Origin: Sedimentisphaera salicampi
GTDB taxonomy: Bacteria; Planctomycetota; Phycisphaerae; Sedimentisphaerales; Sedimentisphaeraceae
Length of the DNA: 64,000 nucleotides
Reading direction: 5' to 3'
NCBI RefSeq assembly: GCF_002117005.1
Contig: NZ_CP021023.1
Location: 1,798,001-1,862,000 of the forward strand
Within the stretch, counting starts at the first letter, position 1. Each line of letters starts with the position of its first letter. The position numbers and the translations under genes were made by a program. The notes below the pieces were generated by a model that did no database searches, was not told the DNA's origin, and worked only from the letters and a program-made list of their open reading frames with translations. Positions 1-64,000 of this stretch are shown here, piece by piece.

Positions 1-2055
1 GCTAACCTGCTGTCCGCTGTCTTGGCATACAATCACATCGTCCCAGTCGCCGTCGCGGTTGAAATCAGCCCATGCATTAACGTAGGCGGATAATCCAGCA
101 GCCGCTGAAGGCACTGTTACGCGGTAATCGAATGCCGTATTCTCGCATTTCGGCATTGAGAGCGGCATACCAATGATTCCGTCGTCAGCGAAATCTTTGT
201 CAGCTGTGTTGGATACCGGGATGATATTGTTCGTAGGATCCTCATCGGAGCCGAAGTCTGCGTCCCATTCCAGCGTTACTCCCGTACCCAGATACGGGCC
301 TGAGGCAGGCCAGAAGTGTATCGGGCCGAAAGGCGGGCTGCCGTTTTGATAGGTCGTTGGGAATTTCGCAGCAACAGCAGCGGGGTAAGTGGTCATAGGG
401 GCGAACGCAGCGTTGGTATCGTCCGGAGCATCGCCCAGATCGCATTCTCCGTTGTCCGCCTCGTGCATATGCCAAGACCATCTTTCCTCAACCATATTAT
501 TGTTGTTTGTAAATCTTACCTTCTCGCGGATAATCACGAAATCGCCGGCATCAATCGGCGTTGGCTCGGGCAAATCTATATCAAAGAATACATCAAAGAA
601 GCTGTCCGGCGGCATATTCACCGGATTATTCTCGCCCACCAGCGCGCCGTCGATTAGAGCAGGCTGCCACGGAAGCTCCTGCTGAAGCGGGCTGGATGAG
701 TTGAGCTCGCCGAAAGGATAATCGCCCAGCTGATTTGCCAGCTCCTCAGGGCTGAGAACCGCCAGCTCAAGCTGCACTATCTCCACAGGAATCTCGCCCT
801 GCGAGGTATCGGGGTTGCCGTCTCCGTTACGAAGCGTGAGATAGCCGAATTCAGGCATCCCGATCGGCGGCGGGTTTATCATTCCGTCTTCCACTCTAAA
901 TCCCAAAAGCGGGGTAAACCCGTCGTTTGGCAAATTAGGTTCGGCAATATCGCCCACCGGCTCTCCGTCCTTCGTCCACCAGCCCTTCACTTCCAAAATC
1001 ACATTGCTGTTTATAACCTCCAGCTCGAAGCCCAGATGTATTACCGTGCAGTATGGAATAGGGTCTTCTACCGGGTTAGACCAGTCCATCTCCACCTGAT
1101 AATACCCGTCGCCCAGCGGGGTTATGCTGTAATCGAAAGACATAAACATATCATCAATATGCGAGAGAAGAATCGGCGGGGCGGGAACATCCGGATTGAA
1201 GGGATTGTAAGACTCCACTACAAACTCCATATGATAGTCGTTCGGCCAGAGATCGGGGTTTTCGATATCCTGATGGATCTCGGGATTGAAGCCCACTGTC
1301 ATCCCCTCTGGGTTATCGCTCGGCCTAACAATAAGGTCGTACCAGTAGTTCCAAGGCTTTGGAACAGTCTGTCCTGGAGGCGGCACTGGAGCTGCCCCGC
1401 CTACCCAAGCGGCATTCTCGTCCACGATGAAATCAATCACCTTTGTGATGTCGAATGCGGGGTTGTTCATAAAGCCTGAGGCTGAAGGCGTCGTCGCGCC
1501 TATACCGGTCATCCAGGCGTTGATCGTAATCGTTGTGGGCGTGTTCCAAGGGATACCGCCCGGCCCGCAGACCCAGTGCCATGAACGAATCGCCCCGTTC
1601 ATATCACGTATCCCGAAAGACACGGTGTTTACCTGACTTCCGGTCGGGCCGTACTGCGGCGGGACAACGGTAATCTGAATCACCGCTCCGCTCAAGTCCG
1701 GATCCACTCCGTACTCATACACCCACGCGCTGGCATAGTCGCCGTCGGACTGGCCGTCTTCGCCCCAAGCCATCACAAGCCCGGGCTGTTCGTCCATATC
1801 TCCGGCGTTCTCTGCAACATAAAGCTCAGGCGGGAGAAACTGAGTATCAACAGGATAGGGCACTCCGCCAGGGCCTAGAAACTGCTGCCACTGGTTCATA
1901 TAACCATCCCACTCTGAAGGGGTGAGGCCGCGAATAAAACCCGCATCCAGAGCCTCCTGCCAATCGGCAGCACCCTGCTTCGAGAAATACGGCTCCGCAC
2001 AGATAATCCCCGGGATAAGCAGGATCAGAATTGAGGAAAATAATAACTTCTTCAT
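1..2055 (-). CDS. Secreted GEVED-like domain protein (C-terminus beyond window)
   Basis: The frame is open from ATG at 2055 down to base 1 (685 codons) with no stop, so the C-terminus lies outside. The start is set by an AGGAGG ribosome site 7-8 nt upstream and a clear signal peptide (MKKLLFSSILILLIPGIICA). The middle part is a beta-rich, Pro/Gly/Asp-rich exoprotein with no motif I can name. From about residue 537 it carries CDLGDAPDD, then DFGSDEDP, DFADDGI and WADFNRDGDWDD, the pattern of the GEVED domain found in planctomycete and Bacteroidetes exported proteins. The role is unknown; a surface or secreted structural or binding function is likely. It is divergent from dnaE. Confidence 0.75.
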   Translation of the reverse strand, partial: MKKLLFSSILILLIPGIICAEPYFSKQGAADWQEALDAGFIRGLTPSEWDGYMNQWQQFLGPGGVPYPVDTQFLPPELYVAENAGDMDEQPGLVMAWGEDGQSDGDYASAWVYEYGVDPDLSGAVIQITVVPPQYGPTGSQVNTVSFGIRDMNGAIRSWHWVCGPGGIPWNTPTTITINAWMTGIGATTPSASGFMNNPAFDITKVIDFIVDENAAWVGGAAPVPPPGQTVPKPWNYWYDLIVRPSDNPEGMTVGFNPEIHQDIENPDLWPNDYHMEFVVESYNPFNPDVPAPPILLSHIDDMFMSFDYSITPLGDGYYQVEMDWSNPVEDPIPYCTVIHLGFELEVINSNVILEVKGWWTKDGEPVGDIAEPNLPNDGFTPLLGFRVEDGMINPPPIGMPEFGYLTLRNGDGNPDTSQGEIPVEIVQLELAVLSPEELANQLGDYPFGELNSSSPLQQELPWQPALIDGALVGENNPVNMPPDSFFDVFFDIDLPEPTPIDAGDFVIIREKVRFTNNNNMVEERWSWHMHEADNGECDLGDAPDDTNAAFAPMTTYPAAVAAKFPTTYQNGSPPFGPIHFWPASGPYLGTGVTLEWDADFGSDEDPTNNIIPVSNTADKDFADDGIIGMPLSMPKCENTAFDYRVTVPSAAAGLSAYVNAWADFNRDGDWDDVIVCQDSGQQVS

Positions 2056-2437
2056 TTTTTGCCTCCTTTAGCAAAATACAATATTACACCTACATCAATA
2101 CACAGATGAAAAATCGAAGCTCTTAATTCAGCTTAGAAAATTTAATCGTACTTTTCAAATTAAATATTCAAATACCTTGAAAAAAACGTGTTTCAGGGAT
2201 AAAAAAAACTTGGGCAAGTAATTTTACTGCACAAGGTTAAGCCTGCGCTGAAATGAAGAAAAAGTTAAGCTATAAGTAAAAAAGGCAGATGCCTACCATA
2301 ACGAGCCACATTCCCCCGCAGGGAAACCTCTTTTACATTTCAATTCTCGGCTTGCTAAGCGAAGCGGTATAGATAAAATCTTGGGCATAAATTTTCGTGT
2401 TTATTATCATTCGCAATATATTATTTATGGTTATAAA
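2056..2437. other. Divergent intergenic region upstream of dnaE
   Basis: About 380 bases between the secreted protein (minus) and dnaE (plus). It is AT-rich, with several poly-A/T runs, and must hold the two divergent promoters. I see no RNA gene, repeat or strong inverted repeat. An in-frame ATG at 2381 would extend DnaE by 19 residues that are not family-like. Confidence 0.4.
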
Positions 2438-5400
2438 ATGTCTAATCAAGGTTTTGCGCATCTTCATCTTCACACCGAATACTCACTGCTGGACGGGGCT
2501 GTAAAGATCCCTGAGCTTCTGGGTAAATGCAATGAATACGGAATGTCTTCTGCGGCAATGACAGACCACGGAAACCTATACGGTGCGATAGATTTCTACA
2601 AGACATTCGCCGGCAGCGGTGTTAAGCCGATAATCGGCCTTGAAGCTTACTATACCCCGGGAAAAAGGCAGGAGAGAACGGGAACCCAGAGAGATTCCAA
2701 TTTTCATCTCCTCCTGCTCGCTGAAAACAACACGGGCTATCAGAATCTCATAAAGCTCACCTCCCTTTCATACACAGAAGGCCTGTACTACAAACCGAGA
2801 GTGGATGATGAGCTGCTCAGCCGATACAGCGAGGGGATAATAGCCTGCTCTGCGTGTCTTGGGGGGATAATCCCGCAATACATTATACGAGGCAGGCATG
2901 AGGATGCCGTTAAGGCGGCTGAGAATTATGCAAGAATTTTCGGCGAGAACAACTTCTTCATTGAGCTCCAGCGGCACAGCTGGGTGGATGAGGAGCCGGT
3001 AGACCCGAATCCCGAGATGATCGAGATGGCAAATAAGCTCGGGCTGGGGTTAGTGGCAACAAATGACGTGCACTTTCTCAACAAAAACGACTACGAAGCC
3101 CACGATATCCTCACATGCATCAGTACAGGAAAGATCGTGAGCGATGAAAACAGGATGCATTACCCCACCAGCGTGTATCTCAAATCGCCTGAGGAAATGA
3201 GGGAGCTTTTCAGCGATATCCCCGAGGCCTGTGATAACACGCTCAAAATTGCGGAGCGATGCAATGTTGAGATCGATCTGGAAACCCAGCACGCCCCGAA
3301 ATTTACACCGCCGGATAAAAAGACCCCGGGCGAATATCTGCGTGAGCTGGTTTACAAAGGCGCCGAAGAGCGATACAGCGAGATAACAGAAGACATTAAA
3401 AATAGAATAGAACGAGAAATCGGCGTTATAGACGGAAAAGGCTTCTCGAGCTACTTCCTTATCGTATGGGAATTCTGCAACTGGGCAGCGAAAAACGGCA
3501 TCCCCACCGGTGCAAGAGGCAGCGGTGTAGGAACTATCGTTGGCTACTGCTTAGGGCTGTGTAACGTTGACCCAATCAAATACGGCCTTCTCTTCGAGCG
3601 TTTTATGGATCCCGAGCGTAATGAGATGCCCGATATCGATATCGATATCTGTCAGGACGGCAGGCCAGCGCTTTTGAACTATGTACGCGAGAAGTACGGC
3701 GAGATTGCCCAGATAACCACATTCGGCACGATGGGGGCAAAGTGTGTGATAAGGGATGTGGGAAGGGCTCTGGATGTGCCCCTGCCTGATGTTAACAGGG
3801 TTGCCAAAATGATTCCCGAAGGGCCGAAGGTTACCCTTGAGGGGGCGCTTGAAGACGACCAAGACCTCAAAAAGGAATACGAAAACAGCCCCCAGACAAA
3901 GAAGTTGATAGACACCGGCAGAAAGCTCGAAGGGCTTTCAAGGCACGCGGGCGTGCATGCATGCGCAGTGGTGATTGCTGATGAGCCGCTGGATACAATG
4001 CTCCCGCTCTACCGTCAGAGCGGTTCGGAGGATCTGATAACCCAGTTTGAAGGGTCCCATGTGGAGGATGTGGGGCTTTTGAAGATGGATTTTCTCGGCC
4101 TCAGGACGCTGAGTATCATCGAATCCACGAAGCGAAAGGTTAAGCGGATTCACGGCGTGGATATTGATATCGAAGCCGTTGACACAAAAGACCAAGAGGT
4201 GTTAGGCGGGATATTCGGCGCTGGGAAAACCAAGGGTGTGTTTCAGTTTGAATCTGCCGGTATGGTTAGGCTGCTCAAAGACCTCAAGCCAGACCGCCTT
4301 GAAGACCTGATCGCCGCAAACGCCCTGTACCGCCCGGGGCCGATGGATCTTATCGATGATTTCATTGCAAGAAAGCACGGAGCGAAATGGGAGGTGCCCC
4401 ATCCAGTGATGAAGGAGGTTCTTGAAGAAACCTTCGGGATTATGGTGTATCAGGAGCAGGTGATGCAGATTTGCCACCGGCTCGGCGGAATCAAGCTTCG
4501 TGAGGCATACAAACTCATTAAGGCGATAAGCAAGAAGAAGGAAGAGGTGATCGCTGATAAGAAGCAGCATTTTATCGATGGCTGCGTTGATAACGGCCTC
4601 GAAAAACAGCAGGCAGAGGATATCTTCAGCCTTATCAACAAGTTCGCCGGATACGGATTCAACAAAAGCCATTCCTCGCGTTATGCATTTGTTGCTTTCC
4701 AGACAGCCTACCTCAAGCAGTACTGGCCTGTGGAGTTTATGGCCTCCCTGCTCACCTACGAAAAGGGCGATCAGACAAAGGCCAAGGAATACTTCAAAGA
4801 GTGCAAGGCTATGGGGATTGATATCCTCCCGCCGGATATAAACGAAAGCTTTGTGGATTTCAAGGCTGCATACGATTCAGAAGAAGACAGAAAGAATAAG
4901 CATGGCAAGATTCGCTTCGGCCTAGGGGCAATAAAGGGTCTTGGAGAGAAGGCAATAGAAAAAATTATACAGGCAAGAGAAGAATGCGGAGGCTTTACAG
5001 GCCTGTATCATTTCTGCGAAAATGTTGATTTAAGAGCCGTTACAAAGCAGTCTATCGAGGCTCTTGTGAAAGCCGGCGCTTTCGACCGGCTCGGAGCAAG
5101 CAGGGCGCAGTTTTACGAAGCGGTGGAGCCTGCCGTTCGTGCAGGGCAGACTGCTCAGGCCGATAAGCTCAGCGGACAGGGGAATCTGTTTGCCGCTTTC
5201 GGAGAAGAACAGAGCGGACAGGAAGCTCAGGCAAACAGCCTGCCGGACGTTCCGGCCTGGCCTCCGGCTCTTATGCTCAGCTACGAAAAAGACCTGCTCG
5301 GGATATTCGTAACATCAAACCCGCTCAGCAGGCAGGGCGATACAATCACCGCCTACTCCACTGCCCACAGCGATGAAATCCCAAAAATGGCAGACGGAGC

Positions 5401-5914
5401 TGATATCGTTATCGGCGGGATGATTACCGATACAAAAGTCTTCACCACAAAATCAGGCAAAAATGCAGGCAGGAAGATGTGTATCGTGAGCTTTGAAGAC
5501 CTCAACGGGGAATGCGAGATTGTCCTTTTTCCCGATCAGTTCGCAGAATTCTCGCATCTGATAGAGCAGGATAAGATTATATTCGTTCAGGGGAAGGTTG
5601 ATAAATCCCGCGATAACCCCCAGATCATCGCAAAGAGGATTATCCTCCCTGAGCTGGTTATGAATCAGTTCTCAACGAACGTGTTTATAAAATGGGAAAG
5701 CTCTTATGAAGAGGCGAAGGTTGAGAAGCTCAAGCGGGTTATCACAGAATACAGCGGCAAATCGCCTGTTTTCCTTGAAATTAAGACCGAAGACGGAAGC
5801 ATTGTTACTGTCCAGTTCGACGGGAAATTCTCCGTTACTCCAGACCAAAATTTCAGAGGGCAGGTAAGAAGTATCGCAGGAGACAGCGCACTCGAGCTGA
5901 GAAGAAGCAGATAG
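2438..5914 (+). CDS. dnaE: DNA polymerase III subunit alpha
   Basis: This is the replicative DNA polymerase catalytic subunit, 1158 residues from the preferred ATG at 2438; the protein then begins MSNQGFAHLHLHTEYSLLDG, the normal DnaE PHP-domain opening. Domains in order: PHP (about 1-270), then palm/thumb/fingers with catalytic aspartates in MPDIDIDICQDGR and the block ARGSGVGTIVGYCLGL, then VYQEQVMQICHRLGG and FNKSHSSRYAFVAFQTAYLK, a helix-hairpin-helix region, and a C-terminal OB fold (MITDTKVFTTKSGKNAGRKM). Length and order match DnaE1-type enzymes. No strong Shine-Dalgarno precedes the start. It stands alone; the next genes are a toxin-antitoxin pair. Confidence 0.97.
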   Translation: MSNQGFAHLHLHTEYSLLDGAVKIPELLGKCNEYGMSSAAMTDHGNLYGAIDFYKTFAGSGVKPIIGLEAYYTPGKRQERTGTQRDSNFHLLLLAENNTGYQNLIKLTSLSYTEGLYYKPRVDDELLSRYSEGIIACSACLGGIIPQYIIRGRHEDAVKAAENYARIFGENNFFIELQRHSWVDEEPVDPNPEMIEMANKLGLGLVATNDVHFLNKNDYEAHDILTCISTGKIVSDENRMHYPTSVYLKSPEEMRELFSDIPEACDNTLKIAERCNVEIDLETQHAPKFTPPDKKTPGEYLRELVYKGAEERYSEITEDIKNRIEREIGVIDGKGFSSYFLIVWEFCNWAAKNGIPTGARGSGVGTIVGYCLGLCNVDPIKYGLLFERFMDPERNEMPDIDIDICQDGRPALLNYVREKYGEIAQITTFGTMGAKCVIRDVGRALDVPLPDVNRVAKMIPEGPKVTLEGALEDDQDLKKEYENSPQTKKLIDTGRKLEGLSRHAGVHACAVVIADEPLDTMLPLYRQSGSEDLITQFEGSHVEDVGLLKMDFLGLRTLSIIESTKRKVKRIHGVDIDIEAVDTKDQEVLGGIFGAGKTKGVFQFESAGMVRLLKDLKPDRLEDLIAANALYRPGPMDLIDDFIARKHGAKWEVPHPVMKEVLEETFGIMVYQEQVMQICHRLGGIKLREAYKLIKAISKKKEEVIADKKQHFIDGCVDNGLEKQQAEDIFSLINKFAGYGFNKSHSSRYAFVAFQTAYLKQYWPVEFMASLLTYEKGDQTKAKEYFKECKAMGIDILPPDINESFVDFKAAYDSEEDRKNKHGKIRFGLGAIKGLGEKAIEKIIQAREECGGFTGLYHFCENVDLRAVTKQSIEALVKAGAFDRLGASRAQFYEAVEPAVRAGQTAQADKLSGQGNLFAAFGEEQSGQEAQANSLPDVPAWPPALMLSYEKDLLGIFVTSNPLSRQGDTITAYSTAHSDEIPKMADGADIVIGGMITDTKVFTTKSGKNAGRKMCIVSFEDLNGECEIVLFPDQFAEFSHLIEQDKIIFVQGKVDKSRDNPQIIAKRIILPELVMNQFSTNVFIKWESSYEEAKVEKLKRVITEYSGKSPVFLEIKTEDGSIVTVQFDGKFSVTPDQNFRGQVRSIAGDSALELRRSR

Positions 5915-5991
5915 CAAAACTGCCCTTACTTCCGAATTTAACATTCGGTGTTTGGTATTAGTTTTGAAAATTGTTATACTCATAAACTGAA

Positions 5992-6291
5992 ATGAATGCC
6001 AAAATTGAAATACCATATAAACGAATAGCAGAGTTCTGCAAAGAAAACCGAATCAAAAAACTTGCTCTGTTCGGCTCTGTGCTCAGGGACGATTTCTCAA
6101 ATTCAAGCGATATTGATATCCTTGCAGAATTTGAGCAGGGAGCCCGTGTAGGGTTGGATTTTTTCAGAATTCAAAATGAGCTTTCAGAAATTTTCGGCAG
6201 AAAAGTTGACCTGAACACAAAGGCCTTTCTCAGCAAGAATTTCAGGGAGCAGGTGATAAACAATTCCGAGGTTATTTATGGAGCAGCATAA
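5992..6291 (+). CDS. mntA: MntA-like nucleotidyltransferase antitoxin
   Basis: A 99-residue minimal nucleotidyltransferase. It has the exact GSx10DxD signature (GSVLRDDFSNSSDID, about residues 28-42) followed by a conserved acidic strand (ILAEF). In characterised HepT/MntA (type VII) systems this protein AMPylates the HEPN toxin near its active site and so neutralises it. It overlaps the next gene by 14 nt, so the pair is translationally coupled, antitoxin first. The assignment rests on motif and gene order; the family is well known. Confidence 0.9.
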   Translation: MNAKIEIPYKRIAEFCKENRIKKLALFGSVLRDDFSNSSDIDILAEFEQGARVGLDFFRIQNELSEIFGRKVDLNTKAFLSKNFREQVINNSEVIYGAA

Positions 6292-6625
6292 AGACCAGAT
6301 GCGTTTAAAGCATATGCTTGAAAGCTGCAAAGAAGCAGAAAATTTGGCAAGTAATAAAAACAGGGAAGATATATTCAAGGAAAGAATACTCGAGCTTGCT
6401 TTAACAAGATTGGTCGAAATTATTGGGGAAGCAGCAACCAAAATTTCTGAAAACACAAAAATGAAATACTCTAAAATCCAATGGAAAGAAATAATAGGTT
6501 TACGAAATCGTTTGTTTCATGGATATGATTCTGTAGACTTGGATATACTATGGGATATAATAGAGTTTGACTTGCCAGTTTTAGTAAAAGAACTGCAAAA
6601 AATCATTCCTGATAATCAAGCTTAA
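6278..6625 (+). CDS. hepT: HepT-like HEPN-domain RNase toxin
   Basis: A 115-residue all-helical HEPN (DUF86/HepT) protein. The catalytic Rx4HxY motif is visible as RNRLFHGY at about residues 77-84, together with the conserved upstream helix LTRLVEIIGEAATKIS. In the family this motif forms the RNase site, with tRNA as a known target. It overlaps the MntA-like gene, forming an intact two-gene toxin-antitoxin module. It has lower GC than the flanking dnaE, consistent with horizontal acquisition (an inference). Confidence 0.9.
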   Translation: MEQHKDQMRLKHMLESCKEAENLASNKNREDIFKERILELALTRLVEIIGEAATKISENTKMKYSKIQWKEIIGLRNRLFHGYDSVDLDILWDIIEFDLPVLVKELQKIIPDNQA

Positions 6626-6666
6626 CACTGAACAATTTGAAAATACTCTTCTTATAGGTTGGATGG

Positions 6667-7665
6667 ATGAAAAAAACAATTTCTAATATCGCAAGGATAA
6701 TAATAGGCGTTGGTGCTGTAGTTTTGCTGCTAAGCACTCAGGACATATCGGAATTAGCAGCGTCTTTCTCAAAGATCAAGCCCTTGATGTTTTTTGCTGC
6801 AGTAGCGCTTTTCTTAATCGCTCAGTCGATGGTAGGGATAAGGTGGAAATATCTGCTGAGTCTTATAAACATAAAGGTTTCCAGCCTCGCAGCGGTAAAG
6901 CTGACATACGTAGGTTTTTTCTACAACAACGTAATGCTCAGCTTTGTGGGCGGGGATGTACTTCGTGCTTGGTATATCACCCATCATACCAGCCATAAGA
7001 AGATGGAGGCGGCTTTCAGCGTTATTGTTGACCGCTTTTGCGGGCTTGCATCATCGCTTTTGCTCGCAGGCATCGGCCTGCTTTATTCATACAAGCTCCT
7101 ATCTTCCGCAGATGATTCCTCAAAAGAGATTCGCGGCCTTGAAACGATCCTCCTCGCAGGGGCTTCTGCGCTTGTTCTTGCAGTTGCGGTATTTTTCCTA
7201 ATTAGAAAAACCGCCTTTATGCAGAAGCTTTGGGCTAAGATCCGTCATAAGGTTCTGCGTCTTCTCGAGGCGGTTAAGGTGTATGCAGGAAGCCCGTTTA
7301 AGATGTTTCTTGCCATTGTTTTCACGCTTCTGATTCAGCTTTGCAGCATTTCAGGGTTTTACCTTGTGTGCAGCTCCGCAGGGATCGAGGCAGACTTCCG
7401 CTACTACGCTGCCTTTTTCCCCCTCTGCTGGATGATTGGCTCGCTTCCGATAAGCCCTGGTGGGCTGGGAGTTCTGGAGGTCGGGATTTCCGCCGCCTTC
7501 TCACTTCTGCCTGAGGTGAGCCCTGAGCAGGCCGTTACAATAGCCCTTTGCCAGCGTCTTGTGCTTCTTGTGGGCTCTCTGCCAGGGCTTGCGATCCATC
7601 TTTCAGGCCTTCATATGCCCGCAGAAGCGGCTGAAGAGCTCAAAAACGAGGATATTCCGATTTGA
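6667..7665 (+). CDS. Lysylphosphatidylglycerol synthase-like (UPF0104) membrane protein
   Basis: A 332-residue polytopic inner-membrane protein with about eight hydrophobic segments, matching the flippase/LPG-synthase transmembrane family: early FYNNVMLSFVGGDVLRAWY, AAFSVIVDRFCGL, and late WMIGSLPISPGGLGVLEVG. This family includes the membrane half of MprF and stand-alone proteins thought to move lipids or glycolipids. There is no aminoacyl-transferase domain, so lysyl-PG synthesis itself is not indicated. Start ATG at 6667 follows a GG-rich stretch. Substrate unknown. Confidence 0.85.
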   Translation: MKKTISNIARIIIGVGAVVLLLSTQDISELAASFSKIKPLMFFAAVALFLIAQSMVGIRWKYLLSLINIKVSSLAAVKLTYVGFFYNNVMLSFVGGDVLRAWYITHHTSHKKMEAAFSVIVDRFCGLASSLLLAGIGLLYSYKLLSSADDSSKEIRGLETILLAGASALVLAVAVFFLIRKTAFMQKLWAKIRHKVLRLLEAVKVYAGSPFKMFLAIVFTLLIQLCSISGFYLVCSSAGIEADFRYYAAFFPLCWMIGSLPISPGGLGVLEVGISAAFSLLPEVSPEQAVTIALCQRLVLLVGSLPGLAIHLSGLHMPAEAAEELKNEDIPI

Positions 7666-7767
7666 AACGGTTTTTTGTTTTGACAATCCTCCGTTTTTCA
7701 CTAAAGTTTCTGCAACAGTCATAATTAAATAATAAACAGTTAACATTTTAAGACCAAGGAGTTGGCA

Positions 7768-7935
7768 ATGCAGGAATTTGATACTCTAAAGAATCTTGTT
7801 GAAGAAGCTGAAATGGATTTACAGAAAGCTCAAAGCGGAAATAAAGCCGCTGGTACCAGAGTGCGCAAGAAAATGCAGGACATTAAAGCAGCAGCCCAGA
7901 CTATAAGGGCAAAAGTTCTTGAAATGCGCGACTGA
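7768..7935 (+). CDS. Histone H1-like (Hc1-type) protein
   Basis: A 55-residue, Lys/Arg-rich, fully helical protein with a strong AGGAG site 8 nt before ATG. The stretch GNKAAGTRVRKKMQDIK followed by AAAQTIRAKVLE is the hallmark of the bacterial Hc1/histone H1-like family, known as DNA-compacting in Chlamydia and found as short versions in Bacteroidetes and planctomycetes. It lacks the long basic C-terminal tail of chlamydial Hc1. A 24-nt gap to the FabZ-like gene suggests co-transcription. Likely a nucleoid-associated protein. Confidence 0.85.
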   Translation: MQEFDTLKNLVEEAEMDLQKAQSGNKAAGTRVRKKMQDIKAAAQTIRAKVLEMRD

Positions 7936-7959
7936 TATCTGAAATTTGGGAATACTCGG

Positions 7960-8433
7960 ATGCCTCCTAAACTACTTTTCGACATAGATAACATTGATCT
8001 GAGCCGAGTGCTCTTTGATAAAACTGAAATACTAAAATACAACCCGCAGAATTATGAAATGCAGCAGCTTGATGGTATCATCTGGTATGACGATGAAAAC
8101 CATTACAGTGTTGGCTACAAAGACGTAACGGACCAGGAATTCTGGGTGCGCGGGCATATTCCGGGCAGGCCGATTATGCCCGGTGTGATTATGGTTGAAG
8201 CGGCAGCTCAGCTTTCGAGCCTCTATATGAAGAAGATTTACGGTCTTAAAGGCTTTATCGGCTTTGCGGGGATTGAATCGGCGAATTTCAGGGGTACGGT
8301 AGTACCCGGAGACAGGCTTATTATGCTCTGCCATATATATAAGATGCGGAGCAGAAAATACACTGCAAAGGTGCAGGGTCTCGTTGAAGGCACGATGGTT
8401 TTTGCCTGCGAGATTTCCGGAATGAACGTTTAG
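7960..8433 (+). CDS. fabZ: FabZ-like 3-hydroxyacyl-ACP dehydratase
   Basis: A 157-residue hot-dog-fold protein. The catalytic signature is HIPGRPIMPGVIMVEAAAQ, with the active His in the first position and the active Glu in VEAAAQ (about residues 69-86), as in FabZ. It dehydrates (3R)-hydroxyacyl-ACP in fatty acid or lipid A precursor synthesis. The N-terminal 30 residues are longer than in typical FabZ. It follows the histone-like gene closely and is followed by a strong terminator, so it is probably the last gene of its unit. Confidence 0.88.
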   Translation: MPPKLLFDIDNIDLSRVLFDKTEILKYNPQNYEMQQLDGIIWYDDENHYSVGYKDVTDQEFWVRGHIPGRPIMPGVIMVEAAAQLSSLYMKKIYGLKGFIGFAGIESANFRGTVVPGDRLIMLCHIYKMRSRKYTAKVQGLVEGTMVFACEISGMNV

Positions 8434-8450
8434 GTGGTAAAGTATTCCGA

Positions 8451-8490
8451 AAAGCCGTAAATTGCCCCAAGGCGGTTTACGGCTTTTTTT
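8451..8490 (+). terminator. Rho-independent terminator after fabZ
   Basis: Perfect 11-bp stem AAAGCCGTAAA (8451-8461) / TTTACGGCTTT (8476-8486) with a 14-nt loop, ending in a run of T. It sits 18 nt after the FabZ stop and closes that unit before aroB. Confidence 0.9.
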
Positions 8491-8511
8491 CATTTTGTCT
8501 GATCGACATTT

Positions 8512-9630
8512 TTGCAGGGCAGTTTTTTGGAAGATTTAATAAAGCTCAGTGTAAAAACCAAACCTTCCGAGGCGGGGGAATACCCTGTTGTTATCGGCAG
8601 CGGAATACTCTCTAATCAGCTTTTAGCCCGTTTCGCCGCAGGACGAAGGAATTTTATCGTTACAGATGAAAACGTTCATTCTGCGGGGCTGGATTCAGCT
8701 TTCCAGCAGGAGGCTGGTTTTTTTGTAATCTCTCCCGCTGGCGAGAAAAGCAAAAACATAACCACCGTGATAGAGATTGTGGAGGCTATGGAAGCTTCCG
8801 GTATGGGGCGAGATTCAGTTATCACCGGGCTCGGCGGGGGAACTGTGGGCGATATGGCAGGCTTCGCTGCTGCAATCTTCAAAAGAGGCGTGCCTGTATT
8901 GCACATCCCCACCACCACTGTTGCTCAGGCAGATTCGAGCATCGGCGGAAAAACGGGAGTTGATTCCTCTATCAGCAAAAACGCATTCGGCGCATTTCAC
9001 CACCCAGCCGCTGTAATCATAGACACCCACACCCTCAAAACGCTCCCCGAAAGGGAGTATTTCTCTGGGCTCGCTGAATCTGTTAAGCATGCGATGATTA
9101 TGGACAGCGATTATTTCGGCTTCTTAGAGGCAAGCATCTCGGAATTGAGAGAGCGGGAGGACGATGTCTTATCCCAGCTCGCTGAGAAGAACTGCAAGAT
9201 AAAGGCAAAGATAGTCGAAGAAGACCCGTGCGAGAAAAACCAGCGGCGAATCCTAAACTACGGCCATACCATCGGGCATGCTGTGGAAACACTCAGCGGA
9301 TACAAGCTCCTGCACGGAGAATGCGTTTCGATAGGGATAATCGCAGCGGGGCTTATAGAAATTGAGCTCGGCTCGGGCTCGAAAAAACGGGTCGAAAAAA
9401 CAGAAAATCTGCTCAAAGAGCTTTCTCTGCCCGTTAGGATACCAGAATACATCAGCACTGAACAGATCCTCAGCCTGATAAAACACGATAAAAAAGCCGT
9501 TGACGGCTGGCCCAGATTCGCCCTGATTGAGGATATCGGAAAGGCCTTAACAAAAGGCGGGCAGTGGGCGCATCCGGTGGATGCAGAAATTGTTGAATCT
9601 GCGGTTAATAAGCTCAAACAGAAACCGTAA
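8512..9630 (+). CDS. aroB: 3-dehydroquinate synthase
   Basis: Second step of the shikimate pathway: DAHP to 3-dehydroquinate, NAD and divalent metal dependent. The NAD-binding loop GLGGGTVGDMAGF and TTTVAQADSSIGGKTGVD are textbook AroB. Metal ligands are visible in ESVKHAMIMD, NYGHTIGHAVE and LLHGECVSIGI. Length about 370 residues is normal. No ATG is available at the start: the frame opens with TTG at 8512 or TTG at 8527, and the second has a weak AGGG 7 nt upstream, so the true start may be 8527. It lies just after a terminator, so it should have its own promoter or depend on read-through. Confidence 0.95.
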   Translation: MQGSFLEDLIKLSVKTKPSEAGEYPVVIGSGILSNQLLARFAAGRRNFIVTDENVHSAGLDSAFQQEAGFFVISPAGEKSKNITTVIEIVEAMEASGMGRDSVITGLGGGTVGDMAGFAAAIFKRGVPVLHIPTTTVAQADSSIGGKTGVDSSISKNAFGAFHHPAAVIIDTHTLKTLPEREYFSGLAESVKHAMIMDSDYFGFLEASISELREREDDVLSQLAEKNCKIKAKIVEEDPCEKNQRRILNYGHTIGHAVETLSGYKLLHGECVSIGIIAAGLIEIELGSGSKKRVEKTENLLKELSLPVRIPEYISTEQILSLIKHDKKAVDGWPRFALIEDIGKALTKGGQWAHPVDAEIVESAVNKLKQKP

Positions 9631-9718
9631 AACGCTTCTTGGCATAAACTGGGATTAAAAGCTGCTAACGGGTTCTGCTGCGTTATCTAATTGCTAAATC
9701 ATAATAGAAGGTGGTTTT

Positions 9719-12700
9719 ATGAAAAACGAACGTTTTTTGAAAATTGCTGCTGCCTGCTCTGCGATTCTTCTCACTACTCTTTACGCAGGTTCGCTCAAAC
9801 CTGAAAATCTGCGATGCGAGTACCGCACAAATCCGCTTGGCATTGATGCAGCCAAACCTCGTCTAAGCTGGACTGTATCATCAGATAAGCGAAACCAGAG
9901 CCAGAGGGCTTACAGAATCTTAGCAGCCACAAGCCCAAGAAAACTCACGCCGGAAAAGGCTGACCTATGGGATTCAGTCAAGGTAATCAGCGATAATACA
10001 ATCGCAGTGGAGTATCAAGGCAAGCCTCTGGAATCCGGAATGCAATGCTGCTGGAAGGTGAAAGTTTGGGACAGCCAGCTGAGGCCTTCCGATTGGAGCA
10101 GTCCCGCTCATTGGACTATGGGGCTTTTAGACCCTTCAGACTGGCAGGCCGAATGGATCGGCTTCGATGATATACCTTCACGAGATCAAAGGAAAACGGC
10201 TGAATCTATTCGCAAAGCAGACTGGATATGGTCTCGCCCAAATGCAAGCCGGCCTGTAAAAACAGGCAACTCATTTTTCCGCCTGAAATTCAACATCCCT
10301 GAAAGTTGGGAAATCAAATCGGCATACTGCTTGTTTGCCGCAGACAATGCCTGTGAGATTTATGTGAATGGAGATTTCGCTGCACAAACGCAATCCCACA
10401 GCTCCCTGAAACACTGCTCTTTAGCTGGAATGCTAAAATCAGGCAAGAATATTATTGCAGTAAGCGCGGAAAATGCAGGCGATTCGGCAAATCCGGCAGG
10501 CCTTATCCTCGCCTCAGAAATAACAGCAGACTCAGGCGAAAAGATTGAATTAACAACCAGCGAAGAGTGGCTTTGCTCTGAAAGCAAAAGCGACAAATGG
10601 AAAACACTCTCATACGATGATTCAAAATGGCAAAACGCAAAACCGGCAGGGAAATACGGCTCAGGCCCTTGGGGCGAGCCTAAAGTTCAGGGCGGCGCAG
10701 CTCCAGCCCGCTATCTGCGAGATGAATTCAAGCTGGCGGATAAAAAAATCAAGAGCGCGTATCTGCATGCGTCTTCGCTGGGGATATACGAGGTTTACCT
10801 CAACGGCAAGCGAATCGGGGAAGACTGGTTCTCCCCGGGCTGGACAGACTACGAAAAAAGGGTTTACTACCGGACGTATGATGTTGCAGAGCAGCTCAGA
10901 AAAGGCCAAAACGCAATCGGCAGCGTGATAGCAGACGGCTGGTTTGCAGGGTACATCGGATTCACCCAAAAACGAAAGCATTACGGCGAGGACCTGCGTT
11001 TCCTCGGCCAGCTTGAGATAGAATATACAGACGGCACCACGCAAACTGTAAGCACCTCGAAAGACTGGAAGGCCTCACTCGGCGCAGTAAAAAAAGCAGA
11101 CTTCCTCAAAGGCGAAACATACGACGCAAGGCTTGAGATGCCCGGCTGGAGCAAACCCGGATTTGATGACAGCGGCTGGAAAGACGTTTCGACAGGCTCC
11201 GATGAGGTGAGCCCGAAAGTGCAGGCGGCGGTAAGCGAGCCGGTAGTGGTTTTCGAGAAGGTAGAGCCTGTGAGCTTATCGGAGCCCGCTCCCGGGCGGT
11301 ATGTGTTTGATATGGGGCAGAATTTCGCAGGCGTTGTGAAGCTGCGGATCAGCGGCAAACGCGGACAGGCCGTAAAGCTCCGCCATGCAGAACGCCTCAA
11401 TGAAGACGGCACAATCTACACCGCCAACCTCCGCAGCGCAGATGCCGAAGACACATACATCTGCAAAGGCGGCGGCAAAGAAATCTGGCACCCCTCATTC
11501 ACCTTCCACGGCTTTCAGTACGTAGAGCTGACCGGCCTCAAGCAAAAGCCAAGTCTCAGCGATGTTACCGGCCTTGCCCTGAGCAGCGATATGCCTGAAA
11601 CGGGGAATTTTGAATGCTCTAATCCAATGGTCAACAAGATAGCGGAAAATGCCGAATGGACGATGAGAATGAACTTCATAGATATCCCAACAGACTGCCC
11701 CCAGCGAGATGAACGCCTCGGCTGGACCGGCGATGCGCAGGTGTATGTAAACACAGCGGCATACCAGAACGATATTCACGCATTCTTCATCAAATGGCTC
11801 AGAGACTTAAATGATACCCAGCGAGAAGACGGGCAGTATCCCAAGGTTGCCCCCTTGAAGAAAGCAGGCGACGGCGAGCCAATGGCATGGAACGCCGACG
11901 GAGGCCCCGCATGGGCGGATGCAGGCATTATATGCCCTTGGACAATCTACAAGATGTATGGCGATAAGCGAATCCTCGAGAAATACTACGATAATATGAA
12001 GCGTTTCATCGCTTTCAGAATAAACCGAAGCAAAGATAATCTGCTCCCTCCGGATAATTTCCACTGCTTCGGAGACTGGCTTAACATCGACGATAACACG
12101 CCCAAAGACGTTATCTATACCGCATACTTCGCTCGCAGCACCAACCTGCTCTCACAAATCGCCGAAAAGCTCGGCAGAGAAGAAGATGCAGCGAAATACA
12201 GCAGGCTTTTTGAGCAGCTGCGAAGAGCATTCAATAAGGCTTATATCAGCAGCGACGGAAAGATAAAGGGCGATTCGCAAACGGGGTATGTTTTGGCGAT
12301 TTCCTGCGGGTTAGTCCGCGGGGAAACTGCCGAGCTTGCAGCCGAGCACCTTGTCCGCAGGATAAAGGAAGAAAACGGCCACCTCTCCACAGGCTTTGTG
12401 GGGACGAAAGACCTTATGCTCGCGCTTGATAATATCGGGCGCAGCGATCTCGCCTATCAGCTCCTGCTTAACGACACCTTCCCCTCATGGGGCTTCTCTA
12501 TAAAGCACGGGGCAACTACAATCTGGGAACGCTGGAACGGCTGGACACCCGAGCAGGGCTTTGCAGACCCGGGGATGAATTCCTTCGCCCACTATTCATT
12601 TGGAGCTGTATGCCAGTGGATATACGAAACGATAGGCGGAATCAAAACCGGCGGGAATGCGTTCAAGAATATAATCATCCAGCCAAAACCCGGCGGAGAT

Positions 12701-12949
12701 CTCGACTGGGCAAAAACTTCATACCGCTCAATAAGGGGCGAGATTAAAACCGAATGGAAAATTGAGGGCGGGAAATTTATTCTTGATGTGGAGATCCCCG
12801 CAAACACATCAGCAAATGTGTATCTGCCAACCGAAAACATTGAAAGCATCAGGCAGAACGGCCATAAAATCAAAGACGCAGAGCCCGCTCAGGAAGCGGC
12901 TGTTGTGCATATCGGCTCAGGCCAATACCGCTTTGAATCGAGCATATAA
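9719..12949 (+). CDS. Secreted GH78 alpha-L-rhamnosidase
   Basis: A 1076-residue exoenzyme with an N-terminal signal peptide (about 1-23) and a good AGAAGGTGG ribosome site. Domain order fits GH78: N-terminal beta domain (RTNPLGIDAAKPRLSW), an inserted beta domain (about 150-300), the rhamnosidase N domain (LHASSLGIYEVYLNGKRIG, GWTDYEKRVYYRTYDV), then the (alpha/alpha)6 barrel. The barrel carries IDIPTDCPQRDERLGWTGDA, which holds the catalytic acidic cluster, and KHGATTIWERWNGWTP. It releases terminal alpha-L-rhamnose from polysaccharides or glycosides. No transporter or regulator is adjacent; the uronate/sulfatase locus lies about 4 kb away. Confidence 0.93.
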   Translation: MKNERFLKIAAACSAILLTTLYAGSLKPENLRCEYRTNPLGIDAAKPRLSWTVSSDKRNQSQRAYRILAATSPRKLTPEKADLWDSVKVISDNTIAVEYQGKPLESGMQCCWKVKVWDSQLRPSDWSSPAHWTMGLLDPSDWQAEWIGFDDIPSRDQRKTAESIRKADWIWSRPNASRPVKTGNSFFRLKFNIPESWEIKSAYCLFAADNACEIYVNGDFAAQTQSHSSLKHCSLAGMLKSGKNIIAVSAENAGDSANPAGLILASEITADSGEKIELTTSEEWLCSESKSDKWKTLSYDDSKWQNAKPAGKYGSGPWGEPKVQGGAAPARYLRDEFKLADKKIKSAYLHASSLGIYEVYLNGKRIGEDWFSPGWTDYEKRVYYRTYDVAEQLRKGQNAIGSVIADGWFAGYIGFTQKRKHYGEDLRFLGQLEIEYTDGTTQTVSTSKDWKASLGAVKKADFLKGETYDARLEMPGWSKPGFDDSGWKDVSTGSDEVSPKVQAAVSEPVVVFEKVEPVSLSEPAPGRYVFDMGQNFAGVVKLRISGKRGQAVKLRHAERLNEDGTIYTANLRSADAEDTYICKGGGKEIWHPSFTFHGFQYVELTGLKQKPSLSDVTGLALSSDMPETGNFECSNPMVNKIAENAEWTMRMNFIDIPTDCPQRDERLGWTGDAQVYVNTAAYQNDIHAFFIKWLRDLNDTQREDGQYPKVAPLKKAGDGEPMAWNADGGPAWADAGIICPWTIYKMYGDKRILEKYYDNMKRFIAFRINRSKDNLLPPDNFHCFGDWLNIDDNTPKDVIYTAYFARSTNLLSQIAEKLGREEDAAKYSRLFEQLRRAFNKAYISSDGKIKGDSQTGYVLAISCGLVRGETAELAAEHLVRRIKEENGHLSTGFVGTKDLMLALDNIGRSDLAYQLLLNDTFPSWGFSIKHGATTIWERWNGWTPEQGFADPGMNSFAHYSFGAVCQWIYETIGGIKTGGNAFKNIIIQPKPGGDLDWAKTSYRSIRGEIKTEWKIEGGKFILDVEIPANTSANVYLPTENIESIRQNGHKIKDAEPAQEAAVVHIGSGQYRFESSI

Positions 12950-13016
12950 ACCCGCTTAAGCCTGTAATTGCCAATATGCCGGCAGGCCTTCTTCGGCCGT
13001 TCAGATTTTCGCTGAA

Positions 13017-14297
13017 TCAGTCTTCGCTGAGCCAGTTTTGGGCGAATATCACAAAATCGCTAAGTTCAACCTCGCAGGACATATCCAAATCTGCGGGGTT
13101 GTAGAAGCGGAGCTTCGGATAATCAGGCTCGTTGAACGGCGTTTGGCTGATTCGCCATACGGCGATAAAATCCCAGCCGGCGAATGTGCTTTCCTGCTGG
13201 AGCTGGGCGGTGGTTTTGCCGGTGCCGCCGGAGCTTGTCGGCCGTCCGGAGGTCTGGGTATCCCAAAAGCTGTCGTACACATCGGGGTCTTCGGTATCTG
13301 ATTTGCCCACAAGCCCGCCAACGTGCAGGCTTCCCGTTACCTTGCCGGTAGAATAGCATTTTCGAATGCCGCTGTTTTCGTGCCTTCCGGCCAGCCCGCC
13401 TGCGTATTCATCTCCGTCAACCTCGCCTGTAGCGAAGCAGTTTTTGATGCTGCTGTTTGAGTAATTCCGACCCAGCAAACCGCCTGCATAGTCCGGATAA
13501 TCCGAAGCGGTGGAGAGCCTTGTTATATCTCCTCCAGCCCAGCACTGATTAATCTCGGCGCCCATATTGTCTCCGATCAGCCCGCCGATATACTGCGAGC
13601 TGTCGCCGAGAACGCAGTTTACTTTCGAAGAACAGAGCAGCATATCCCCGGCGCTGTTGAAGCCCGCTGCGCCGCCAACCCGATTGGAGCCCCCTCCGCA
13701 TTTTATGAACCCTGAGCTCATAGAACGCTCGAGATCGCCTTCATTGTAGCCGGTGATCCCGCCGATGCACACATTCGTGCCGGCAAGAAGAGTTATCTCC
13801 GCATGGCAGATGCAGTTTCTGATCAGCCCTAAATTTTTCCCTGCAATTGCCCCCGCGCAAAAACTCCCGCAGTTTTGAGCGGGGTTAATCTCAAGCTCCA
13901 CTGAGATGTTTTTCACGACACCCGAAGAAGCGATTTTACCGACAAGCCCGAGGAATTCGTGGTCTTTGCCGGAAGCTGTGTACGGATTGATTGAGAGCCC
14001 TGTAATGCTGAAGCCCTGCCCATCGAGCGTGCCTGAGAATGGGGTGCCTTGGAAGTTGCCGAGTAAGGTGTCTGTATCCGGGGATATCGGCGCTCTGGAA
14101 TACGGCGAGTAAGCGGAGAGGTCTATATCGCCGGCGAGTACTGCGGTGCCTGTCCAAAAGCTCGCATTGCGGCGGTAGGCATCGAAATCCGAAGCGTTAT
14201 CTATCACCCAAGGCGATTCAGGGGTGCCCTCTCCCGGGAGCTGGGCATAAACGCAGACCGCTGAAACTAAAAGAATAACACATAACTTAAGACGCAT
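13017..14297 (-). CDS. Secreted GLUG-repeat protein with dockerin-like tail
   Basis: A 426-residue exported protein (signal peptide about 1-18, ending VCVYA). From about residue 140 it consists of GLUG-type repeats, e.g. YAGGLLGRNYSNSSIKNCFA, YAGGLAGRHENSGIRKCYS, HVGGLVGKS, typical of bacterial surface adhesins and predicted to form a right-handed beta helix. The C-terminus is DLDMSCEVELSDFVIFAQNW, a dockerin-like EF-hand half shared with two other secreted proteins in this window. Convergent with the rhamnosidase. Exact ligand unknown. Confidence 0.82.
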   Translation of the reverse strand: MRLKLCVILLVSAVCVYAQLPGEGTPESPWVIDNASDFDAYRRNASFWTGTAVLAGDIDLSAYSPYSRAPISPDTDTLLGNFQGTPFSGTLDGQGFSITGLSINPYTASGKDHEFLGLVGKIASSGVVKNISVELEINPAQNCGSFCAGAIAGKNLGLIRNCICHAEITLLAGTNVCIGGITGYNEGDLERSMSSGFIKCGGGSNRVGGAAGFNSAGDMLLCSSKVNCVLGDSSQYIGGLIGDNMGAEINQCWAGGDITRLSTASDYPDYAGGLLGRNYSNSSIKNCFATGEVDGDEYAGGLAGRHENSGIRKCYSTGKVTGSLHVGGLVGKSDTEDPDVYDSFWDTQTSGRPTSSGGTGKTTAQLQQESTFAGWDFIAVWRISQTPFNEPDYPKLRFYNPADLDMSCEVELSDFVIFAQNWLSED

Positions 14298-14711
14298 AAC
14301 TTTACCTCCCTTGTTAAATTATAAAAGCATAATACTCAGCTTACCACATTTTGAGTGTTGATTCAAGGGGAATATATTTGAGGCAAAAAAAGGTGTGCGA
14401 CATTATTTTTTGGCAAAGCTCTTTAATGCCGAATCTATCCGCTTGCTCTCCGCCTCCGGCGGACTCCACGCACGGCTCTGATTGTCGTTAGTATTACGCA
14501 GCGATTTCACAAAACGAGATATTTAAACCGAGCCACGCATGTAGGCCCGCCGCAGGCGGAGAGCCTGTCCGCCGAAGGCGGAAAATAAGTGGACAAAAGG
14601 ACGCAGAGGAAAAATATTTAATCCACAATAAATGGGTAACTGTCCCTATTTAAACTTGCTGGACTTCTGGAGGTAAATCGAACGGGCAGAGGCAAATCTA
14701 ACACATATAAA
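14298..14711. other. Gene-poor intergenic stretch with short dispersed GC-rich repeats
   Basis: About 410 bases with no convincing gene. It contains CCGCCTCCGGCGGA and GTCCGCCGAAGGCGGA, related to a further copy (TTCCGCCTTCGGCGGACAGG) near 15498. These small inverted repeats look like a REP-like dispersed family. The promoter of the GLUG gene should lie at its left edge. Confidence 0.4.
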
Positions 14712-14918
14712 ACCGGTACAAAAATGAGACCGGTTCAAAAATCGGACTGGTCTAAAAACTGCACCGGTAGTGGTCTAAAAATGAGACCGGTTCAAAAATC
14801 GGACTGGTCTAAAAACTGCACCGGTAGTGGTCTAAAAATAGACCGGTTCAAAAACCAGACCGGTCTAAAAACTGTACCGGCAGTGGTCTAAAAATTAGAC
14901 CGAAACCGGTTCAAAAAT
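14712..14918 (+). repeat. Tandem palindromic repeats, 'GGTCT-AAAAA-AGACC' family
   Basis: Units of about 17 bp with inverted ends (for example GGTCTAAAAATGAGACC at 14772-14788 and GGTCTAAAAATTAGACC at 14885-14901) are packed head to tail. A 57-bp higher-order unit is repeated exactly (starts at 14724 and 14781). 57 is divisible by three, so a short open frame runs through it, but there is no ribosome site and no recognisable protein. It could be iteron-like binding sites or the decayed repetitive tail of a former gene. Confidence 0.7.
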
Positions 14919-14943
14919 TAGACCATAAAAGAATAAGAAAAGA

Positions 14944-15299
14944 AAAGAGTAATGTGGCCGAGCCTTCCGGATACACTTTTGTGCTGAAGGGAGGGAAAGA
15001 TTACTCACTTCCAAAAGCCAAACTCGAAAAGCATCAAAAAACGTTCACAGCAGTGTGGGAGAAAATCCCACACCCCCAGCGTCTAACTGTGGGAAAAACT
15101 TCCCAAAGGTGTGGGAAAAACGTTCACAAAAGTGTGGGAGAAATTCCCACGTAAAAGAAAAGAACTATTAAAAGAGTAATGTGGACGAGCCTTCCGGATA
15201 TGCTTTTGTGCTGAAGAGCGGAAAAATTATTCACTACCAAAAGCCAAACTCGAAGAGTATGAAAACACTTTCACAACTGTGGACACATATAATCCACAG
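14944..15299 (+). pseudogene. Two tandem decayed copies of a coding cassette with palindromic tails
   Basis: Copies begin at about 14944 and 15170 with the same lead (AAAAGAGTAATGTGG), followed by a shared reading EPSGYxFVLKxGK.YSLPKAKLE. The second copy has lost one base after FVLKSGK, so its frame breaks. Each copy ends in its own palindromic words: GTGTGGGAGAAAATCCCACAC-type at 15053-15073 and 15133-15151, and CTGTGGA-N9-TCCACAG at 15277-15299. I cannot name the parent protein. The conserved reading frame between copies suggests they were once the C-terminal part of a real gene, possibly from a mobile element (inference). Confidence 0.5.
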
Positions 15300-15320
15300 G
15301 TTACACGGAGGTTTTTTGAC

Positions 15321-15371
15321 AGGATTTACAGCCCCGAACCACTTTGGCTGCGGGGCAAGGATCTACAGGAT
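15321..15371. repeat. Dispersed hairpin repeat, copy 1
   Basis: Contains CAGCCCCGAACCACTTTGG followed by CTGCGGGGCAAGGAT, giving the inverted pair GCCCCG/CGGGGC, flanked by ACAGGAT direct repeats. A near-identical copy lies at 26938-26990. The remaining sequence to 15770 holds only low-complexity GCCACTC-type repeats (about 15433-15470) and no gene. Confidence 0.65.
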
Positions 15372-15770
15372 TTTTGAATATGAGAGGCAGCCGCTAATCT
15401 ACACTAATTTTTCACTAATGATTTTGCAACGAGCTACTCTGCCACTCAGCCACTCTGCCACTCTGCCACGAGCTACGAGCTACGAATCTATCCGCTTGCT
15501 TTCCGCCTTCGGCGGACAGGCTCGGTTTAACTCTCTTTTACATCAGAGAAAGCATTTTCATAAATGAGGTGGAAAGCTCTATGCCGGCAAGTACGCTGCC
15601 ACCGCAATACATAATCCTGCTCTGATGTTGGAGATATTTTTTTTGACAGAGCCAGTCCGCCTGTGACGGAGAGTTACCGGAGGAAACGGAGGGGGATAAT
15701 TCTTCAGCCGCTAATCAGCACTGATTTTTTACTGATAATTGGCATTTTGCCACAAAAAATTGCCGCACAC

Positions 15771-16904
15771 TCAGCAGTTCTGCTTTCTAAACTTTAACGG
15801 CGAAATGCCAGTTTGCAGCTTAAAATATCGTGAGATGTGGTTGGCATCATCAAATCCCATGGTGTAAGCGATCTCAGCGACAGGCATATCCGTCTCTGTG
15901 AGCATTTTTTTCATTAAGTTTGTTCTCACCCTTTTTATTTCATCATAGACGCTCCTGTTCAAAATTCGTCTGAAACGCCTCTCAAGGCTTCGCCTGTTCA
16001 CACATACAGCTTCAGCTACATCACTTACCTGTATGTTTTCTCTGCTGTGCTGGGAGATAAAATGCAGAGCAGCGGCGAGGTCTTTATCGTGTATTGCTTT
16101 TATATCCGTTGAGGCCCTTGAGATCACCCTTTCAGGCTCCACTGTAATAAAATCTGTTGGCGATTGTCCGGTTTTGATCAGCCTGTCCAGCGTTCTTGCG
16201 GCCTCGTATCCGGCTTTAGTTATGTTGAGAGAGATGCTCGAGAGCTCAGGGGATACCATTTCGCATATCATATCGTCATTATTAACGCCCAATATTGATA
16301 ATTCCTGCGGTATTCGCACGCCTGCAAGCTTGCAGGCCTCTATAATGCTCGCCCCGCGGACATCGTTGCAGGCCATAAGCGCTGCGGGTTTAGGCAGAGA
16401 TATCAGCCATTCTGCTAACCGCTGGAGCTTGCTTTCGTAATCCAAAGAACCGCTTCTGTCTTGATAAGTGCTTATCTTTTTGTAATCAGGGAGATTTTTT
16501 ATAAAGGCTTCCCGTCGCTGAACAGACCAGGGCATATCCTCAAACCCGCAATAGGCAAAATTGGAATAATTTCGCTCCATAAGGAAATCTGCGGCCATTT
16601 TTCCTATCGCTTCGCAATCGCTGACTATATTCGGAACGCCTTCAACCTTATTCTCATAGCGAATTGAGACCACTGTGGGCAGGTTATAATTGAGCAGTTT
16701 CATATTTTCGGCGGTATCTCTCATAATGATTCCGTCAAGATTCTCGCCGGAGAGATTGGGGAGGGCATCGGCAATTCCCCGCGGTTCATTGTAAAACACC
16801 CAAGAAGCAGCAACGTTTGCATATTGCAAAATGCCCCTGATCAATGCCCTGCCGTATGAGGTGGATGTTTCAATGAGCAAAGCTATTCGTTTTGTTTGCT
16901 GCAT
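15771..16904 (-). CDS. XylR-type transcriptional regulator (LacI-like sensor plus AraC DNA-binding domain)
   Basis: A 377-residue regulator. The N-terminal two-thirds is a periplasmic-binding-like sugar sensor (RIALLIETSTSYGRALIRGI, ALMACNDVRGASIIEACKLA, ILGVNNDDMICEM). The C-terminal part is an AraC/XylS double helix-turn-helix (IQVSDVAEAVCVNRRSLERR and PVAEIAYTMGFDDANHISRY). This architecture is that of E. coli XylR. ATG at 16904 is preferred over 16943 because AGGA lies 5 nt upstream. It is divergent from the eda-kdgK operon, with a paired direct-repeat site between, so it probably controls that operon in response to a sugar or sugar acid. Confidence 0.9.
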   Translation of the reverse strand: MQQTKRIALLIETSTSYGRALIRGILQYANVAASWVFYNEPRGIADALPNLSGENLDGIIMRDTAENMKLLNYNLPTVVSIRYENKVEGVPNIVSDCEAIGKMAADFLMERNYSNFAYCGFEDMPWSVQRREAFIKNLPDYKKISTYQDRSGSLDYESKLQRLAEWLISLPKPAALMACNDVRGASIIEACKLAGVRIPQELSILGVNNDDMICEMVSPELSSISLNITKAGYEAARTLDRLIKTGQSPTDFITVEPERVISRASTDIKAIHDKDLAAALHFISQHSRENIQVSDVAEAVCVNRRSLERRFRRILNRSVYDEIKRVRTNLMKKMLTETDMPVAEIAYTMGFDDANHISRYFKLQTGISPLKFRKQNC

Positions 16905-16980
16905 AAAATTCCTGCTGTCTTTTATGGTTGAATAAAATTCCATTATATTGCCAAATTACTTTCTAATCAACCCTGAAGCG

Positions 16981-17017
16981 TCGCAATAAGGTGTTTTTTG
17001 TTCGCATAATGGTGTTT
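16981..17017 (+). promoter_or_regulatory. Direct-repeat operator for the divergent AraC/XylR-type regulator
   Basis: TCGCAATAAGGTGTTT (16981-16996) is repeated as TCGCATAATGGTGTTT (17002-17017), exactly 21 bp (two helical turns) apart and in the same orientation, the geometry used by AraC-family dimers. A possible -10 (TATAGT, 17037-17042) lies so that the downstream half-site would overlap the -35 of a rightward promoter. This suggests activation of eda. Confidence 0.7.
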
Positions 17018-17213
17018 AGTGTGAGGAGGTTTTTGTTATAGTGGCATATTCTAAAGTATCCAGAAAAATAACTCATTGCATTGAGCTTAAGGCCTGCAAT
17101 ACCAGAGCTGATAAGACGGATTTCGGCTTTTTATGCGGCGATTGGCAAACACGAAGACTGAATTTAATGTCTGATATTGCAAATATTAATCTTTAAAATT
17201 ATACGGAAGATAT

Positions 17214-17858
17214 ATGCATTCATACGAAGACATATTTCAAAGAATAAAACAAGAGCGAATAGTCGCTACGGTCGTTATTGACGATTTAGATAAGGTGCCC
17301 GCTTTGGCGGAAACACTCCTTGAAGCAGGTATGAGCAGTATTGAGCTAACCTTGCGAACCGATTGCGGTGTTGATGCGATCAGCGTTATAAGCAGGGAAT
17401 ATCCGGAGATGCTCGTTGGGGCCGGCACAGTTCTAAGCTGCGGGCAAGTTCGTCAGGTCGCTGAAGCCGGCGCAGAGTTTGCCGTTGCGCCGGGGTTTAA
17501 TCCGGCGGTCGCAGAAGAGGCAGTGAAGGCCGGTTTGCCTTTTGCGCCGGGCGTATGCACGCCTTCAGATGTAGAGCAGGCTTTAAGCTGTAACTGCAAA
17601 TATCTTAAATTTTTCCCCGCAGAGCCCTTAGGCGGAATCAAATATCTTAAGTCTATGGCGGCTCCGTATCTGCATCTGGGAATCGGATTTATCCCTCTCG
17701 GAGGGATCAACGCCGAAAACTTCACCCATTATCTAAGTCAGCCTTATATCACTGCTGTAGGCGGGTCTTGGCTTGCTCCAAGACAGGCAATCTCAAAAGG
17801 CGATTGGAAATTGATAAGCAATTTATGCAAAGAGGCAAAAAACAGGCTTGAGAATTGA
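17214..17858 (+). CDS. eda: KDPG (2-dehydro-3-deoxy-6-phosphogluconate) aldolase
   Basis: A 214-residue class I aldolase that splits KDPG to pyruvate and glyceraldehyde 3-phosphate. The Schiff-base lysine is in KYLKFFPAE (about residue 126), the proton-transfer glutamate in SSIELTLRT, and LVGAGTVLS and GFIPLGGINAENF are family blocks. ATG follows GGAAG. It is first in an operon with a KDG kinase, so this enzyme most likely serves uronate breakdown, not only the Entner-Doudoroff route. About 165 nt of leader separates it from the proposed promoter. Confidence 0.95.
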   Translation: MHSYEDIFQRIKQERIVATVVIDDLDKVPALAETLLEAGMSSIELTLRTDCGVDAISVISREYPEMLVGAGTVLSCGQVRQVAEAGAEFAVAPGFNPAVAEEAVKAGLPFAPGVCTPSDVEQALSCNCKYLKFFPAEPLGGIKYLKSMAAPYLHLGIGFIPLGGINAENFTHYLSQPYITAVGGSWLAPRQAISKGDWKLISNLCKEAKNRLEN

Positions 17859-17891
17859 GCAGTTCACAAGATTAGAGAAAGGCTTAAATAG

Positions 17892-18980
17892 ATGAAAAAG
17901 GTAGTAACATTCGGAGAGATAATGGGCAGAATAATGCCCGAGGGCTTTATGAGGTTTCGCCAGTGTCTGCCCGGGAAGGTTGATATGCTGTTTGCAGGTG
18001 CGGAGGCAAATGTTGCAGTATCGGTATCGCAGTTAGGCGGGGAGGCCGAGTTTGTTACTGCTCTGCCGGAAAACGATATAGCATCTGCCTGCATCGCTGA
18101 GCTGAGCTCATTAGGGGTGGCCACATCTCACATAATCCGCAGCGACGGCAGGTTAGGTTTATACTTCACCGAACCCGGAGCCAATCAGCGCCCCAGCCGG
18201 GTAATATACGACCGCTCCTATTCGGCAATAAGCAAAGCAGAGCCCGCAGACTACGACTGGGACGGGGTGTTCTCGGATGCAGGCTGGCTTCATATATCGG
18301 GCATAACGCCGGCGATATCAAAAAATGCTGCCGAGAGCACGCTTGCTGCTGTAAAGAAGGCGAAGCAGGCAGGGGTAACAATCTCCTGCGATCTGAACTT
18401 CCGCGCAAAGCTTTGGAAATGGAAACAAGGCATAGAGCCGCAGGCCCTTGCCCGCGAGGTAATGAGCGAGATTGTATCCGGTGTTGATGTGCTGATCGCC
18501 AACGAGGAAGACGCCGACTGCGTGCTGGGCATAAAAGCAGAAAACACGGACGTTGAAGCGGGGAGCCTCGATGTTCAGGCATATAAAGACGTGGCCGCTA
18601 AGATCAGCAGGGCATTCCCAAACATTGAAAAGATAGCCACCACATTTCGGGAGAGCGTATCGGCCTCGCACAACAACTGGGGAGCAATGCTTTACGACTG
18701 CAAGCAGGCCAAGGCCTTTTACGCCCCGACCGAAGCCGGAGAATACCAACCTTACAGAATCACGGATATTGTTGACAGAGTGGGCGGAGGAGACGCCTTC
18801 GCAGCAGGGCTTATTTTTGCTCTGAACACACCCGAGCTCAGCGGTTGCAGGGAGGCGGTGTCTTTCGCTGCTGCTTCTTCCTGCCTTGCCCATTCAATCA
18901 AAGGCGATTTCAATTTCTCCACGAGAAGCGAAGTGGAAGCGCTTGCCGGCGGCAACGCTTCGGGCAGGGTAGTCAGGTAA
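17892..18980 (+). CDS. kdgK: PfkB-family 2-keto-3-deoxygluconate kinase
   Basis: A 362-residue ribokinase-fold sugar kinase. Visible family blocks: TFGEIMGRIMPEG at the N-terminus, GAEANVAVSVSQLGG, the substrate region DLNFRAKLWKWKQG, and the active-site motif DRVGGGDAFAAGLIFAL with its catalytic Asp. It phosphorylates KDG to KDPG, the substrate of the aldolase encoded 33 nt upstream, so substrate assignment is supported by context as well as sequence. Somewhat longer than E. coli KdgK (about 310). Confidence 0.9.
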   Translation: MKKVVTFGEIMGRIMPEGFMRFRQCLPGKVDMLFAGAEANVAVSVSQLGGEAEFVTALPENDIASACIAELSSLGVATSHIIRSDGRLGLYFTEPGANQRPSRVIYDRSYSAISKAEPADYDWDGVFSDAGWLHISGITPAISKNAAESTLAAVKKAKQAGVTISCDLNFRAKLWKWKQGIEPQALAREVMSEIVSGVDVLIANEEDADCVLGIKAENTDVEAGSLDVQAYKDVAAKISRAFPNIEKIATTFRESVSASHNNWGAMLYDCKQAKAFYAPTEAGEYQPYRITDIVDRVGGGDAFAAGLIFALNTPELSGCREAVSFAAASSCLAHSIKGDFNFSTRSEVEALAGGNASGRVVR

Positions 18981-19013
18981 ATTAAGACAAGAATCATACA
19001 AGGAGTTTGAATT

Positions 19014-20294
19014 ATGCAAACACAAGAGAAGAAAAAAGTATCACCTCTAAGAAAACTCTGGCTGCTTCTTCTCACAGTAGGCCCCGGGATTTTTTGCATT
19101 GGTTACACAATCGGCACAGGCAGCGTAACCTCGATGAGCAAGGCGGGTTCTGAATTCGGCACTCAGCTTCTCTGGGTTTTGGCATTCAGCTGCCTGTTTG
19201 CGTGGGTGCTGATGGAGGCTTACGGCAGATACGCCGTGATTACCGGCGAAACAGCGATACACAGCTTCAAAACGCAGCTCAAAGGCGGTAAGTTTATAGC
19301 GATACTGGTGCTTGTGGGGGTAAGCGTAGGCCAATGGTGCTGCCTGTCTGGGCTCGTTGGCCTTTCCTCAGCGGCGGTTTACGAAACTCTGAGGCTATTA
19401 GTTCCCTCGCTGGATCCTTCCGGATATGTGCCTACGCTGATTATAGCGATTCTGATAATGGCAGTTATGTACGCCATACTCTGGTTCGGCACCTATTCAA
19501 TCTTCGAAAAGGTGCTGGTGTTTTTCGTTACGCTTCTGGGCTTAAGCTTTATTGTTTCGATGTTTATAGTGCTGCCTTCGCCTGCTGATATTGCCGAGGG
19601 TTTTATCCCGTCAATACCGGATGTGGAAGGGGCTAATCTTATGATAGCGGCTTTCGTGGGCACAACTATGGCGGCGCCTACGTTTGTTGTTCGTCCGCTT
19701 TTAGTCAAAAGCAAGGGCTGGATAGAAGCAAATGACGGCCTTCGCCAGCAGCAGAGGGATTCATTCACCTCTGCACTGATGATGTTTATTATAAGCGGCT
19801 CTGTAATGGTCTGCGCAGCGGGTGCTTTGTTCGCAGAAGGCAAGGTGATAACCAACGTGCTGGATATGGCAAACAGTTTGAGCCCGTTCGCAGGCAGATT
19901 TGCCGTTGCGCTGTTCCTCGTGGGCACGCTCAGCGCAGGGCTGTCTTCCACATTGCCTATAATGATGGTTGCCCCGCTTTTGATTTCCGACTACAACAAG
20001 GGCAAGATGGTTACTCGCTCGGTGATGTTCCGCTCGCTCACAGCAGTGGCCGCCTTGATAGGTTTGACCGTCCCAATACTCGGGGCAAACCCGATACTTG
20101 CCCAAATCGCAACGCAGGTATCGCAGGTTTTCAATCTACCGCTGGTCGTAGGCTGCATAATATTCCTCGTAAACAGCAAGCAAATGGGCAGATACCGCGC
20201 AGGCTGGCTTCTTAACTTCGGGATGGCAGCAGCGTTTATGTTCTCTCTGGTAATCTCATATATCGCAGTTTTAGGCTTGAGGGATTTCTTCTAA
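19014..20294 (+). CDS. Nramp-like transporter lacking canonical metal-binding motifs
   Basis: A 426-residue, about eleven-segment membrane transporter with the Nramp fold signature (TVGPGIFCIGYTIGTGSVTS in TM1, LMIAAFVGTTMAAPTFVVR in TM6, a LeuT-like inverted repeat). Canonical metal transporters have DPGN in TM1 and MPHN in TM6; here these positions read IGTGS and AAPTF, so the metal-coordinating Asp, Asn and Met are absent. It lies between a KDG kinase and a sulfatase with short spacers and a good AGGAG site. A different substrate, perhaps the sugar acid of this operon or another cation, is likely (inference). Confidence 0.8.
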   Translation: MQTQEKKKVSPLRKLWLLLLTVGPGIFCIGYTIGTGSVTSMSKAGSEFGTQLLWVLAFSCLFAWVLMEAYGRYAVITGETAIHSFKTQLKGGKFIAILVLVGVSVGQWCCLSGLVGLSSAAVYETLRLLVPSLDPSGYVPTLIIAILIMAVMYAILWFGTYSIFEKVLVFFVTLLGLSFIVSMFIVLPSPADIAEGFIPSIPDVEGANLMIAAFVGTTMAAPTFVVRPLLVKSKGWIEANDGLRQQQRDSFTSALMMFIISGSVMVCAAGALFAEGKVITNVLDMANSLSPFAGRFAVALFLVGTLSAGLSSTLPIMMVAPLLISDYNKGKMVTRSVMFRSLTAVAALIGLTVPILGANPILAQIATQVSQVFNLPLVVGCIIFLVNSKQMGRYRAGWLLNFGMAAAFMFSLVISYIAVLGLRDFF

Positions 20295-20358
20295 TTTCAG
20301 AAATGATAAAATCAGCAGTGCAGTTATCTGCTTGCCATATTGAAAGAAAGCAAAAGTA

Positions 20359-22353
20359 ATGCATAACGATAACATTAAAAAAAGTATTCTGGAAAATGTT
20401 TCACGCAGGAGCTTCTTGAAAACGGCTGCATCTTTTGCCGCAGGCTCGTCTATAGCTTCAAAATTTTTACACAGCCAAAATTATGCGTTTGGGAAGGAAT
20501 CCAAAACAAAGCCAAATATAATATTCATAATGGCTGATGATGTAGGCTATTCAGACTTAGCTGCCTACGGGCAGGAATATTTTCCAACTCCTCACACAAG
20601 CAAACTGGCAAGGCAGGGAATGAGATTAACCGATGCATACAGCAACGCCGCAGTTTGCTCGCCCACAAGATTTTCTGTATTGACTGGCAATTGCCCTTTC
20701 CGGCGCTATCACACAAGCCATGTGTTATTCAACGGCGAGCCGATGGTTATCAGGCCGGAGGATTTTAACATCGCAAAGATGCTCAAGCAGAAGGGATACC
20801 AAACAGGCGTTGTGGGTAAATGGCATTTGGGTTTGGGCAGCAGCCTTCCAAGGGATATTAACAGCCCGGGGCTCGGCCCGAACGATATTGGCTTCGATAA
20901 ATCTTACATTGTTCCCGACGGACATAATATGAAGCCGGATTATTATATAGAAGACGGCAAGATTGAAGGCGGAACAGAGCCTCCTTTTGAGAGTGAAATA
21001 AAAATAATCGAGCGATACGGCTATAAGCTTGTTAAGCATATTCCAAAGGGCAGCTGGGAAAACCGCAGGCCAGCGGAGGAGATTGGCGCACGGCTCGCTC
21101 AAAAAGCCGAAGAATTTATAGAGCAGAATGCCGATAAGCCGTTTTTCCTGTATTTCCCTACCTGCTCAATACATTTCCCCCTTGCCCCAGACAAGCGTTT
21201 TGCAGGTAAAAGCGGCGCAGGCGTTCACGGCGATTACGTTATGCAGTTTGACTGGACAATAGGACGCATAATGCAAACTCTGGACAGGCTTGGATTGGCG
21301 GAAAACACCCTGCTGATTGTTACCAGCGACAACGGCGGGTATCCGAGTTCGAGCTCACACGGAGCCGGCGAAGAAAAATACCGCCCTGCTGCTCCTTGGC
21401 GGGGGCATAAAGCCACTGCATACGAAGGCGGGCTGCGCGTTCCTTTTATCGCTCGAATGCCCGGGGTAATACCGAGAGCAGAGGTAAGCAGCGAGCCGAT
21501 AATGCTTTCGGATATGGCCGCCACTTTTGCAGCGTTAACAGGCTGTGAATTAAAACCAAATCAGGCTCTCGACAGCTTCAATGTATTGCCGGCTTTATCA
21601 GACAGCAACAGTAACAACCAGATAAGGCCGTATATCATCGGAGGAGACAGAGCCCTCAACTCCTTGGGCTTGCGGGAAGGTGAGTGGAAGCTCGTTTTTT
21701 ATCCTGCTGATGAGAAGATGGAATTGTACAACCTGAAAAACGACCCCGCAGAAAAGAACAATCTTGCCGAAAAGATGCCTGAGATTGTATGGCGGATGAG
21801 GGCTTTGCTTGAAAGCCATTTCACTTCCGGAAGCTCCCGAGAGAATGCTGAAGGCAAACGCAAAACGTTGGCAGAAATCCTGGAAGAAAAGCAGGAACGA
21901 AACAAGCTGATAGAAGAGAAATTCGGCAGCTCCGGCTCAGAGAACAAAGAAGAAAAAACGCTGCTGAGAAAACCTGTCGGCGAAATCAAACAGACCCCGC
22001 AGCTCGGCCTTGAAGTTGGAGCGGTTTTATTTTCCGACCGTGATTACAAGGTTCGCAATTTACCGGATGTTTTGAAAGGGGCAAATTTCGTTAGAACTGA
22101 TATGGACGGCAGAAAGACTATTGTCTGCAAGAAAGGCGGGATGGTGCATTTCTTAACGCCCCAGCCGCATAGAAATAAAGACAGCCAGTCGCGCAGGCTT
22201 GAGAAGCAGGGCTTTGAAAAGGTGAATATCCCGGAATTCAAATTCTTTACGGAAAGAGATTCCAACCATTGCACGCTCTATCAAAAGAATTGCAAAGAGG
22301 GGGAAAAGCTGGAATTCAGCAAGTGGGCAGTGCCGCTTGTTTTTCAAAAATGA
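20359..22353 (+). CDS. Tat-exported sulfatase with C-terminal extension
   Basis: A 664-residue type I sulfatase. The twin-arginine signal (SRRSFLKTAASFAAG, about residues 15-29) indicates folded export. Metal site and catalysis: IIFIMADDVGYSD, the formylglycine motif CSPTR (Cys about residue 101) with downstream LTG, GKWHLG, and TSDNGG. After the normal sulfatase end (KLVFYPADEKMELYNLKNDP..., about residue 470) there is a charged coiled stretch and a further domain of about 110 residues (GAVLFSDRDYKVRNLPDVL to the end) that I do not recognise. Last gene of the eda-kdgK locus; it probably desulfates an algal-type polysaccharide. Confidence 0.92.
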   Translation: MHNDNIKKSILENVSRRSFLKTAASFAAGSSIASKFLHSQNYAFGKESKTKPNIIFIMADDVGYSDLAAYGQEYFPTPHTSKLARQGMRLTDAYSNAAVCSPTRFSVLTGNCPFRRYHTSHVLFNGEPMVIRPEDFNIAKMLKQKGYQTGVVGKWHLGLGSSLPRDINSPGLGPNDIGFDKSYIVPDGHNMKPDYYIEDGKIEGGTEPPFESEIKIIERYGYKLVKHIPKGSWENRRPAEEIGARLAQKAEEFIEQNADKPFFLYFPTCSIHFPLAPDKRFAGKSGAGVHGDYVMQFDWTIGRIMQTLDRLGLAENTLLIVTSDNGGYPSSSSHGAGEEKYRPAAPWRGHKATAYEGGLRVPFIARMPGVIPRAEVSSEPIMLSDMAATFAALTGCELKPNQALDSFNVLPALSDSNSNNQIRPYIIGGDRALNSLGLREGEWKLVFYPADEKMELYNLKNDPAEKNNLAEKMPEIVWRMRALLESHFTSGSSRENAEGKRKTLAEILEEKQERNKLIEEKFGSSGSENKEEKTLLRKPVGEIKQTPQLGLEVGAVLFSDRDYKVRNLPDVLKGANFVRTDMDGRKTIVCKKGGMVHFLTPQPHRNKDSQSRRLEKQGFEKVNIPEFKFFTERDSNHCTLYQKNCKEGEKLEFSKWAVPLVFQK

Positions 22354-22555
22354 TTTTTTCGCAGCGGGGAAAACCTGAGCCATACAGCCGAGCCGCCATG
22401 GTGGATTCAGCAACACTGGAGCGTGTGATATTTCCTGAATTCGGCGGTTAATTTTCATAAGTGCCTGTCAATAAAGGACTGGATTTTTTGCCCAGGCACT
22501 ACATCGCTGTTTTTTTGAGTTTTTAAAAATGGATTTAGACTTTAATAGTTTCGGA

Positions 22556-22592
22556 CTCAAAAAAACACTGCCGGTTTGTGTGCCGGCAGTGT
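22556..22592 (-). terminator. Rho-independent terminator of the Gly-rich protein gene
   Basis: Perfect 11-bp stem AACACTGCCGG (22563-22573) / CCGGCAGTGTT (22582-22592). On the minus strand it runs into a T tract (A run at 22556-22564 on the plus strand). Between it and the stop codon lies a threefold 12-bp tandem repeat (AAATGGTTTTGT, 22601-22635). The 22354-22460 stretch after the sulfatase holds no gene I can support. Confidence 0.85.
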
Positions 22593-22640
22593 TAATGAAA
22601 AATGGTTTTGTAAATGGTTTTGTAAATGGTTTCTGTAATT

Positions 22641-25600
22641 TCAGTTTCTGGAAAGTCTTCCGAGCCAGTTCTCAGCGAACTTGGCAAAATCGAGCAGGTC
22701 TATTCTGTCGTCATCAACGTAGTCGTATTCCTGCGGGAAGTTTTCTGCTGAGGCATCTTCGAGCCAATATTCCATCATATCGGAAAGTTCCGGGCTGTTC
22801 AAATAGCTCACGGTAACTTCACAGCTGTAATAATCAATCGCTTCGCCTGCTGTTTCGTTATGATTCTGGTTCATCAAGAGCCCGTCTTGCGAGGAGATAT
22901 TCGGTCCTATCTGGAAGCTGTAGCTGCCCTCAGCGGTCTGTTCCGGGAACTCTATCCTGTAAACAGGCTTGCCGGAGAGCGAAACTGATTTGGATATCCC
23001 GCTTGCTGCAACAACCCCATCAGGGCCGGTTATGCTCACATCAGCAGGCTGGAACGAGCTGTCTTGAATCGGCGAGGAGAAGCTGATCTCCAAGGAGCTG
23101 AGATACCCGTCCACAACTCCCGTCGGCGAGGTCTCGCTGAGTACGAACAGATCATCTGCAGGGCTGTGGGTGTAAACAGTGCCGTCTTCGCCGTATTCAA
23201 AGCCGCTTCCGCCGATTGCGAGAATATTAGACATCGGCAGAGCCAAATCGGCTGAATACAAAGCGATTCGCCCGCCTGAGCCGCCTCCGCCGTCTTGCTC
23301 GCTCACAATCGGCCCGTTCCCACCGTTTGCTGTTATAAGCCCGGAGCCGGTAACTGAGCCTGCTGTAATCCAGATGCTCCCGCCAGCTCCGCCGCCGGCT
23401 GCGCCCCAGCTATGCGATGGGCCGTTTTTCCCGTCAGAGCTCACAGCGCCGCTTATGCTGAGCTCACCGCCCACTTTCACCCGCAGCGAGCCGCCGCCTG
23501 CCCCGCCTGAGCCCGCGTATCCATCGCCTCCGCCTGAGCCGTAATCGCTCGGGCAGTACATATCCCCGTAAGGTGCGCCGCCTGAAAATGGGCTTTGCGG
23601 ATCACCGCCGAAGCCTCCGTAGGCTCCGCCGCCTCCGCCGGCAGAATCAGCTCTTGCTCCGCTCCCCGCGCCTGGGCCGCTTTCGTTTGGGAATCCTCTG
23701 TAGTCAGCGGCGATATATCCATCCGGTTGGATTGTTAAATTCCCTGCTGTTTCAATAGAGGCATTTGCATTTAATTGCCCGCCGGTTTCAATCAGAAAAT
23801 CTGTTTCGGCTGCTATCTCTATCATTTCGCTGCCGCTTGGCTGGGTTATTATTCCGCCGTCAGCGAGAGTTACATTATCTGCGATTAGCTTTGTCAGAGG
23901 TGCAGCCTTACCGCCGTTTTTCACCAGCAGATTGAACTTTTCCGGCGTTTCAAAATGCGTGAGTCCTTGGGAAACGCCGTTGTTATCCACTGTAACGAGC
24001 CCGTAAGTTTGCCCTTTGTCTTTAGCGTAAATTGTACCAGCTCCGCCGGCATTCCCGCTTGTGCCCGTGCCGGAGAAGGCCTCGATATTGCCTGCGAAGG
24101 TATTAGCATTGTAGTACAGAGCTATCCTGCCGCCGCCTCCAGCGCCGCCGTCTTCTTCGGTTACTACATGCCCTTCTCCTCCGTTTGCCTGAATAAGTCC
24201 GCTGCCTGAGAGAGAATCGGCGCTGAGCCAGATGCTTCCGCCAGCTCCGCCTCCTGCTGCGCCCCAGTAATGTGAAGAACCGACTGCGCCGTTGGCCTTC
24301 ACTGTTCCGTCAACAGTTATCGCTCCGGCAGCCTGAATTTTAATCCTTCCGCCGCCTTTGCCGCCTGCGCCTGCGTAGCCGTCGCCTCCACCTGAGCCGA
24401 ACTGATTCGGCTGGAATATTGAGCCGTATCCCGTTCCGCCCTGATACGGGCTGCCGGGCTTGCCGCCGTTGCCGCCGTAGGCCCCGCCGCCTCCGCCGGC
24501 AGCCTCTGCACGTGTTCCGGTGCCCGCTCCGGGGCCTTCCTGATTTGCAAAGCCGAGATGATCAGCGCTGATCAGTCCGCCTGTTTCCACGATTACATCT
24601 CCGCCTGTATTGAAATCTGCGTTCGCCTGAATGCTTCCGTCGGTTTGAACTGTAAGATCTCCGGAGACCGTGCCTTCAGAGTGGTCCATTTCTTCAGTGT
24701 TTACAACATTCCCGCCCGCTTCAACCGTGAGGGTGTTTAGGGCAAATAGATTCTCAAGGGCTGCCTGCGCCCCGCTGCTTACGGTGAGATTAAACTGGGC
24801 AGGGGTTTCAATTATTGTTGAAGTGTAGGCGTTGGAATTGTTGTTCAAAACCACTGAGCCTTCTGATTCATTCTTGTTCTTCAGGTAAATTGTGCCGGCA
24901 CCGCCGCAGCCGATTGAGCTGCCTTCTCCTCCGAAGGCTTGGAGATCTCCCGAAAAACTGCTGCCTGCATAATACAGGGCAATTCTTCCGCCGCCTCCAG
25001 CGCCGCCGTCCTCTTCGGTTACTACATGCCCTTCTCCTCCGTTTGCCTGAATAAGCCCGCTGCCTGAGAGAGAATCGGCGCTGAGCCAGATGCTTCCGCC
25101 AGCTCCGCCTCCTGCTGCGCCCCAGTAATGTGAAGAACCGACTGCGCCGTTGGCCTTCACTGTTCCGTCAACAGTTATCGCTCCGGCGGCCTGAATTTTA
25201 ATGCTTCCGCCGCCTTTGCCGCCTGCGCCTGCATATCCATCCCCTCCGCCTGAGCCGAACTGATTCGGCTGGAGTATTGAGCCGTATCCCGTTCCGCCCT
25301 GATACGGGCTGCCGGGCTTGCCGCCGTTGCCGCCGTAGGCCCCGCCGCCTCCGCCGGCAGCCTCTGCACGTGTTCCGGTGCCCGCTCCGGGGCCTTCCTG
25401 ATTTGCAAAGCCGAGATAATTCGAGCTTACCTCTGCGCCCGCTTCAACAGTGAAGCTGCCCTGAGCGTCTATCTCAATATTCGCGAGTATCTGAGAGGTA
25501 TTTTTGAGAATGCCGTCTTCTCCGATATTTAAGTACGACCTGTCAGCACCTTCAAGATTCTTCAGCTTACCCTGATTTTCGAGAGTAATGCTGTTTACAG

Positions 25601-26582
25601 AAACCAAGACATCTCCAAGGCCCGCGGATGCTGAGTTAGTTATCAAAACGTCGCAGGGCTGAGAAGGGTTAAGGGGGCTTTCAGCCCCAATTCTGCTCTG
25701 ATTATCTAAAAGGACCTGCGGGAAGGCATCTGAGCCTGATTTTGTGCATATCGTGCCTGCCCCGCCGCATCTGCCGTCTGCGCTTGTTCCTCCAGCGCAG
25801 GATATGCTGCCGGCGAAACTGCTGCCTGCATAATACAGGGCGATTCTTCCGCCTCCGCCTCCGCCGCTGTCTTCTTCGCTTACTAAAGCTCCGTTGCCCC
25901 CGTCGGCAATAAAGCTGCCGGTGCCTGCTAAGGAATCGGCTTCAATCCAGATACTGCCGCCTGCACCTCCGCCGGATGCGCCCCAGTAATGAACAGGCCC
26001 ATTCGCACCTTTGGCATCTATCATGCCGTTGTTTGTGAATGTGCCGCCGGCTGTTATCTTGATTCTCCCGCCTCCGGCTCCGCCATTTCCTGCGAAGCCA
26101 TGGCCTCCGCCTGAGCCGAGATCCTGAGGCTCTAAAATTGAGCCGTATCCCACGCCGCCTGAATAGTAGCTGTTTTCGGGTTCGCCGCCGTTTCCGCCGT
26201 ATGCCCCGCCGCCTCCGCCTGCAGAATCAGCTCTTGCTCCGCTGCCCGCGCCGGGGCCGCTTTGTGCGGGGAAACCTTTCCCGCTAACGCTGATCTCTGC
26301 GCCGGAATCTATCGTAACATCGCCGGTAATCGACAGGTCTATTTTGTTCTCTGGTGCATCGCCTGAAGGATGAGTGAGAGCGCCTCCGCTTTCGATATAG
26401 AGGCTTGCAAAGCTGTGCTCTCCGGCAACTTCCAAAACTCCTCCGTCTTTTATCACAACATCCTGACCTTCAAGAGTTGGGTCTTCTGGAGAGAGATACG
26501 ACAGATCTACGATATCGTACCCGTATAGAAAAGAAGATAAAGACAGACTTACCAATACAAGAATTGAGGTGAACCATTTCAT
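22641..26582 (-). CDS. Giant Gly-rich modular surface protein with dockerin-like tail
   Basis: 1313 residues with a signal peptide (about 1-22). Four modules of roughly 200 residues start with (S/E)GPGAG(S/T)G(A/T)R and continue with GGGGGAYGG, GSGGG(D/H)G(Y/F)AG and a GGAGGSIW(I/L) segment. Their DNA starts lie near 26277, 25404, 24552 and 23692 (period about 860 bp). Modules 2 and 3 are almost identical at the DNA level. Between modules are beta-helix-like segments (DGGVLEVAGEHSFASLYIES). The C-terminus has an Ig-like part and DDDRIDLLDFAKFAENWLGR, a dockerin-like half. A cell-surface or matrix protein is likely; no enzyme domain is visible. Confidence 0.8.
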   Translation of the reverse strand: MKWFTSILVLVSLSLSSFLYGYDIVDLSYLSPEDPTLEGQDVVIKDGGVLEVAGEHSFASLYIESGGALTHPSGDAPENKIDLSITGDVTIDSGAEISVSGKGFPAQSGPGAGSGARADSAGGGGGAYGGNGGEPENSYYSGGVGYGSILEPQDLGSGGGHGFAGNGGAGGGRIKITAGGTFTNNGMIDAKGANGPVHYWGASGGGAGGSIWIEADSLAGTGSFIADGGNGALVSEEDSGGGGGGRIALYYAGSSFAGSISCAGGTSADGRCGGAGTICTKSGSDAFPQVLLDNQSRIGAESPLNPSQPCDVLITNSASAGLGDVLVSVNSITLENQGKLKNLEGADRSYLNIGEDGILKNTSQILANIEIDAQGSFTVEAGAEVSSNYLGFANQEGPGAGTGTRAEAAGGGGGAYGGNGGKPGSPYQGGTGYGSILQPNQFGSGGGDGYAGAGGKGGGSIKIQAAGAITVDGTVKANGAVGSSHYWGAAGGGAGGSIWLSADSLSGSGLIQANGGEGHVVTEEDGGAGGGGRIALYYAGSSFSGDLQAFGGEGSSIGCGGAGTIYLKNKNESEGSVVLNNNSNAYTSTIIETPAQFNLTVSSGAQAALENLFALNTLTVEAGGNVVNTEEMDHSEGTVSGDLTVQTDGSIQANADFNTGGDVIVETGGLISADHLGFANQEGPGAGTGTRAEAAGGGGGAYGGNGGKPGSPYQGGTGYGSIFQPNQFGSGGGDGYAGAGGKGGGRIKIQAAGAITVDGTVKANGAVGSSHYWGAAGGGAGGSIWLSADSLSGSGLIQANGGEGHVVTEEDGGAGGGGRIALYYNANTFAGNIEAFSGTGTSGNAGGAGTIYAKDKGQTYGLVTVDNNGVSQGLTHFETPEKFNLLVKNGGKAAPLTKLIADNVTLADGGIITQPSGSEMIEIAAETDFLIETGGQLNANASIETAGNLTIQPDGYIAADYRGFPNESGPGAGSGARADSAGGGGGAYGGFGGDPQSPFSGGAPYGDMYCPSDYGSGGGDGYAGSGGAGGGSLRVKVGGELSISGAVSSDGKNGPSHSWGAAGGGAGGSIWITAGSVTGSGLITANGGNGPIVSEQDGGGGSGGRIALYSADLALPMSNILAIGGSGFEYGEDGTVYTHSPADDLFVLSETSPTGVVDGYLSSLEISFSSPIQDSSFQPADVSITGPDGVVAASGISKSVSLSGKPVYRIEFPEQTAEGSYSFQIGPNISSQDGLLMNQNHNETAGEAIDYYSCEVTVSYLNSPELSDMMEYWLEDASAENFPQEYDYVDDDRIDLLDFAKFAENWLGRLSRN

Positions 26583-27136
26583 TTTGTTTCCCCTTAAAAA
26601 AAATGGTGGTTAATGTTTATGTTTATTATAAGTCGAATTGATTAAAAAAACGCAGGTAAAATAAAAAAAATAATCAGAATTATTCAAAAAATTCTATAAA
26701 ACTTTTGTTTGCAGGAAGTTAAGATATTTCAAATTTTGTCTTTTAAAGCGAGTCTCCATAGCCGTAAGCTGAGTTTTAACAAGATATTCAGGTGTTTATC
26801 TTGGGTATTCTCTCGCTTCTGCCTGAATTTATGTGCACAATATCCACACGCCCCTTAGCTCCGCGGGTTTACCTTAAAAGTTTCCTGCACTTCCTGCGGT
26901 TCAACTAAATTGGGCGGTGAGGGATGTGATAAATTAGACAAGATTAACAGCCCCGAACCGCTTTGGCTGCGGGGCAAGGATTTACAGGATGAGATAAAAA
27001 TTTCAGATATAATTTTTCTGTTCTGTTCGGGATAGGCCGTTTTGGGTTTTTTCGCAGAAAAAACTTCCCCTGTTGCCGCAAATATATTGCGATGCGAAAA
27101 AAAATCATTTTTTTGTTGAACAGGCGGCGCATTGGT
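26583..27136. other. Intergenic region with dispersed hairpin repeat, copy 2
   Basis: About 550 bases without a gene. At 26938-26990 it carries ACAGCCCCGAACCGCTTTGG and CTGCGGGGCAAGGATTTACA, a second copy of the element at 15321-15371. The remainder is AT-rich near both ends and holds the promoters of the flanking divergent genes. Confidence 0.5.
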
Positions 27137-27162
27137 GTATTATATAGGTAATACAGTAATAC
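27137..27162 (+). promoter_or_regulatory. Probable GntR/YtrA-type autoregulatory operator
   Basis: GTATTA-TATAGG-TAATAC is a perfect 6-bp inverted repeat (27137-27154), followed at once by another TAATAC (27157-27162). It lies just before the ribosome site (GAAGG, 27163-27167) of the GntR-type gene, where an autorepressor would block transcription. Confidence 0.65.
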
Positions 27163-27175
27163 GAAGGTTTTGATA

Positions 27176-27571
27176 ATGATAATAAACATAGACACTCATT
27201 CAGGTATTCCGATATACCGGCAGATTACCATCGAGATAAAGAATCTCATCCTCTCAGGCACGCTCACTGAAGGCGAGCAGATGCCCAGCGTGCGGGAGCT
27301 TTCCGCTCAGCTTCGCGTAAATCCAATGACAGTGAGCAAGGCATACGCAAATCTTGAGATGGAAGGCTTTTTCGAGAGAAGGCGCGGCGTTGGGATGTTT
27401 GTAAATCCTCAGCCTGAGGCGATCAGGGAAGAAAGCGGCGAACAGATAATCAGATCCAATCTCAAATCGGCAGTATCTCAGGCTAGATCTTTCGGGATAT
27501 CTAAATCAGAGCTCACAAAAATTGTGCAGAATTTGTACGATAGTTATTCAGATGGAGAGAAAAATGAATAA
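27176..27571 (+). CDS. GntR-family (YtrA subfamily) transcriptional regulator
   Basis: 131 residues from ATG at 27176, chosen over an in-frame TTG at 27170 because GAAGG is better spaced. The winged helix-turn-helix is classic (GIPIYRQITIEIKNLILSGT, QMPSVRELSAQLRVNPMTVS, KAYANLEMEGFFERRRGVGM). The short C-terminal part, without a large effector domain, is typical of the YtrA subfamily, which controls linked ABC transporter operons. It overlaps the ATPase gene by 8 nt, so the three genes form one operon. Confidence 0.93.
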   Translation: MIINIDTHSGIPIYRQITIEIKNLILSGTLTEGEQMPSVRELSAQLRVNPMTVSKAYANLEMEGFFERRRGVGMFVNPQPEAIREESGEQIIRSNLKSAVSQARSFGISKSELTKIVQNLYDSYSDGEKNE

Positions 27572-28463
27572 TATCATAGAAGTAAGCGGGCTTACTAAGA
27601 GCTTCGGTGGGAAAAAGGCTTTAGAATATGTGAGCTTCTCGGCGGGCAGGGGCTCTATCATCGGGCTTATGGGGGCAAACGGGTGCGGAAAAAGCACGCT
27701 CCTGCGAAATATCATCGGGCTTTATCTCCCTGATGAGGGCAGCTCACAGGTTTTCGGCGAGCAGAGCAGGGAGCTCTCCCCGCAAACGCTTTCAAGAATC
27801 GGCTACGTCCATCAGGAAGGCCGGCTTCTCGACTGGATGAGCATAAGGCAGCTCTTGCGGTACGTGCGTTCATACTACCAGAGCTGGGATGAGCATTTGG
27901 AGCAGAAATTTATCGAATGGTTCGATTTAGACCCGAAGGCCGTAGTGGGCAAGCTCTCGCCCGGGAAGAGGCAGCAGGCGGCCATCCTTGCGGCAATATG
28001 CCATAATCCGGAGCTGCTGATTTTAGACGAGCCTGCAAGCGCGCTGGATCCTCTTGCAAGGAGCAGATTCCTTGATCTTCTCCTCGAGCTTTTGCAGAAC
28101 GACGGCGAGAAAACGATCATCATCTCCTCGCACATACTTTCTGATATCGAGAAGGTGATAGACCGCGCTGTGATTATGGACAGCGGCAGGATCCTCAAAG
28201 ACTGCCAGTTTGATGAGCTCAAAGAGCATATCTTTAAGGTTATCCTGCGGGGAGGCCAGCAGGCAGAGCTGACAGGCCTTCTCGCTGGGAAAACTGCTCA
28301 CCGCCGTTCGGACGGGATAAAGACATCGCTTATTCTTCAGGATACGAGCAGAGCGGAGGTTGAAAAAATCCTCTCTGAGGGGAGAATTGATGCTGAAATA
28401 ATCCCTCTGCCTCTGGAAGAGATATATAAGGCAGTAGTTGGAAAGGCGGAGTATGTATTATGA
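27564..28463 (+). CDS. ABC transporter ATP-binding protein
   Basis: About 299 residues from ATG at 27564 (GGAGAG upstream). Walker A is GANGCGKST, the signature is a slightly degenerate LSPGKRQQ, and Walker B is LLILDEPASALDP, with the switch His in IIISSHILSDIE. It belongs to the CcmA/YtrB-like exporter ATPases, which work with a separate membrane subunit encoded next door. Substrate not known; related YtrA-controlled systems respond to cell-envelope stress. Confidence 0.93.
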   Translation: MNNIIEVSGLTKSFGGKKALEYVSFSAGRGSIIGLMGANGCGKSTLLRNIIGLYLPDEGSSQVFGEQSRELSPQTLSRIGYVHQEGRLLDWMSIRQLLRYVRSYYQSWDEHLEQKFIEWFDLDPKAVVGKLSPGKRQQAAILAAICHNPELLILDEPASALDPLARSRFLDLLLELLQNDGEKTIIISSHILSDIEKVIDRAVIMDSGRILKDCQFDELKEHIFKVILRGGQQAELTGLLAGKTAHRRSDGIKTSLILQDTSRAEVEKILSEGRIDAEIIPLPLEEIYKAVVGKAEYVL

Positions 28464-29887
28464 AACCTCTATCAGCAAATCTGAGCATCTATTATAAAAG
28501 GCCAATGGCATACTTCTGGTATCTTGTAACATTATGCCAGCTTCCCGCTGCTGTTATGGGCATCACAGGGCATATTGAACGGTCTTTCCTCTTCCTGATT
28601 ATTCCATTATTCTTGGGAGTTCTTGCCGGCGCGATGCAGAAGGATGTAGTTTCTGCCCCGCTCACTTTCTGCCTGCCCGGGCAGAAGAGAATGCCGATCA
28701 GGGTAATAGCAGCAATGGGGGCTGTAATGCTTGCTGTAATGGCGTTGCTGTTTTTCTTTGCAGGTGCAGTGCGTGCGGACAACCTTTTCGCAAACCCCTT
28801 TTACTTTGCCGTGAATATCCTGCTGTGCATATTTGTATATTTGTATGCCGCACTTTTGGGCTTTAAGACTGACCCATTAAAAAGCAGCTTCATCCTTCGA
28901 ATGCTCCCTTTTGGGATGGCTCTATTATTTGTTTTCGGTTCAAAGCAGGTAAGCGATTTGATAATCAATTTCCCAATCTGTTCGGGGCTGATAATTGCAG
29001 CGGCAGCGGCATATCTTGCTTCAAATATAAACGACCCGTCCTCGAGAAGGGATATCTGCGGGAAAGAGGATTATGTGAGCACGATGGGAGGCTGGAATTC
29101 AAAAAATGATATTTTGAAAGCAAAAATTACCATCATGGCAGCAAAACGAAATACATCAGGCACCCCTTCTTTTGCCGAGAAAATATGTCTGCCGGTGATC
29201 TTTGGGCTCAAAGGAAGCCCTGCCAAGACCTTAGCCGGCTATTTATACATACTGCTGGACAGCCTCCTGCTCAATTGGAAGCAGTTTGTTTTTACCCCGT
29301 TTCTGGTGCTTTTGCTCTTCGGCTACATACTGGGTTTTATGCCGGCCAACCAAACAAACGGGGCAGTGCACTGGGGCGTATATTTCGCGCTGCCTGCTTT
29401 ATGGGCTGGTATGTGGGGGCTGCCGCTCTACCCGTCTTTGCTTCTGCCTTCGAGCAGAAAAGACAAACTGAACGCTTCATTGGCTTTTGTATTTAGCTAT
29501 ATGATGCTTTCTGCTTGCCTGTTTTTATTGGCCGGGCTTATATCCAAGGCAGCGGCTCCGTATATGCCTTTGCCTGCACCGGAGATGTTCAGCAAAGATT
29601 TTCTTTTCGCTTATCCGGCATTTCAAAAGGTGTGGCTGTTATTTTTCATAACTCCGCTTTCGTTTTCTGCAATCGCTTTATGGGGAAGAAAATCTGCTGC
29701 GATGGTGTATGTATTCCCGATAATTATAATGTTCGTTGTGCTTCTAAGCGGTTTAGAGGAAAATATTCAGCCAAGGCCTCTTTGGGTTTTTCGGCTTGCG
29801 GGAATCGTGCTTAGCTGGATAATATCGTTTTACATCCTTAGATTCAGGTGCATAAAGGGCTGTCTTGCAGGTGAGAAATTTGTTTAA
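28460..29887 (+). CDS. ABC transporter permease-like membrane protein
   Basis: 475 residues with about twelve hydrophobic segments in two blocks (N-terminal about 15-190, C-terminal about 265-465) separated by a soluble stretch. It overlaps the ATPase gene by 4 nt (ATGA), a strong sign that they encode one transporter. No family motif is recognisable beyond general ABC-2-like membrane topology. Probably the exporter's membrane subunit. Confidence 0.8.
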   Translation: MKPLSANLSIYYKRPMAYFWYLVTLCQLPAAVMGITGHIERSFLFLIIPLFLGVLAGAMQKDVVSAPLTFCLPGQKRMPIRVIAAMGAVMLAVMALLFFFAGAVRADNLFANPFYFAVNILLCIFVYLYAALLGFKTDPLKSSFILRMLPFGMALLFVFGSKQVSDLIINFPICSGLIIAAAAAYLASNINDPSSRRDICGKEDYVSTMGGWNSKNDILKAKITIMAAKRNTSGTPSFAEKICLPVIFGLKGSPAKTLAGYLYILLDSLLLNWKQFVFTPFLVLLLFGYILGFMPANQTNGAVHWGVYFALPALWAGMWGLPLYPSLLLPSSRKDKLNASLAFVFSYMMLSACLFLLAGLISKAAAPYMPLPAPEMFSKDFLFAYPAFQKVWLLFFITPLSFSAIALWGRKSAAMVYVFPIIIMFVVLLSGLEENIQPRPLWVFRLAGIVLSWIISFYILRFRCIKGCLAGEKFV

Positions 29888-30043
29888 GCCCCGAGTTTAT
29901 AGGCAAATAAGCTGAATTTTCGCAATAAGGTTTGCGTTGAAACCCACAAAACACTTTACCTTAACGCATTTTTTTATTACCATTTACAGCTGAATGTATG
30001 CTAATTCAGCTTGAAAAATGTCCTGATTTTAGGAATACTTATT

Positions 30044-30658
30044 ATGAAAAGAGCTTTAATTTTATTCGCAGCAGCAGTAACAGCAGCAGCGGCCGCCGCT
30101 CCTGAGCCGAGCCGTGCGCCGGCCCCGGGCATTTGGACCCTTGATGTTGAGTTCAATATGCCGAGGCAGATTACGTTAAAAACCGGCGAGCAGACTCAGA
30201 GATACTGGTACATAATTCTCACTCTCACCAACAATACCGGTGAGGATGTGGATTTCTATCCCGATTTTGAGCTTATGACAGACACTTGGAAGCTTTATTC
30301 CTCGGATACTGGGATTACAAAACCTGTATATGAGAAGATAAAGCTGATCAATCAGGGTCGTTATCCTTTCCTCCAAACACTTGATGAGACCAAAGACAAG
30401 ATCCTTCAGGGGGACGACAACAAGATAGATCTGCTCGCAGTTTGGAAAGACTTTGATAAAAAAGCGAAAAATATAAAACTGTTTTTTGCAGGTTTGAGCA
30501 ACGAAACCGAAGTTGTAACTATCCCTCAAAAGGACGGAGAGGACAGGAAATTTATCCTTCAAAAAACTCTCTGTTTAGAGTATCTTCTGCCCGGAGACCC
30601 GAGAAAAAGGGCAGCGCAGAAGCTGGAATTTGTTGATAAAAGCTGGGTTATGCGATAA
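30044..30658 (+). CDS. Exported protein of unknown function
   Basis: 204 residues. ATG at 30044 (AGGA upstream) gives a proper signal peptide with an Ala-rich end (MKRALILFAAAVTAAAAAA); the frame also opens earlier at 30011 (TTG) but without a ribosome site. The mature part begins with WTLDVEFNMPRQITLK and continues with YWYIILTLTNNTGEDVDFYP, a beta-sandwich-like pattern common in planctomycete secreted proteins. I cannot name a family. It is 29 nt upstream of the amidohydrolase-like gene and probably co-transcribed. Confidence 0.7.
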   Translation: MKRALILFAAAVTAAAAAAPEPSRAPAPGIWTLDVEFNMPRQITLKTGEQTQRYWYIILTLTNNTGEDVDFYPDFELMTDTWKLYSSDTGITKPVYEKIKLINQGRYPFLQTLDETKDKILQGDDNKIDLLAVWKDFDKKAKNIKLFFAGLSNETEVVTIPQKDGEDRKFILQKTLCLEYLLPGDPRKRAAQKLEFVDKSWVMR

Positions 30659-30687
30659 CCGCTTTAATTTTTTGGTAGAGTTTTATT

Positions 30688-31599
30688 ATGATAACAGACT
30701 GCCAGATCAATCTTACAGGCCGTCTGAGCCCGATAGAGCTTGCAGAATTTAACGAAGCTACTGAACGGCTCGATAACTATCTGGTTTTGGCCTCGCCGAA
30801 GCTGGCCATGGACCCCGGCGCCAATGAGGTGCTTGGGGATTTCCTTAGCACAAATACAAAGGCCATAGGTTTCGGTGTTGTAAATCCGCTGGTAAAAGAA
30901 GGTCAGCAGTGCCCGCAGGAAGTAACGGAGAAATGGGGCATTAAGGGCTTCGCCCTGTACTGCTCCAAGCACGGCTTCCATCCGGCAGATTCTCAGGCAA
31001 TGCGTTTTTATGAATACGCAAACGAAAATTCGATGCCGATATACTTCTATATGCCTGAACAGCTCGACCCGACCGACATACTGGAGTATGGAAGGCCTTA
31101 TCTCATAGACGAGATAGCGAGAAATTTCCCCGATATGAAAATCATCATCAGCAACTGCGGCGTCCCGTTCCAAAGCGAGACGGTGGCAGTTCTTGCAAAG
31201 AATAAAAACGTTTATTCCACACTGCCTGTAAACCCGTCTAAATGGTATCAGACATACACCCTTCTTGTAAGGTTCTTTGAGGGCGAAGCAATCAACAAGC
31301 TGCTCTTTGCGAGCAATTATCCCAGTCATCAGCCGAATGAATGTCTGGAAACACTGCTCGGCTTTAACAGAATGATTGCCAACACGCAGCTTCCTGTGGT
31401 CCCGCTTGATGAGATTAGGAAGATTGTTAATGCCAACGTTCCCAAGAAGCTCTCTATAGACCTCTCCGCCCCTCCGAAATCGGAAGTAGTAGATGCGGAA
31501 ACAAAAGAGCCTGTTGCACAAGAACAACAAAGCAGCTCATCAGAAAACGAGACGGAAGAGAAAAAGGGCGGAAAAGAAAAGGCCAAAAAGAAAAAATAA
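30688..31599 (+). CDS. Amidohydrolase-like protein with substituted active site
   Basis: 303 residues with the TIM-barrel layout of amidohydrolase family 2: an N-terminal strand MITDCQINLTG, GIKGFALYCSKHGFHP, MPIYFYMPEQ, FPDMKIIISNCGVPFQ, and LLFASNYPSHQPNECLETLL. In active members these positions read DxHxH, PxxxH, xxHxG and GSDYP. Here the paired His, the strand-five His and the strand-eight Asp are replaced (DCQIN, YFYM, SNYP). The last 45 residues are a charged tail rich in Glu, Ser and Lys. Probably non-hydrolytic, with a binding or structural role (inference). Confidence 0.7.
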   Translation: MITDCQINLTGRLSPIELAEFNEATERLDNYLVLASPKLAMDPGANEVLGDFLSTNTKAIGFGVVNPLVKEGQQCPQEVTEKWGIKGFALYCSKHGFHPADSQAMRFYEYANENSMPIYFYMPEQLDPTDILEYGRPYLIDEIARNFPDMKIIISNCGVPFQSETVAVLAKNKNVYSTLPVNPSKWYQTYTLLVRFFEGEAINKLLFASNYPSHQPNECLETLLGFNRMIANTQLPVVPLDEIRKIVNANVPKKLSIDLSAPPKSEVVDAETKEPVAQEQQSSSSENETEEKKGGKEKAKKKK

Positions 31600-31667
31600 A
31601 CTCACCCGCTGATTTTCCGGTTCTTCGCTTTGATTTTGCAATCTTGATTTTTTAAGGTACATAGTTT

Positions 31668-33734
31668 ATGACTGATCTTCTTGAAAAAAGAGAGAACTGG
31701 GGCTCGCGCGGCGGGTTTATTCTGGCCGCCGTCGGCTCGGCAGTAGGGCTGGGAAATCTCTGGGCTTTCCCATACAAGATATACAGTTTTGGAGGCGGGG
31801 CATTCCTAATTCCATACATAATCGCCCTTTTCGCTGTTGGCCTGCCCCTGATTATCCTTGAATTCAGCCTCGGGCATTACACCCAGCGAGCCGCCCCAAA
31901 CGCAATGCGCCGCTGCGTAAAGCCGTTTGAGGGGATTGGATGGCTCGGGAGCTTTATGTGCATCCTGATTATCTGCTATTATCCGGTGATTTTAGGATAC
32001 TGCCTTACATACCTCGGATACAGCATTCAGGGTATATTCAACGGGGGCGAGCTGCCCTGGGCAGCGGAAGGAGTTGAGGGAATCAATCAGGCCAAGGGTT
32101 TTTTCTTCGATAAATACCTAAATCACCACGAGAGCTTCAGCCTAGGCGGGATTGAGCTCAAGGTTCTCGGGCCGGTAATCATAATATGGATACTTATGTA
32201 TCTTTGCATCTTCAAGGGAATTAATCTTGTGGGCAAAATTGTATGGCTCACAGTCCCGATTCCGTGGATTATGCTCATAATCCTCACAGTTCGCGGGCTC
32301 ACGCTCGACGGGAGCACCGAAGGGCTTGCATACTACCTCTCGCCGGACTTCTCGGAGCTTGCAAAGCCTATAACTTGGCGATACGCCTTCGGGCAGGTGT
32401 TCTTCTCGATGAGTCTGGGCTGGGGAACAATGATTGCATACTCCAGCTTCCTCCACAGAAAAAGCGATCTGAACAACAATGCCGGCATAATAACCCTCAC
32501 AGACTTTGCAACCAGCTTCATAGCAGGTGTTGCAATATTCGCAACCCTCGGCGGGATGTCTTACGTTACAGCTCAGGCGGGCAATGCCGTACCTGTGGAT
32601 CAGGTGGCAGATAAGGGCGTATCGCTTGCGTTTATAGCCTTCCCATACACCCTCGCTCAGCTTCCGTTCTCGGCTTGGTTCAGCTTTTTCTTCTTCCTCG
32701 CCCTTGTAACATTGGGAATTGATTCTGCCTTTTCAATCACTAAAACCCTGCTTGCGAGCATCGTTGATAAAACAGGTTTCTCACGCGGGAAGGTGCTTGT
32801 AGGGATAACAGTTGCGGGCATATTTGTCAGCTCAGTTTTCGCCACTCAAGGCGGACTGAACTGGGTAGGCGAAATAGACGGAATCGTAAACGGGACCTTT
32901 GGTGCTGCGTTCCTGGGGCTGCTTGAGTGTCTTGCGATAGGCTGGCTCTACCGGCTCGACTACCTCAGAAAACACAGCAACTCTTGCAGTGAATGGCCGC
33001 TGGGCAAATGGTGGGATGTGAGCATAAGGATCGTGATTCCGATAATCCTCGGAACGCTCTTCTTCTGGAATATATTCGACAAGGCAACAGCAGGAACGCC
33101 GATGAAGAACCCGGAAGGCGGTTATAACATAAATGTACTCGTTACTGCCGCTGTAACCGCTCTGGGCTTTCTGCTTGCCGGCCTTGCTACGCTCCTGAAA
33201 ACAAGAATACAGGATGACGTGCCAAATATACCTCACCTCAAGATTAACGATATGCCGAACCGGAAGAAAATCAGGAGGCATTTCTCTTCTGCGTGTGTGA
33301 TATTCGCTCTGTCAATCGCAGCATTCGGATTGACGATCCACAATACTGCATACCCAGATTCTGTAATACTCGAACAGAAGCTTGTGATGTTCCTCGCATA
33401 CCTGCTGATAGTTTCAGCGGCGGTTGATGCCTTTCAGGCGGAGAAGAATATAAGCTGCCTGGGTCAGCTTCGAAAACTGCCCAACATTCAGGCTGGGGCA
33501 TCGGGGGTTATGAGCGTTATGAGCATAAGCGCATGCCTTTCGATAATACTAACCTACCTTTCCGATATACTGCTCGAGGATAAGGCAAAGGCAGAAATAC
33601 CGGATTCTTTAACAACGGTTTCATACATCATCCTCGCTTTTGTAACGGTAGTAGTTGTGGGCGGATTGATATGGAGCTTCCATAGGATTAAGGCATCTAA
33701 AAATAATGAATTGCAGGAAACTGAAGCGATATAA
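31668..33734 (+). CDS. Sodium-dependent transporter of the NSS/SNF family
   Basis: 688 residues. The family opening is clear: ENWGSRGGFILAAVGSAVGL, GNLWAFPYKIYSFGGGAF and LIILEFSLGH (sodium and substrate site). Further blocks are FFSMSLGWGTMIAYSSF and ATLGGMSYVTAQ. Bacterial members are usually 440-510 residues with 11-12 helices; this one carries about 190 further residues with several extra hydrophobic segments at the C-terminus. It imports an amino acid or related amine with sodium. The next gene, ddl, starts 3 nt later, so they are co-transcribed; D-alanine supply would fit but is speculation. Confidence 0.9.
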   Translation: MTDLLEKRENWGSRGGFILAAVGSAVGLGNLWAFPYKIYSFGGGAFLIPYIIALFAVGLPLIILEFSLGHYTQRAAPNAMRRCVKPFEGIGWLGSFMCILIICYYPVILGYCLTYLGYSIQGIFNGGELPWAAEGVEGINQAKGFFFDKYLNHHESFSLGGIELKVLGPVIIIWILMYLCIFKGINLVGKIVWLTVPIPWIMLIILTVRGLTLDGSTEGLAYYLSPDFSELAKPITWRYAFGQVFFSMSLGWGTMIAYSSFLHRKSDLNNNAGIITLTDFATSFIAGVAIFATLGGMSYVTAQAGNAVPVDQVADKGVSLAFIAFPYTLAQLPFSAWFSFFFFLALVTLGIDSAFSITKTLLASIVDKTGFSRGKVLVGITVAGIFVSSVFATQGGLNWVGEIDGIVNGTFGAAFLGLLECLAIGWLYRLDYLRKHSNSCSEWPLGKWWDVSIRIVIPIILGTLFFWNIFDKATAGTPMKNPEGGYNINVLVTAAVTALGFLLAGLATLLKTRIQDDVPNIPHLKINDMPNRKKIRRHFSSACVIFALSIAAFGLTIHNTAYPDSVILEQKLVMFLAYLLIVSAAVDAFQAEKNISCLGQLRKLPNIQAGASGVMSVMSISACLSIILTYLSDILLEDKAKAEIPDSLTTVSYIILAFVTVVVVGGLIWSFHRIKASKNNELQETEAI

Positions 33735-33736
33735 TA

Positions 33737-34654
33737 ATGGACTATAACAAAAATATTGCTGTATTGGCCGGCGGAGTAGGCAGCGAAAGGGAAATTTCGC
33801 TTGAGAGCGGCCAAAATGCGCTCAGCGCAATAAGAAAAGCAGGCTTCAATGCCGAGCTTATTGATGTTTCCCCCGAAACGATAGAGAGCATAATCGGAAA
33901 ATTCGATCTTTTCTTCATTATGCTTCACGGAATATGGGGGGAGAATGGAGGAATACAGAAAATCCTCGAAAAGAATGATGCAGTGTTCACTGGCAGCGGC
34001 TCTATCAGCTCGCAAAACTGCTTTGATAAGGATATAACCCGCCAAAAGCTCGCCGAAAGCGGTATTGAATGCCCCTTCGGGATTGCTGTGGAACAGGACA
34101 CCAACTGGGACAAGGCCGAAGAGATAATCCGCGGTAAAAGCGAGAGATTCGTAGTGAAGCCGGCCTGTGAGGGCAGCAGTGTGGGCGTGGAGATAAGGGT
34201 TGGAAGTCAGGCGGCTGTGAGAAGTGCAAAGAAATGCACCGAAAAATACGGCAAAGCCCTGATAGAATCTTACGTTCAGGGCGATGAATTTACCGTAGGC
34301 ATAGCGGCAGGCAATATACTCCCGTCGATAAAGATTCAGCCCCATACAGGCTTCTACGACTTCAACGCAAAATACATCTCCGACCAGACAGGCTTTCTGT
34401 TTGGCGCCGCCGATGAAGAGCTGGAAGAAAAAATGCAGCAGATATCCGAAAAGGCCTTCAATCTTCTGGAATGCAGGGATCTGGCTCGGGTGGATTTTAT
34501 GATAGATAACGGCAATCCGCTTCTTATAGAAGTTAATACCATCCCGGGCTTTACAAGCCATTCACTTCTTCCAGCAGCAGCGGAGCATATTGGAATAAGC
34601 CAGCCTGAACTCTGCTCGCAGATAATCCATTCTGCGCTTTCGAGGAGCTCATAA
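33737..34654 (+). CDS. ddl: D-alanine--D-alanine ligase
   Basis: 305 residues, ATP-grasp fold, forming the D-Ala-D-Ala peptidoglycan precursor. Family blocks: VLAGGVGSEREISLESG, MLHGIWGENGGIQ, VKPACEGSSVGVE (ATP-binding), ARVDFMIDNGNPLLIEVN (metal ligands) and TIPGFTSHSLLP. Length is standard for DdlB. Coupled to the following FtsQ-like gene by a one-base overlap (TAATG), the familiar ddl-ftsQ order of division clusters. Confidence 0.95.
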   Translation: MDYNKNIAVLAGGVGSEREISLESGQNALSAIRKAGFNAELIDVSPETIESIIGKFDLFFIMLHGIWGENGGIQKILEKNDAVFTGSGSISSQNCFDKDITRQKLAESGIECPFGIAVEQDTNWDKAEEIIRGKSERFVVKPACEGSSVGVEIRVGSQAAVRSAKKCTEKYGKALIESYVQGDEFTVGIAAGNILPSIKIQPHTGFYDFNAKYISDQTGFLFGAADEELEEKMQQISEKAFNLLECRDLARVDFMIDNGNPLLIEVNTIPGFTSHSLLPAAAEHIGISQPELCSQIIHSALSRSS

Positions 34655-35529
34655 TGGCAAGGAGAACAAAGAAAACCGCTGCAAAAACCAAATCTGCTGG
34701 GAAAAAGACCTTGGGCGTTTCAAAGAAACCCTTTCTTAGATTCCTCGGGTTCATCTTTGTAATCGTTGCGGTTTCAGCGGCCGGCTGGGGGCTAAAGAAA
34801 GCAGAAACGCACGTAAGGAAGGAGATTGTAAGGGAATCGAAGAGAGAGATAAGTATGGTTTTGCGGGGCTATCCCGAATGGATCAACACCCCTCTGAAAA
34901 AAAGAATCGTGGAGCAGGGCTATATCGGCCTCGAAAAGCTAACAGCAAAGCCGGGAACAGCAGAGCTTGTTGCGGAGAATCTCAGGTCTAAGTTTCCCTG
35001 GCTCAAGAACGTTCGCGTTCAAACCTCAGTAAACAGGCTCACAATCGTTGCAGACTACCGCAAGCCCGCAGTGCTTCTAAGGCATAAATCAACGAAATTC
35101 TATATCTCCGAGGATATGACTGTGCTGGATTATATCCCGATGAACAGCCTCAGCGTTCCGGAAGTTTCAGGGGTGGTGCTGGCATCTGCGCCTTCCCCCG
35201 GCGAGCCGCTATTCCACGAGCAGATTAAGGCTGCCGTTAAGCTGACACAGCTTTTCAGAGCGATGGATAAATCAAGAACACGCAAATTCCTCCCCCACGT
35301 GGAGAGCATAGACGTTGAGAACTACGGAATCACAGATTCCTCAATACCGCAGATTGTGCTGAAAACCAAAGACGGGCTTGATATCTTCTGGGGAGCTGCC
35401 CCGGGCGATGCCGAGGCGTATTTCGAGATTCCCGAGGAGAAAAAGCTCGCTGTTCTCTATACAATCTTTGAGTCCCATCCAAACCTTAAAGGCAGATACG
35501 AGAATATTGACCTTCGTTTCGAGCAGTAG
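34654..35529 (+). CDS. ftsQ: FtsQ/DivIB-like cell division protein
   Basis: 291 residues: a strongly basic cytoplasmic N-terminus (about 1-28), one membrane segment (FLRFLGFIFVIVAVSAAGWG), then a periplasmic POTRA-like part. Within this, FPWLKNVRVQTSVNRLTIVADYRKPAVLL corresponds to the usual 'P.v..a.v....p..l.i.v.er.P' pattern (written here in pieces: FPWLKNVRVQTS then NRLTIVADYRKP). Position directly after ddl supports the call. It recruits FtsL/FtsB-type partners at the septum. Sequence similarity alone is modest. Confidence 0.75.
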   Translation: MARRTKKTAAKTKSAGKKTLGVSKKPFLRFLGFIFVIVAVSAAGWGLKKAETHVRKEIVRESKREISMVLRGYPEWINTPLKKRIVEQGYIGLEKLTAKPGTAELVAENLRSKFPWLKNVRVQTSVNRLTIVADYRKPAVLLRHKSTKFYISEDMTVLDYIPMNSLSVPEVSGVVLASAPSPGEPLFHEQIKAAVKLTQLFRAMDKSRTRKFLPHVESIDVENYGITDSSIPQIVLKTKDGLDIFWGAAPGDAEAYFEIPEEKKLAVLYTIFESHPNLKGRYENIDLRFEQ

Positions 35530-35535
35530 AGCGTT

Positions 35536-36708
35536 TTACTCCATTGCCGCCTTCATCCCGTCAACATCATTTTTCAGCCTCTCTATCTCCTCAACGCTCA
35601 CCGGAACATCGGGGAATCTCTTCTTCAGGTTCAGCAGGAATTCTGAATTCCTGCTAAGCGACCTGAGGCTCTTGAGAGCATCGCGCCTTCTGAGCCTGTT
35701 CTGTTCGTAGCGGGCGTTTATCTGAACAATTTCACGCTCAATTTTTGCTTTAAGCCCCTTGAATCTTCTTGTTACCTTATCAAGCTTTTCTTCTGCATCT
35801 TTGATCTTATCAGATACCACAACCTCCGGCTTGCTGTCGCTGAGCTCGCTTACCGCATAATCCCTCGACTCGCAGATTTCATCTGCCATATCGCATTTCT
35901 TCGCCTTTTTCGCTGTGAGGGTGAGAAGCGAGCCTTTCTGCACTACAACACCTTTAACTTCATCGCCTTCAATCTTCCTGCCCGGCTCAATAAAAAGCTT
36001 TTTTCCATCCCTGCTCACTTCAAGAACGGATGTATCCTTCTCCACCATAGCCTTTGCCAGAGCAGCAGACCTGCCGGACTGCTCGGCGATGCTTGCCATG
36101 TAATTCCTCCAAGCGGAATTGAATTTCTCGCCTACAGTTTCGCCGAAGGCATTATCCATATCCGAAGCCCCTCTGCGAGACTTAATTATAGCTGTAGCAG
36201 CTCCAATTACAGTCCCCGGAGCCATATAAATCTTATCGCAGGCCATTGAAATCGCAGCCCCTGCTGAATATGCACCCCCGTGCTGACCGCCGGCTATATA
36301 TGCCGCTGTGGTGCAGTTGCTTGTTTTCATTATCGAAGAACAAATCCGCTTTGCCAGATCGACCCTGCCTCCCGGGGTATCCACCTCTACAATAATCGCA
36401 GAAGGCCCTTTGTTCGATTCCTCAACAATCGCCTCTTCAAAGGCCTCGGTTTTCATTGCCGAAACTATCGGATATGTAATCTCAAGCACCGCAATCTCAT
36501 TTTTGCGGCCTTTCTGATTAGGCTCAATCTTGTATTCGGAAAGATCTGCCTCAAATTTTTCTCCGCCCTCGGGCACAATCCAGGTCTTGTCATTCTCATC
36601 GGGCTGAGTTGCAAAGCCGTTGTAAACTTTGCCGGTTTCGCTGTGTGTGAAGGTGTCTGCAAACAGCAGTGAAGCTGTGAGAGCTGTAATAATAACGAAT
36701 CTAAACAT
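35536..36708 (-). CDS. ClpP-class/NfeD-like membrane-associated serine protease
   Basis: 390 residues from ATG at 36708, chosen because GAGG lies 7 nt upstream and it yields a signal sequence (MFRFVIITALTASLLFAD). The protease core shows AIIVEVDTPGGRVDLAKRIC, then GGAYSAGAAISMACDKIYMA with the likely nucleophile Ser in YSAGA, and PGTVIGAATAI. This matches the N-terminal Ser-Lys protease of NfeD proteins (S49/ClpP-like). There is no C-terminal NfeD OB domain or membrane block; instead a coiled coil (about 300-390) closes the protein. Monocistronic, convergent with ftsQ. Confidence 0.82.
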   Translation of the reverse strand: MFRFVIITALTASLLFADTFTHSETGKVYNGFATQPDENDKTWIVPEGGEKFEADLSEYKIEPNQKGRKNEIAVLEITYPIVSAMKTEAFEEAIVEESNKGPSAIIVEVDTPGGRVDLAKRICSSIMKTSNCTTAAYIAGGQHGGAYSAGAAISMACDKIYMAPGTVIGAATAIIKSRRGASDMDNAFGETVGEKFNSAWRNYMASIAEQSGRSAALAKAMVEKDTSVLEVSRDGKKLFIEPGRKIEGDEVKGVVVQKGSLLTLTAKKAKKCDMADEICESRDYAVSELSDSKPEVVVSDKIKDAEEKLDKVTRRFKGLKAKIEREIVQINARYEQNRLRRRDALKSLRSLSRNSEFLLNLKKRFPDVPVSVEEIERLKNDVDGMKAAME

Positions 36709-36811
36709 AATAAACCTCGTAAAATTCTCTTTCGAAGGCATTATATGGTTTGCTGCACTTTAATTCAATAAATCTTTTGAAAAATGTGCGTAATAAAAGC
36801 AGAACTGTCGG

Positions 36812-37453
36812 CTAAGCCTCTGCGCCCTGCTTCAGGCGATATATAGTTGGCACAAGCTCTTCAGCAGTGCTGATTTCGGGGTGTTTTTTCTGAGCAAGCA
36901 TAATGAGCTCTGTAACCTCTGCCCTTTTCTCACCCCATGCGGTGAGAATCTCAAGCGCCTCAAGCTGAAACGCCTTGAAGCCTCCGGCAGATGCCCCCCC
37001 TTCTGCGGAGGGAGCCCCTTGAGAAAGGGCATAATAATCAAGCTTGCCAGAGAGCTCGGCAATTATATGCTGTGCGAGCCTTTTGCCTATCCCGGGAAGC
37101 GATATAACAATCTTTTCATCAGCGTTTTCGATAGCGCAGGCGATCGTTTCAACGGGCATAGAAAGCGATTTAAGCCCCTTCTTTATGCCCATCCCCTTAA
37201 CGCTTGTGTAAATATTGAAAAACTGCTTTTCCTTCTCGCTCATAAAGCCGATGATTCGGGGAATCATATTCCCTCCGCCGGGAGTTCCCTCGAAATACTG
37301 GCTTGTATAAAGCGTAACCTCGCTGCCTGTTTGGGCGGAAAGGTTGCTGATGCAGTATCCGGGCAGAAGCACCTGATATGCAACATCCCCCACCTCCACA
37401 AGAGCAGAGTCTTCGGTTACTTCAAGAAGATTTCCTCTAATTCTCGCTATCAA
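36812..37453 (-). CDS. ruvA: Holliday junction branch migration protein RuvA
   Basis: 213 residues. N-terminal OB domain ([33 protein letters not shown]), two helix-hairpin-helix motifs ([19 protein letters not shown] and [19 protein letters not shown]), and a C-terminal RuvB-contacting domain. RuvA tetramers bind four-way junctions and load RuvB; ruvB is not adjacent here. The start overlaps the end of rpoD by 4 nt, so it is translated from the rpoD message. Confidence 0.93.
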
Positions 37454-39336
37454 GCCTCTTCCTCGCTGTCTTCATCATTTTCTTCTTCGTTGTCGAGGAA
37501 GCCCTGAAGCTTTCTGGAACGCACAGGGTGCTGGAGCTTGCGGATAGCCTTTGCCTCCACCTGCCTCACGCGTTCTCTTGTAACCTTGAAAATTTTGCCC
37601 ACCTCTTCGAGCGTGTAGGTGTATCCGTCGCCAATGCCGTATCTGAGCTTAACGATTTCCTTCTCCCTGTAGGTGAGGGTGTTGAGGATCTCATCAATGC
37701 GGTCTTTGAGCATTTCCTGCGTTGCAGACTGCACAGGCGAATCTGCTCGCTCGTCTTCTATGAAATCGCCGAAGTAGCTGTCTTCGCTGTCGCCAATGGG
37801 CCGGTCGAGGCTGATTGGGTGTTTGGATATCTTGAGCACCCTTCTGGCCTCGTTTATCCCGATCTTCAGCTCCTTGGCTATCTCTTCAATGGTGGGCTCG
37901 CGGCCGAGCCTCTGAAGCAGGTTCTTGCTCGCAGTTCTCAGCTTGCTCATTGTTTCGATCATATGCACGGGGATTCTGATTGTGCGAGAGTGGTCTGCGA
38001 TGGCTCTGGTTATCGCCTGCCTGATCCACCATGTAGCGTAAGTGCTGAATTTGTATCCCCTGCGGTATTCGTATTTATCCACAGCCCGCATCAGGCCGGT
38101 GTTGCCTTCCTGTATTATATCAAGGAAGCTGAGCCCCCTGTTGCGGTATTTCTTGGCGATAGATACAACGAGCCTGAGGTTTCCGCCTGAGAGATCACGC
38201 TTGGCGTTTTCGTATTCCTTGTAAACCATATCCACCGAGCGGAGCCTCTTTTCGAGCTGCTTGGGGGTTTCCTTAACAAGCTCAATCATACCCCGAAGCT
38301 CTTCGGTCATTGCCATAATATCTTCTTCGAAGTAGTCTTTGCCCGGGCCTTCAGAGATAATCCTCTCAAGGTTTTTCATCTTCTTGAGAAGGCTTCCCAG
38401 CTTCCTTCTCATCGGAAGGATCTTGCTGGTTCTCAGGCTGAGCTCTTCAAGCAGGGTGGCAATCTTTCTGCGGTTTCTCTGGATCTGCTTGTGCATTGTG
38501 AGTTTTTTGGATTTATCACCGCTGTCGAGGGCTTCAAGGAAAAGCTCGCTGTTTTTATCGAGCAGTTTTTCCACCGTTTCAAGATTCTGGGGAAGCCTCT
38601 TTTTCACTACTGAGCGAATAAGGTTCTCAGCTGTGCTCATTTTCATTGTTCTGTCGAAAGGCAGATCTCCGCTTTCCACTTTCCTGAGTATCGAGACAGC
38701 CCGCCTTGCGGCATAGTCGCTCTCGAGCACCCTTCTTCTGAAAGCCATTCTCGTGAGCTCAATCTTGCGTGCGAGGCTGATTTCCTGATCCCTTGTAAGA
38801 AGCGGAATTTCCCCCATCTGCGAGAGATACATCCGGACAGGATCTTCAATTCTCTTGGCGTCCTGTTCGAGCAGGGCTGCGCTGAAAGCATCCACCTCTT
38901 CCTGCACCTCCGGCTCAACTTCTTCCACCACATCCTCTTCAAAGCCCTCTGCACCTATCTCCACGCCTTCTCCCTCAGCGCTTGGCACATCTTCCTCGTC
39001 GAGAATCTGAACGCCCATCTCATCCAGCGTTACCAGCAAACCGTCGAGGCTGTTGGGTGAGATAGACTCATCAGGCAGCTCCTCATTCATCTCTTCATAG
39101 GTGAGGTAGCCCTTCTTTTTGCCCTTCTTTATGATCTCACGAATCTTCTCTTCAATCAGCGTCTCGTCTGGAACAAGCTTCACCGGCACTGTTTCGTGAG
39201 CGCTGTCTTCGCTTTTCTGTTTCTGCTCGGCCTGCTTGAGGATTTCGTCCGCAGCTGCACTGAGCTGTTCAGGGCTTGCATCCTGACCGAGAGACTCGTT
39301 TATATTGTCTTTTGCCTGTTTACTCTTTTTTGCCAT
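37450..39336 (-). CDS. rpoD: RNA polymerase primary sigma factor RpoD
   Basis: 628 residues, the housekeeping sigma-70. Region 1.1 is visible ([20 protein letters not shown]), then 1.2 ([20 protein letters not shown]), the non-conserved linker, region 2 ([37 protein letters not shown]), region 3, and region 4 with its helix-turn-helix ([20 protein letters not shown]). All regions are intact and the RpoD box ([10 protein letters not shown]) is present. dnaG lies 9 nt upstream and ruvA overlaps downstream: a macromolecular-synthesis operon without rpsU. Confidence 0.97.
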
Positions 39337-39345
39337 ATGTTTCTC

Positions 39346-41142
39346 TTAAAACAACCCATTGCGAAGGTTTTTATACCTGCTGTTTTCCTGTTTACTTCTT
39401 ATATTTTCCAAATATTCTTCTAATGATTCTGAATCCTCTTGTTCGCTGCTTGTTTTATCGTAGTAGATCACTTCAGCAGCATCCTGAATCCTCTTTTCGA
39501 AATTCTGTTTCTCATTTCCCGAATCGATCATCTCGTTTACAAGCCTGATCTCTTTCTCATCAAGTCCGTCGAAAACAAGAGCGGTTTCTATCGAATCGCT
39601 TGATTCGGCAAGCGGAAAGATCTTTTCCGCCAGTTTCTTCAGCACCGGAACAGTGAAATCATCGGGCGAAATACGGTTTCTAACTTTCCCCGCTAATCTC
39701 GGACTGCATAGAAGCACCTCAAGCACTTCCCTTTCCGCTACAGAAATATAGTCTCCGCCGATTGTTATTGCTTCAACAGAGCGGTTTTTTTCGTGAAAAA
39801 ACCTTCTTGAGCTGATATTTTTGTAAATCATCTTATTTACCTGCTCCCTGCTAACACCTGAAAGCGCGCAGAGCCGGTTAACTATCAGCCCCTTTGTAAT
39901 ATCGTCAACTGAGCCGTTTTCCACTGCTTCGGAAAGAAATTTTACAAATTTTTCTACTAAAAACTTACCGTCGGAGATGCCGGAAGCCTCGAAATCGGCT
40001 TTGAGCTTCTCCCATTTCCATTTTATTCCGTCTTCTGCAGAGTTTATAAGCTCAACAAACTTATCCTTCCCTTCAGAGAGCAGAAATTCGCACGGGTCCA
40101 TTCCGCCTTCAATAATGCAGATCTCAACATCCATACTCTCACGAAGGCATACCTCCAAAGCCCTCTCTGCGGCATTTATCCCAGCCTTGTCCCCATCAAG
40201 CATTATCACAAGCTTCCGTGCATAACGCCTAAGCAGCCTCGCATGCCCTTCAGTAAAGCTGGTTCCAAGGGCAGCAGCCACATTGTCCACCCCGTACTGA
40301 TGCGCCATTACCACATCGGTATATCCTTCCACAAGCACCGAACGCCCCTCTCGAACTATTCCGTGCCGTGCCTTGTCTATCCCGTATATACTCCTGCTCT
40401 TATCAAATACAGGCGTTACAGGCGAATTTATGTATTTCGCATTCTCATCGCCGAGCGTTCTGCCGCCGAATCCAATTACATTTCCGGAGGCATCAAAGAT
40501 CGGGAACATCAGCCTGTCTCTGAACGCATCGTAAAGGCGGCCTGATTCTTCTCTCTTCTTGCAAAGACCTGCCTCAATCAGCAGTCTTTCCGAGATGCCG
40601 GCAGATAGACCGGCTTCTGTGAGATTTCTCCAGCCCTCAGGAGCGCAGCCTATAGCCCAGGCCTTTGAAGACTCTTCGCTAATCTGCCTTTCCTTCAGGT
40701 ATTCACGGGCCTTCCCGCCCATCTCGCTTCTCTCCATGACACCGCGCCAGTAGTTTAGAGCCCATCTGTTGGCCTTAAAAACAAGGCCGCTGGGAGACTC
40801 GAATACCGTTTTTTCTTCTGCCGGAGCCTTCTTTTCGCGCAGAGTAATCCCAGCGCGGTCTGCTAACCGCTTAACAGTTTCAGGAAAGCTCAGGCCTTCC
40901 CTCATCTGAATAAACGAAAAAATATCCCCGCCCGCACCGCAGGCAAAGCATTTAAACCTGCCTATCTCGGGAGTAACAGTAAGGCTGGGTTTGTGGTCAT
41001 CGTGAAACGGACACAAACCGATAAAGTTTTTACCTTTCCTGTCAAGCTTGAGGTGTTCACCTACAACATCCTCAATAGAATTGCCGGGGGCGTTTCGTAT
41101 ATCATCTATTATTTTGTTGTCGAAATAATAAGACATAATCAA
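39346..41142 (-). CDS. dnaG: DNA primase
   Basis: 598 residues (ATG at 41142, or 41136 giving MSYYFD). The CHC2 zinc finger is clear (CPFHDDHKPSLTV, FKCFACGAGGDIFSF), followed by the RNA polymerase core with TOPRIM motifs (VLVEGYTDVVMAHQYGV and KLVIMLDGDKAGINAAERAL) and a C-terminal helicase-binding part. It makes Okazaki primers. It is first gene of the dnaG-rpoD-ruvA unit. The region 41143-41406 to its right, divergent from larE, contains no further gene. Confidence 0.96.
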   Translation of the reverse strand: MIMSYYFDNKIIDDIRNAPGNSIEDVVGEHLKLDRKGKNFIGLCPFHDDHKPSLTVTPEIGRFKCFACGAGGDIFSFIQMREGLSFPETVKRLADRAGITLREKKAPAEEKTVFESPSGLVFKANRWALNYWRGVMERSEMGGKAREYLKERQISEESSKAWAIGCAPEGWRNLTEAGLSAGISERLLIEAGLCKKREESGRLYDAFRDRLMFPIFDASGNVIGFGGRTLGDENAKYINSPVTPVFDKSRSIYGIDKARHGIVREGRSVLVEGYTDVVMAHQYGVDNVAAALGTSFTEGHARLLRRYARKLVIMLDGDKAGINAAERALEVCLRESMDVEICIIEGGMDPCEFLLSEGKDKFVELINSAEDGIKWKWEKLKADFEASGISDGKFLVEKFVKFLSEAVENGSVDDITKGLIVNRLCALSGVSREQVNKMIYKNISSRRFFHEKNRSVEAITIGGDYISVAEREVLEVLLCSPRLAGKVRNRISPDDFTVPVLKKLAEKIFPLAESSDSIETALVFDGLDEKEIRLVNEMIDSGNEKQNFEKRIQDAAEVIYYDKTSSEQEDSESLEEYLENIRSKQENSRYKNLRNGLF

Positions 41143-41406
41143 AGTTCAGTAATTTTTTAAGCCCCGAGGTTTATACAAACCCAGAGCTAAAAAACAAGAT
41201 TAGCTTCATATCAACTGTTAAAGAGCAGAGGGAGCGGGACTTACCAATTGGACACTTAGTTTTTTGGTGCAAGGCCTTAATAACACCCCTCTACTATGTT
41301 AATGCCGCAAGGAAGGCAAATTTTACACAAAAATGTCTTAATGAAGCAAATAAGGCAGAAATTTTTTATTTTCAGAACATTTCATAATTTATTTCGCAGA
41401 TATGTT

Positions 41407-42246
41407 ATGTGTCTGAAAAAATATGAAAAACTTTGTGAGACTATCCGAAGGTCAGGGAAGGTTTGTGTAAGCTTTTCCGGCGGGGTGGATTCAAGCTTTC
41501 TCGCATACACCTGCCGCAAAGTGCTCGGTAAAAAAAATATGCTCTGCGTATACGTGAGAGGAGCGGCCGCTTCTGAAAAGCAAACAAGCAACGTCTCTGC
41601 AACAGCCGAAAAATACGATTTCCCTCTTGAGATAATAAATGTTAATGAACTTGAGGTGGAGCAGGTGCGAAGGGGAGACCCAAGACGCTGCTATTTCTGC
41701 AAAAAGAATATCATCAGCCTGATCAGCCGAAAAGCAGAGGAAAAGGGATTCAATATTATCGCCTGCGGCAGCAATCTCGACGACCTCTCAGACTATCGCC
41801 CGGGCAGGGATGCAGTGAAGGAAATGGGCGTGAGCGAGCCTCTCCTTGAAGCTAAGCTCACAAAAGATGAAATCCGCTCCCTTAGCCGAAAATTCGGCCT
41901 TGATACCGCCGATATGCCTTCAGAACCCTGCCTTCTCTCAAGAATCCCATACAACCGCCCTGCTGACCGGCGGATGCTCACGCAGGTGGAAGAGGCGGAA
42001 AAAGTGCTTGCCGATTTCGGATTTGATGTATGCCGAGTGCGTCATTACGGAATAACTGCAAAAATCGAAATACCTCCCGAAAAATTCGAGCAGTACAAAA
42101 AAAGTGAGCAGCATATTAAAGAAAAAATCCTCAATGCCGGCTTCTCCGAAGTCGTTTTGGATGAGAACGGATTCCGCTCAGGCTCATTAAACGATTCCCT
42201 CCGCTTCAAACACAAACAAAATCATGAAAAGATGAAAAATTCTTAG
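41407..42246 (+). CDS. larE: LarE-like ATP-dependent sulfur transferase (PP-loop)
   Basis: 279 residues from ATG at 41407, which puts MCLKKYEKLCETIRRSGKVC at the N-terminus; the frame also opens further upstream but without family-like sequence. The PP-loop SGGVDSSFLAY (about residue 24) binds ATP. A CxxC (RCYFCKKN) and the conserved PCLLSRIPY, whose Cys aligns with the sacrificial or cluster-binding Cys of LarE, are present. LarE makes the nickel-pincer cofactor; larB, larC and a lactate racemase are not in the window, so the role is by family only. Confidence 0.85.
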   Translation: MCLKKYEKLCETIRRSGKVCVSFSGGVDSSFLAYTCRKVLGKKNMLCVYVRGAAASEKQTSNVSATAEKYDFPLEIINVNELEVEQVRRGDPRRCYFCKKNIISLISRKAEEKGFNIIACGSNLDDLSDYRPGRDAVKEMGVSEPLLEAKLTKDEIRSLSRKFGLDTADMPSEPCLLSRIPYNRPADRRMLTQVEEAEKVLADFGFDVCRVRHYGITAKIEIPPEKFEQYKKSEQHIKEKILNAGFSEVVLDENGFRSGSLNDSLRFKHKQNHEKMKNS

Positions 42247-42264
42247 CTGAATTTAAAGGCTCAG

Positions 42265-42437
42265 CCACATGCCGGCATCATACCGCCGGCCGGTAAACAT
42301 ATACGGATTTCCGACAGCGCTTTCATCCAGCGGCTGGCCATTCGTTTCGGCCGCAGAGTCGATTGTTACGCCCTCTCGCATCAGCATATTGTTATAATCG
42401 TATTCTATTCCATCTGCCTCAGTCAGCCAGTAGTTAA
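42265..42437 (-). pseudogene. Rhs core scrap with internal deletion (array's left end)
   Basis: On the minus strand it reads NYWLTEADGIEYDYNN, MLMREGVTIDSAAET, then jumps straight to NGQPLDESAVGNPYMFTGRR YD and stops within a few codons. In the longest Rhs fragment (50501-52190) these two parts are about 200 codons apart, so a deletion joined them. It has no toxin tip and marks the distal end of the cassette array next to larE. Confidence 0.8.
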
Positions 42438-42454
42438 TTTATATAAAACATTCA

Positions 42455-43150
42455 TTACGGCCAAAGAACCGGAGATTCATATTTGTTACAATTCAAATAA
42501 ATACCTTCGCCAATTTCAATAATATCCTCTTTAATATAAGCATTCATAGAAGGAGATAATTTGTCATCTGTTATTACTAACGAAAATGACCCTATTGAAC
42601 GGTTACCGTAATCTAATATAGCCGCTTTTTTACCATTGAAACTATAAAGAAAGACAAAGCAAGAACTGTCTAAATCTGTAATCCATTTTGGCTTATCATT
42701 AATCACATTTATGTAATACTGAGGGCGATAAGGAGTATCTTTGATACAATCTTCTTCTTTTAGCCAGCTTCTAATTTGGACTTTATCGACTTCTGGGGAA
42801 CTTTTCATAACTCCTTGTTTGACATGGTATCCTATTGGACTGATGCCAGCATATATCAGGTTAGTCCAGATTGTTAAGAAAATCACAAACAATGTTCCGT
42901 ATAACAAACTATGTTTTCTTAGAAAAAATGCTGTGATTGACAGCAAAAATAAAATGAAAGGCACAATGCTATTATAAACATCTCCATAAAACAAAATAGG
43001 GGTTAGTAAATCCTTGTAAAACATATTTGAATCAAGGTATTTGCCAGTAAAAAAACATAAACTTACAATACAAACATTTAACACAAAAGCTAATATTAGA
43101 GGGCAAAATATTAAAACCTGCAACTGCAATTTATTATACTTTATAGCCAT
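42455..43150 (-). CDS. Candidate immunity membrane protein (231 aa)
   Basis: Four or five hydrophobic helices in the N-terminal half (about 10-115) and a soluble C-terminal domain (about 120-231). A strong GGAGG site lies 5 nt upstream, inside the coding end of the preceding toxin-tip gene, and the start (MAIKYNKL) overlaps that gene's last codons. This tight coupling is the main reason to call it immunity for the 43141-43947 tip. No family recognised. Confidence 0.6.
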   Translation of the reverse strand: MAIKYNKLQLQVLIFCPLILAFVLNVCIVSLCFFTGKYLDSNMFYKDLLTPILFYGDVYNSIVPFILFLLSITAFFLRKHSLLYGTLFVIFLTIWTNLIYAGISPIGYHVKQGVMKSSPEVDKVQIRSWLKEEDCIKDTPYRPQYYINVINDKPKWITDLDSSCFVFLYSFNGKKAAILDYGNRSIGSFSLVITDDKLSPSMNAYIKEDIIEIGEGIYLNCNKYESPVLWP

Positions 43151-43947
43151 ATTCCGCCTCCAATATAAGGTCTTGCTGGTTTGTTTTTATTAACCTTCAT
43201 CTCAATATACTTATCATGTCCTATTTTATAAAATTTTCTTTCTCCTTCAGTTGCAGGATGACCATATTTAATCCAATTCCACGCGTCAGGCATCCACAAA
43301 GGATGCCCCCATCGTGCGCCTGCCGCTCCAACTCCGAAATAGTTGATTTCCTCACCTCTATATACTTCCCTTTTTTTGCCGTCTTTTATTTCATAATATT
43401 GATTAGAGGTAGAGTAATATAAGGTATCTTCTCTATCAGTTTGAAACGGTGTTGGTTTCATATGATTATTAATATGATTTTCAATTTCTTGATTAAGTTG
43501 TTCTTGAGTGATAGGCCAAGGATTGGTGCGGCTTCCATAATCTCCTTGAGCAGGTATCTCATGGGTTTCAGGAGTCTCATTCTCTCCCCACGGATCAACG
43601 AAGTTCACAGGATTATTTCCACAGTAGGCGTAGAGGTTCATTGAGTCGATATAGCCGAGGGGGTCGCGGGAGTGGAAAACTCCGAGCTTGGGATTGTAGA
43701 ATCTGGCGCGGTAATAGTACAGGCCGGATTCGCTGTCGTACCGCCGGCCGGTAAACATATACGGATTTCCGACAGCGTTTTCATCCATCGGCTGGCCGTT
43801 CGGATCGGTTATTGAAACGCTGCCGTATGCATCATAGCTGTATCTCTCAGCGATCCCGTTCGGCTCGGTGCTGTAAACAGCAGCCGCGCTGCCCAGCTCG
43901 CCGGCGAAATAGCCATAGTAGCTGTGTTTCATCTTTATCGCACACAT
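43141..43947 (-). CDS. Truncated Rhs core with 'GEEINY' toxin-like tip
   Basis: 268 residues. Rhs core starts at YYGYFAGELG and runs through NPYMFTGRRYDSESGLYYYR, DPLGYIDSMNLYAYCGNN to the boundary FVDPWG. The tip (about 140 residues) includes YRGEEINYFGVGAAGARWGH and ATEGERKFYKIGHDKYIE and ends YIGGGIWL. The same tip family occurs at 57092-58081. Activity unknown. No secretion or YD-repeat N-terminus, so it cannot act as a full Rhs toxin by itself. Confidence 0.8.
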   Translation of the reverse strand: MCAIKMKHSYYGYFAGELGSAAAVYSTEPNGIAERYSYDAYGSVSITDPNGQPMDENAVGNPYMFTGRRYDSESGLYYYRARFYNPKLGVFHSRDPLGYIDSMNLYAYCGNNPVNFVDPWGENETPETHEIPAQGDYGSRTNPWPITQEQLNQEIENHINNHMKPTPFQTDREDTLYYSTSNQYYEIKDGKKREVYRGEEINYFGVGAAGARWGHPLWMPDAWNWIKYGHPATEGERKFYKIGHDKYIEMKVNKNKPARPYIGGGIWL

Positions 43948-43953
43948 AATCTA

Positions 43954-44241
43954 TTACCAGTAAGCCCAAAAGAATACAGAAAAAGCCAAAAAGGCAGCAA
44001 GCGTTATGTACAGAAATAACTTTATAATAACGCTTCTGTTTTTTCGGAAATGCTTTGTGCTAACTACAGAAGCCAATAAGCATAAAAACCACAACAGGAT
44101 TAGCGGAGGGCTTTCTCTATTATATTTGTTTTGAGTAAAGAATGAATATGCGATAAAAATCCCATTTACTGAACAATAAAAACTAAAAAACGGGATTAAA
44201 ATCCAAGCAAATTCTTTTAAGTTGCTTAATATACTTTTCAT
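43954..44241 (-). CDS. Small three-helix membrane protein, orphan immunity candidate
   Basis: 95 residues from ATG at 44241 (GGAGGGG upstream; a codon-earlier start at 44247 is possible). Three hydrophobic segments and a Trp-containing end (SVFFWAYW). It resembles the 94-residue protein at 47852-48136 (TTLFWLNW end, same length and topology), which follows a toxin tip. Here it follows only a tip-less Rhs scrap, so its toxin has probably been lost. Confidence 0.6.
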   Translation of the reverse strand: MKSILSNLKEFAWILIPFFSFYCSVNGIFIAYSFFTQNKYNRESPPLILLWFLCLLASVVSTKHFRKNRSVIIKLFLYITLAAFLAFSVFFWAYW

Positions 44242-44332
44242 AGCCACCCCTCCGCCAAATCTCTCATGCTTTCTGTCCAGCCTGCTCCCGCCGGCCTCAC
44301 CACATCAATCATACAAACCACATTTATCTATA
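44242..44332 (-). pseudogene. Rhs core scrap
   Basis: Reads VCMIDVVRPAGAGWTESM, RDLAEGWL and then a stop, directly before the next gene. It is a 30-codon piece of the conserved core with no tip, and its left junction (ACATTTATCTATAATAATC) is identical to that at 58085-58105. Confidence 0.8.
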
Positions 44333-44350
44333 ATAATCATTTTCAACAGT

Positions 44351-44917
44351 TTAGTTTACAGGTCCGGTCAGATAAGTTCTTTTTTGGGCAGCAAAATCAA
44401 ATCTGATGTTATCATCAATCGTTTTTTGGTTCTTAGTAACGGTAACACTTAAAATCAAATCAAGCCTATTGTTTCCATCTGAATTAAGATGCAATTTTTC
44501 TTTTGATGACAAAACTTCAAATCCGTTCAGCTTGGAGAATTCCAAATCTTGCTCTTCTAATTTTATATCTCCCTGCTTTCTTTTGATATAAATATGATTT
44601 ATTTCTGAATTAACAGCAGGATTTGCTTTATGAACCTGAATATAAAGGCCGTAAGGTCCGGCTGTCTTATTTCTATATGCAGAAGGCTGAAAGAAAGGAT
44701 AAAACAGTACGCCCTCTATCACATTGAAATCTTCTTCATCAATCTGATTTTTGGTAATGGGAAGATTGTACTCGTCCAGCTCCCTGCATATATATTTTTC
44801 CTTCCTGTGGATAATCAAAAATCCTGCTTGAAAACATAATACTACGGTTGCAGCAAGCAGAAGTCCGCTTATAAGCAGTAAAATATTTCTCTTTGACGCG
44901 CTTTTCGATTTGTCCAT
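44351..44917 (-). CDS. Membrane-anchored immunity candidate (188 aa), copy A
   Basis: One N-terminal membrane helix (ILLLISGLLLAATVVLCF) and an extracytoplasmic domain with YICRELDEYNLPITKNQIDE and VIEGVLFYPFFQPSAYR. Almost identical to 58111-58677, and a diverged relative of the 190-residue protein next to it (shared E.Y.LP....QIDE, EG...YPF). It follows a Rhs scrap, not a full tip. Confidence 0.65.
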   Translation of the reverse strand: MDKSKSASKRNILLLISGLLLAATVVLCFQAGFLIIHRKEKYICRELDEYNLPITKNQIDEEDFNVIEGVLFYPFFQPSAYRNKTAGPYGLYIQVHKANPAVNSEINHIYIKRKQGDIKLEEQDLEFSKLNGFEVLSSKEKLHLNSDGNNRLDLILSVTVTKNQKTIDDNIRFDFAAQKRTYLTGPVN

Positions 44918-44940
44918 CTTAATATCTCATAATCAAAAAA

Positions 44941-45023
44941 CAGTACCCATCCCGTTCGGATCGGCCGAATACGTTTCGGCCGCAGAGTCGATTGTTACGC
45001 CCTCTCGCATCAGCATATTGTTA
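44941..45023 (-). pseudogene. Rhs core scrap between immunity genes, copy A
   Basis: Reads NNMLMREGVTIDSAAETYSA, DPNGMGTVF and stops. It begins directly at the stop of the 190-residue immunity gene. The same scrap is found at 58701-58783. Confidence 0.8.
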
Positions 45024-45593
45024 GACAACTGACGAAGGAATGGTTTTTCTTTTCGCTGTAAAGTTATATTCAATGCTCCTTCGTGAAATATTGCCTCCCT
45101 CTTCAATAACATCAAGCTTTATTTTCAGTTTAAATTTCTTTTCGGCATTATAATCCAGATGAATCTCTTCTGTAAGGTTAAATACCTCCATCGCTGGATA
45201 TTTTTCGGAATCAAATTTTTCCATAGGGAAGTTCAATTTTCGGCTTTCTGTTTCCAAGGCACCACCAGCTACTTTTATCTTGCAGTTATTCCCTGAGGGC
45301 TTGCGGATTTGAATGAATAATTCGTAAGGCCCTCCTCGTACATTGCCGTCGAATTCATTATCATTAGTTGATAAGAACGGGTAAATGCAGCAGCCTTCTA
45401 CCATAAAAGATGCGTTTTCATCAATCTGGGTTAAATCAGGCGGAAAGCTGTACTTCTCCAATTCGCTGCAGATGTAGGTTTCTTCGTAGATTTTTGTAAA
45501 CAATCCTATTTTTGCTAGCCATCCCAAAACCGCTAAAGGTATTGCAAATATCATCAACAGGAAAATTAACAAAACAGCTTTTCTCTTTTTCAT
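45021..45593 (-). CDS. Membrane-anchored immunity candidate (190 aa), copy A
   Basis: N-terminal membrane helix (LLIFLLMIFAIPLAVLGWLA), then a soluble domain with ETYICSELEKYSFPPDLTQI and ASFMVEGCCIYPFLS. Differs from 58781-59353 at only a few positions. It lies 70 nt after the tip encoded at 45664-45990 and is therefore its likely immunity gene; AAAGGGAAC precedes the start. Confidence 0.65.
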   Translation of the reverse strand: MKKRKAVLLIFLLMIFAIPLAVLGWLAKIGLFTKIYEETYICSELEKYSFPPDLTQIDENASFMVEGCCIYPFLSTNDNEFDGNVRGGPYELFIQIRKPSGNNCKIKVAGGALETESRKLNFPMEKFDSEKYPAMEVFNLTEEIHLDYNAEKKFKLKIKLDVIEEGGNISRRSIEYNFTAKRKTIPSSVV

Positions 45594-45663
45594 TTTGTTC
45601 CCTTTAGTTCAAATTCTATTTTCAATATTGCGTCTCTTTGGTTTAATAACTAGCTGTTAAATA

Positions 45664-46310
45664 TTAGTAAGTGCCTAAGATTCTTTGATACCATTTTGTA
45701 GGATCATCTGGAGAATTGCCCCATCTAATGTATGGTAAAACATCATAATTTAAGTGGTTCATAGGTTCAGTATCAGGGAAAAAATTATAGGTCCCCATAT
45801 TCACAGGATCTGTTACAATATTTTGGCCTGTTGAGTCATAAACTACTTCACATTTGCCGCTCGGCGAAACCCATTTTTGGTTATTTTCGTTTCCCTGCCC
45901 TTGTTGATGGTAATTGTCTTTAGCTCCACTTAATTTTCTCCAGCCTAATCTTTTTGCTTCTTCTACTGTATTAGGACGCCAAGTATTCAAATTGTTGCGA
46001 TTATAATGTTCTTCCTTAGTTACTGCAGGTCTTGGTATTTGGCTTCCGCCAGGATGTATAATTTCGTAAGTCTCCCCCCATTGGATCAGCGTAGTTTACA
46101 GGATTATTTCCGCAATATGCGTAGAGGTTCATTGAGTCGATATAGCCGAGGGGGTCGCGGGAGTGGAAAACTCCGAGGGCCGGGTTGTAGTATCTGGCGC
46201 GGTAGTAGTACAGGCCGGACTCGCTGTCATACCGCCGGCCGGTAAACATATACGGATTTCCGACAGCGCTTTCGTCCAGCGGCTGGCCGTTCGGATCGGT
46301 GTTCACTTGC
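45664..46310 (-). pseudogene. Rhs core plus 'NMGTYN' tip, frameshifted at the junction
   Basis: The core part (from about 46305, DPNGQPLDESAVGNPYMF) runs to YADPMG, then shifts out of frame (GDLRNYTSW...) and stops near 46016. The tip continues in another frame (NTWRPNTVEEAKRLGWRKL, ending GNSPDDPTKWYQRILGTY at 45664), the same tip that is in frame at 59424-60389. The cause is visible: a DPMG-type core end (CCAATGGGG) is joined to a DPWG/DPGG-type tip (GGGGAGACT), leaving one base too many. The open frame extends to 46471 but the part before 46310 is not Rhs. Confidence 0.8.
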
Positions 46311-46401
46311 CACCAAGAAGATTTAAATCGTTGAGGCTTTTCAATTTCGTTATTTAAAGTAACCACATTGAGCTTTATTTTATTTTTATATTTGATATTT
46401 A

Positions 46402-46764
46402 TTAAAAGATTATAGCCAATATCCCTATTATTAAGAACATCAGCCAAATAGTTCCTATGATATTCTTGCATATTGAGATTCTTCTCAGCATAACGGCAAT
46501 TTCATCATCTATATTTTCTGAAGAAAATCTTTTTTGAATATTTCTAAAGAAGTTCAGTTTTTGTTTCGTATATGAAAGCATCTTTCCTGGCGACCAAAAA
46601 ACTGGGCATGAAGACATGTATTCATCGGGGGCATCAAATTCATTTAGCTTTCCTCTTTTTTTGCAGCTAAGCCATATATTTCTCTGATTTCGCCCAATAA
46701 TCATTGAGCATACCCATGTAACGAGAGCTGCTGCAATAAAAGCTGATTGTAAGTAAACTGCCAA
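46402..46764 (-). CDS. Candidate immunity membrane protein (120 aa)
   Basis: N- and C-terminal hydrophobic helices (SAFIAAALVTWVCSMIIG; IIGTIWLMFLIIGILAIIF) flanking a charged soluble middle. The start appears to be TTG at 46764 with a perfect GGAGGT upstream, 2 nt after the stop of the Gly-rich tip gene. Immunity by position; no family recognised. Confidence 0.6.
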   Translation of the reverse strand: MAVYLQSAFIAAALVTWVCSMIIGRNQRNIWLSCKKRGKLNEFDAPDEYMSSCPVFWSPGKMLSYTKQKLNFFRNIQKRFSSENIDDEIAVMLRRISICKNIIGTIWLMFLIIGILAIIF

Positions 46765-46766
46765 TT

Positions 46767-47850
46767 TTATAGACCTCCGTTTTTTAATATCTGAGTTTCA
46801 AGCATAATTATATGCCCTTCTGCTGATCCTGCCCCAATTCCTAAATTAAAGGTTGTTAAATCTACCTTTCCTAAACCATCTTTGGATTTAGAGTTTATAT
46901 TATGGCCTCTTGTAAATCCTCTAGTAAAGCCAGCCCCATAAGATCCGCCTACTTCTACCGATTTATTAGCTAAATCTTCTCCTTTCTTGGCGTTTTTTGA
47001 AAAACCATAATCAATTGAAAAGCCTCCAAACGTTCCTGTAGCCATTCCTATTCCTTTAGTATAATAAGTTCCCCAATAGAAACCTTCAGATTCTGAATAT
47101 CCAAAATAACTCCCGAGGCCATAAGTGCCTGAAGCTCCATATCCCCCAGAGGAACTCCCGCCAATTGTTATTGCCCACAGCCCCCAGGGATCAACGTAGT
47201 TCACAGGATTATTGCCGCAGTAGGCGTAGAGGTTCATTGAGTCGATATAGCCGAGGGGGTCGCGGGAGTGGAAAACTCCGAGCTTGGGGTTGTAGTATCT
47301 GGCGCGGTAATAGTACAGGCCGGATTCGCTGTCGTACCGCCGGCCGGTAAACATATACGGATTTCCGACAGCGCTATCATCCAGCGGCTGGCCGTTCGGA
47401 TCGCTTATTGAAACGCTGCCGTATGCATCATAGCTGTATCTCTCAGCGATCCCGTTCGGCTCGGTGCTGTAAACAGCAGCCACGCTGCCCAGCTCGCCGG
47501 CGAAATAGCCATAGTAATCTTCCGCAAAGGCGGCATCCCGCTCTGCAATATAATACTCGCTCAGATAAAACGCCATCTCTTCGATGTTGATCATATTAGG
47601 CTCTGTGCTGTCGATAAAATCGTAATTTGCATCATAGCATAAATCGCCCTCGGCGCACAGCCACGCCTCAGCCAAATCGCTCATGCTTTCTGTCCAGCAG
47701 GCTCCCGCCGGCCTCACCACATCAATCATACAAACCACCTCATCAATTCCCGCTCCGTAAACGAAGCGTTTCTGCAGGCCGCCCGAGCCGTCGTATTCCG
47801 CTATCACGCGATGCCCCGAATATGCAAAGCTCTGCTGCAATATATTAAAC
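46767..47850 (-). CDS. Truncated Rhs core with Gly-rich tip
   Basis: Rhs homology starts at about 47850 (LQQSFAYSGHRVIAEYDGSG) and reaches the boundary YVDPWG. The frame is open to 47990 but upstream residues (MDCVSCDMHSAG...) are antisense to the neighbouring gene and not Rhs. The tip, about 135 residues, is Gly/Ser/Tyr-rich (GGSSSGGYGASGTYGLGSYF, GAGFTRGFTRGHNINSK) and looks like a beta-structured or pore-type domain. No enzyme motif is visible. Confidence 0.75.
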
Positions 47851-47851
47851 A

Positions 47852-48136
47852 TCACCAATTTAACCAGAATAAAGTCGTAAATATCAGAAAGAACGCCAAA
47901 CTTATCGCTGAGAATATTTTTTTTATTGTATTCGCATTTCTGTAATAAAGAAATACCAGCAGAATGCATATCGCAAGACACGCAATCCAAAGGTGTATTA
48001 TTGGATTAGCATTTTTTATATCCATCTCTTGCGAAATACACCTGTTTATCATCCCGATGCCTCTCGTCGAATACAAAAAATTGAATATTAATGCCAACCC
48101 CCAAATAATTTCCGCAACAAGTTTTTTTACAGCCAT
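47852..48136 (-). CDS. Small three-helix immunity candidate (94 aa)
   Basis: Three membrane segments (EIIWGLALIFNFLYSTRGIG; LWIACLAICILLVFLYY; AISLAFFLIFTTLFWLNW). Start MAVKKL overlaps the last codons of the preceding tip gene, with GGAG 7 nt upstream. Related in size and topology to 43954-44241. Likely inner-membrane immunity to the 48127-49216 tip. Confidence 0.65.
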   Translation of the reverse strand: MAVKKLVAEIIWGLALIFNFLYSTRGIGMINRCISQEMDIKNANPIIHLWIACLAICILLVFLYYRNANTIKKIFSAISLAFFLIFTTLFWLNW

Positions 48137-49216
48137 ATTCCTACTCCAATATAAGCACGCATTCCATTTCCCATTCTCTCTTCTTCTTTACCATATGCAT
48201 TTTTAATTGCATTAAACATTAAATTTGTCCATGCGTGGCAGTTAGCACCAATTATAAAATAGTTTCCTCTTTGCCCTACAATACTGTCAAGCCAGCCAGA
48301 TATTGCTTCATCTTCTTCGCTTGTAGTATTAAGTTTTTTCTCGACAAAACCACCTTTATGACATTTGTCTCGATAAACTTCACCTGTTAGAAAATTTTCT
48401 GCCCAAGGGTTAAATGTGTTTTTTAAGAATTCATCACTACCACTTGTCCCCCAACCAATTTGATGGTACCCGAAAGATTTGTATCTTCCATTAGGATTCC
48501 CAACATTTAAATTAGCGTGCCATCCAGTTGCGTAATGCCTGGCGATCCAAACATCTTTTCCCATTGGATCAAAATAGTTCACAGGATTATTGCCACAGTA
48601 TGCGTAGAGGTTCATGCTGTCGATATAGCCGAGGGGGTCGCGGGAGTGGAAAACTCCGAGGGCCGGGTTGTAGTATCTTGCCCGGTAGTAGTACAAACCG
48701 GATTCGCTGTCGTACCGCCGGCCGGTAAACATATACGGATTTCCGACAGCGCTTTCATCCAGCGGCTGGCCGTTCGGATCGGTTATTGAAACGCTGCCGT
48801 ATGCATCATAGCTGTATCTCTCAGCGATTCCGTTCGGCTCGGTGCTGTAAACAGCAGCCACGCTGCCAAGCTCGCCTGCGAAATAGCCGTAGTATTCTTC
48901 CGCAAAGGCGGCATCCCGCTCTGCAATATAATACTCGCTCAAATAAAACGCCATATCTTCGATGTTGATCATATTAGGCTCTGTGCTGTCGATAAAATCG
49001 TAATTTGCATCATAACATAAATCGCCCTCGCCGCACAGCCACGCCTCCGCCAAATCGCTCATGCTTTCTGTCCAGCAGGCTCCCGCCGGCCTCACCACAT
49101 CAATCATACAAACCACCTCATCAATTCCCGCTCCGTAAACGAAGCGTTTCTGCAGGCCGCCCGAGCCGTCGTATTCCGCTATCACGCGATGCCCCGAATA
49201 TGCAAAGCTCTGCTGA
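48127..49216 (-). CDS. Truncated Rhs core with papain-like 'NCHAW' tip
   Basis: Core homology begins at about 49216 (LQQSFAYSG); a GTG at 49185 could start translation. After the boundary YFDPMG the tip (about 140 residues) has WIARHYATGWHANLNVGN near its start and IIGANCHAWTNLMFNAIKNA near its end, the His/Cys spacing and context of NlpC/P60- or papain-like toxin domains. It ends YIGVGIWL, overlapping the immunity start. A cysteine peptidase or deamidase-type toxin is plausible but not proven. Confidence 0.7.
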
Positions 49217-49228
49217 AGCTCCTATATA

Positions 49229-49846
49229 TCATTTTCCCCTCTCATTCCTCTGCTCTATAATAAAATTGATTAGCTCATTTATGCTCATATCACTGAAAAA
49301 GTCATCGCCCTTTAGTCTTGATTTATCTTTGTTTTTATGTATTCGAGATTTAACAAATTTTTCTAATTCTTTGCGGAATAACTCCGGATTAGGCGATTTT
49401 GACTGCCTGTGAACAAAATACTTAGTTTGCATTTCCATACTTTCAGTTTGCAAATGATTACCATTAGCATCAAATGCTGTAATGCGGTTAGTATCTTTCG
49501 GAGGATAATTCAAATATTCACAAGCCGCAAGGACAGTTTCAAAAATCCGGAGTTTTTTATCATAAAGAAATACCGGAGGCTTTACTTCCGACAAAAGTAT
49601 TTTGATATACAATTCAAACTCCTGCCGGAAATATGCCTCGTATTTTTCATCTTTAGTTCGAATATCACTGTCGTTAGCGTAATGCTGGATCTGGTGTATT
49701 ATTGCATCAATATCCTTATCCGGGAAATTATAAGAAGAGCATTCCTTGCCCCACTGCTCGAGAATATATTGCGCACTAACCTTGCCGTTCAGCATATCCT
49801 CTATTAATTTGGCTAACTTTACCTTTATGCTAAATGAATCAGTCAT
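49229..49846 (-). CDS. Cytoplasmic immunity candidate (205 aa)
   Basis: A soluble, mostly helical, charged protein without a signal or membrane helix (KVKLAKLIEDMLNGKVSAQY, ILEQWGKECSSYNFP). AGAGG precedes ATG. It is the second gene after the 50501-52190 tip and lies directly before the next Rhs fragment. I recognise no family. A cytoplasmic immunity protein, or a leftover from a lost tip. Confidence 0.55.
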   Translation of the reverse strand: MTDSFSIKVKLAKLIEDMLNGKVSAQYILEQWGKECSSYNFPDKDIDAIIHQIQHYANDSDIRTKDEKYEAYFRQEFELYIKILLSEVKPPVFLYDKKLRIFETVLAACEYLNYPPKDTNRITAFDANGNHLQTESMEMQTKYFVHRQSKSPNPELFRKELEKFVKSRIHKNKDKSRLKGDDFFSDMSINELINFIIEQRNERGK

Positions 49847-49916
49847 TAAAAACCTCTATCATAACAGAAATAGCAGATGTCCCTACAGACCATATAGCGA
49901 ATCAGTGATCATCAGA

Positions 49917-50501
49917 TTAATTATTCCCAGCATTTTCAATTGACCAGTTTTTTGGGAGCTTCTCTGAATCATCAATAAGAGAGCTGCTTGGTATATTATC
50001 CGGTACAAAAAGGACTCTTTGTTTTACAGCAAGTTTTTGGGATATATACCAGCCCGGTGAGATTTCAGAATAAGGCTTGTAACGCGAAATAATTTTATCT
50101 TCTGAACTATTTGGATTGATATTTTCGACCGAATAACACAGTCCATACTTTACAGTACTAAAGTGATGGGTTGCAGTGAAAAATAGAACGAAATCATTTC
50201 GCCTCCGAGCTTTATAAAATCTCCCCCTTCTCATTTTTTTCATTAATTTATGCAGCAATTTTGTGTCAACATTTTTAATCTTCTTAATCTTCTCTCCAAC
50301 ATATATCTTATCTTCCATAATCACATCCCAACCTGTAACTTCATAAATAGCAGGTTTATTTTGGAATAATGCAGTAAGCTCTTGGATAAGGCTGCTGTTG
50401 CTGCTTGTAATTACAGGAGCCGTGTAAATATACGGCATGGACAAAAGAAGCAAATATAATGCAACAACTGAAAGTATTAGTTTATAAATTTGCTTTTTCA
50501 T
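49917..50501 (-). CDS. Membrane-anchored immunity candidate (194 aa)
   Basis: ATG at 50501 overlaps the stop of the type-44-like toxin gene (ATGA); a start at 50510 is also open. One N-terminal membrane helix, then a soluble domain. Its last 22 residues (SSLIDDSEKLPKNWSIENAG...) are nearly identical to those of the otherwise unrelated lipoprotein at 54235-54777, due to a shared DNA segment. Confidence 0.65.
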   Translation of the reverse strand: MKKQIYKLILSVVALYLLLLSMPYIYTAPVITSSNSSLIQELTALFQNKPAIYEVTGWDVIMEDKIYVGEKIKKIKNVDTKLLHKLMKKMRRGRFYKARRRNDFVLFFTATHHFSTVKYGLCYSVENINPNSSEDKIISRYKPYSEISPGWYISQKLAVKQRVLFVPDNIPSSSLIDDSEKLPKNWSIENAGNN

Positions 50502-52190
50502 CAATCCCAAGCCCCGTTTATTGCGTCATCCCTACCGCGATTTATATCTCTAATACTATCCTCATCATCCACAAAGCTCTCATAGTCCCAAATAAGCGGT
50601 TCACATTGATCAATCATTAAAGGAACCATAGGAATTTCATAATAATCACAACCATCAATGTACCCATATAGGTGCCCGCCTACCCTCATACTTAACCAGC
50701 CAGCTGTTCCCAGATGATATTGAGCGAGATAACCTGCAATATAGTTCCCAAATTGGGATGCTGATACAACATCTTCTTTTTTCTTTTCAGCTGTATTTGA
50801 AGCTGGGATTGTAAAAGTTCTATTGGGATTATTGGCTTTATAATCATATTTTGCATTTTCACTAATAAAAGGAACAATAATATGATCAAAAGGAGACCAA
50901 TCTCCTTTTTCTCCTTCCTTTATTATATCTCTTGTTTCCTGATAATTAAAATGCCAACCACCATATTTATTTAATTTTCTTAACCCCATTGGATCAGCGT
51001 AGTTTACAGGATTATTTCCGCAGTATGCGTAGAGGTTCATTGAGTCGATATAGCCGAGGGGGTCGCGGGAGTGGAAAACTCCGAGCTTGGGATTGTAGAA
51101 TCTGGCGCGGTAATAGTACAGGCCGGATTCGCTGTCGTACCGCCGGCCGGTAAACATATACGGATTCCCGACAGCGCTTTCGTCCAGCGGCTGGCCGTTC
51201 GGATCGCTTATTGAAACGCTGCCGTATGCATCATAGCTGTATCTCTCAGCGATCCCGTTCGGCTCGGTGCTGTAAACAGCAGCCACGCTGCCCAGCTCGC
51301 CTGCGAAATAGCCGTAGTAATCTTCCGCAAAGGCGGCATCCCGCTCAGCAATATAATACTCGCTCAGATAAAACGCCATATCTTCGATGTTGATCATATT
51401 AGGCTCTGTGCTGTCGATAAAATCGTAATTTGCATCATAGCATAAATCGCCCTCGGCGCACAGCCACGCCTCAGCCAAATCGCTCATGCTTTCTGTCCAG
51501 CAGGCTCCCGCCGGCCTCACCACATCAATCATACAAACCACCTCATCAATTCCCGCTCCGTAAACGAAGCGTTTCTGCAGGCCGCCCGAGCCGTCGTATT
51601 CCGCTATCACGCGATGCCCCGAATATGCAAAGCTCTGCTGAAGCTCGCCATCATCAGCGCCAACGCCTGAGCCATTCGCACTGCTCATCCGACGGCCGAA
51701 AACATCATAACCTTCCAGCGATACGCTCGCCTCATTCGGATCACCAGCAAGCCGATAATGTGCCCGAAGCCTGTCCTGCGGGTCGTAGATGTAGTATTCA
51801 TCGCCGCAGCGGGAGAGATTTCCGTTCCCGTCATACTCCACCGCCTCAGAGCCCGCAGAGCTGTATCGCCCCATCCCGTTCGGATCGGCCGAATACGTTT
51901 CGGTTGCAGAGTCGATTGTTACGCCCTCTCGCATCAGCATATTGTTATAATCGTATTCTATTCCATCTGCCTCAGTCAGCCAGTAGTTTTTGTCGTAGAA
52001 ATACGATTTTGTATTATTAGCCGAATCTTCCTTCGATATCACATTCCCCGCAGGATCTCTTTCGTATCCGATATAACTAACGGAAGAACCGCCAAGAAAA
52101 TGCTCAATCGAATCAAGGTAAATCCCTCTGTTGTCGTCAGTCTGAGAGCTGAGGTCTTCATAGTCGTAATAAGTGTGTAATCTTTTAATT
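50501..52190 (-). CDS. Longest Rhs core fragment, with toxin type 44-like tip
   Basis: Core homology extends to about 52190 (KRLHTYYDYEDLSSQTDDNR), directly at the stop of the upstream gene; the first clear start is GTG at 52042 (513 residues). It contains YD-type repeats (YDGNGNLSRCGDEYYIYDPQ, YDVFGRRMSSANGSG) and the full conserved core to YADPMG. The tip has VPFISENAKYDYKANN, ASQFGNYIAGYLAQYHLGTA and EDSIRDINRGRDDAI, the pattern of polymorphic toxin type 44. A second tip of this family is at 61433-62125. Confidence 0.78.
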
Positions 52191-52841
52191 TTTCCCCCAA
52201 TCCAACCGATCCAATTTTCTAAAATTGTGAATGATTATTAAATTATCGTTGTTTAGAGAGGTGTTTGTATGCAAATCTCTGTCGTACAGATACAGGTATC
52301 TCCCTTCGTTTTTTTGGCTTAAAGTTTCTTGGTCAATTAAGTCGTTTGAAATATCTGTTTCGACAAAAAGTACAGTCTCGTCAGTTATTTCTGATGCTTC
52401 CTTCCCGATAAGCGAGTTATTTAATGCAAAATGTGTTCCTTTTCTCGCTGAAACATAAAATTTTATCGGTGTAGAACTTGAATAGACTGAAAGTTCTTTG
52501 TGCCACTCGTCTTCAAAGTACATTCTTTTATCTTTTCGGTTATTGATATATTTTTCTAAGCAAGTTTGCAAATGCCTTGCGTTTAAATGAGCTTTAATTT
52601 TAGAATTATCAAAATAGAAAGAAAGACAGCAATGAAGTATAACTGAAAGACCAAGCGATATACTTATTGAGGCACAAATCATGGATAAAATAGTCAGCTG
52701 CTTCTTGTCTTTTTTTAAGCCAATTATCCTTAATATGCTAAAAGCAACTGAAGCAATTATAAAAAAAAGGCCAGCAATAGAAGGTAATCTGGTCAGCAGC
52801 AACAAAAGAATGCCTACAGAATCTATCTTATTAAGTTTCAT
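52185..52841 (-). CDS. 'ALN-type' membrane protein, immunity candidate (218 aa)
   Basis: Three hydrophobic segments in the first 85 residues, then a domain with LNARHLQTCLEKYINNRKDK and HFALNNSLIGKEASEITDET, followed by VLFVETDIS. The same pattern (short helix, then ALN..l.G, then dtVLL) is found in the two genes at 60392 and 60913. It overlaps the preceding gene by 4 nt and its stop abuts the Rhs fragment at 52190. Confidence 0.6.
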   Translation of the reverse strand: MKLNKIDSVGILLLLLTRLPSIAGLFFIIASVAFSILRIIGLKKDKKQLTILSMICASISISLGLSVILHCCLSFYFDNSKIKAHLNARHLQTCLEKYINNRKDKRMYFEDEWHKELSVYSSSTPIKFYVSARKGTHFALNNSLIGKEASEITDETVLFVETDISNDLIDQETLSQKNEGRYLYLYDRDLHTNTSLNNDNLIIIHNFRKLDRLDWGKN

Positions 52842-53383
52842 AAGCTCTCCGTAGAAATTGATGTTTTGTAATAATCGGGAGTGGGGAAACTCAGAAGTTC
52901 ATTATCCTTCTCATATTCGCATAAGCAATAAACTTCAAAAAACGTATAAATCAGATATTTGCCATAGATCTTGTTATTTGTATAAACATTTAATGTTTTC
53001 CCTTTGTTTTGTTGATTGCCATTAACTATTTTCCATGTGCCTGTCAAAATAGAATCACCTGCCGAAATCTCAACACTTCCATTTGAAAAGAAGCTGATTT
53101 TTCCATTGTCAGGGTTTTTCCAAATACCTGCTATCATTCTGCTTTCAAGTTCAGGTTCTAAAGCGGAGTAAATTTTAGCATAGTTATTAAAAACAGAAAA
53201 AAAATATATCAAAAGCGTAGCCATAAAAGTGCATAAAATTAGAAGTTTAGAAGCTGCGTTTCGCAATAATTTTAGCTTGTATGATTTAAGTAAAATTGCA
53301 GCTGCAGAAGATACAATAACAAGGGTAGTTAATAAAAAAGGAAACATGGATCGCATAAATATGTAGTTCTCGATTGAAATCAC
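52838..53383 (-). CDS. Candidate immunity membrane protein (about 182 aa)
   Basis: I prefer GTG at 53383, because the GGAGT before it overlaps the stop of the Rhs gene; ATG at 53356 (MRSMFPFLL) is an alternative and an open frame reaches 53482. Two or three membrane helices (FPFLLTTLVIVSSAAAILL; LLILCTFMATLLIYFFSVF) and a beta-rich C-terminal domain (IWKNPDNGKISFFSNGSVEI, GTWKIVNGN), resembling a lipocalin-like stress domain. Immunity to the 53391-54212 tip by position. Confidence 0.6.
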   Translation of the reverse strand: MISIENYIFMRSMFPFLLTTLVIVSSAAAILLKSYKLKLLRNAASKLLILCTFMATLLIYFFSVFNNYAKIYSALEPELESRMIAGIWKNPDNGKISFFSNGSVEISAGDSILTGTWKIVNGNQQNKGKTLNVYTNNKIYGKYLIYTFFEVYCLCEYEKDNELLSFPTPDYYKTSISTESL

Positions 53384-53390
53384 AGTGTTT

Positions 53391-54212
53391 TTACTCCATT
53401 TCTTCTGACCAAGATATGTTTTGATAAATATTTGAGCCCGGCAATGGAAGATCATACCCAAACTGCCCCAAAGCACCCCCAAAGAATGAACCCAAACTAT
53501 TTGTATCTGTTACAGTAAAATTTAATTTGCCTTTATTTTCTGTAATATGAACATTATATGAACCCATAAATTTTTCAATCCAGCTGTCATCACCTAAATA
53601 ATAGCTTATAGGGTCATTATATTTATATCTAGCATCGTATGGATAATTACCTTCATTTTTCTTTGGGTCTCTTCTTTTTTCTTTATAGTATCTTTCTCTC
53701 GCAAAGTTAACACCATCTGCGTGTTTCATTGCTTCAGCTATATTTGTCTCTCCCTCCCAATGATAAGTATCAGGGCCTATTCCTGTAAACCAAAGAAAAG
53801 ACATTGTAATGCAATTGTCTAGTACACTGCCTGCAGCATCTGCCATATGTCCATTAGGGTTTAGGATTTCGTAAGTCTCCCCCCATGGATCGATGTAGTT
53901 CACAGGATTATTTCCGCAATATGCGTAGAGGTTCATTGAGTCGATATAGCCGAGGGGGTCGCGGGAGTGAAAAACTCCGAGGGCCGGGTTGTAGTATCTG
54001 GCGCGGTAGTAATACAGGCAGGACTCGCTGTCGTACCGCCGGCCGGTAAACATATACGGATTTCCGACAGCGCTATCATCCAGCGGCTGGCCGTTCGGAT
54101 CGGTTATCTCGACGCTGCCGTATGCATCATAGCTGTATCTCTCAGCGATGCCGTTCGGCTCGGTGCTGTAAACAGCAGCCGCGCTGCCCAGCCCGCCTGC
54201 GAAATAGCCGTA
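53391..54212 (-). CDS. Truncated Rhs core with 'VHIT' tip
   Basis: Core begins at about 54212 (YGYFAGGLGSAAAVYSTEPN) just after a repeat shared with 49895-49986; the open frame extends to 54293. Boundary YIDPWG. The tip, about 155 residues, ends with FMGSYNVHITENKGKLNFTV, TDTNSLGS and NIYQNISWSEEME. I know this ending as a recurrent C-terminal pattern of polymorphic toxins; its activity is not established to my knowledge. One conserved Gly in the core (SESGLYYYR) is Cys here. Confidence 0.75.
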   Translation of the reverse strand, partial: YGYFAGGLGSAAAVYSTEPNGIAERYSYDAYGSVEITDPNGQPLDDSAVGNPYMFTGRRYDSESCLYYYRARYYNPALGVFHSRDPLGYIDSMNLYAYCGNNPVNYIDPWGETYEILNPNGHMADAAGSVLDNCITMSFLWFTGIGPDTYHWEGETNIAEAMKHADGVNFARERYYKEKRRDPKKNEGNYPYDARYKYNDPISYYLGDDSWIEKFMGSYNVHITENKGKLNFTVTDTNSLGSFFGGALGQFGYDLPLPGSNIYQNISWSEEME

Positions 54213-54305
54213 TCGCGAATCAATGATCATCAGATTAATTATTCCCAGCATTTTCAATTGACCAGTTTTTTGGGAGCTTCTTTGAATCATCAATAAGAGA
54301 GCTGC
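54212..54305 (-). repeat. About 90-bp junction repeat shared with 49895-49986
   Basis: CGAATCAATGATCATCAGAT and ATTATTCCCAGCATTTTCAA through GGGAGCTTCTTTGAATCATC recurs at 49895-49986 with two or three changes. In both places it covers the last 22 codons of an immunity gene plus about 18 nt after the stop. It is the visible seam of a cassette exchange. Confidence 0.85.
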
Positions 54306-54777
54306 AAGCTTGTTTTAACTGCTTGTCAGTAATGTATCCTTTCCATTTTCTGATGTTAATATTGTTTTCTAATCCTAAAGGCGCTAACGCTTCATATATT
54401 TTTATATATATTTTTTCATCATAAGACTCAACTCCCCAGCTTGTAATTTCAATATATACACTGATCGGTTTTTTATAAGAAGCTACAGAAATCCAACCCA
54501 ACTCCGTACGAGTAAAAAAGTGATTGTGCATTTTGTAGCCAGTGCGGCTTTCTGCATCTGCTCCAGCAGGAATATCGCTGTTTTCTCGAACTTTCCTGAA
54601 ACCATTATCTAAACAAATACCTTTCACTAAATCCAAGACTTTATCGTTTATTCCAAGAAATTCTGATTGGGAATATTTCTCACTTTTAGTTACCAAAATG
54701 TTGTAAGAAAGAAATCTGCTGCATCCCTGCATAATAAACAAGGCTGATGCGGCCATTACGAAAAACTTGATATTCAT
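54235..54777 (-). CDS. Lipoprotein immunity candidate (180 aa)
   Basis: ATG at 54777 (AAAGG upstream) gives a lipoprotein signal (MNIKFFVMAASALFIMQGCS, lipobox LFIMQGC); the frame opens earlier at 54813. The mature domain includes TRTELGWISVASYKKPISVY and EIYGALAP-like helical ends (KIYEALAPLGLENNINIRKW). Placed directly after the HEEQH metalloprotease-like tip, so it may protect from that toxin outside the cytoplasm. Confidence 0.65.
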   Translation of the reverse strand: MNIKFFVMAASALFIMQGCSRFLSYNILVTKSEKYSQSEFLGINDKVLDLVKGICLDNGFRKVRENSDIPAGADAESRTGYKMHNHFFTRTELGWISVASYKKPISVYIEITSWGVESYDEKIYIKIYEALAPLGLENNINIRKWKGYITDKQLKQACSSLIDDSKKLPKNWSIENAGNN

Positions 54778-54797
54778 AATATTTAACCTTTCAATAC

Positions 54798-55769
54798 TTA
54801 TTGCCAAGGCCAAGGTTGACGTTTTTTTGGCTTTTCACTATACGGATGACCATATGGAAATCCATAAGGACCTCGTTCAAGAGGGCCTTTATAAAATCCC
54901 CAAACAGCTTTGTCAATCAAATGTAATGGTATATATAAGGGGCCTAATATTTCTCCTTGATGGGTATGCTGCTCTTCATGTTCCCTTATTACGCATTTCT
55001 CATTTTCCCTTAAATTGCTACCTATTAATATAACATTTCCCAAAGTCAAGCCTGCCCTATCTAACATCATTGGAGAGTTATCAAAACAAATTGCATTATT
55101 GGCAAATTCTGGCCCTTCGCCACCTATCAACAAGCCGGCGCCACCAACAGCTAATCCCAAAGCGGTATTTGGGATATTCCAAGTTTTACCAGCAATATCA
55201 AGTGTTACACCAAAAATATCATCAACGATATTAAGCCCCCAAGGATCAACGTAGTTTACAGGATTATTCCCGCAGTAGGCGTAGAGGTTCATGGAGTCAA
55301 TATAGCCGAGGGGGTCGCGGGAGTGGAAAACTCCGAGCTTGGGATTGTAGTATCTGGCGCGGTAATAGTACAGGCCGGACTCGCTGTCGTATCGCCGGCC
55401 GGTAAACATATACGGATTTCCGACAGCGCTTTCGTCCAGCGGCTGGCCGTTCGGATCGGTTATTGAAACGCTGCCGTATGCATCATAGCTGTATCTCTCA
55501 GCGATCCCGTTCGGCTCGGTGCTGTAAACAGCAGCCACGCTGCCCAGCTCGCCTGCGAAATAGCCGTAGTATTCTTCCGCAAAGGCGGCATCCCGCTCTG
55601 CAATATAATACTCGCTCAGATAAAACGCCATATCTTCGATGTTGATCATATTAGGCTCTGTGCTGTCGATAAAATCGTAATTTGCATCATAGCATAAATC
55701 GCCCTGGGCGCAAAGCCACGCCTCCGCCAAATCGCTCATGCTTTTATTTACGATTATTACATCTGACAT
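54798..55769 (-). CDS. Truncated Rhs core with zincin-like 'HEEQH' tip
   Basis: 323 residues; core from KSMSDLAEAWLCAQGDLCYD (about 55740) to YVDPWG. The tip has hydrophobic helices (ALGLAVGGAGLLIGG) and then VIREHEEQHTHQGEILGPLY, IPLHLIDKA: an HExxH metal site with downstream His/Tyr, as in zincin-type domains seen in other Rhs proteins. The tail is Pro/Gly/Tyr-rich (PYGFPYGHPYSEKPKK). The first ten residues (MSDVIIVNK) are not Rhs and mark the recombination seam. Confidence 0.78.
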   Translation of the reverse strand: MSDVIIVNKSMSDLAEAWLCAQGDLCYDANYDFIDSTEPNMINIEDMAFYLSEYYIAERDAAFAEEYYGYFAGELGSVAAVYSTEPNGIAERYSYDAYGSVSITDPNGQPLDESAVGNPYMFTGRRYDSESGLYYYRARYYNPKLGVFHSRDPLGYIDSMNLYAYCGNNPVNYVDPWGLNIVDDIFGVTLDIAGKTWNIPNTALGLAVGGAGLLIGGEGPEFANNAICFDNSPMMLDRAGLTLGNVILIGSNLRENEKCVIREHEEQHTHQGEILGPLYIPLHLIDKAVWGFYKGPLERGPYGFPYGHPYSEKPKKRQPWPWQ

Positions 55770-55785
55770 ATTACGTTTATTTTAA

Positions 55786-56370
55786 CTAAAGCAGTTTATC
55801 TATGCCAATATAGAATTTTACAGGCTTTTCAACCTCAGCAAAAGCATCTTCATCTAACAAACGAATCTCGATTGTTACTTTTTTGCCGTCAATTTTCAAA
55901 TCCCCAGAATCAAAAGTAACCAGAGACACCTTATCTGTATGCAAATTTAGATCGTCATCATAGATTCTGTATTCTTGTGCTGTGCTGCTGTTGGCGATGG
56001 CTTCTTTAATTATTTTGCCTTTTTTAATTATTTTCACTGAGCAAGTGCCGTTAAACTCATAATCAGAAGGCAAATAATTCCCAACCGGCCTAAATCCCAC
56101 TGAATACTCGTCGTTTAGAGGAATTTCCAAGTCTGCAAAGACGATAGCATCTTGGGTGATATCTAACTCTTTCTGAGCTATAGGTTTGTGGAGATCAGGA
56201 ACAGTTGCAACGTTTTTAAGATGTCTAACCCCATCAGGTGGTCTAAATGTTAAAAAATACATTCCAAGCAGGCACGCAATTATAATTACAGCTCCAATAA
56301 AACGCTTTTTAACAATCAAATATAACAATGAAATCAGCAAAAATATTGAAATAATTATATATAAAACCAT
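55786..56370 (-). CDS. Membrane-anchored immunity candidate (194 aa)
   Basis: ATG at 56370 (AAGGA upstream; an earlier start at 56400 lacks one). Two membrane helices (VLYIIISIFLLISLLYLIV; FIGAVIIIACLLGMYFLTF), then a beta-rich domain (PLNDEYSVGFRPVGNYLPSD, GKKVTIEIRLLDEDAF). No family recognised. Second of two genes behind the 57092-58081 tip. Confidence 0.6.
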   Translation of the reverse strand: MVLYIIISIFLLISLLYLIVKKRFIGAVIIIACLLGMYFLTFRPPDGVRHLKNVATVPDLHKPIAQKELDITQDAIVFADLEIPLNDEYSVGFRPVGNYLPSDYEFNGTCSVKIIKKGKIIKEAIANSSTAQEYRIYDDDLNLHTDKVSLVTFDSGDLKIDGKKVTIEIRLLDEDAFAEVEKPVKFYIGIDKLL

Positions 56371-56435
56371 ATTCAATCCTTGTAAGCAATTTCCCCGCAA
56401 AGCTGCTAATTTTTCAATTCTGCAAAAAACTGCTT

Positions 56436-57074
56436 TTATTTATCGCTCCATAAAATCATTTTACTATTGATAGCTTTATAATCTAATTGATCGCCGAAAA
56501 CCCCAATATCATCTTTTGCTATGTCGGAATTATAGACTGTTATTCCAAAAGGTTTGATGATTCCTTTGCCGTAAGAAAGATAAACTGCTTTCTTATCAGA
56601 GTCTCTGTAAAACAAGATTATTCTCGGCGAAAAAACATCATAGCCCTTTATTTTGTTTTCTGGATCTTTTATTTTCTGCCATTCTTTTGAATCGGGTAAA
56701 TCTAAACCCTCAATTTGCCCTGCCAAATCAAAGCGTTCCGCTTTGCCCGCTATACTTTTCTCGAAGCCTTTAAGCAATACGTATCTTCTAAATGAAGGCT
56801 GCAAAGCAAAAAATGATACAGCGGCTAATCCAATGCCTGAAATAAATAATATTTTTGCCTTATCTTTCTTGCTTCTAAAAAACATTACTAAAGCTGAAAT
56901 CAACAAAACAGGGGCTGCAATGCTCATCAGAAACATAAACAATATGAAGCAAACAGAACAAATACCTGTAAATAATGGGTTATTGACGAGTGAGCAGCCA
57001 ACCATATACCAGCAAGAATAGTACAAAACAGAGGCTGATATCAACATAAAGATGAGTATAGTTACCTTTTTCAT
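56436..57074 (-). CDS. Candidate immunity membrane protein (212 aa)
   Basis: Three to four hydrophobic helices in the first 110 residues (ILIFMLISASVLYYSCWYMV; FLMSIAAPVLLISALVMFF; ISGIGLAAVSFFAL) and a soluble C-terminal domain. AGGATTGAGCAA before ATG. First gene after the 'GEEINY' tip at 57092, matching the position of the 231-residue protein behind the sister tip at 43141, although the two are not clearly alike in sequence. Confidence 0.6.
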   Translation of the reverse strand: MKKVTILIFMLISASVLYYSCWYMVGCSLVNNPLFTGICSVCFILFMFLMSIAAPVLLISALVMFFRSKKDKAKILFISGIGLAAVSFFALQPSFRRYVLLKGFEKSIAGKAERFDLAGQIEGLDLPDSKEWQKIKDPENKIKGYDVFSPRIILFYRDSDKKAVYLSYGKGIIKPFGITVYNSDIAKDDIGVFGDQLDYKAINSKMILWSDK

Positions 57075-57091
57075 TTGCTCAATCCTAAGAA

Positions 57092-58085
57092 TTAAAATAT
57101 ATCTGGGACGTAAGTCGGAATATTACTGGGATCATTTGAATTGGTATTGTAATGATACTTATAATTTTCATCATAAAAGTCATAGCCAAAGTTGAAGAAA
57201 TATTTTTCACCTTCTGTTGCTCCCATATTCCAAACATCTGGCAAGAAGCGAGGAAAATTCCAATAGGCCGAAGACATCCCAACAGCAATATAGTTAATCT
57301 CTTCTCCAGTGTATTTTTTCCCATTCAATAAGAAATAATGGTTTGCTCTTTCATAAAAATATCCAATATCAGACGACAATAATAATGGCAGTTCATATAG
57401 ATGATTAGGGAATAGCCCTCTTTTTCTAAAGGTATTCATCTTTCTTTTTAGAAACTTATTCGTAATGCTGATTGGATTCGTTAGTGAACCTTTTTGACCT
57501 TTTCCAGGTGGAGGCCAAGCCTCGCCGTAAGGATCGACACGGTTCACAGGATTATTCCCGCAGTATGCGTAGAGGTTCATTGAGTCGATATAGCCGAGGG
57601 GGTCGCGGGAGTGGAAAACTCCGAGCTTGGGATTGTAGAATCTGGCGCGGTAATAGTACAGGCCGGATTCGCTGTCGTACCGCCGGCCGGTAAACATATA
57701 CGGATTCCCGACAGCGCTTTCGTCCAGCGGCTGGCCGTTCGGATCGGTTATTGAAACGCTGCCGTATGCATCGTAGCTGTATCTCTCAGCGATGCCGTTC
57801 GGCTCGGTGCTGTAAACAGCAGCCACGCTGCCCAGCTCGCCTGCGAAATAGCCGTAGTATTCTTCGGCAAAGGCGGCATCCCGCTCTGCAATATAATACT
57901 CGCTCAGATAAAACGCCATATCTTCGATGTTGATCATATTAGGCTCGGTGCTGTCGATAAAATCGTAATTTGCATCATAGCATAAATCGCCCTCGGCGCA
58001 CAGCCACGCCTCAGCTAAATCGCTCATGCTATCTGTCCAGCCTGCTCCCGCCGGCCTCACCACATCAATCATACAAACCACATTT
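57092..58085 (-). CDS. Truncated Rhs core with 'GEEINY' tip, second member
   Basis: 329 residues; core from VCMIDVVRPAGAGWTDSM to the boundary RVDPYG (an unusual PYG ending). The tip contains YTGEEINYIAVGMSSAYWNF, PRFLPDVWN and ATEGEKYFFNFGYDFYDE, clearly the same family as at 43141-43947. It ends NIPTYVPDIF, unlike the sister's YIGGGIWL. Activity unknown. Confidence 0.78.
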
Positions 58086-58110
58086 ATCTATAATAATCAT
58101 TTTCAACAGT

Positions 58111-58677
58111 TTAGTTTACAGGACCGGTCAGATAAGTTCTTTTTTGGGCAGCAAAATCAAATCTGATGTTATCATCAATCGTTTTTTGGTTCTTAGTAAC
58201 GGTAACACTTAAAATCAAATCAAGCCTATTGTTTCCATCTGAATTAAGATGCAATTTTTCTTTTGATGATAAAACTTCAAATCCGTTCAGCTTGGAGAAT
58301 TCCAAATCTTGCTCTTCTAATTTTATATCTCCCTGTTTTCTTTTGATATAAATATGATTTATTTCTGCATTAACAGCAGGATTTGCTTTATGAACCTGAA
58401 TATAAAGGCCGTAAGGTCCGGCTGTATTATTTCTATATGCAGAAGGCTGAAAGAAAGGATAAAACAGTACGCCCTCTATCACATTGAAATCTTCTTCATC
58501 AATCTGATTTTTGGTAATGGGAAGATTGTACTCGTTCAGCTCCCTGCATATATATTTTTCCTTCCTGTGGATAATCAAAAATCCTGCTTGAAAACATAAT
58601 ACCACGATTGCAACAAGCAGAAGTCCGCTTATAAGCAGTAAAATATTTCTCTTTGACGCACTTTTCGATTTGTCCAT
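58111..58677 (-). CDS. Membrane-anchored immunity candidate (188 aa), copy B
   Basis: Near-identical to 44351-44917 (a handful of substitutions, such as DEY to NEY). N-terminal membrane helix and extracytoplasmic domain. Preceded by a tip-less Rhs scrap, followed by the 57092-58085 Rhs fragment. Part of a block of about 1.8 kb duplicated within the array. Confidence 0.65.
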   Translation of the reverse strand: MDKSKSASKRNILLLISGLLLVAIVVLCFQAGFLIIHRKEKYICRELNEYNLPITKNQIDEEDFNVIEGVLFYPFFQPSAYRNNTAGPYGLYIQVHKANPAVNAEINHIYIKRKQGDIKLEEQDLEFSKLNGFEVLSSKEKLHLNSDGNNRLDLILSVTVTKNQKTIDDNIRFDFAAQKRTYLTGPVN

Positions 58678-58700
58678 CTTAATATCTCATAATCAAAAAA

Positions 58701-58783
58701 CAGTACCCATCCCGTTCGGATCGGCCGAATACGTTTCGGCCGCAGAGTCGATTGTTACGCCCTCTCGCATCAGCATATTGTTA
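58701..58783 (-). pseudogene. Rhs core scrap between immunity genes, copy B
   Basis: The same 28-codon piece as at 44941-45023 (NNMLMREGVTIDSAAETYSA then DPNGMGTVF and stop). Confidence 0.8.
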
Positions 58784-59353
58784 GACAACTGACGAAGGAA
58801 TTGTTTTTCTTTTTGCTGTAAAGTTATATTCAATGCTCCTTCGTGAAATATTGCCTCCCTCTTCAATAACATCAAGCTTTATTTTCAGTTTAAATTTCTT
58901 TTCGGCATTATAATCCAGATGAATCTCTTCTGTAAGGTTAAATACCTCCATCGCTGGATATTTTTCGGAATCAAATTTTTCCATAGGGAAATTCAATTTT
59001 CGGCTTTCTGTTTCTAAGACACCGCCAGCTACTTTTATCTTGCAGTTATTCCCTGAGGGCTTGCGGATTTGAATGAATAATTCGTAAGGCCCTCCTCGTA
59101 CATTGCCGTCGAATTCATTATCATTAGTTGATAAGAACGGGTAAATGCAGCAGCCTTCTACCATAAAAGATGCGTTTTCATCAATCTGGGTTAAATCAGG
59201 CGGAAAGCTATACTTCTCCAATTCGCTGCAGATGTAGGTTTCTTCGTAGATTTTTGTGAACAATCCTATTTTTGCGAGCCATCCCAAAACCGCTAAAGGT
59301 ATTGCAAATATCATCAACAGGAAAATTAACAAAACAGCTTTTCTCTTTTTCAT
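58781..59353 (-). CDS. Membrane-anchored immunity candidate (190 aa), copy B
   Basis: Near-identical to 45021-45593 (one clear change: GGVLETES for GGALETES). It follows the intact 'NMGTYN' tip gene by 70 nt with AAAGGGAAC before ATG. Since this copy sits behind an in-frame toxin, it is the better candidate for the functional immunity gene. Confidence 0.68.
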   Translation of the reverse strand: MKKRKAVLLIFLLMIFAIPLAVLGWLAKIGLFTKIYEETYICSELEKYSFPPDLTQIDENASFMVEGCCIYPFLSTNDNEFDGNVRGGPYELFIQIRKPSGNNCKIKVAGGVLETESRKLNFPMEKFDSEKYPAMEVFNLTEEIHLDYNAEKKFKLKIKLDVIEEGGNISRRSIEYNFTAKRKTIPSSVV

Positions 59354-59423
59354 TTTGTTCCCTTTAGTTCAAATTCTATTTTCAATATTGCGTCTCTTTG
59401 GTTTAATAACTAGCTGTTAAATA

Positions 59424-60370
59424 TTAGTAAGTGCCTAAGATTCTTTGATACCATTTTGTAGGATCATCTGGAGAATTGCCCCATCTAATGTATGGTAAAA
59501 CATCATAATTTAAGTGGTTCATAGGTTCAGTATCAGGGAAAAAATTATAGGTCCCCATATTCACAGGATCTGTTACAATATTTTGGCCTGTTGAGTCATA
59601 AACTACTTCACATTTGCCGCTCGGCGAAACCCATTTTTGGTTATTTTCGTTTCCCTGCCCTTGTTGATGGTAATTGTCTTTCGCTCCGCTTAATTTTCTC
59701 CAGCCTAATCTTTTTGCTTCTTCTACTGTATTAGGACGCCATGTATTCAAATTGTTGCGATTATAATGTTCTTCCTTAGTTACTGCAGGTCTTGGTATTT
59801 GGCTTCCGCCAGGATGTATAATTTCGTAAGTCTCCCCCCCCGGATCAACGAAGTTCACAGGATTATTCCCGCAATATGCGTAGAGGTTCATTGAGTCGAT
59901 ATAGCCGAGGGGGTCGCGGGAGTGGAAAACTCCGAGCTTGGGATTGTAGTATCTGGCGCGGTAGTAATACAGCTTCGAGCCGGCATCATATCGCCGGCCG
60001 GTGAACATATACGGATTCCCGACATCGCTTTCATCCAGCGGCTGGCCGTTCGGATCGGTTATTGAAACGCTGCCGTATGCATCGTAGCTGTATCTCTCAG
60101 CGATGCCGTTCGGCTCGGTGCTGTAAACAGCAGCCACGCTGCCCAGCCCGCCTGCGAAATAGCCGTAGTATTCTTCCGCAAAGGCGGCATCCCGCTCTGC
60201 AATATAATACTCGCTCAGATAAAACGCCATGTCTTCGATGTTGATCATATTAGGCTCGGTGCTGTCGATAAAATCGTAATTTGCATCATAGCATAAATCG
60301 CCCTCGGCGCAAAGCCACGCCTCCGCCAAATCGCTCATGCTTTCTGTCCAGCCTGCTCCCGCCGGCAACT
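59424..60370 (-). CDS. Truncated Rhs core with 'NMGTYN' tip (intact copy)
   Basis: Core from about 60365 (PAGAGWTESMSDLAEAW) to FVDPGG; the open frame starts at 60389. The tip of about 140 residues contains GWRKLSGAKDNYHQQGQG, NENNQKWVSPSGKCEVVYDS, DPVNMGTYNFFPD and LPYIRWGNSPDDPTKW. This tail is recurrent in polymorphic toxins, but I know of no assigned activity. The core has a variant (RRYDAGSKLYYYR) unlike its siblings. A frameshifted sister is at 45664-46310. Confidence 0.78.
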
Positions 60371-60391
60371 CTGTTTTCTTCCGATTCAAAT

Positions 60392-60910
60392 TTAAAATCT
60401 TAAATCTTTAGGCTGAATCGCTTTTGATTCTGTTTCTGATTTCAGCACACCTGAATCTTTGTCAAATTCGAAGTATTTACCTCCGACTGTAATAACCCAG
60501 CCCTTTGATTTCTTGTAATCTGCTTTTCCCCCTGCCTGATTTTTCTCGTCAGAGCCCTGATATAAAAGCACTGTATCTCTATCTTTTCTTTGTTTACCCA
60601 TCAGATTTCTGTTTAGTGCAATATTAAAGCTTTCATTTTCCCCGAAAAGTAAGAAGTCTTCTTCCGACACAAAGTTGTATTCATTTATAATATCATCATA
60701 CCAGCTTTTACTATCCGGATATTTTCCAAAAGAATTTTCATACTCGTTTAAGGCATAGGCCACTTTCAAATAGTTTCTTTTGTGCAGCAGTGCCCAATTT
60801 TCATAACCTTCAAAAAATATTCTAAGCTGAACTGCTGCGAAAACGACGCCAAAAAGCCAGCCTCCCAAAAGGAGAATAGTAATAGGGCCTACATTTTTTT
60901 TAGATCTCAT
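60392..60910 (-). CDS. 'ALN-type' membrane protein, immunity candidate (172 aa)
   Basis: ATG at 60910 with AGGAG upstream (the frame is open to 60979). One membrane helix (ITILLLGGWLFGVVFAAVQL), then NYLKVAYALNEYENSFGKYP, FNIALNRNLMGKQRKDRDTV and VLLYQGSDE. Paralogous to the gene at 60913 just upstream (NYIKLGAALNNYRDLNGEYP) and to 52185-52841. The two are separated by 2 nt and clearly arose by tandem duplication. Confidence 0.65.
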   Translation of the reverse strand: MRSKKNVGPITILLLGGWLFGVVFAAVQLRIFFEGYENWALLHKRNYLKVAYALNEYENSFGKYPDSKSWYDDIINEYNFVSEEDFLLFGENESFNIALNRNLMGKQRKDRDTVLLYQGSDEKNQAGGKADYKKSKGWVITVGGKYFEFDKDSGVLKSETESKAIQPKDLRF

Positions 60911-60912
60911 CT

Positions 60913-61395
60913 TTACTCCTTTGCTCTGTTGTACATATCTTTGTTTTTGAAGAAAACGCCGGAGCTTGTAACAATCCATTTAATCTTAGGAGCTTTCATT
61001 TCGCTGAATTTTCGGCACATATTTTTCTTGTCTCCAGAGATCCCAAAAAGCAAAACCGAGCTTTCGTTTAGTGCATTATCAAATATATCTTCGTTCAGAG
61101 CTGCTGAGTAAATCCCGCCAGCAGTAAAGTCTTTGAAGTCTGAACTGTGAATATAAGGGAAATAGTTAATGAGCAAATCGACCCATTCATTCTTAGCTGG
61201 GTATTCGCCATTCAGATCCCTGTAATTATTCAAAGCAGCTCCAAGCTTGATGTAATTATTCTGTTGAAGCCTTTTGAGCTTATCATTGTTAAATGAAATC
61301 CCTTGCCTCAAAAAGATTATCGCAATCAATACAAAAGCCCAGAGGATAACAAAAAACATTTTGCTTATGGCATTGCCTTTTCGTATTTTTAACAT
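60913..61395 (-). CDS. 'ALN-type' membrane protein, immunity candidate (160 aa)
   Basis: ATG at 61395 with GGAG 8 nt upstream. One membrane helix (MFFVILWAFVLIAIIFL), then NYIKLGAALNNYRDLNGEYP, IYSAALNEDIFDNALNESSV and LLFGISGDK. The pattern resembles the pseudopilin-like 'ALN' periplasmic domains of planctomycetes, but there is no prepilin peptidase site. First gene after the type-44-like toxin tip. Confidence 0.65.
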   Translation of the reverse strand: MLKIRKGNAISKMFFVILWAFVLIAIIFLRQGISFNNDKLKRLQQNNYIKLGAALNNYRDLNGEYPAKNEWVDLLINYFPYIHSSDFKDFTAGGIYSAALNEDIFDNALNESSVLLFGISGDKKNMCRKFSEMKAPKIKWIVTSSGVFFKNKDMYNRAKE

Positions 61396-61432
61396 GGGTA
61401 GTCTCCGCATAAAATTTATATCATGATTGCGG

Positions 61433-62170
61433 CTAATTAATTAGATCGTCCAAAGCCGTAAAAGTGTTTTTTATATCTCTATACCTTCTTTTAATGCCAT
61501 CATATGCTCCGTTATTTATATCCCTAACGCTTTCTTCACAATCACCTGAAAAAACATTTGCTTTTTGAATACCATCTCCTTGGTAATTTTCGTAAAGATT
61601 ACCAGCCATCCTCATAGCAAGATAACCTAATCCTGAACCATGATATCCCCCCATATATCCAGCAAAATAATTTGTAAATTCTGAAGCATTCATTTCCCCC
61701 CTGCCCGGAACTTCATAAGTATCTGGGCACTCCTTGCCAGCACCAAAATCCCATCCAGGATAGAACCCTGAAGGTATAAGATTAATTATTTTATTTAGAT
61801 AGGGATGACTGTAGTTTTTGGTAGCTTTAGGAGGCATCGCATGTTTGAAGGGATTGTAAAAAGTTTGTCTTCCTCTCTTTAATATAATTTCCACTTCATT
61901 TTTACAATAATGTCTCTCTCCCCAAGGATCAACGAAGTTTATGGGATTATTTCCGCAATATGCGTAGAGGTTCATTGAGTCGATATAGCCAAGGGGGTCG
62001 CGGGAGTGGAAAACTCCGAGCTTGGGATTGTAGTATCTGGCGCGGTAATAGTACAGGCCGGACTCGCTGTCATACCGCCGGCCGGTAAACATATACGGAT
62101 TCCCGACAGCGCTTTCATCCACCTTCTGGCAGTTCGGGGCTATACTGTCAATATGATCAACGCTAAACAT
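61433..62170 (-). CDS. Shortest Rhs core fragment, with toxin type 44-like tip
   Basis: 245 residues. The first 16 (MFSVDHIDSIAPNCQK) are not Rhs; core homology begins at VDESAVGNPYMFTGRR (about 62125) and ends FVDPWG. The tip includes MNASEFTNYFAGYMGGYHGS and GDCEESVRDINNGAYDGIKR, matching the tip at 50501 and the toxin type 44 pattern. This is the promoter-proximal end of the array; no SD is visible at the start. Confidence 0.75.
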   Translation of the reverse strand: MFSVDHIDSIAPNCQKVDESAVGNPYMFTGRRYDSESGLYYYRARYYNPKLGVFHSRDPLGYIDSMNLYAYCGNNPINFVDPWGERHYCKNEVEIILKRGRQTFYNPFKHAMPPKATKNYSHPYLNKIINLIPSGFYPGWDFGAGKECPDTYEVPGRGEMNASEFTNYFAGYMGGYHGSGLGYLAMRMAGNLYENYQGDGIQKANVFSGDCEESVRDINNGAYDGIKRRYRDIKNTFTALDDLIN

Positions 62171-62214
62171 TGTTTTTGATATTTCTCAAAAAATTGATCT
62201 TAAAAGTAATCTGC

Positions 62215-62565
62215 CTATCTATACTCAACGTCAATAACATAACTATCTGCCAATTTCATTTCAAAAACCAATGGAATTCCAGTTATAATCCTTAGATCAT
62301 TTCCCTTTATGATTATTTTATTGATATCATAAGTGCCTACCTTTTCACTGTCATTAAGTGTATAATCAAAAACCGGACTTACACTTATATTAAATAAAGG
62401 AGTAAATTTTTTATTAAATATGTTTGATTTCACGAATTTACCTACGATAAAAATAATTTTCGCTTTTTGTTGATTGTATTCGATAGTAGAAATATCAATC
62501 CAGAGATCGTGAAGTAGATCTATGAGTTCATCGATAGTAGATATGTGATTGTTAATTCTAATCAT
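62215..62565 (-). CDS. Hypothetical protein (116 aa), possible orphan immunity
   Basis: A small soluble protein with alternating strands and few charged clusters (KIIFIVGKFVKSNIFNKKFT, SVSPVFDYTLNDSEKVGTYD). Not recognised. Low GC, as in the array, and directly upstream of its first Rhs fragment, so it may be an immunity gene whose toxin was lost. The following stretch to 62830 holds no further gene I can support. Confidence 0.5.
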   Translation of the reverse strand: MIRINNHISTIDELIDLLHDLWIDISTIEYNQQKAKIIFIVGKFVKSNIFNKKFTPLFNISVSPVFDYTLNDSEKVGTYDINKIIIKGNDLRIITGIPLVFEMKLADSYVIDVEYR

Positions 62566-62831
62566 GCCAAAAGGCCTTTATATTGACGTTTCAATCTCCA
62601 TAAGAGCTATTCTTATCGTAAACGAAGGGAAAGCAAGAAAAATTTCCAGATTCCCCAAAATTCCCCAAAACCGCCAATTTGGTGAAATGCGGGTGATAGA
62701 ATTTACAGAAATGAATGATGGTAGAGGTCTTAGCTATAATCAGCCGGCTGCGCAGATTCAACCTACACAATGAAAAGTACACTTTACTCACATTGGCCGA
62801 GTTTGCATATTCTGTATGCAATTCGTATTAT

Positions 62832-62867
62832 AAACGGGACTGCCCTTTGCAGACAGTCCCGTTTTTT
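62832..62867. terminator. Hairpin terminator between the exoprotein gene and the Rhs array
   Basis: AAACGGGACTG (62832-62842) / CAGTCCCGTTT (62854-62864), an 11-bp perfect stem with an 11-nt loop. A T run follows on the plus strand (TTTTTTAC), a weaker one on the minus. It lies just after the minus-strand stop at 62877 and would insulate the array from that gene. Confidence 0.75.
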
Positions 62868-62876
62868 ACGCCTTTA

Positions 62877-64000
62877 TTATCGCTGCTGTGCCAACGTGCA
62901 TTCGAGCCAGTTGGAAGCAAGCATCTTGAGGTCTAAGAGATTCACGCAGCAGTCTTCGTTGAGGTCGCCTTCAAGATAAACCGTGCAGTCCGGAGCCTGA
63001 GGCATCTGGCTTGCCGGGGTAATATCGCTTGCCGGGTATGGCAGCCTGCCGTCCCAGTTGAGTGATATATCCGCCGGCTCGCCGGAGCTGAGCGATACCT
63101 GCTGAGGTGAAACTGTCAGCCAGTCGCTGAACTCCCAGAGCCTCTCTTTGCCTGGCCTGCCGTAGCTGTGGCCGAAACGGAAATTCGCCGCTGTTACAGT
63201 GCTTCCGCCGGAACCGCAGCTCGGGCATACATCATCGATAAACAGCTCCTGACCGCCTATCTTGAACTGATTGACAGTACCCTGAATCTGCAAAGTCCCC
63301 TTATCGTTGCCGTAGCCGTTTGTTACGCTGATGCTGCAGCCTCCTATGGTGTAGCCGTTGATGTCTGCAAAGTTGTCGAAATTCGAGAAAACTCCGTTCA
63401 CCTCAAGGTTTATATTACCTCCGTATTCGCCGAAAAGCAGGCTCAGGCACTCTACAGGATAGTTGAAGGTGAATTCTGCGTTAATATTATCCAGCTCGAG
63501 TTCACTGCCGGAGCCGCCTGCCTGTCCTGAGGTATCAACTGTTCCTGTGCCGCTTGTTGTGCTGCCGCTGGGAAGCCAGAAGAATTTTTTGAAATCAACA
63601 TCATAGCCCTGAGTGTTGAAAGAACCGCCTACAGAATATGAGCTCGGGGATTTAACGTCTTCGAAATCAGCGCATGGAGCAGAAGAACCACCCGGCCCGC
63701 CTTGGATTGTGAAGGTATGTGTCTCGGGGTCTTGGGTGTATGGATACTGATGCACGAAACGATACTGCCCGAGAAGCCCATCATCGCCGAACAAATCAAA
63801 TGAACCCAGAACATACCCGCCTGAAATATCCGGTATGTCTGTGTTGTCCAGGTCTTCTGTAACGATATTCCAGCCGAATTCAGGCATAAACACGCCCTGG
63901 CTGGTCTGTGGAGTTACAACACCGAAAGCCATATCCACAGGCTGAGAAACAAGCTCGTGGCCATCTGGATAGACCAGCGGCTCCCAGTCTTTGGCCATTG
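62877..64000 (-). CDS. Secreted protein with dockerin-like tail (N-terminus beyond window)
   Basis: Open to the window's right edge; an internal ATG at 63998 is probably not the start, since no ribosome site or signal peptide is visible there. The visible 373 residues are Gly/Ser/Asp-rich: a region with VDMAFGVVTPQTSQGVFMPE, a beta-sandwich part (AEFTFNYPVECLSLLFGEYG, INLEVNGVFSNFDNF), a Cys pair (DDVCPSCGSGG), and the tail GDLNEDCCVNLLDLKMLASN followed by WLEC. The tail is a dockerin type I-like repeat. No enzyme domain seen. The style is that of the gene at the left edge, but they are not clearly the same family. Confidence 0.75.
   Translation of the reverse strand, partial: MAKDWEPLVYPDGHELVSQPVDMAFGVVTPQTSQGVFMPEFGWNIVTEDLDNTDIPDISGGYVLGSFDLFGDDGLLGQYRFVHQYPYTQDPETHTFTIQGGPGGSSAPCADFEDVKSPSSYSVGGSFNTQGYDVDFKKFFWLPSGSTTSGTGTVDTSGQAGGSGSELELDNINAEFTFNYPVECLSLLFGEYGGNINLEVNGVFSNFDNFADINGYTIGGCSISVTNGYGNDKGTLQIQGTVNQFKIGGQELFIDDVCPSCGSGGSTVTAANFRFGHSYGRPGKERLWEFSDWLTVSPQQVSLSSGEPADISLNWDGRLPYPASDITPASQMPQAPDCTVYLEGDLNEDCCVNLLDLKMLASNWLECTLAQQR

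Follow-up and report, generated by a model that had tools for sequence, protein, structure and literature searches.

A Nramp-fold protein without the metal-binding residues in a KDG operon of Sedimentisphaera salicampi: a candidate sugar-acid importer

The window analysed here is a stretch of 64,000 nucleotides from the planctomycete Sedimentisphaera salicampi (NZ_CP021023.1, positions 1,798,001 to 1,862,000), and positions are counted from its first letter. Four genes on the same strand encode, in order, an aldolase (eda), a sugar kinase (kdgK), a membrane protein of the Nramp family and a sulfatase (Table 1), and are separated by gaps of 33, 33 and 64 bases. An earlier note on this DNA had placed the membrane protein between kdgK and a sulfatase, and both genes, as well as eda, lie where this description puts them. 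The best NCBIfam match of the kinase is the kinase half of a KHG/KDPG aldolase-kinase fusion (NF041633), at 447 bits and thus below the cut-off of 700. The divergent regulator is a candidate controller of the eda-kdgK-Nramp-like operon. A regulator of the same family is found upstream of the operon in two related loci (L087 and L088), and in a third (L007) it lies two genes upstream. The promoter scan of the window was at chance level, with 6 promoters found and 7.0 expected. A glycine-rich repetitive protein of 1,313 amino acids, whose N-terminus resembles a signal sequence and for which Pfam gave no match, is encoded on the minus strand at 22641-26582.

Table 1. Features at the Nramp-like locus, in window positions
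Feature	Positions	Strand	Basis
Divergent regulator: periplasmic-binding-protein-like sensor domain and AraC HTH	15771-16943	-	Pfam
eda-type KDPG/KHG aldolase (PF01081), first gene of the operon	17214-17858	+	Pfam, NCBIfam
PfkB sugar kinase, KDG-kinase type	17892-18980	+	Pfam, NCBIfam
PF01566 membrane protein of Nramp fold that lacks the metal site; putative importer of sugar acids	19014-20294	+	ORF, Pfam, alignment, model
TM1 unwound motif, codons of I33-G34-T35-G36-S37 (canonical DPGN position)	19110-19124	+	Alignment; helix break of the model at 33-34
TM6 break, codons of M219-A220-A221-P222-T223-F224 through invariant R227 (canonical M230, H232, H237)	19668-19694	+	Alignment, model
Sulfatase with SGSH_C match	20359-22353	+	Pfam
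Strong 11-pair hairpin between the converging sulfatase and next gene	22564-22593		Terminator-like in the minus-strand scan

The rest of the host genome narrows what the operon can do. A second eda adjoins KduI elsewhere (C1:85-87 kb), and neither UxuA nor KdgT (PF03812) was found in the host genome. The window operon therefore consists of a kinase, an aldolase and a transporter, without a KDG-making enzyme. Read simply, the imported compound would be KDG itself or a precursor that is converted to KDG by an enzyme encoded elsewhere. KdgT is the E. coli KDG permease, and its import of KDG for KdgK and Eda is the function that we propose for the window protein. KdgT belongs to an unrelated family, however, and the window protein matched PF01566 only.

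The Nramp-like open reading frame fills its span exactly and encodes 426 amino acids. Residues 38-397 match positions 1-356 of the 357 in the PF01566 profile at 191 bits, far above the gathering cut-off of 29.8. The product is named "Nramp family divalent metal transporter" by NCBIfam (NF037982; 73.8 bits, cut-off 50). It is the sole PF01566 gene above cut-off in the complete 3.19 Mb genome. The clade profile did not retrieve a second, weak site (C1:2798173; 20 bits), which was discarded. An AlphaFold model built from a 54-sequence alignment has a pLDDT of 90.7 and a pTM of 0.89, with TM1 and TM6 broken at the two motifs in Table 1. In a structure search, the model matched DraNramp best in the PDB (Z 45.5), followed by EleNRMT (Z ~43) and AdiC (Z ~30). 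The Nramp fold is thus predicted to be intact, as the earlier note had supposed from the fold signature.

The metal-binding positions in TM1 and TM6, by the same note replaced in this protein, are replaced throughout a clade of 83 members. In place of the canonical DPGN, TM1 has IGTGS, and in place of the canonical ATVMPHN, TM6 has TTMAAPTF. Across 179 aligned family members, the residues D56, N59, M230, H232 and H237 of canonical proteins, numbered via the DraNramp offset, correspond to G34, S37, A220, P222 and R227. The Asp position is Gly and the Asn position is Ser in 82 of the 82 clade members that cover TM1 (one member lacks TM1). The Met position (M230) is Ala in 82 of 83 members and Ser in one, the H237 position is Arg in all 83, and the H232 position is Pro or Ala. 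Since the substitutions recur across the clade, they are real and are due neither to chance nor to sequencing error.

Canonical Slc11/Nramp transporters (MntH, DraNramp and DMT1) and the window protein share the Pfam family, the LeuT-type fold (Z 45), the conserved GP start of TM1 and the Gln of TM10 (Q368). However, the metal and proton residues are all replaced in the window protein, and the proteins with the GTGS motif form a separate clade with another genomic context. Canonical members are defined by DxxN in TM1 and A/CxxM in TM6, and NRAT aluminium transporters by DxxN in TM1 and AxxT in TM6 (PMC8806188). NRMTs have DxxG in TM1 and TxxA/T in TM6. The window protein and its clade carry GTGS and T..A instead of the canonical pair, and the window protein does not have the NRAT motif. 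The two TM6b histidines that are implicated in proton transfer are P222 and R227 here. Among solved structures, the best sequence match is the magnesium transporter EleNRMT (PDB 7qia; 5.9e-17), with which the window protein shares the TM6 T..A pair (T217 and A220). NRMTs nevertheless retain the TM1 Asp (DAGG), which the GTGS clade does not, and the two form separate groups in the tree.

The retained T..A pair of TM6 and Gln of TM10, together with the PF01566 membership and the NCBIfam name, would suit an importer of divalent cations (Mn, Mg or Ca) that feeds the metal enzymes of the operon or takes up ions freed from calcium-bound polyuronates. In addition, EcoDMT binding-site mutants without the Met still transport Mn (PMC8806188). 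We rank cation import second among the readings but consider it unlikely. All SLC11 proteins are described as sharing the TM1 Asp, which is needed for transport and whose mutation is strongly compromising (PMC8806188), yet it is Gly in every readable clade member. An invariant Arg close to the TM6 site also disfavours a cation.

Relatives of the window protein were found by a profile search of genome contigs with a 4-sequence alignment, which yielded 80 loci; a contig scan with the window protein as single query gave no match. The 80 loci come from Bacteroidota, Planctomycetota, Verrucomicrobiota, Kiritimatiellae, Lentisphaerae and Latescibacterota, and the identity is 50-73%. Only 4 of the 392 sampled planctomycete genomes, including the host, carry a relative. 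A tree was built with FastTree for the 83 clade members together with family members from planctomycetes (71), from plasmids or E. coli (22) and from solved structures (3). The 83 members and an E. coli relative form one group with a support of 0.995 and a stem length of ~1.05. In this single tree, whose rooting is arbitrary, the GTGS clade is separate from the canonical DPGN group and from the DAGG group of NRMTs. The phylogeny called for by the earlier note thus places the protein apart from proven metal transporters and from their magnesium-type relatives. The clade is nested, along with GPGS, GPGT, GAGD and GGGT branches, in a larger group with Gly in place of the Asp, and the TM1 Asp is absent from most PF01566 members sampled in planctomycetes. 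Since several other Nramp-family branches also lack the Asp, its loss is not unique to the window gene. The GTGS clade is apparently an undescribed variant branch within the known Nramp family.

The gene neighbourhood also bears on what this clade may carry. Of the 83 clade loci, 48 have KDG-type enzymes or alginate genes at a distance of at most 5 kb, compared with 2 of 93 other PF01566 loci (p=7e-18). When KDG-type enzymes are counted by themselves and the loci are limited to Planctomycetota and allied phyla, the figures are 15 of 22 and 2 of 71 (p=2.5e-10); in both comparisons related loci are not independent, so the p-values overstate the significance. The neighbour profiles derive from the clade's own neighbours, which was offset by a laxer threshold for the controls, and about a dozen control loci have flanks of only 1.5 kb. 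The canonical DPGN genes sampled had no KDG or alginate neighbours, a further point against cation import. The remaining 35 of the 83 loci have no KDG or alginate gene within 6.5 kb. Some of these are on short contigs, and others carry different enzymes, either a DgaE-like ammonia lyase with an amidohydrolase or dehydrogenase clusters.

About ten gene arrangements occur across the clade loci. The Nramp-like gene follows kdgK or eda-kdgK, precedes eda-kdgK or dgoK-eda, or stands beside a gene for an HpcH/HpaI aldolase. It is frequently part of an entire alginate locus, and those of Saprospiraceae combine SusC/D, PL7 and PL17-like lyases, a KdgF-like cupin, MFS, SDR, kdgK and eda. By parsimony, the KDG label changes 16 times on the tree (shuffled mean 27.7) and the arrangement type 22 times. 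The KDG link has therefore been re-made or lost many times, and the genes do not form a single frozen block. The conserved neighbourhood of uronate genes that the earlier note had asked for is thus present across phyla and in rearranged orders, and we infer that the shared theme of these loci is a 2-keto-3-deoxy sugar acid. A family of ~550 amino acids without a Pfam match (cluster c23), perhaps a carbohydrate-active enzyme, is encoded directly upstream of the Nramp-like gene in five loci (L015, L032, L033, L038 and L042), usually with an HpcH/HpaI aldolase gene downstream.

The separation in the tree and the conserved uronate/KDG link together favour a sugar acid as the substrate. The GTGS protein is on balance a probable importer of sugar acids for the KDG operon, most likely of KDG-type acids or unsaturated uronates, and probably stands in for KdgT. 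This reading is well supported by gene context. The earlier note had also offered the counter-ion of a sugar acid as the substrate, a part of its proposal that gained no support. A carrier of Na+, K+ or H+, or a non-transporting sensor like the Nramp domain of plant EIN2, would be expected to lack the metal ligands, as this protein does. The residues of the bundle are strongly conserved throughout the 54 aligned sequences, however, and no signalling domain is added. Nor would a counter-ion carrier be expected to stay so close to kinase and aldolase genes while the gene order varies, and we regard both roles as highly improbable.

Another carrier is sometimes encoded nearby. MFS genes are found near the Nramp-like gene in 15 loci, and the alginate loci of the clade often encode an MFS transporter, a possible carrier of unsaturated uronate, so the Nramp-like protein may have another role there. 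It could be an exporter or exchanger that relieves the cell of accumulated KDG, pyruvate or other acid, with import left to a different carrier, for example of the MFS. This seems very unlikely, because no further carrier gene is present within the window's operon or in several planctomycete operons, and because the characterised Nramp-family members are, to our knowledge, importers.

In many clade loci, a secreted BNR protein is encoded next to the Nramp-like gene. Its model (pLDDT 77.6) matches sialidases in structure, and among its conserved residues are Arg, Glu and Tyr, which we take to be of the kind used by sialidases. The C-terminal ~127 amino acids of the window sulfatase are 46% identical to the C-terminus of such a sialidase-like BNR protein from a distant planctomycete (locus L006, 2830-4209), where the gene lies beside the Nramp-like gene, as the sulfatase gene does here. 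We found no description of a catabolic route that leads from a sialidase-fold enzyme through a 2-keto-3-deoxy acid to Nramp-like import.

More distant relatives are also found with genes of organic-acid catabolism. The E. coli relative (L098; strain JJ1886, NC_022648.1 4621492-4622721) is intact, of the GTGS type and 39% identical to the window protein, and is annotated as a metal transporter. It belongs to a cluster with LacI, CoA-transferase, enoyl-CoA hydratase and FAD-oxidoreductase genes between dnaB and qorA, and 546 of the 5,426 complete E. coli genomes carry it. In E. coli STO_Bone7 (L090; CP054241.1 799160-816412), the Nramp-like gene is split over two frames and unannotated. The 834-kb "plasmid" record of this strain carries the chromosomal genes dnaB, alr, tyrB and dusA and therefore looks like a piece of the chromosome. 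A relative in Mesobacillus foraminis (L204; NZ_CP033045.1), found by a query from the GAGD branch, follows CoA-transferase and thiolase genes. Haloarchaeal members of the GPGT branch (L091, L092 and L096) precede HyuA/HyuB, again a setting of organic-acid catabolism. Within the clade itself, loci of Cyclobacteriaceae, most of them from Cyclobacterium (L016, L017, L019, L021, L022, L024, L025, L027, L028, L031 and L084), have the Nramp-like gene oriented divergently to a conserved set of genes for two EF_0837-type amidohydrolases, a DgaE-like PLP ammonia lyase and a RidA-like protein.

The CoA-transferase genes beside the E. coli relative mean that the substrate of the wider clade may be broader. 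The protein might even import a different organic acid that merely accompanies sugar-acid operons, such as another breakdown product or an aminated sugar acid. The E. coli cluster, the CoA-transferase and thiolase genes of the GAGD branch, the HyuA/HyuB genes of the haloarchaea and the ammonia lyase and amidohydrolase genes of Cyclobacterium are all compatible with this. We nevertheless hold it to be quite unlikely, as the commonest shared neighbours in the clade are enzymes for 2-keto-3-deoxy acids or alginate.

A literature search for a sugar-acid or alginate carrier of the Nramp family returned only one figure legend on Alteromonas and the papers on PxpT and YcsG. Like the window protein, C. 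glutamicum PxpT and B. subtilis YcsG belong to the Nramp family and are encoded in operons for organic-acid catabolism. Growth on 5-oxoproline depends on PxpT, and PxpT/YcsG has been proposed as a 5-oxoproline importer (PMC13274462, 2026). YcsG has also been reported as a Mn importer (PMC10448178), so its function is disputed; the Mn report speaks for cation import by the window protein as well. YcsG is a remote structural match (9a52_A), with 11% identity over the structural alignment. PxpT and YcsG also differ from the window protein in operon type: the 5-oxoproline type is marked by a position beside pxpABC, whereas the window gene has eda, kdgK and a sulfatase as neighbours. In Alteromonas 76-1, a Nramp "metal-ion transporter" is drawn within the alginolytic systems (PMC6431674, Fig. 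S3 legend), so that, going by the legend, a Nramp gene lies in an alginate locus as in the GTGS clade.

The contexts in E. coli, Mesobacillus, haloarchaea, PxpT and Alteromonas suggest that PF01566 proteins without the Asp may be carriers of organic acids. We tentatively put forward a wider proposal in two parts, which as a whole we think possible but doubtful. First, the Asp-less group (GTGS, GPGS, GPGT, GAGD and GGGT), the third group of PF01566 and a large one, would consist broadly of organic-acid carriers, with GTGS specialised for 2-keto-3-deoxy sugar acids. Second, in part of the GTGS branch, a secreted sialidase-fold enzyme may free a ketosidically bound 2-keto-3-deoxy acid for import by the Nramp-like carrier.

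Amino acids and sugars are already among the substrates of the wider LeuT/APC fold. The earlier suggestion of a new substrate class for the fold is for this reason too strong, and the proposed import of 5-oxoproline by PxpT/YcsG weakens it further. APC carriers (GkApcT, AdiC and BasC) have the next-closest folds to the model and share a glycine-rich break in TM1. With an identity of only ~8-15%, however, we do not claim the window protein as a member of the APC family. In GkApcT, the substrate carboxylate is held by the TM1 amides of Thr43-Gly44, and in AdiC by Ser26 and Gly27 (PMC5803215); BasC holds it on Ala20-Gly21 (PMC6472337). The G-T-G-S break, judged from sequence, resembles this arrangement.

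Import by the GTGS protein could then proceed as follows. A carboxylated sugar would be released by a secreted enzyme that differs between genomes: a sulfatase, an enzyme of sialidase fold or a polysaccharide lyase. The Nramp-fold protein in the cytoplasmic membrane would import a 2-keto-3-deoxy aldonic acid, for example KDG, or a close unsaturated-uronate precursor, and we infer both the transport and its inward direction. The LeuT-type rocking bundle would drive the transport. Going by the model, the carboxylate of the sugar acid may take the place of the metal in the site, held, as in the APC amino-acid carriers, by amides of the backbone at the glycine-rich GTGS break of TM1. The invariant Arg227 on TM6b may assist in its binding and add positive charge. 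In the cytoplasm, kdgK and eda, dgoK and eda, or an HpcH/HpaI aldolase acting directly would convert the sugar acid to pyruvate and an aldehyde.

If a sugar acid is the substrate, the metal-binding site of a LeuT-type carrier has been turned into a site for organic anions, and the missing transporter is supplied for KDG operons that lack KdgT. Which members of the Nramp family transport metals in the first place would also have to be asked anew. About 10% of complete E. coli genomes carry a relative, which puts the substrate question within reach. Because of the automatic label "divalent metal transporter", sugar-acid and alginate uptake systems of Bacteroidota and Planctomycetota are read as metal uptake. 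Given the loss of the metal residues and the sugar-acid operon setting, a whole branch of the metal-transporter family may be misnamed.
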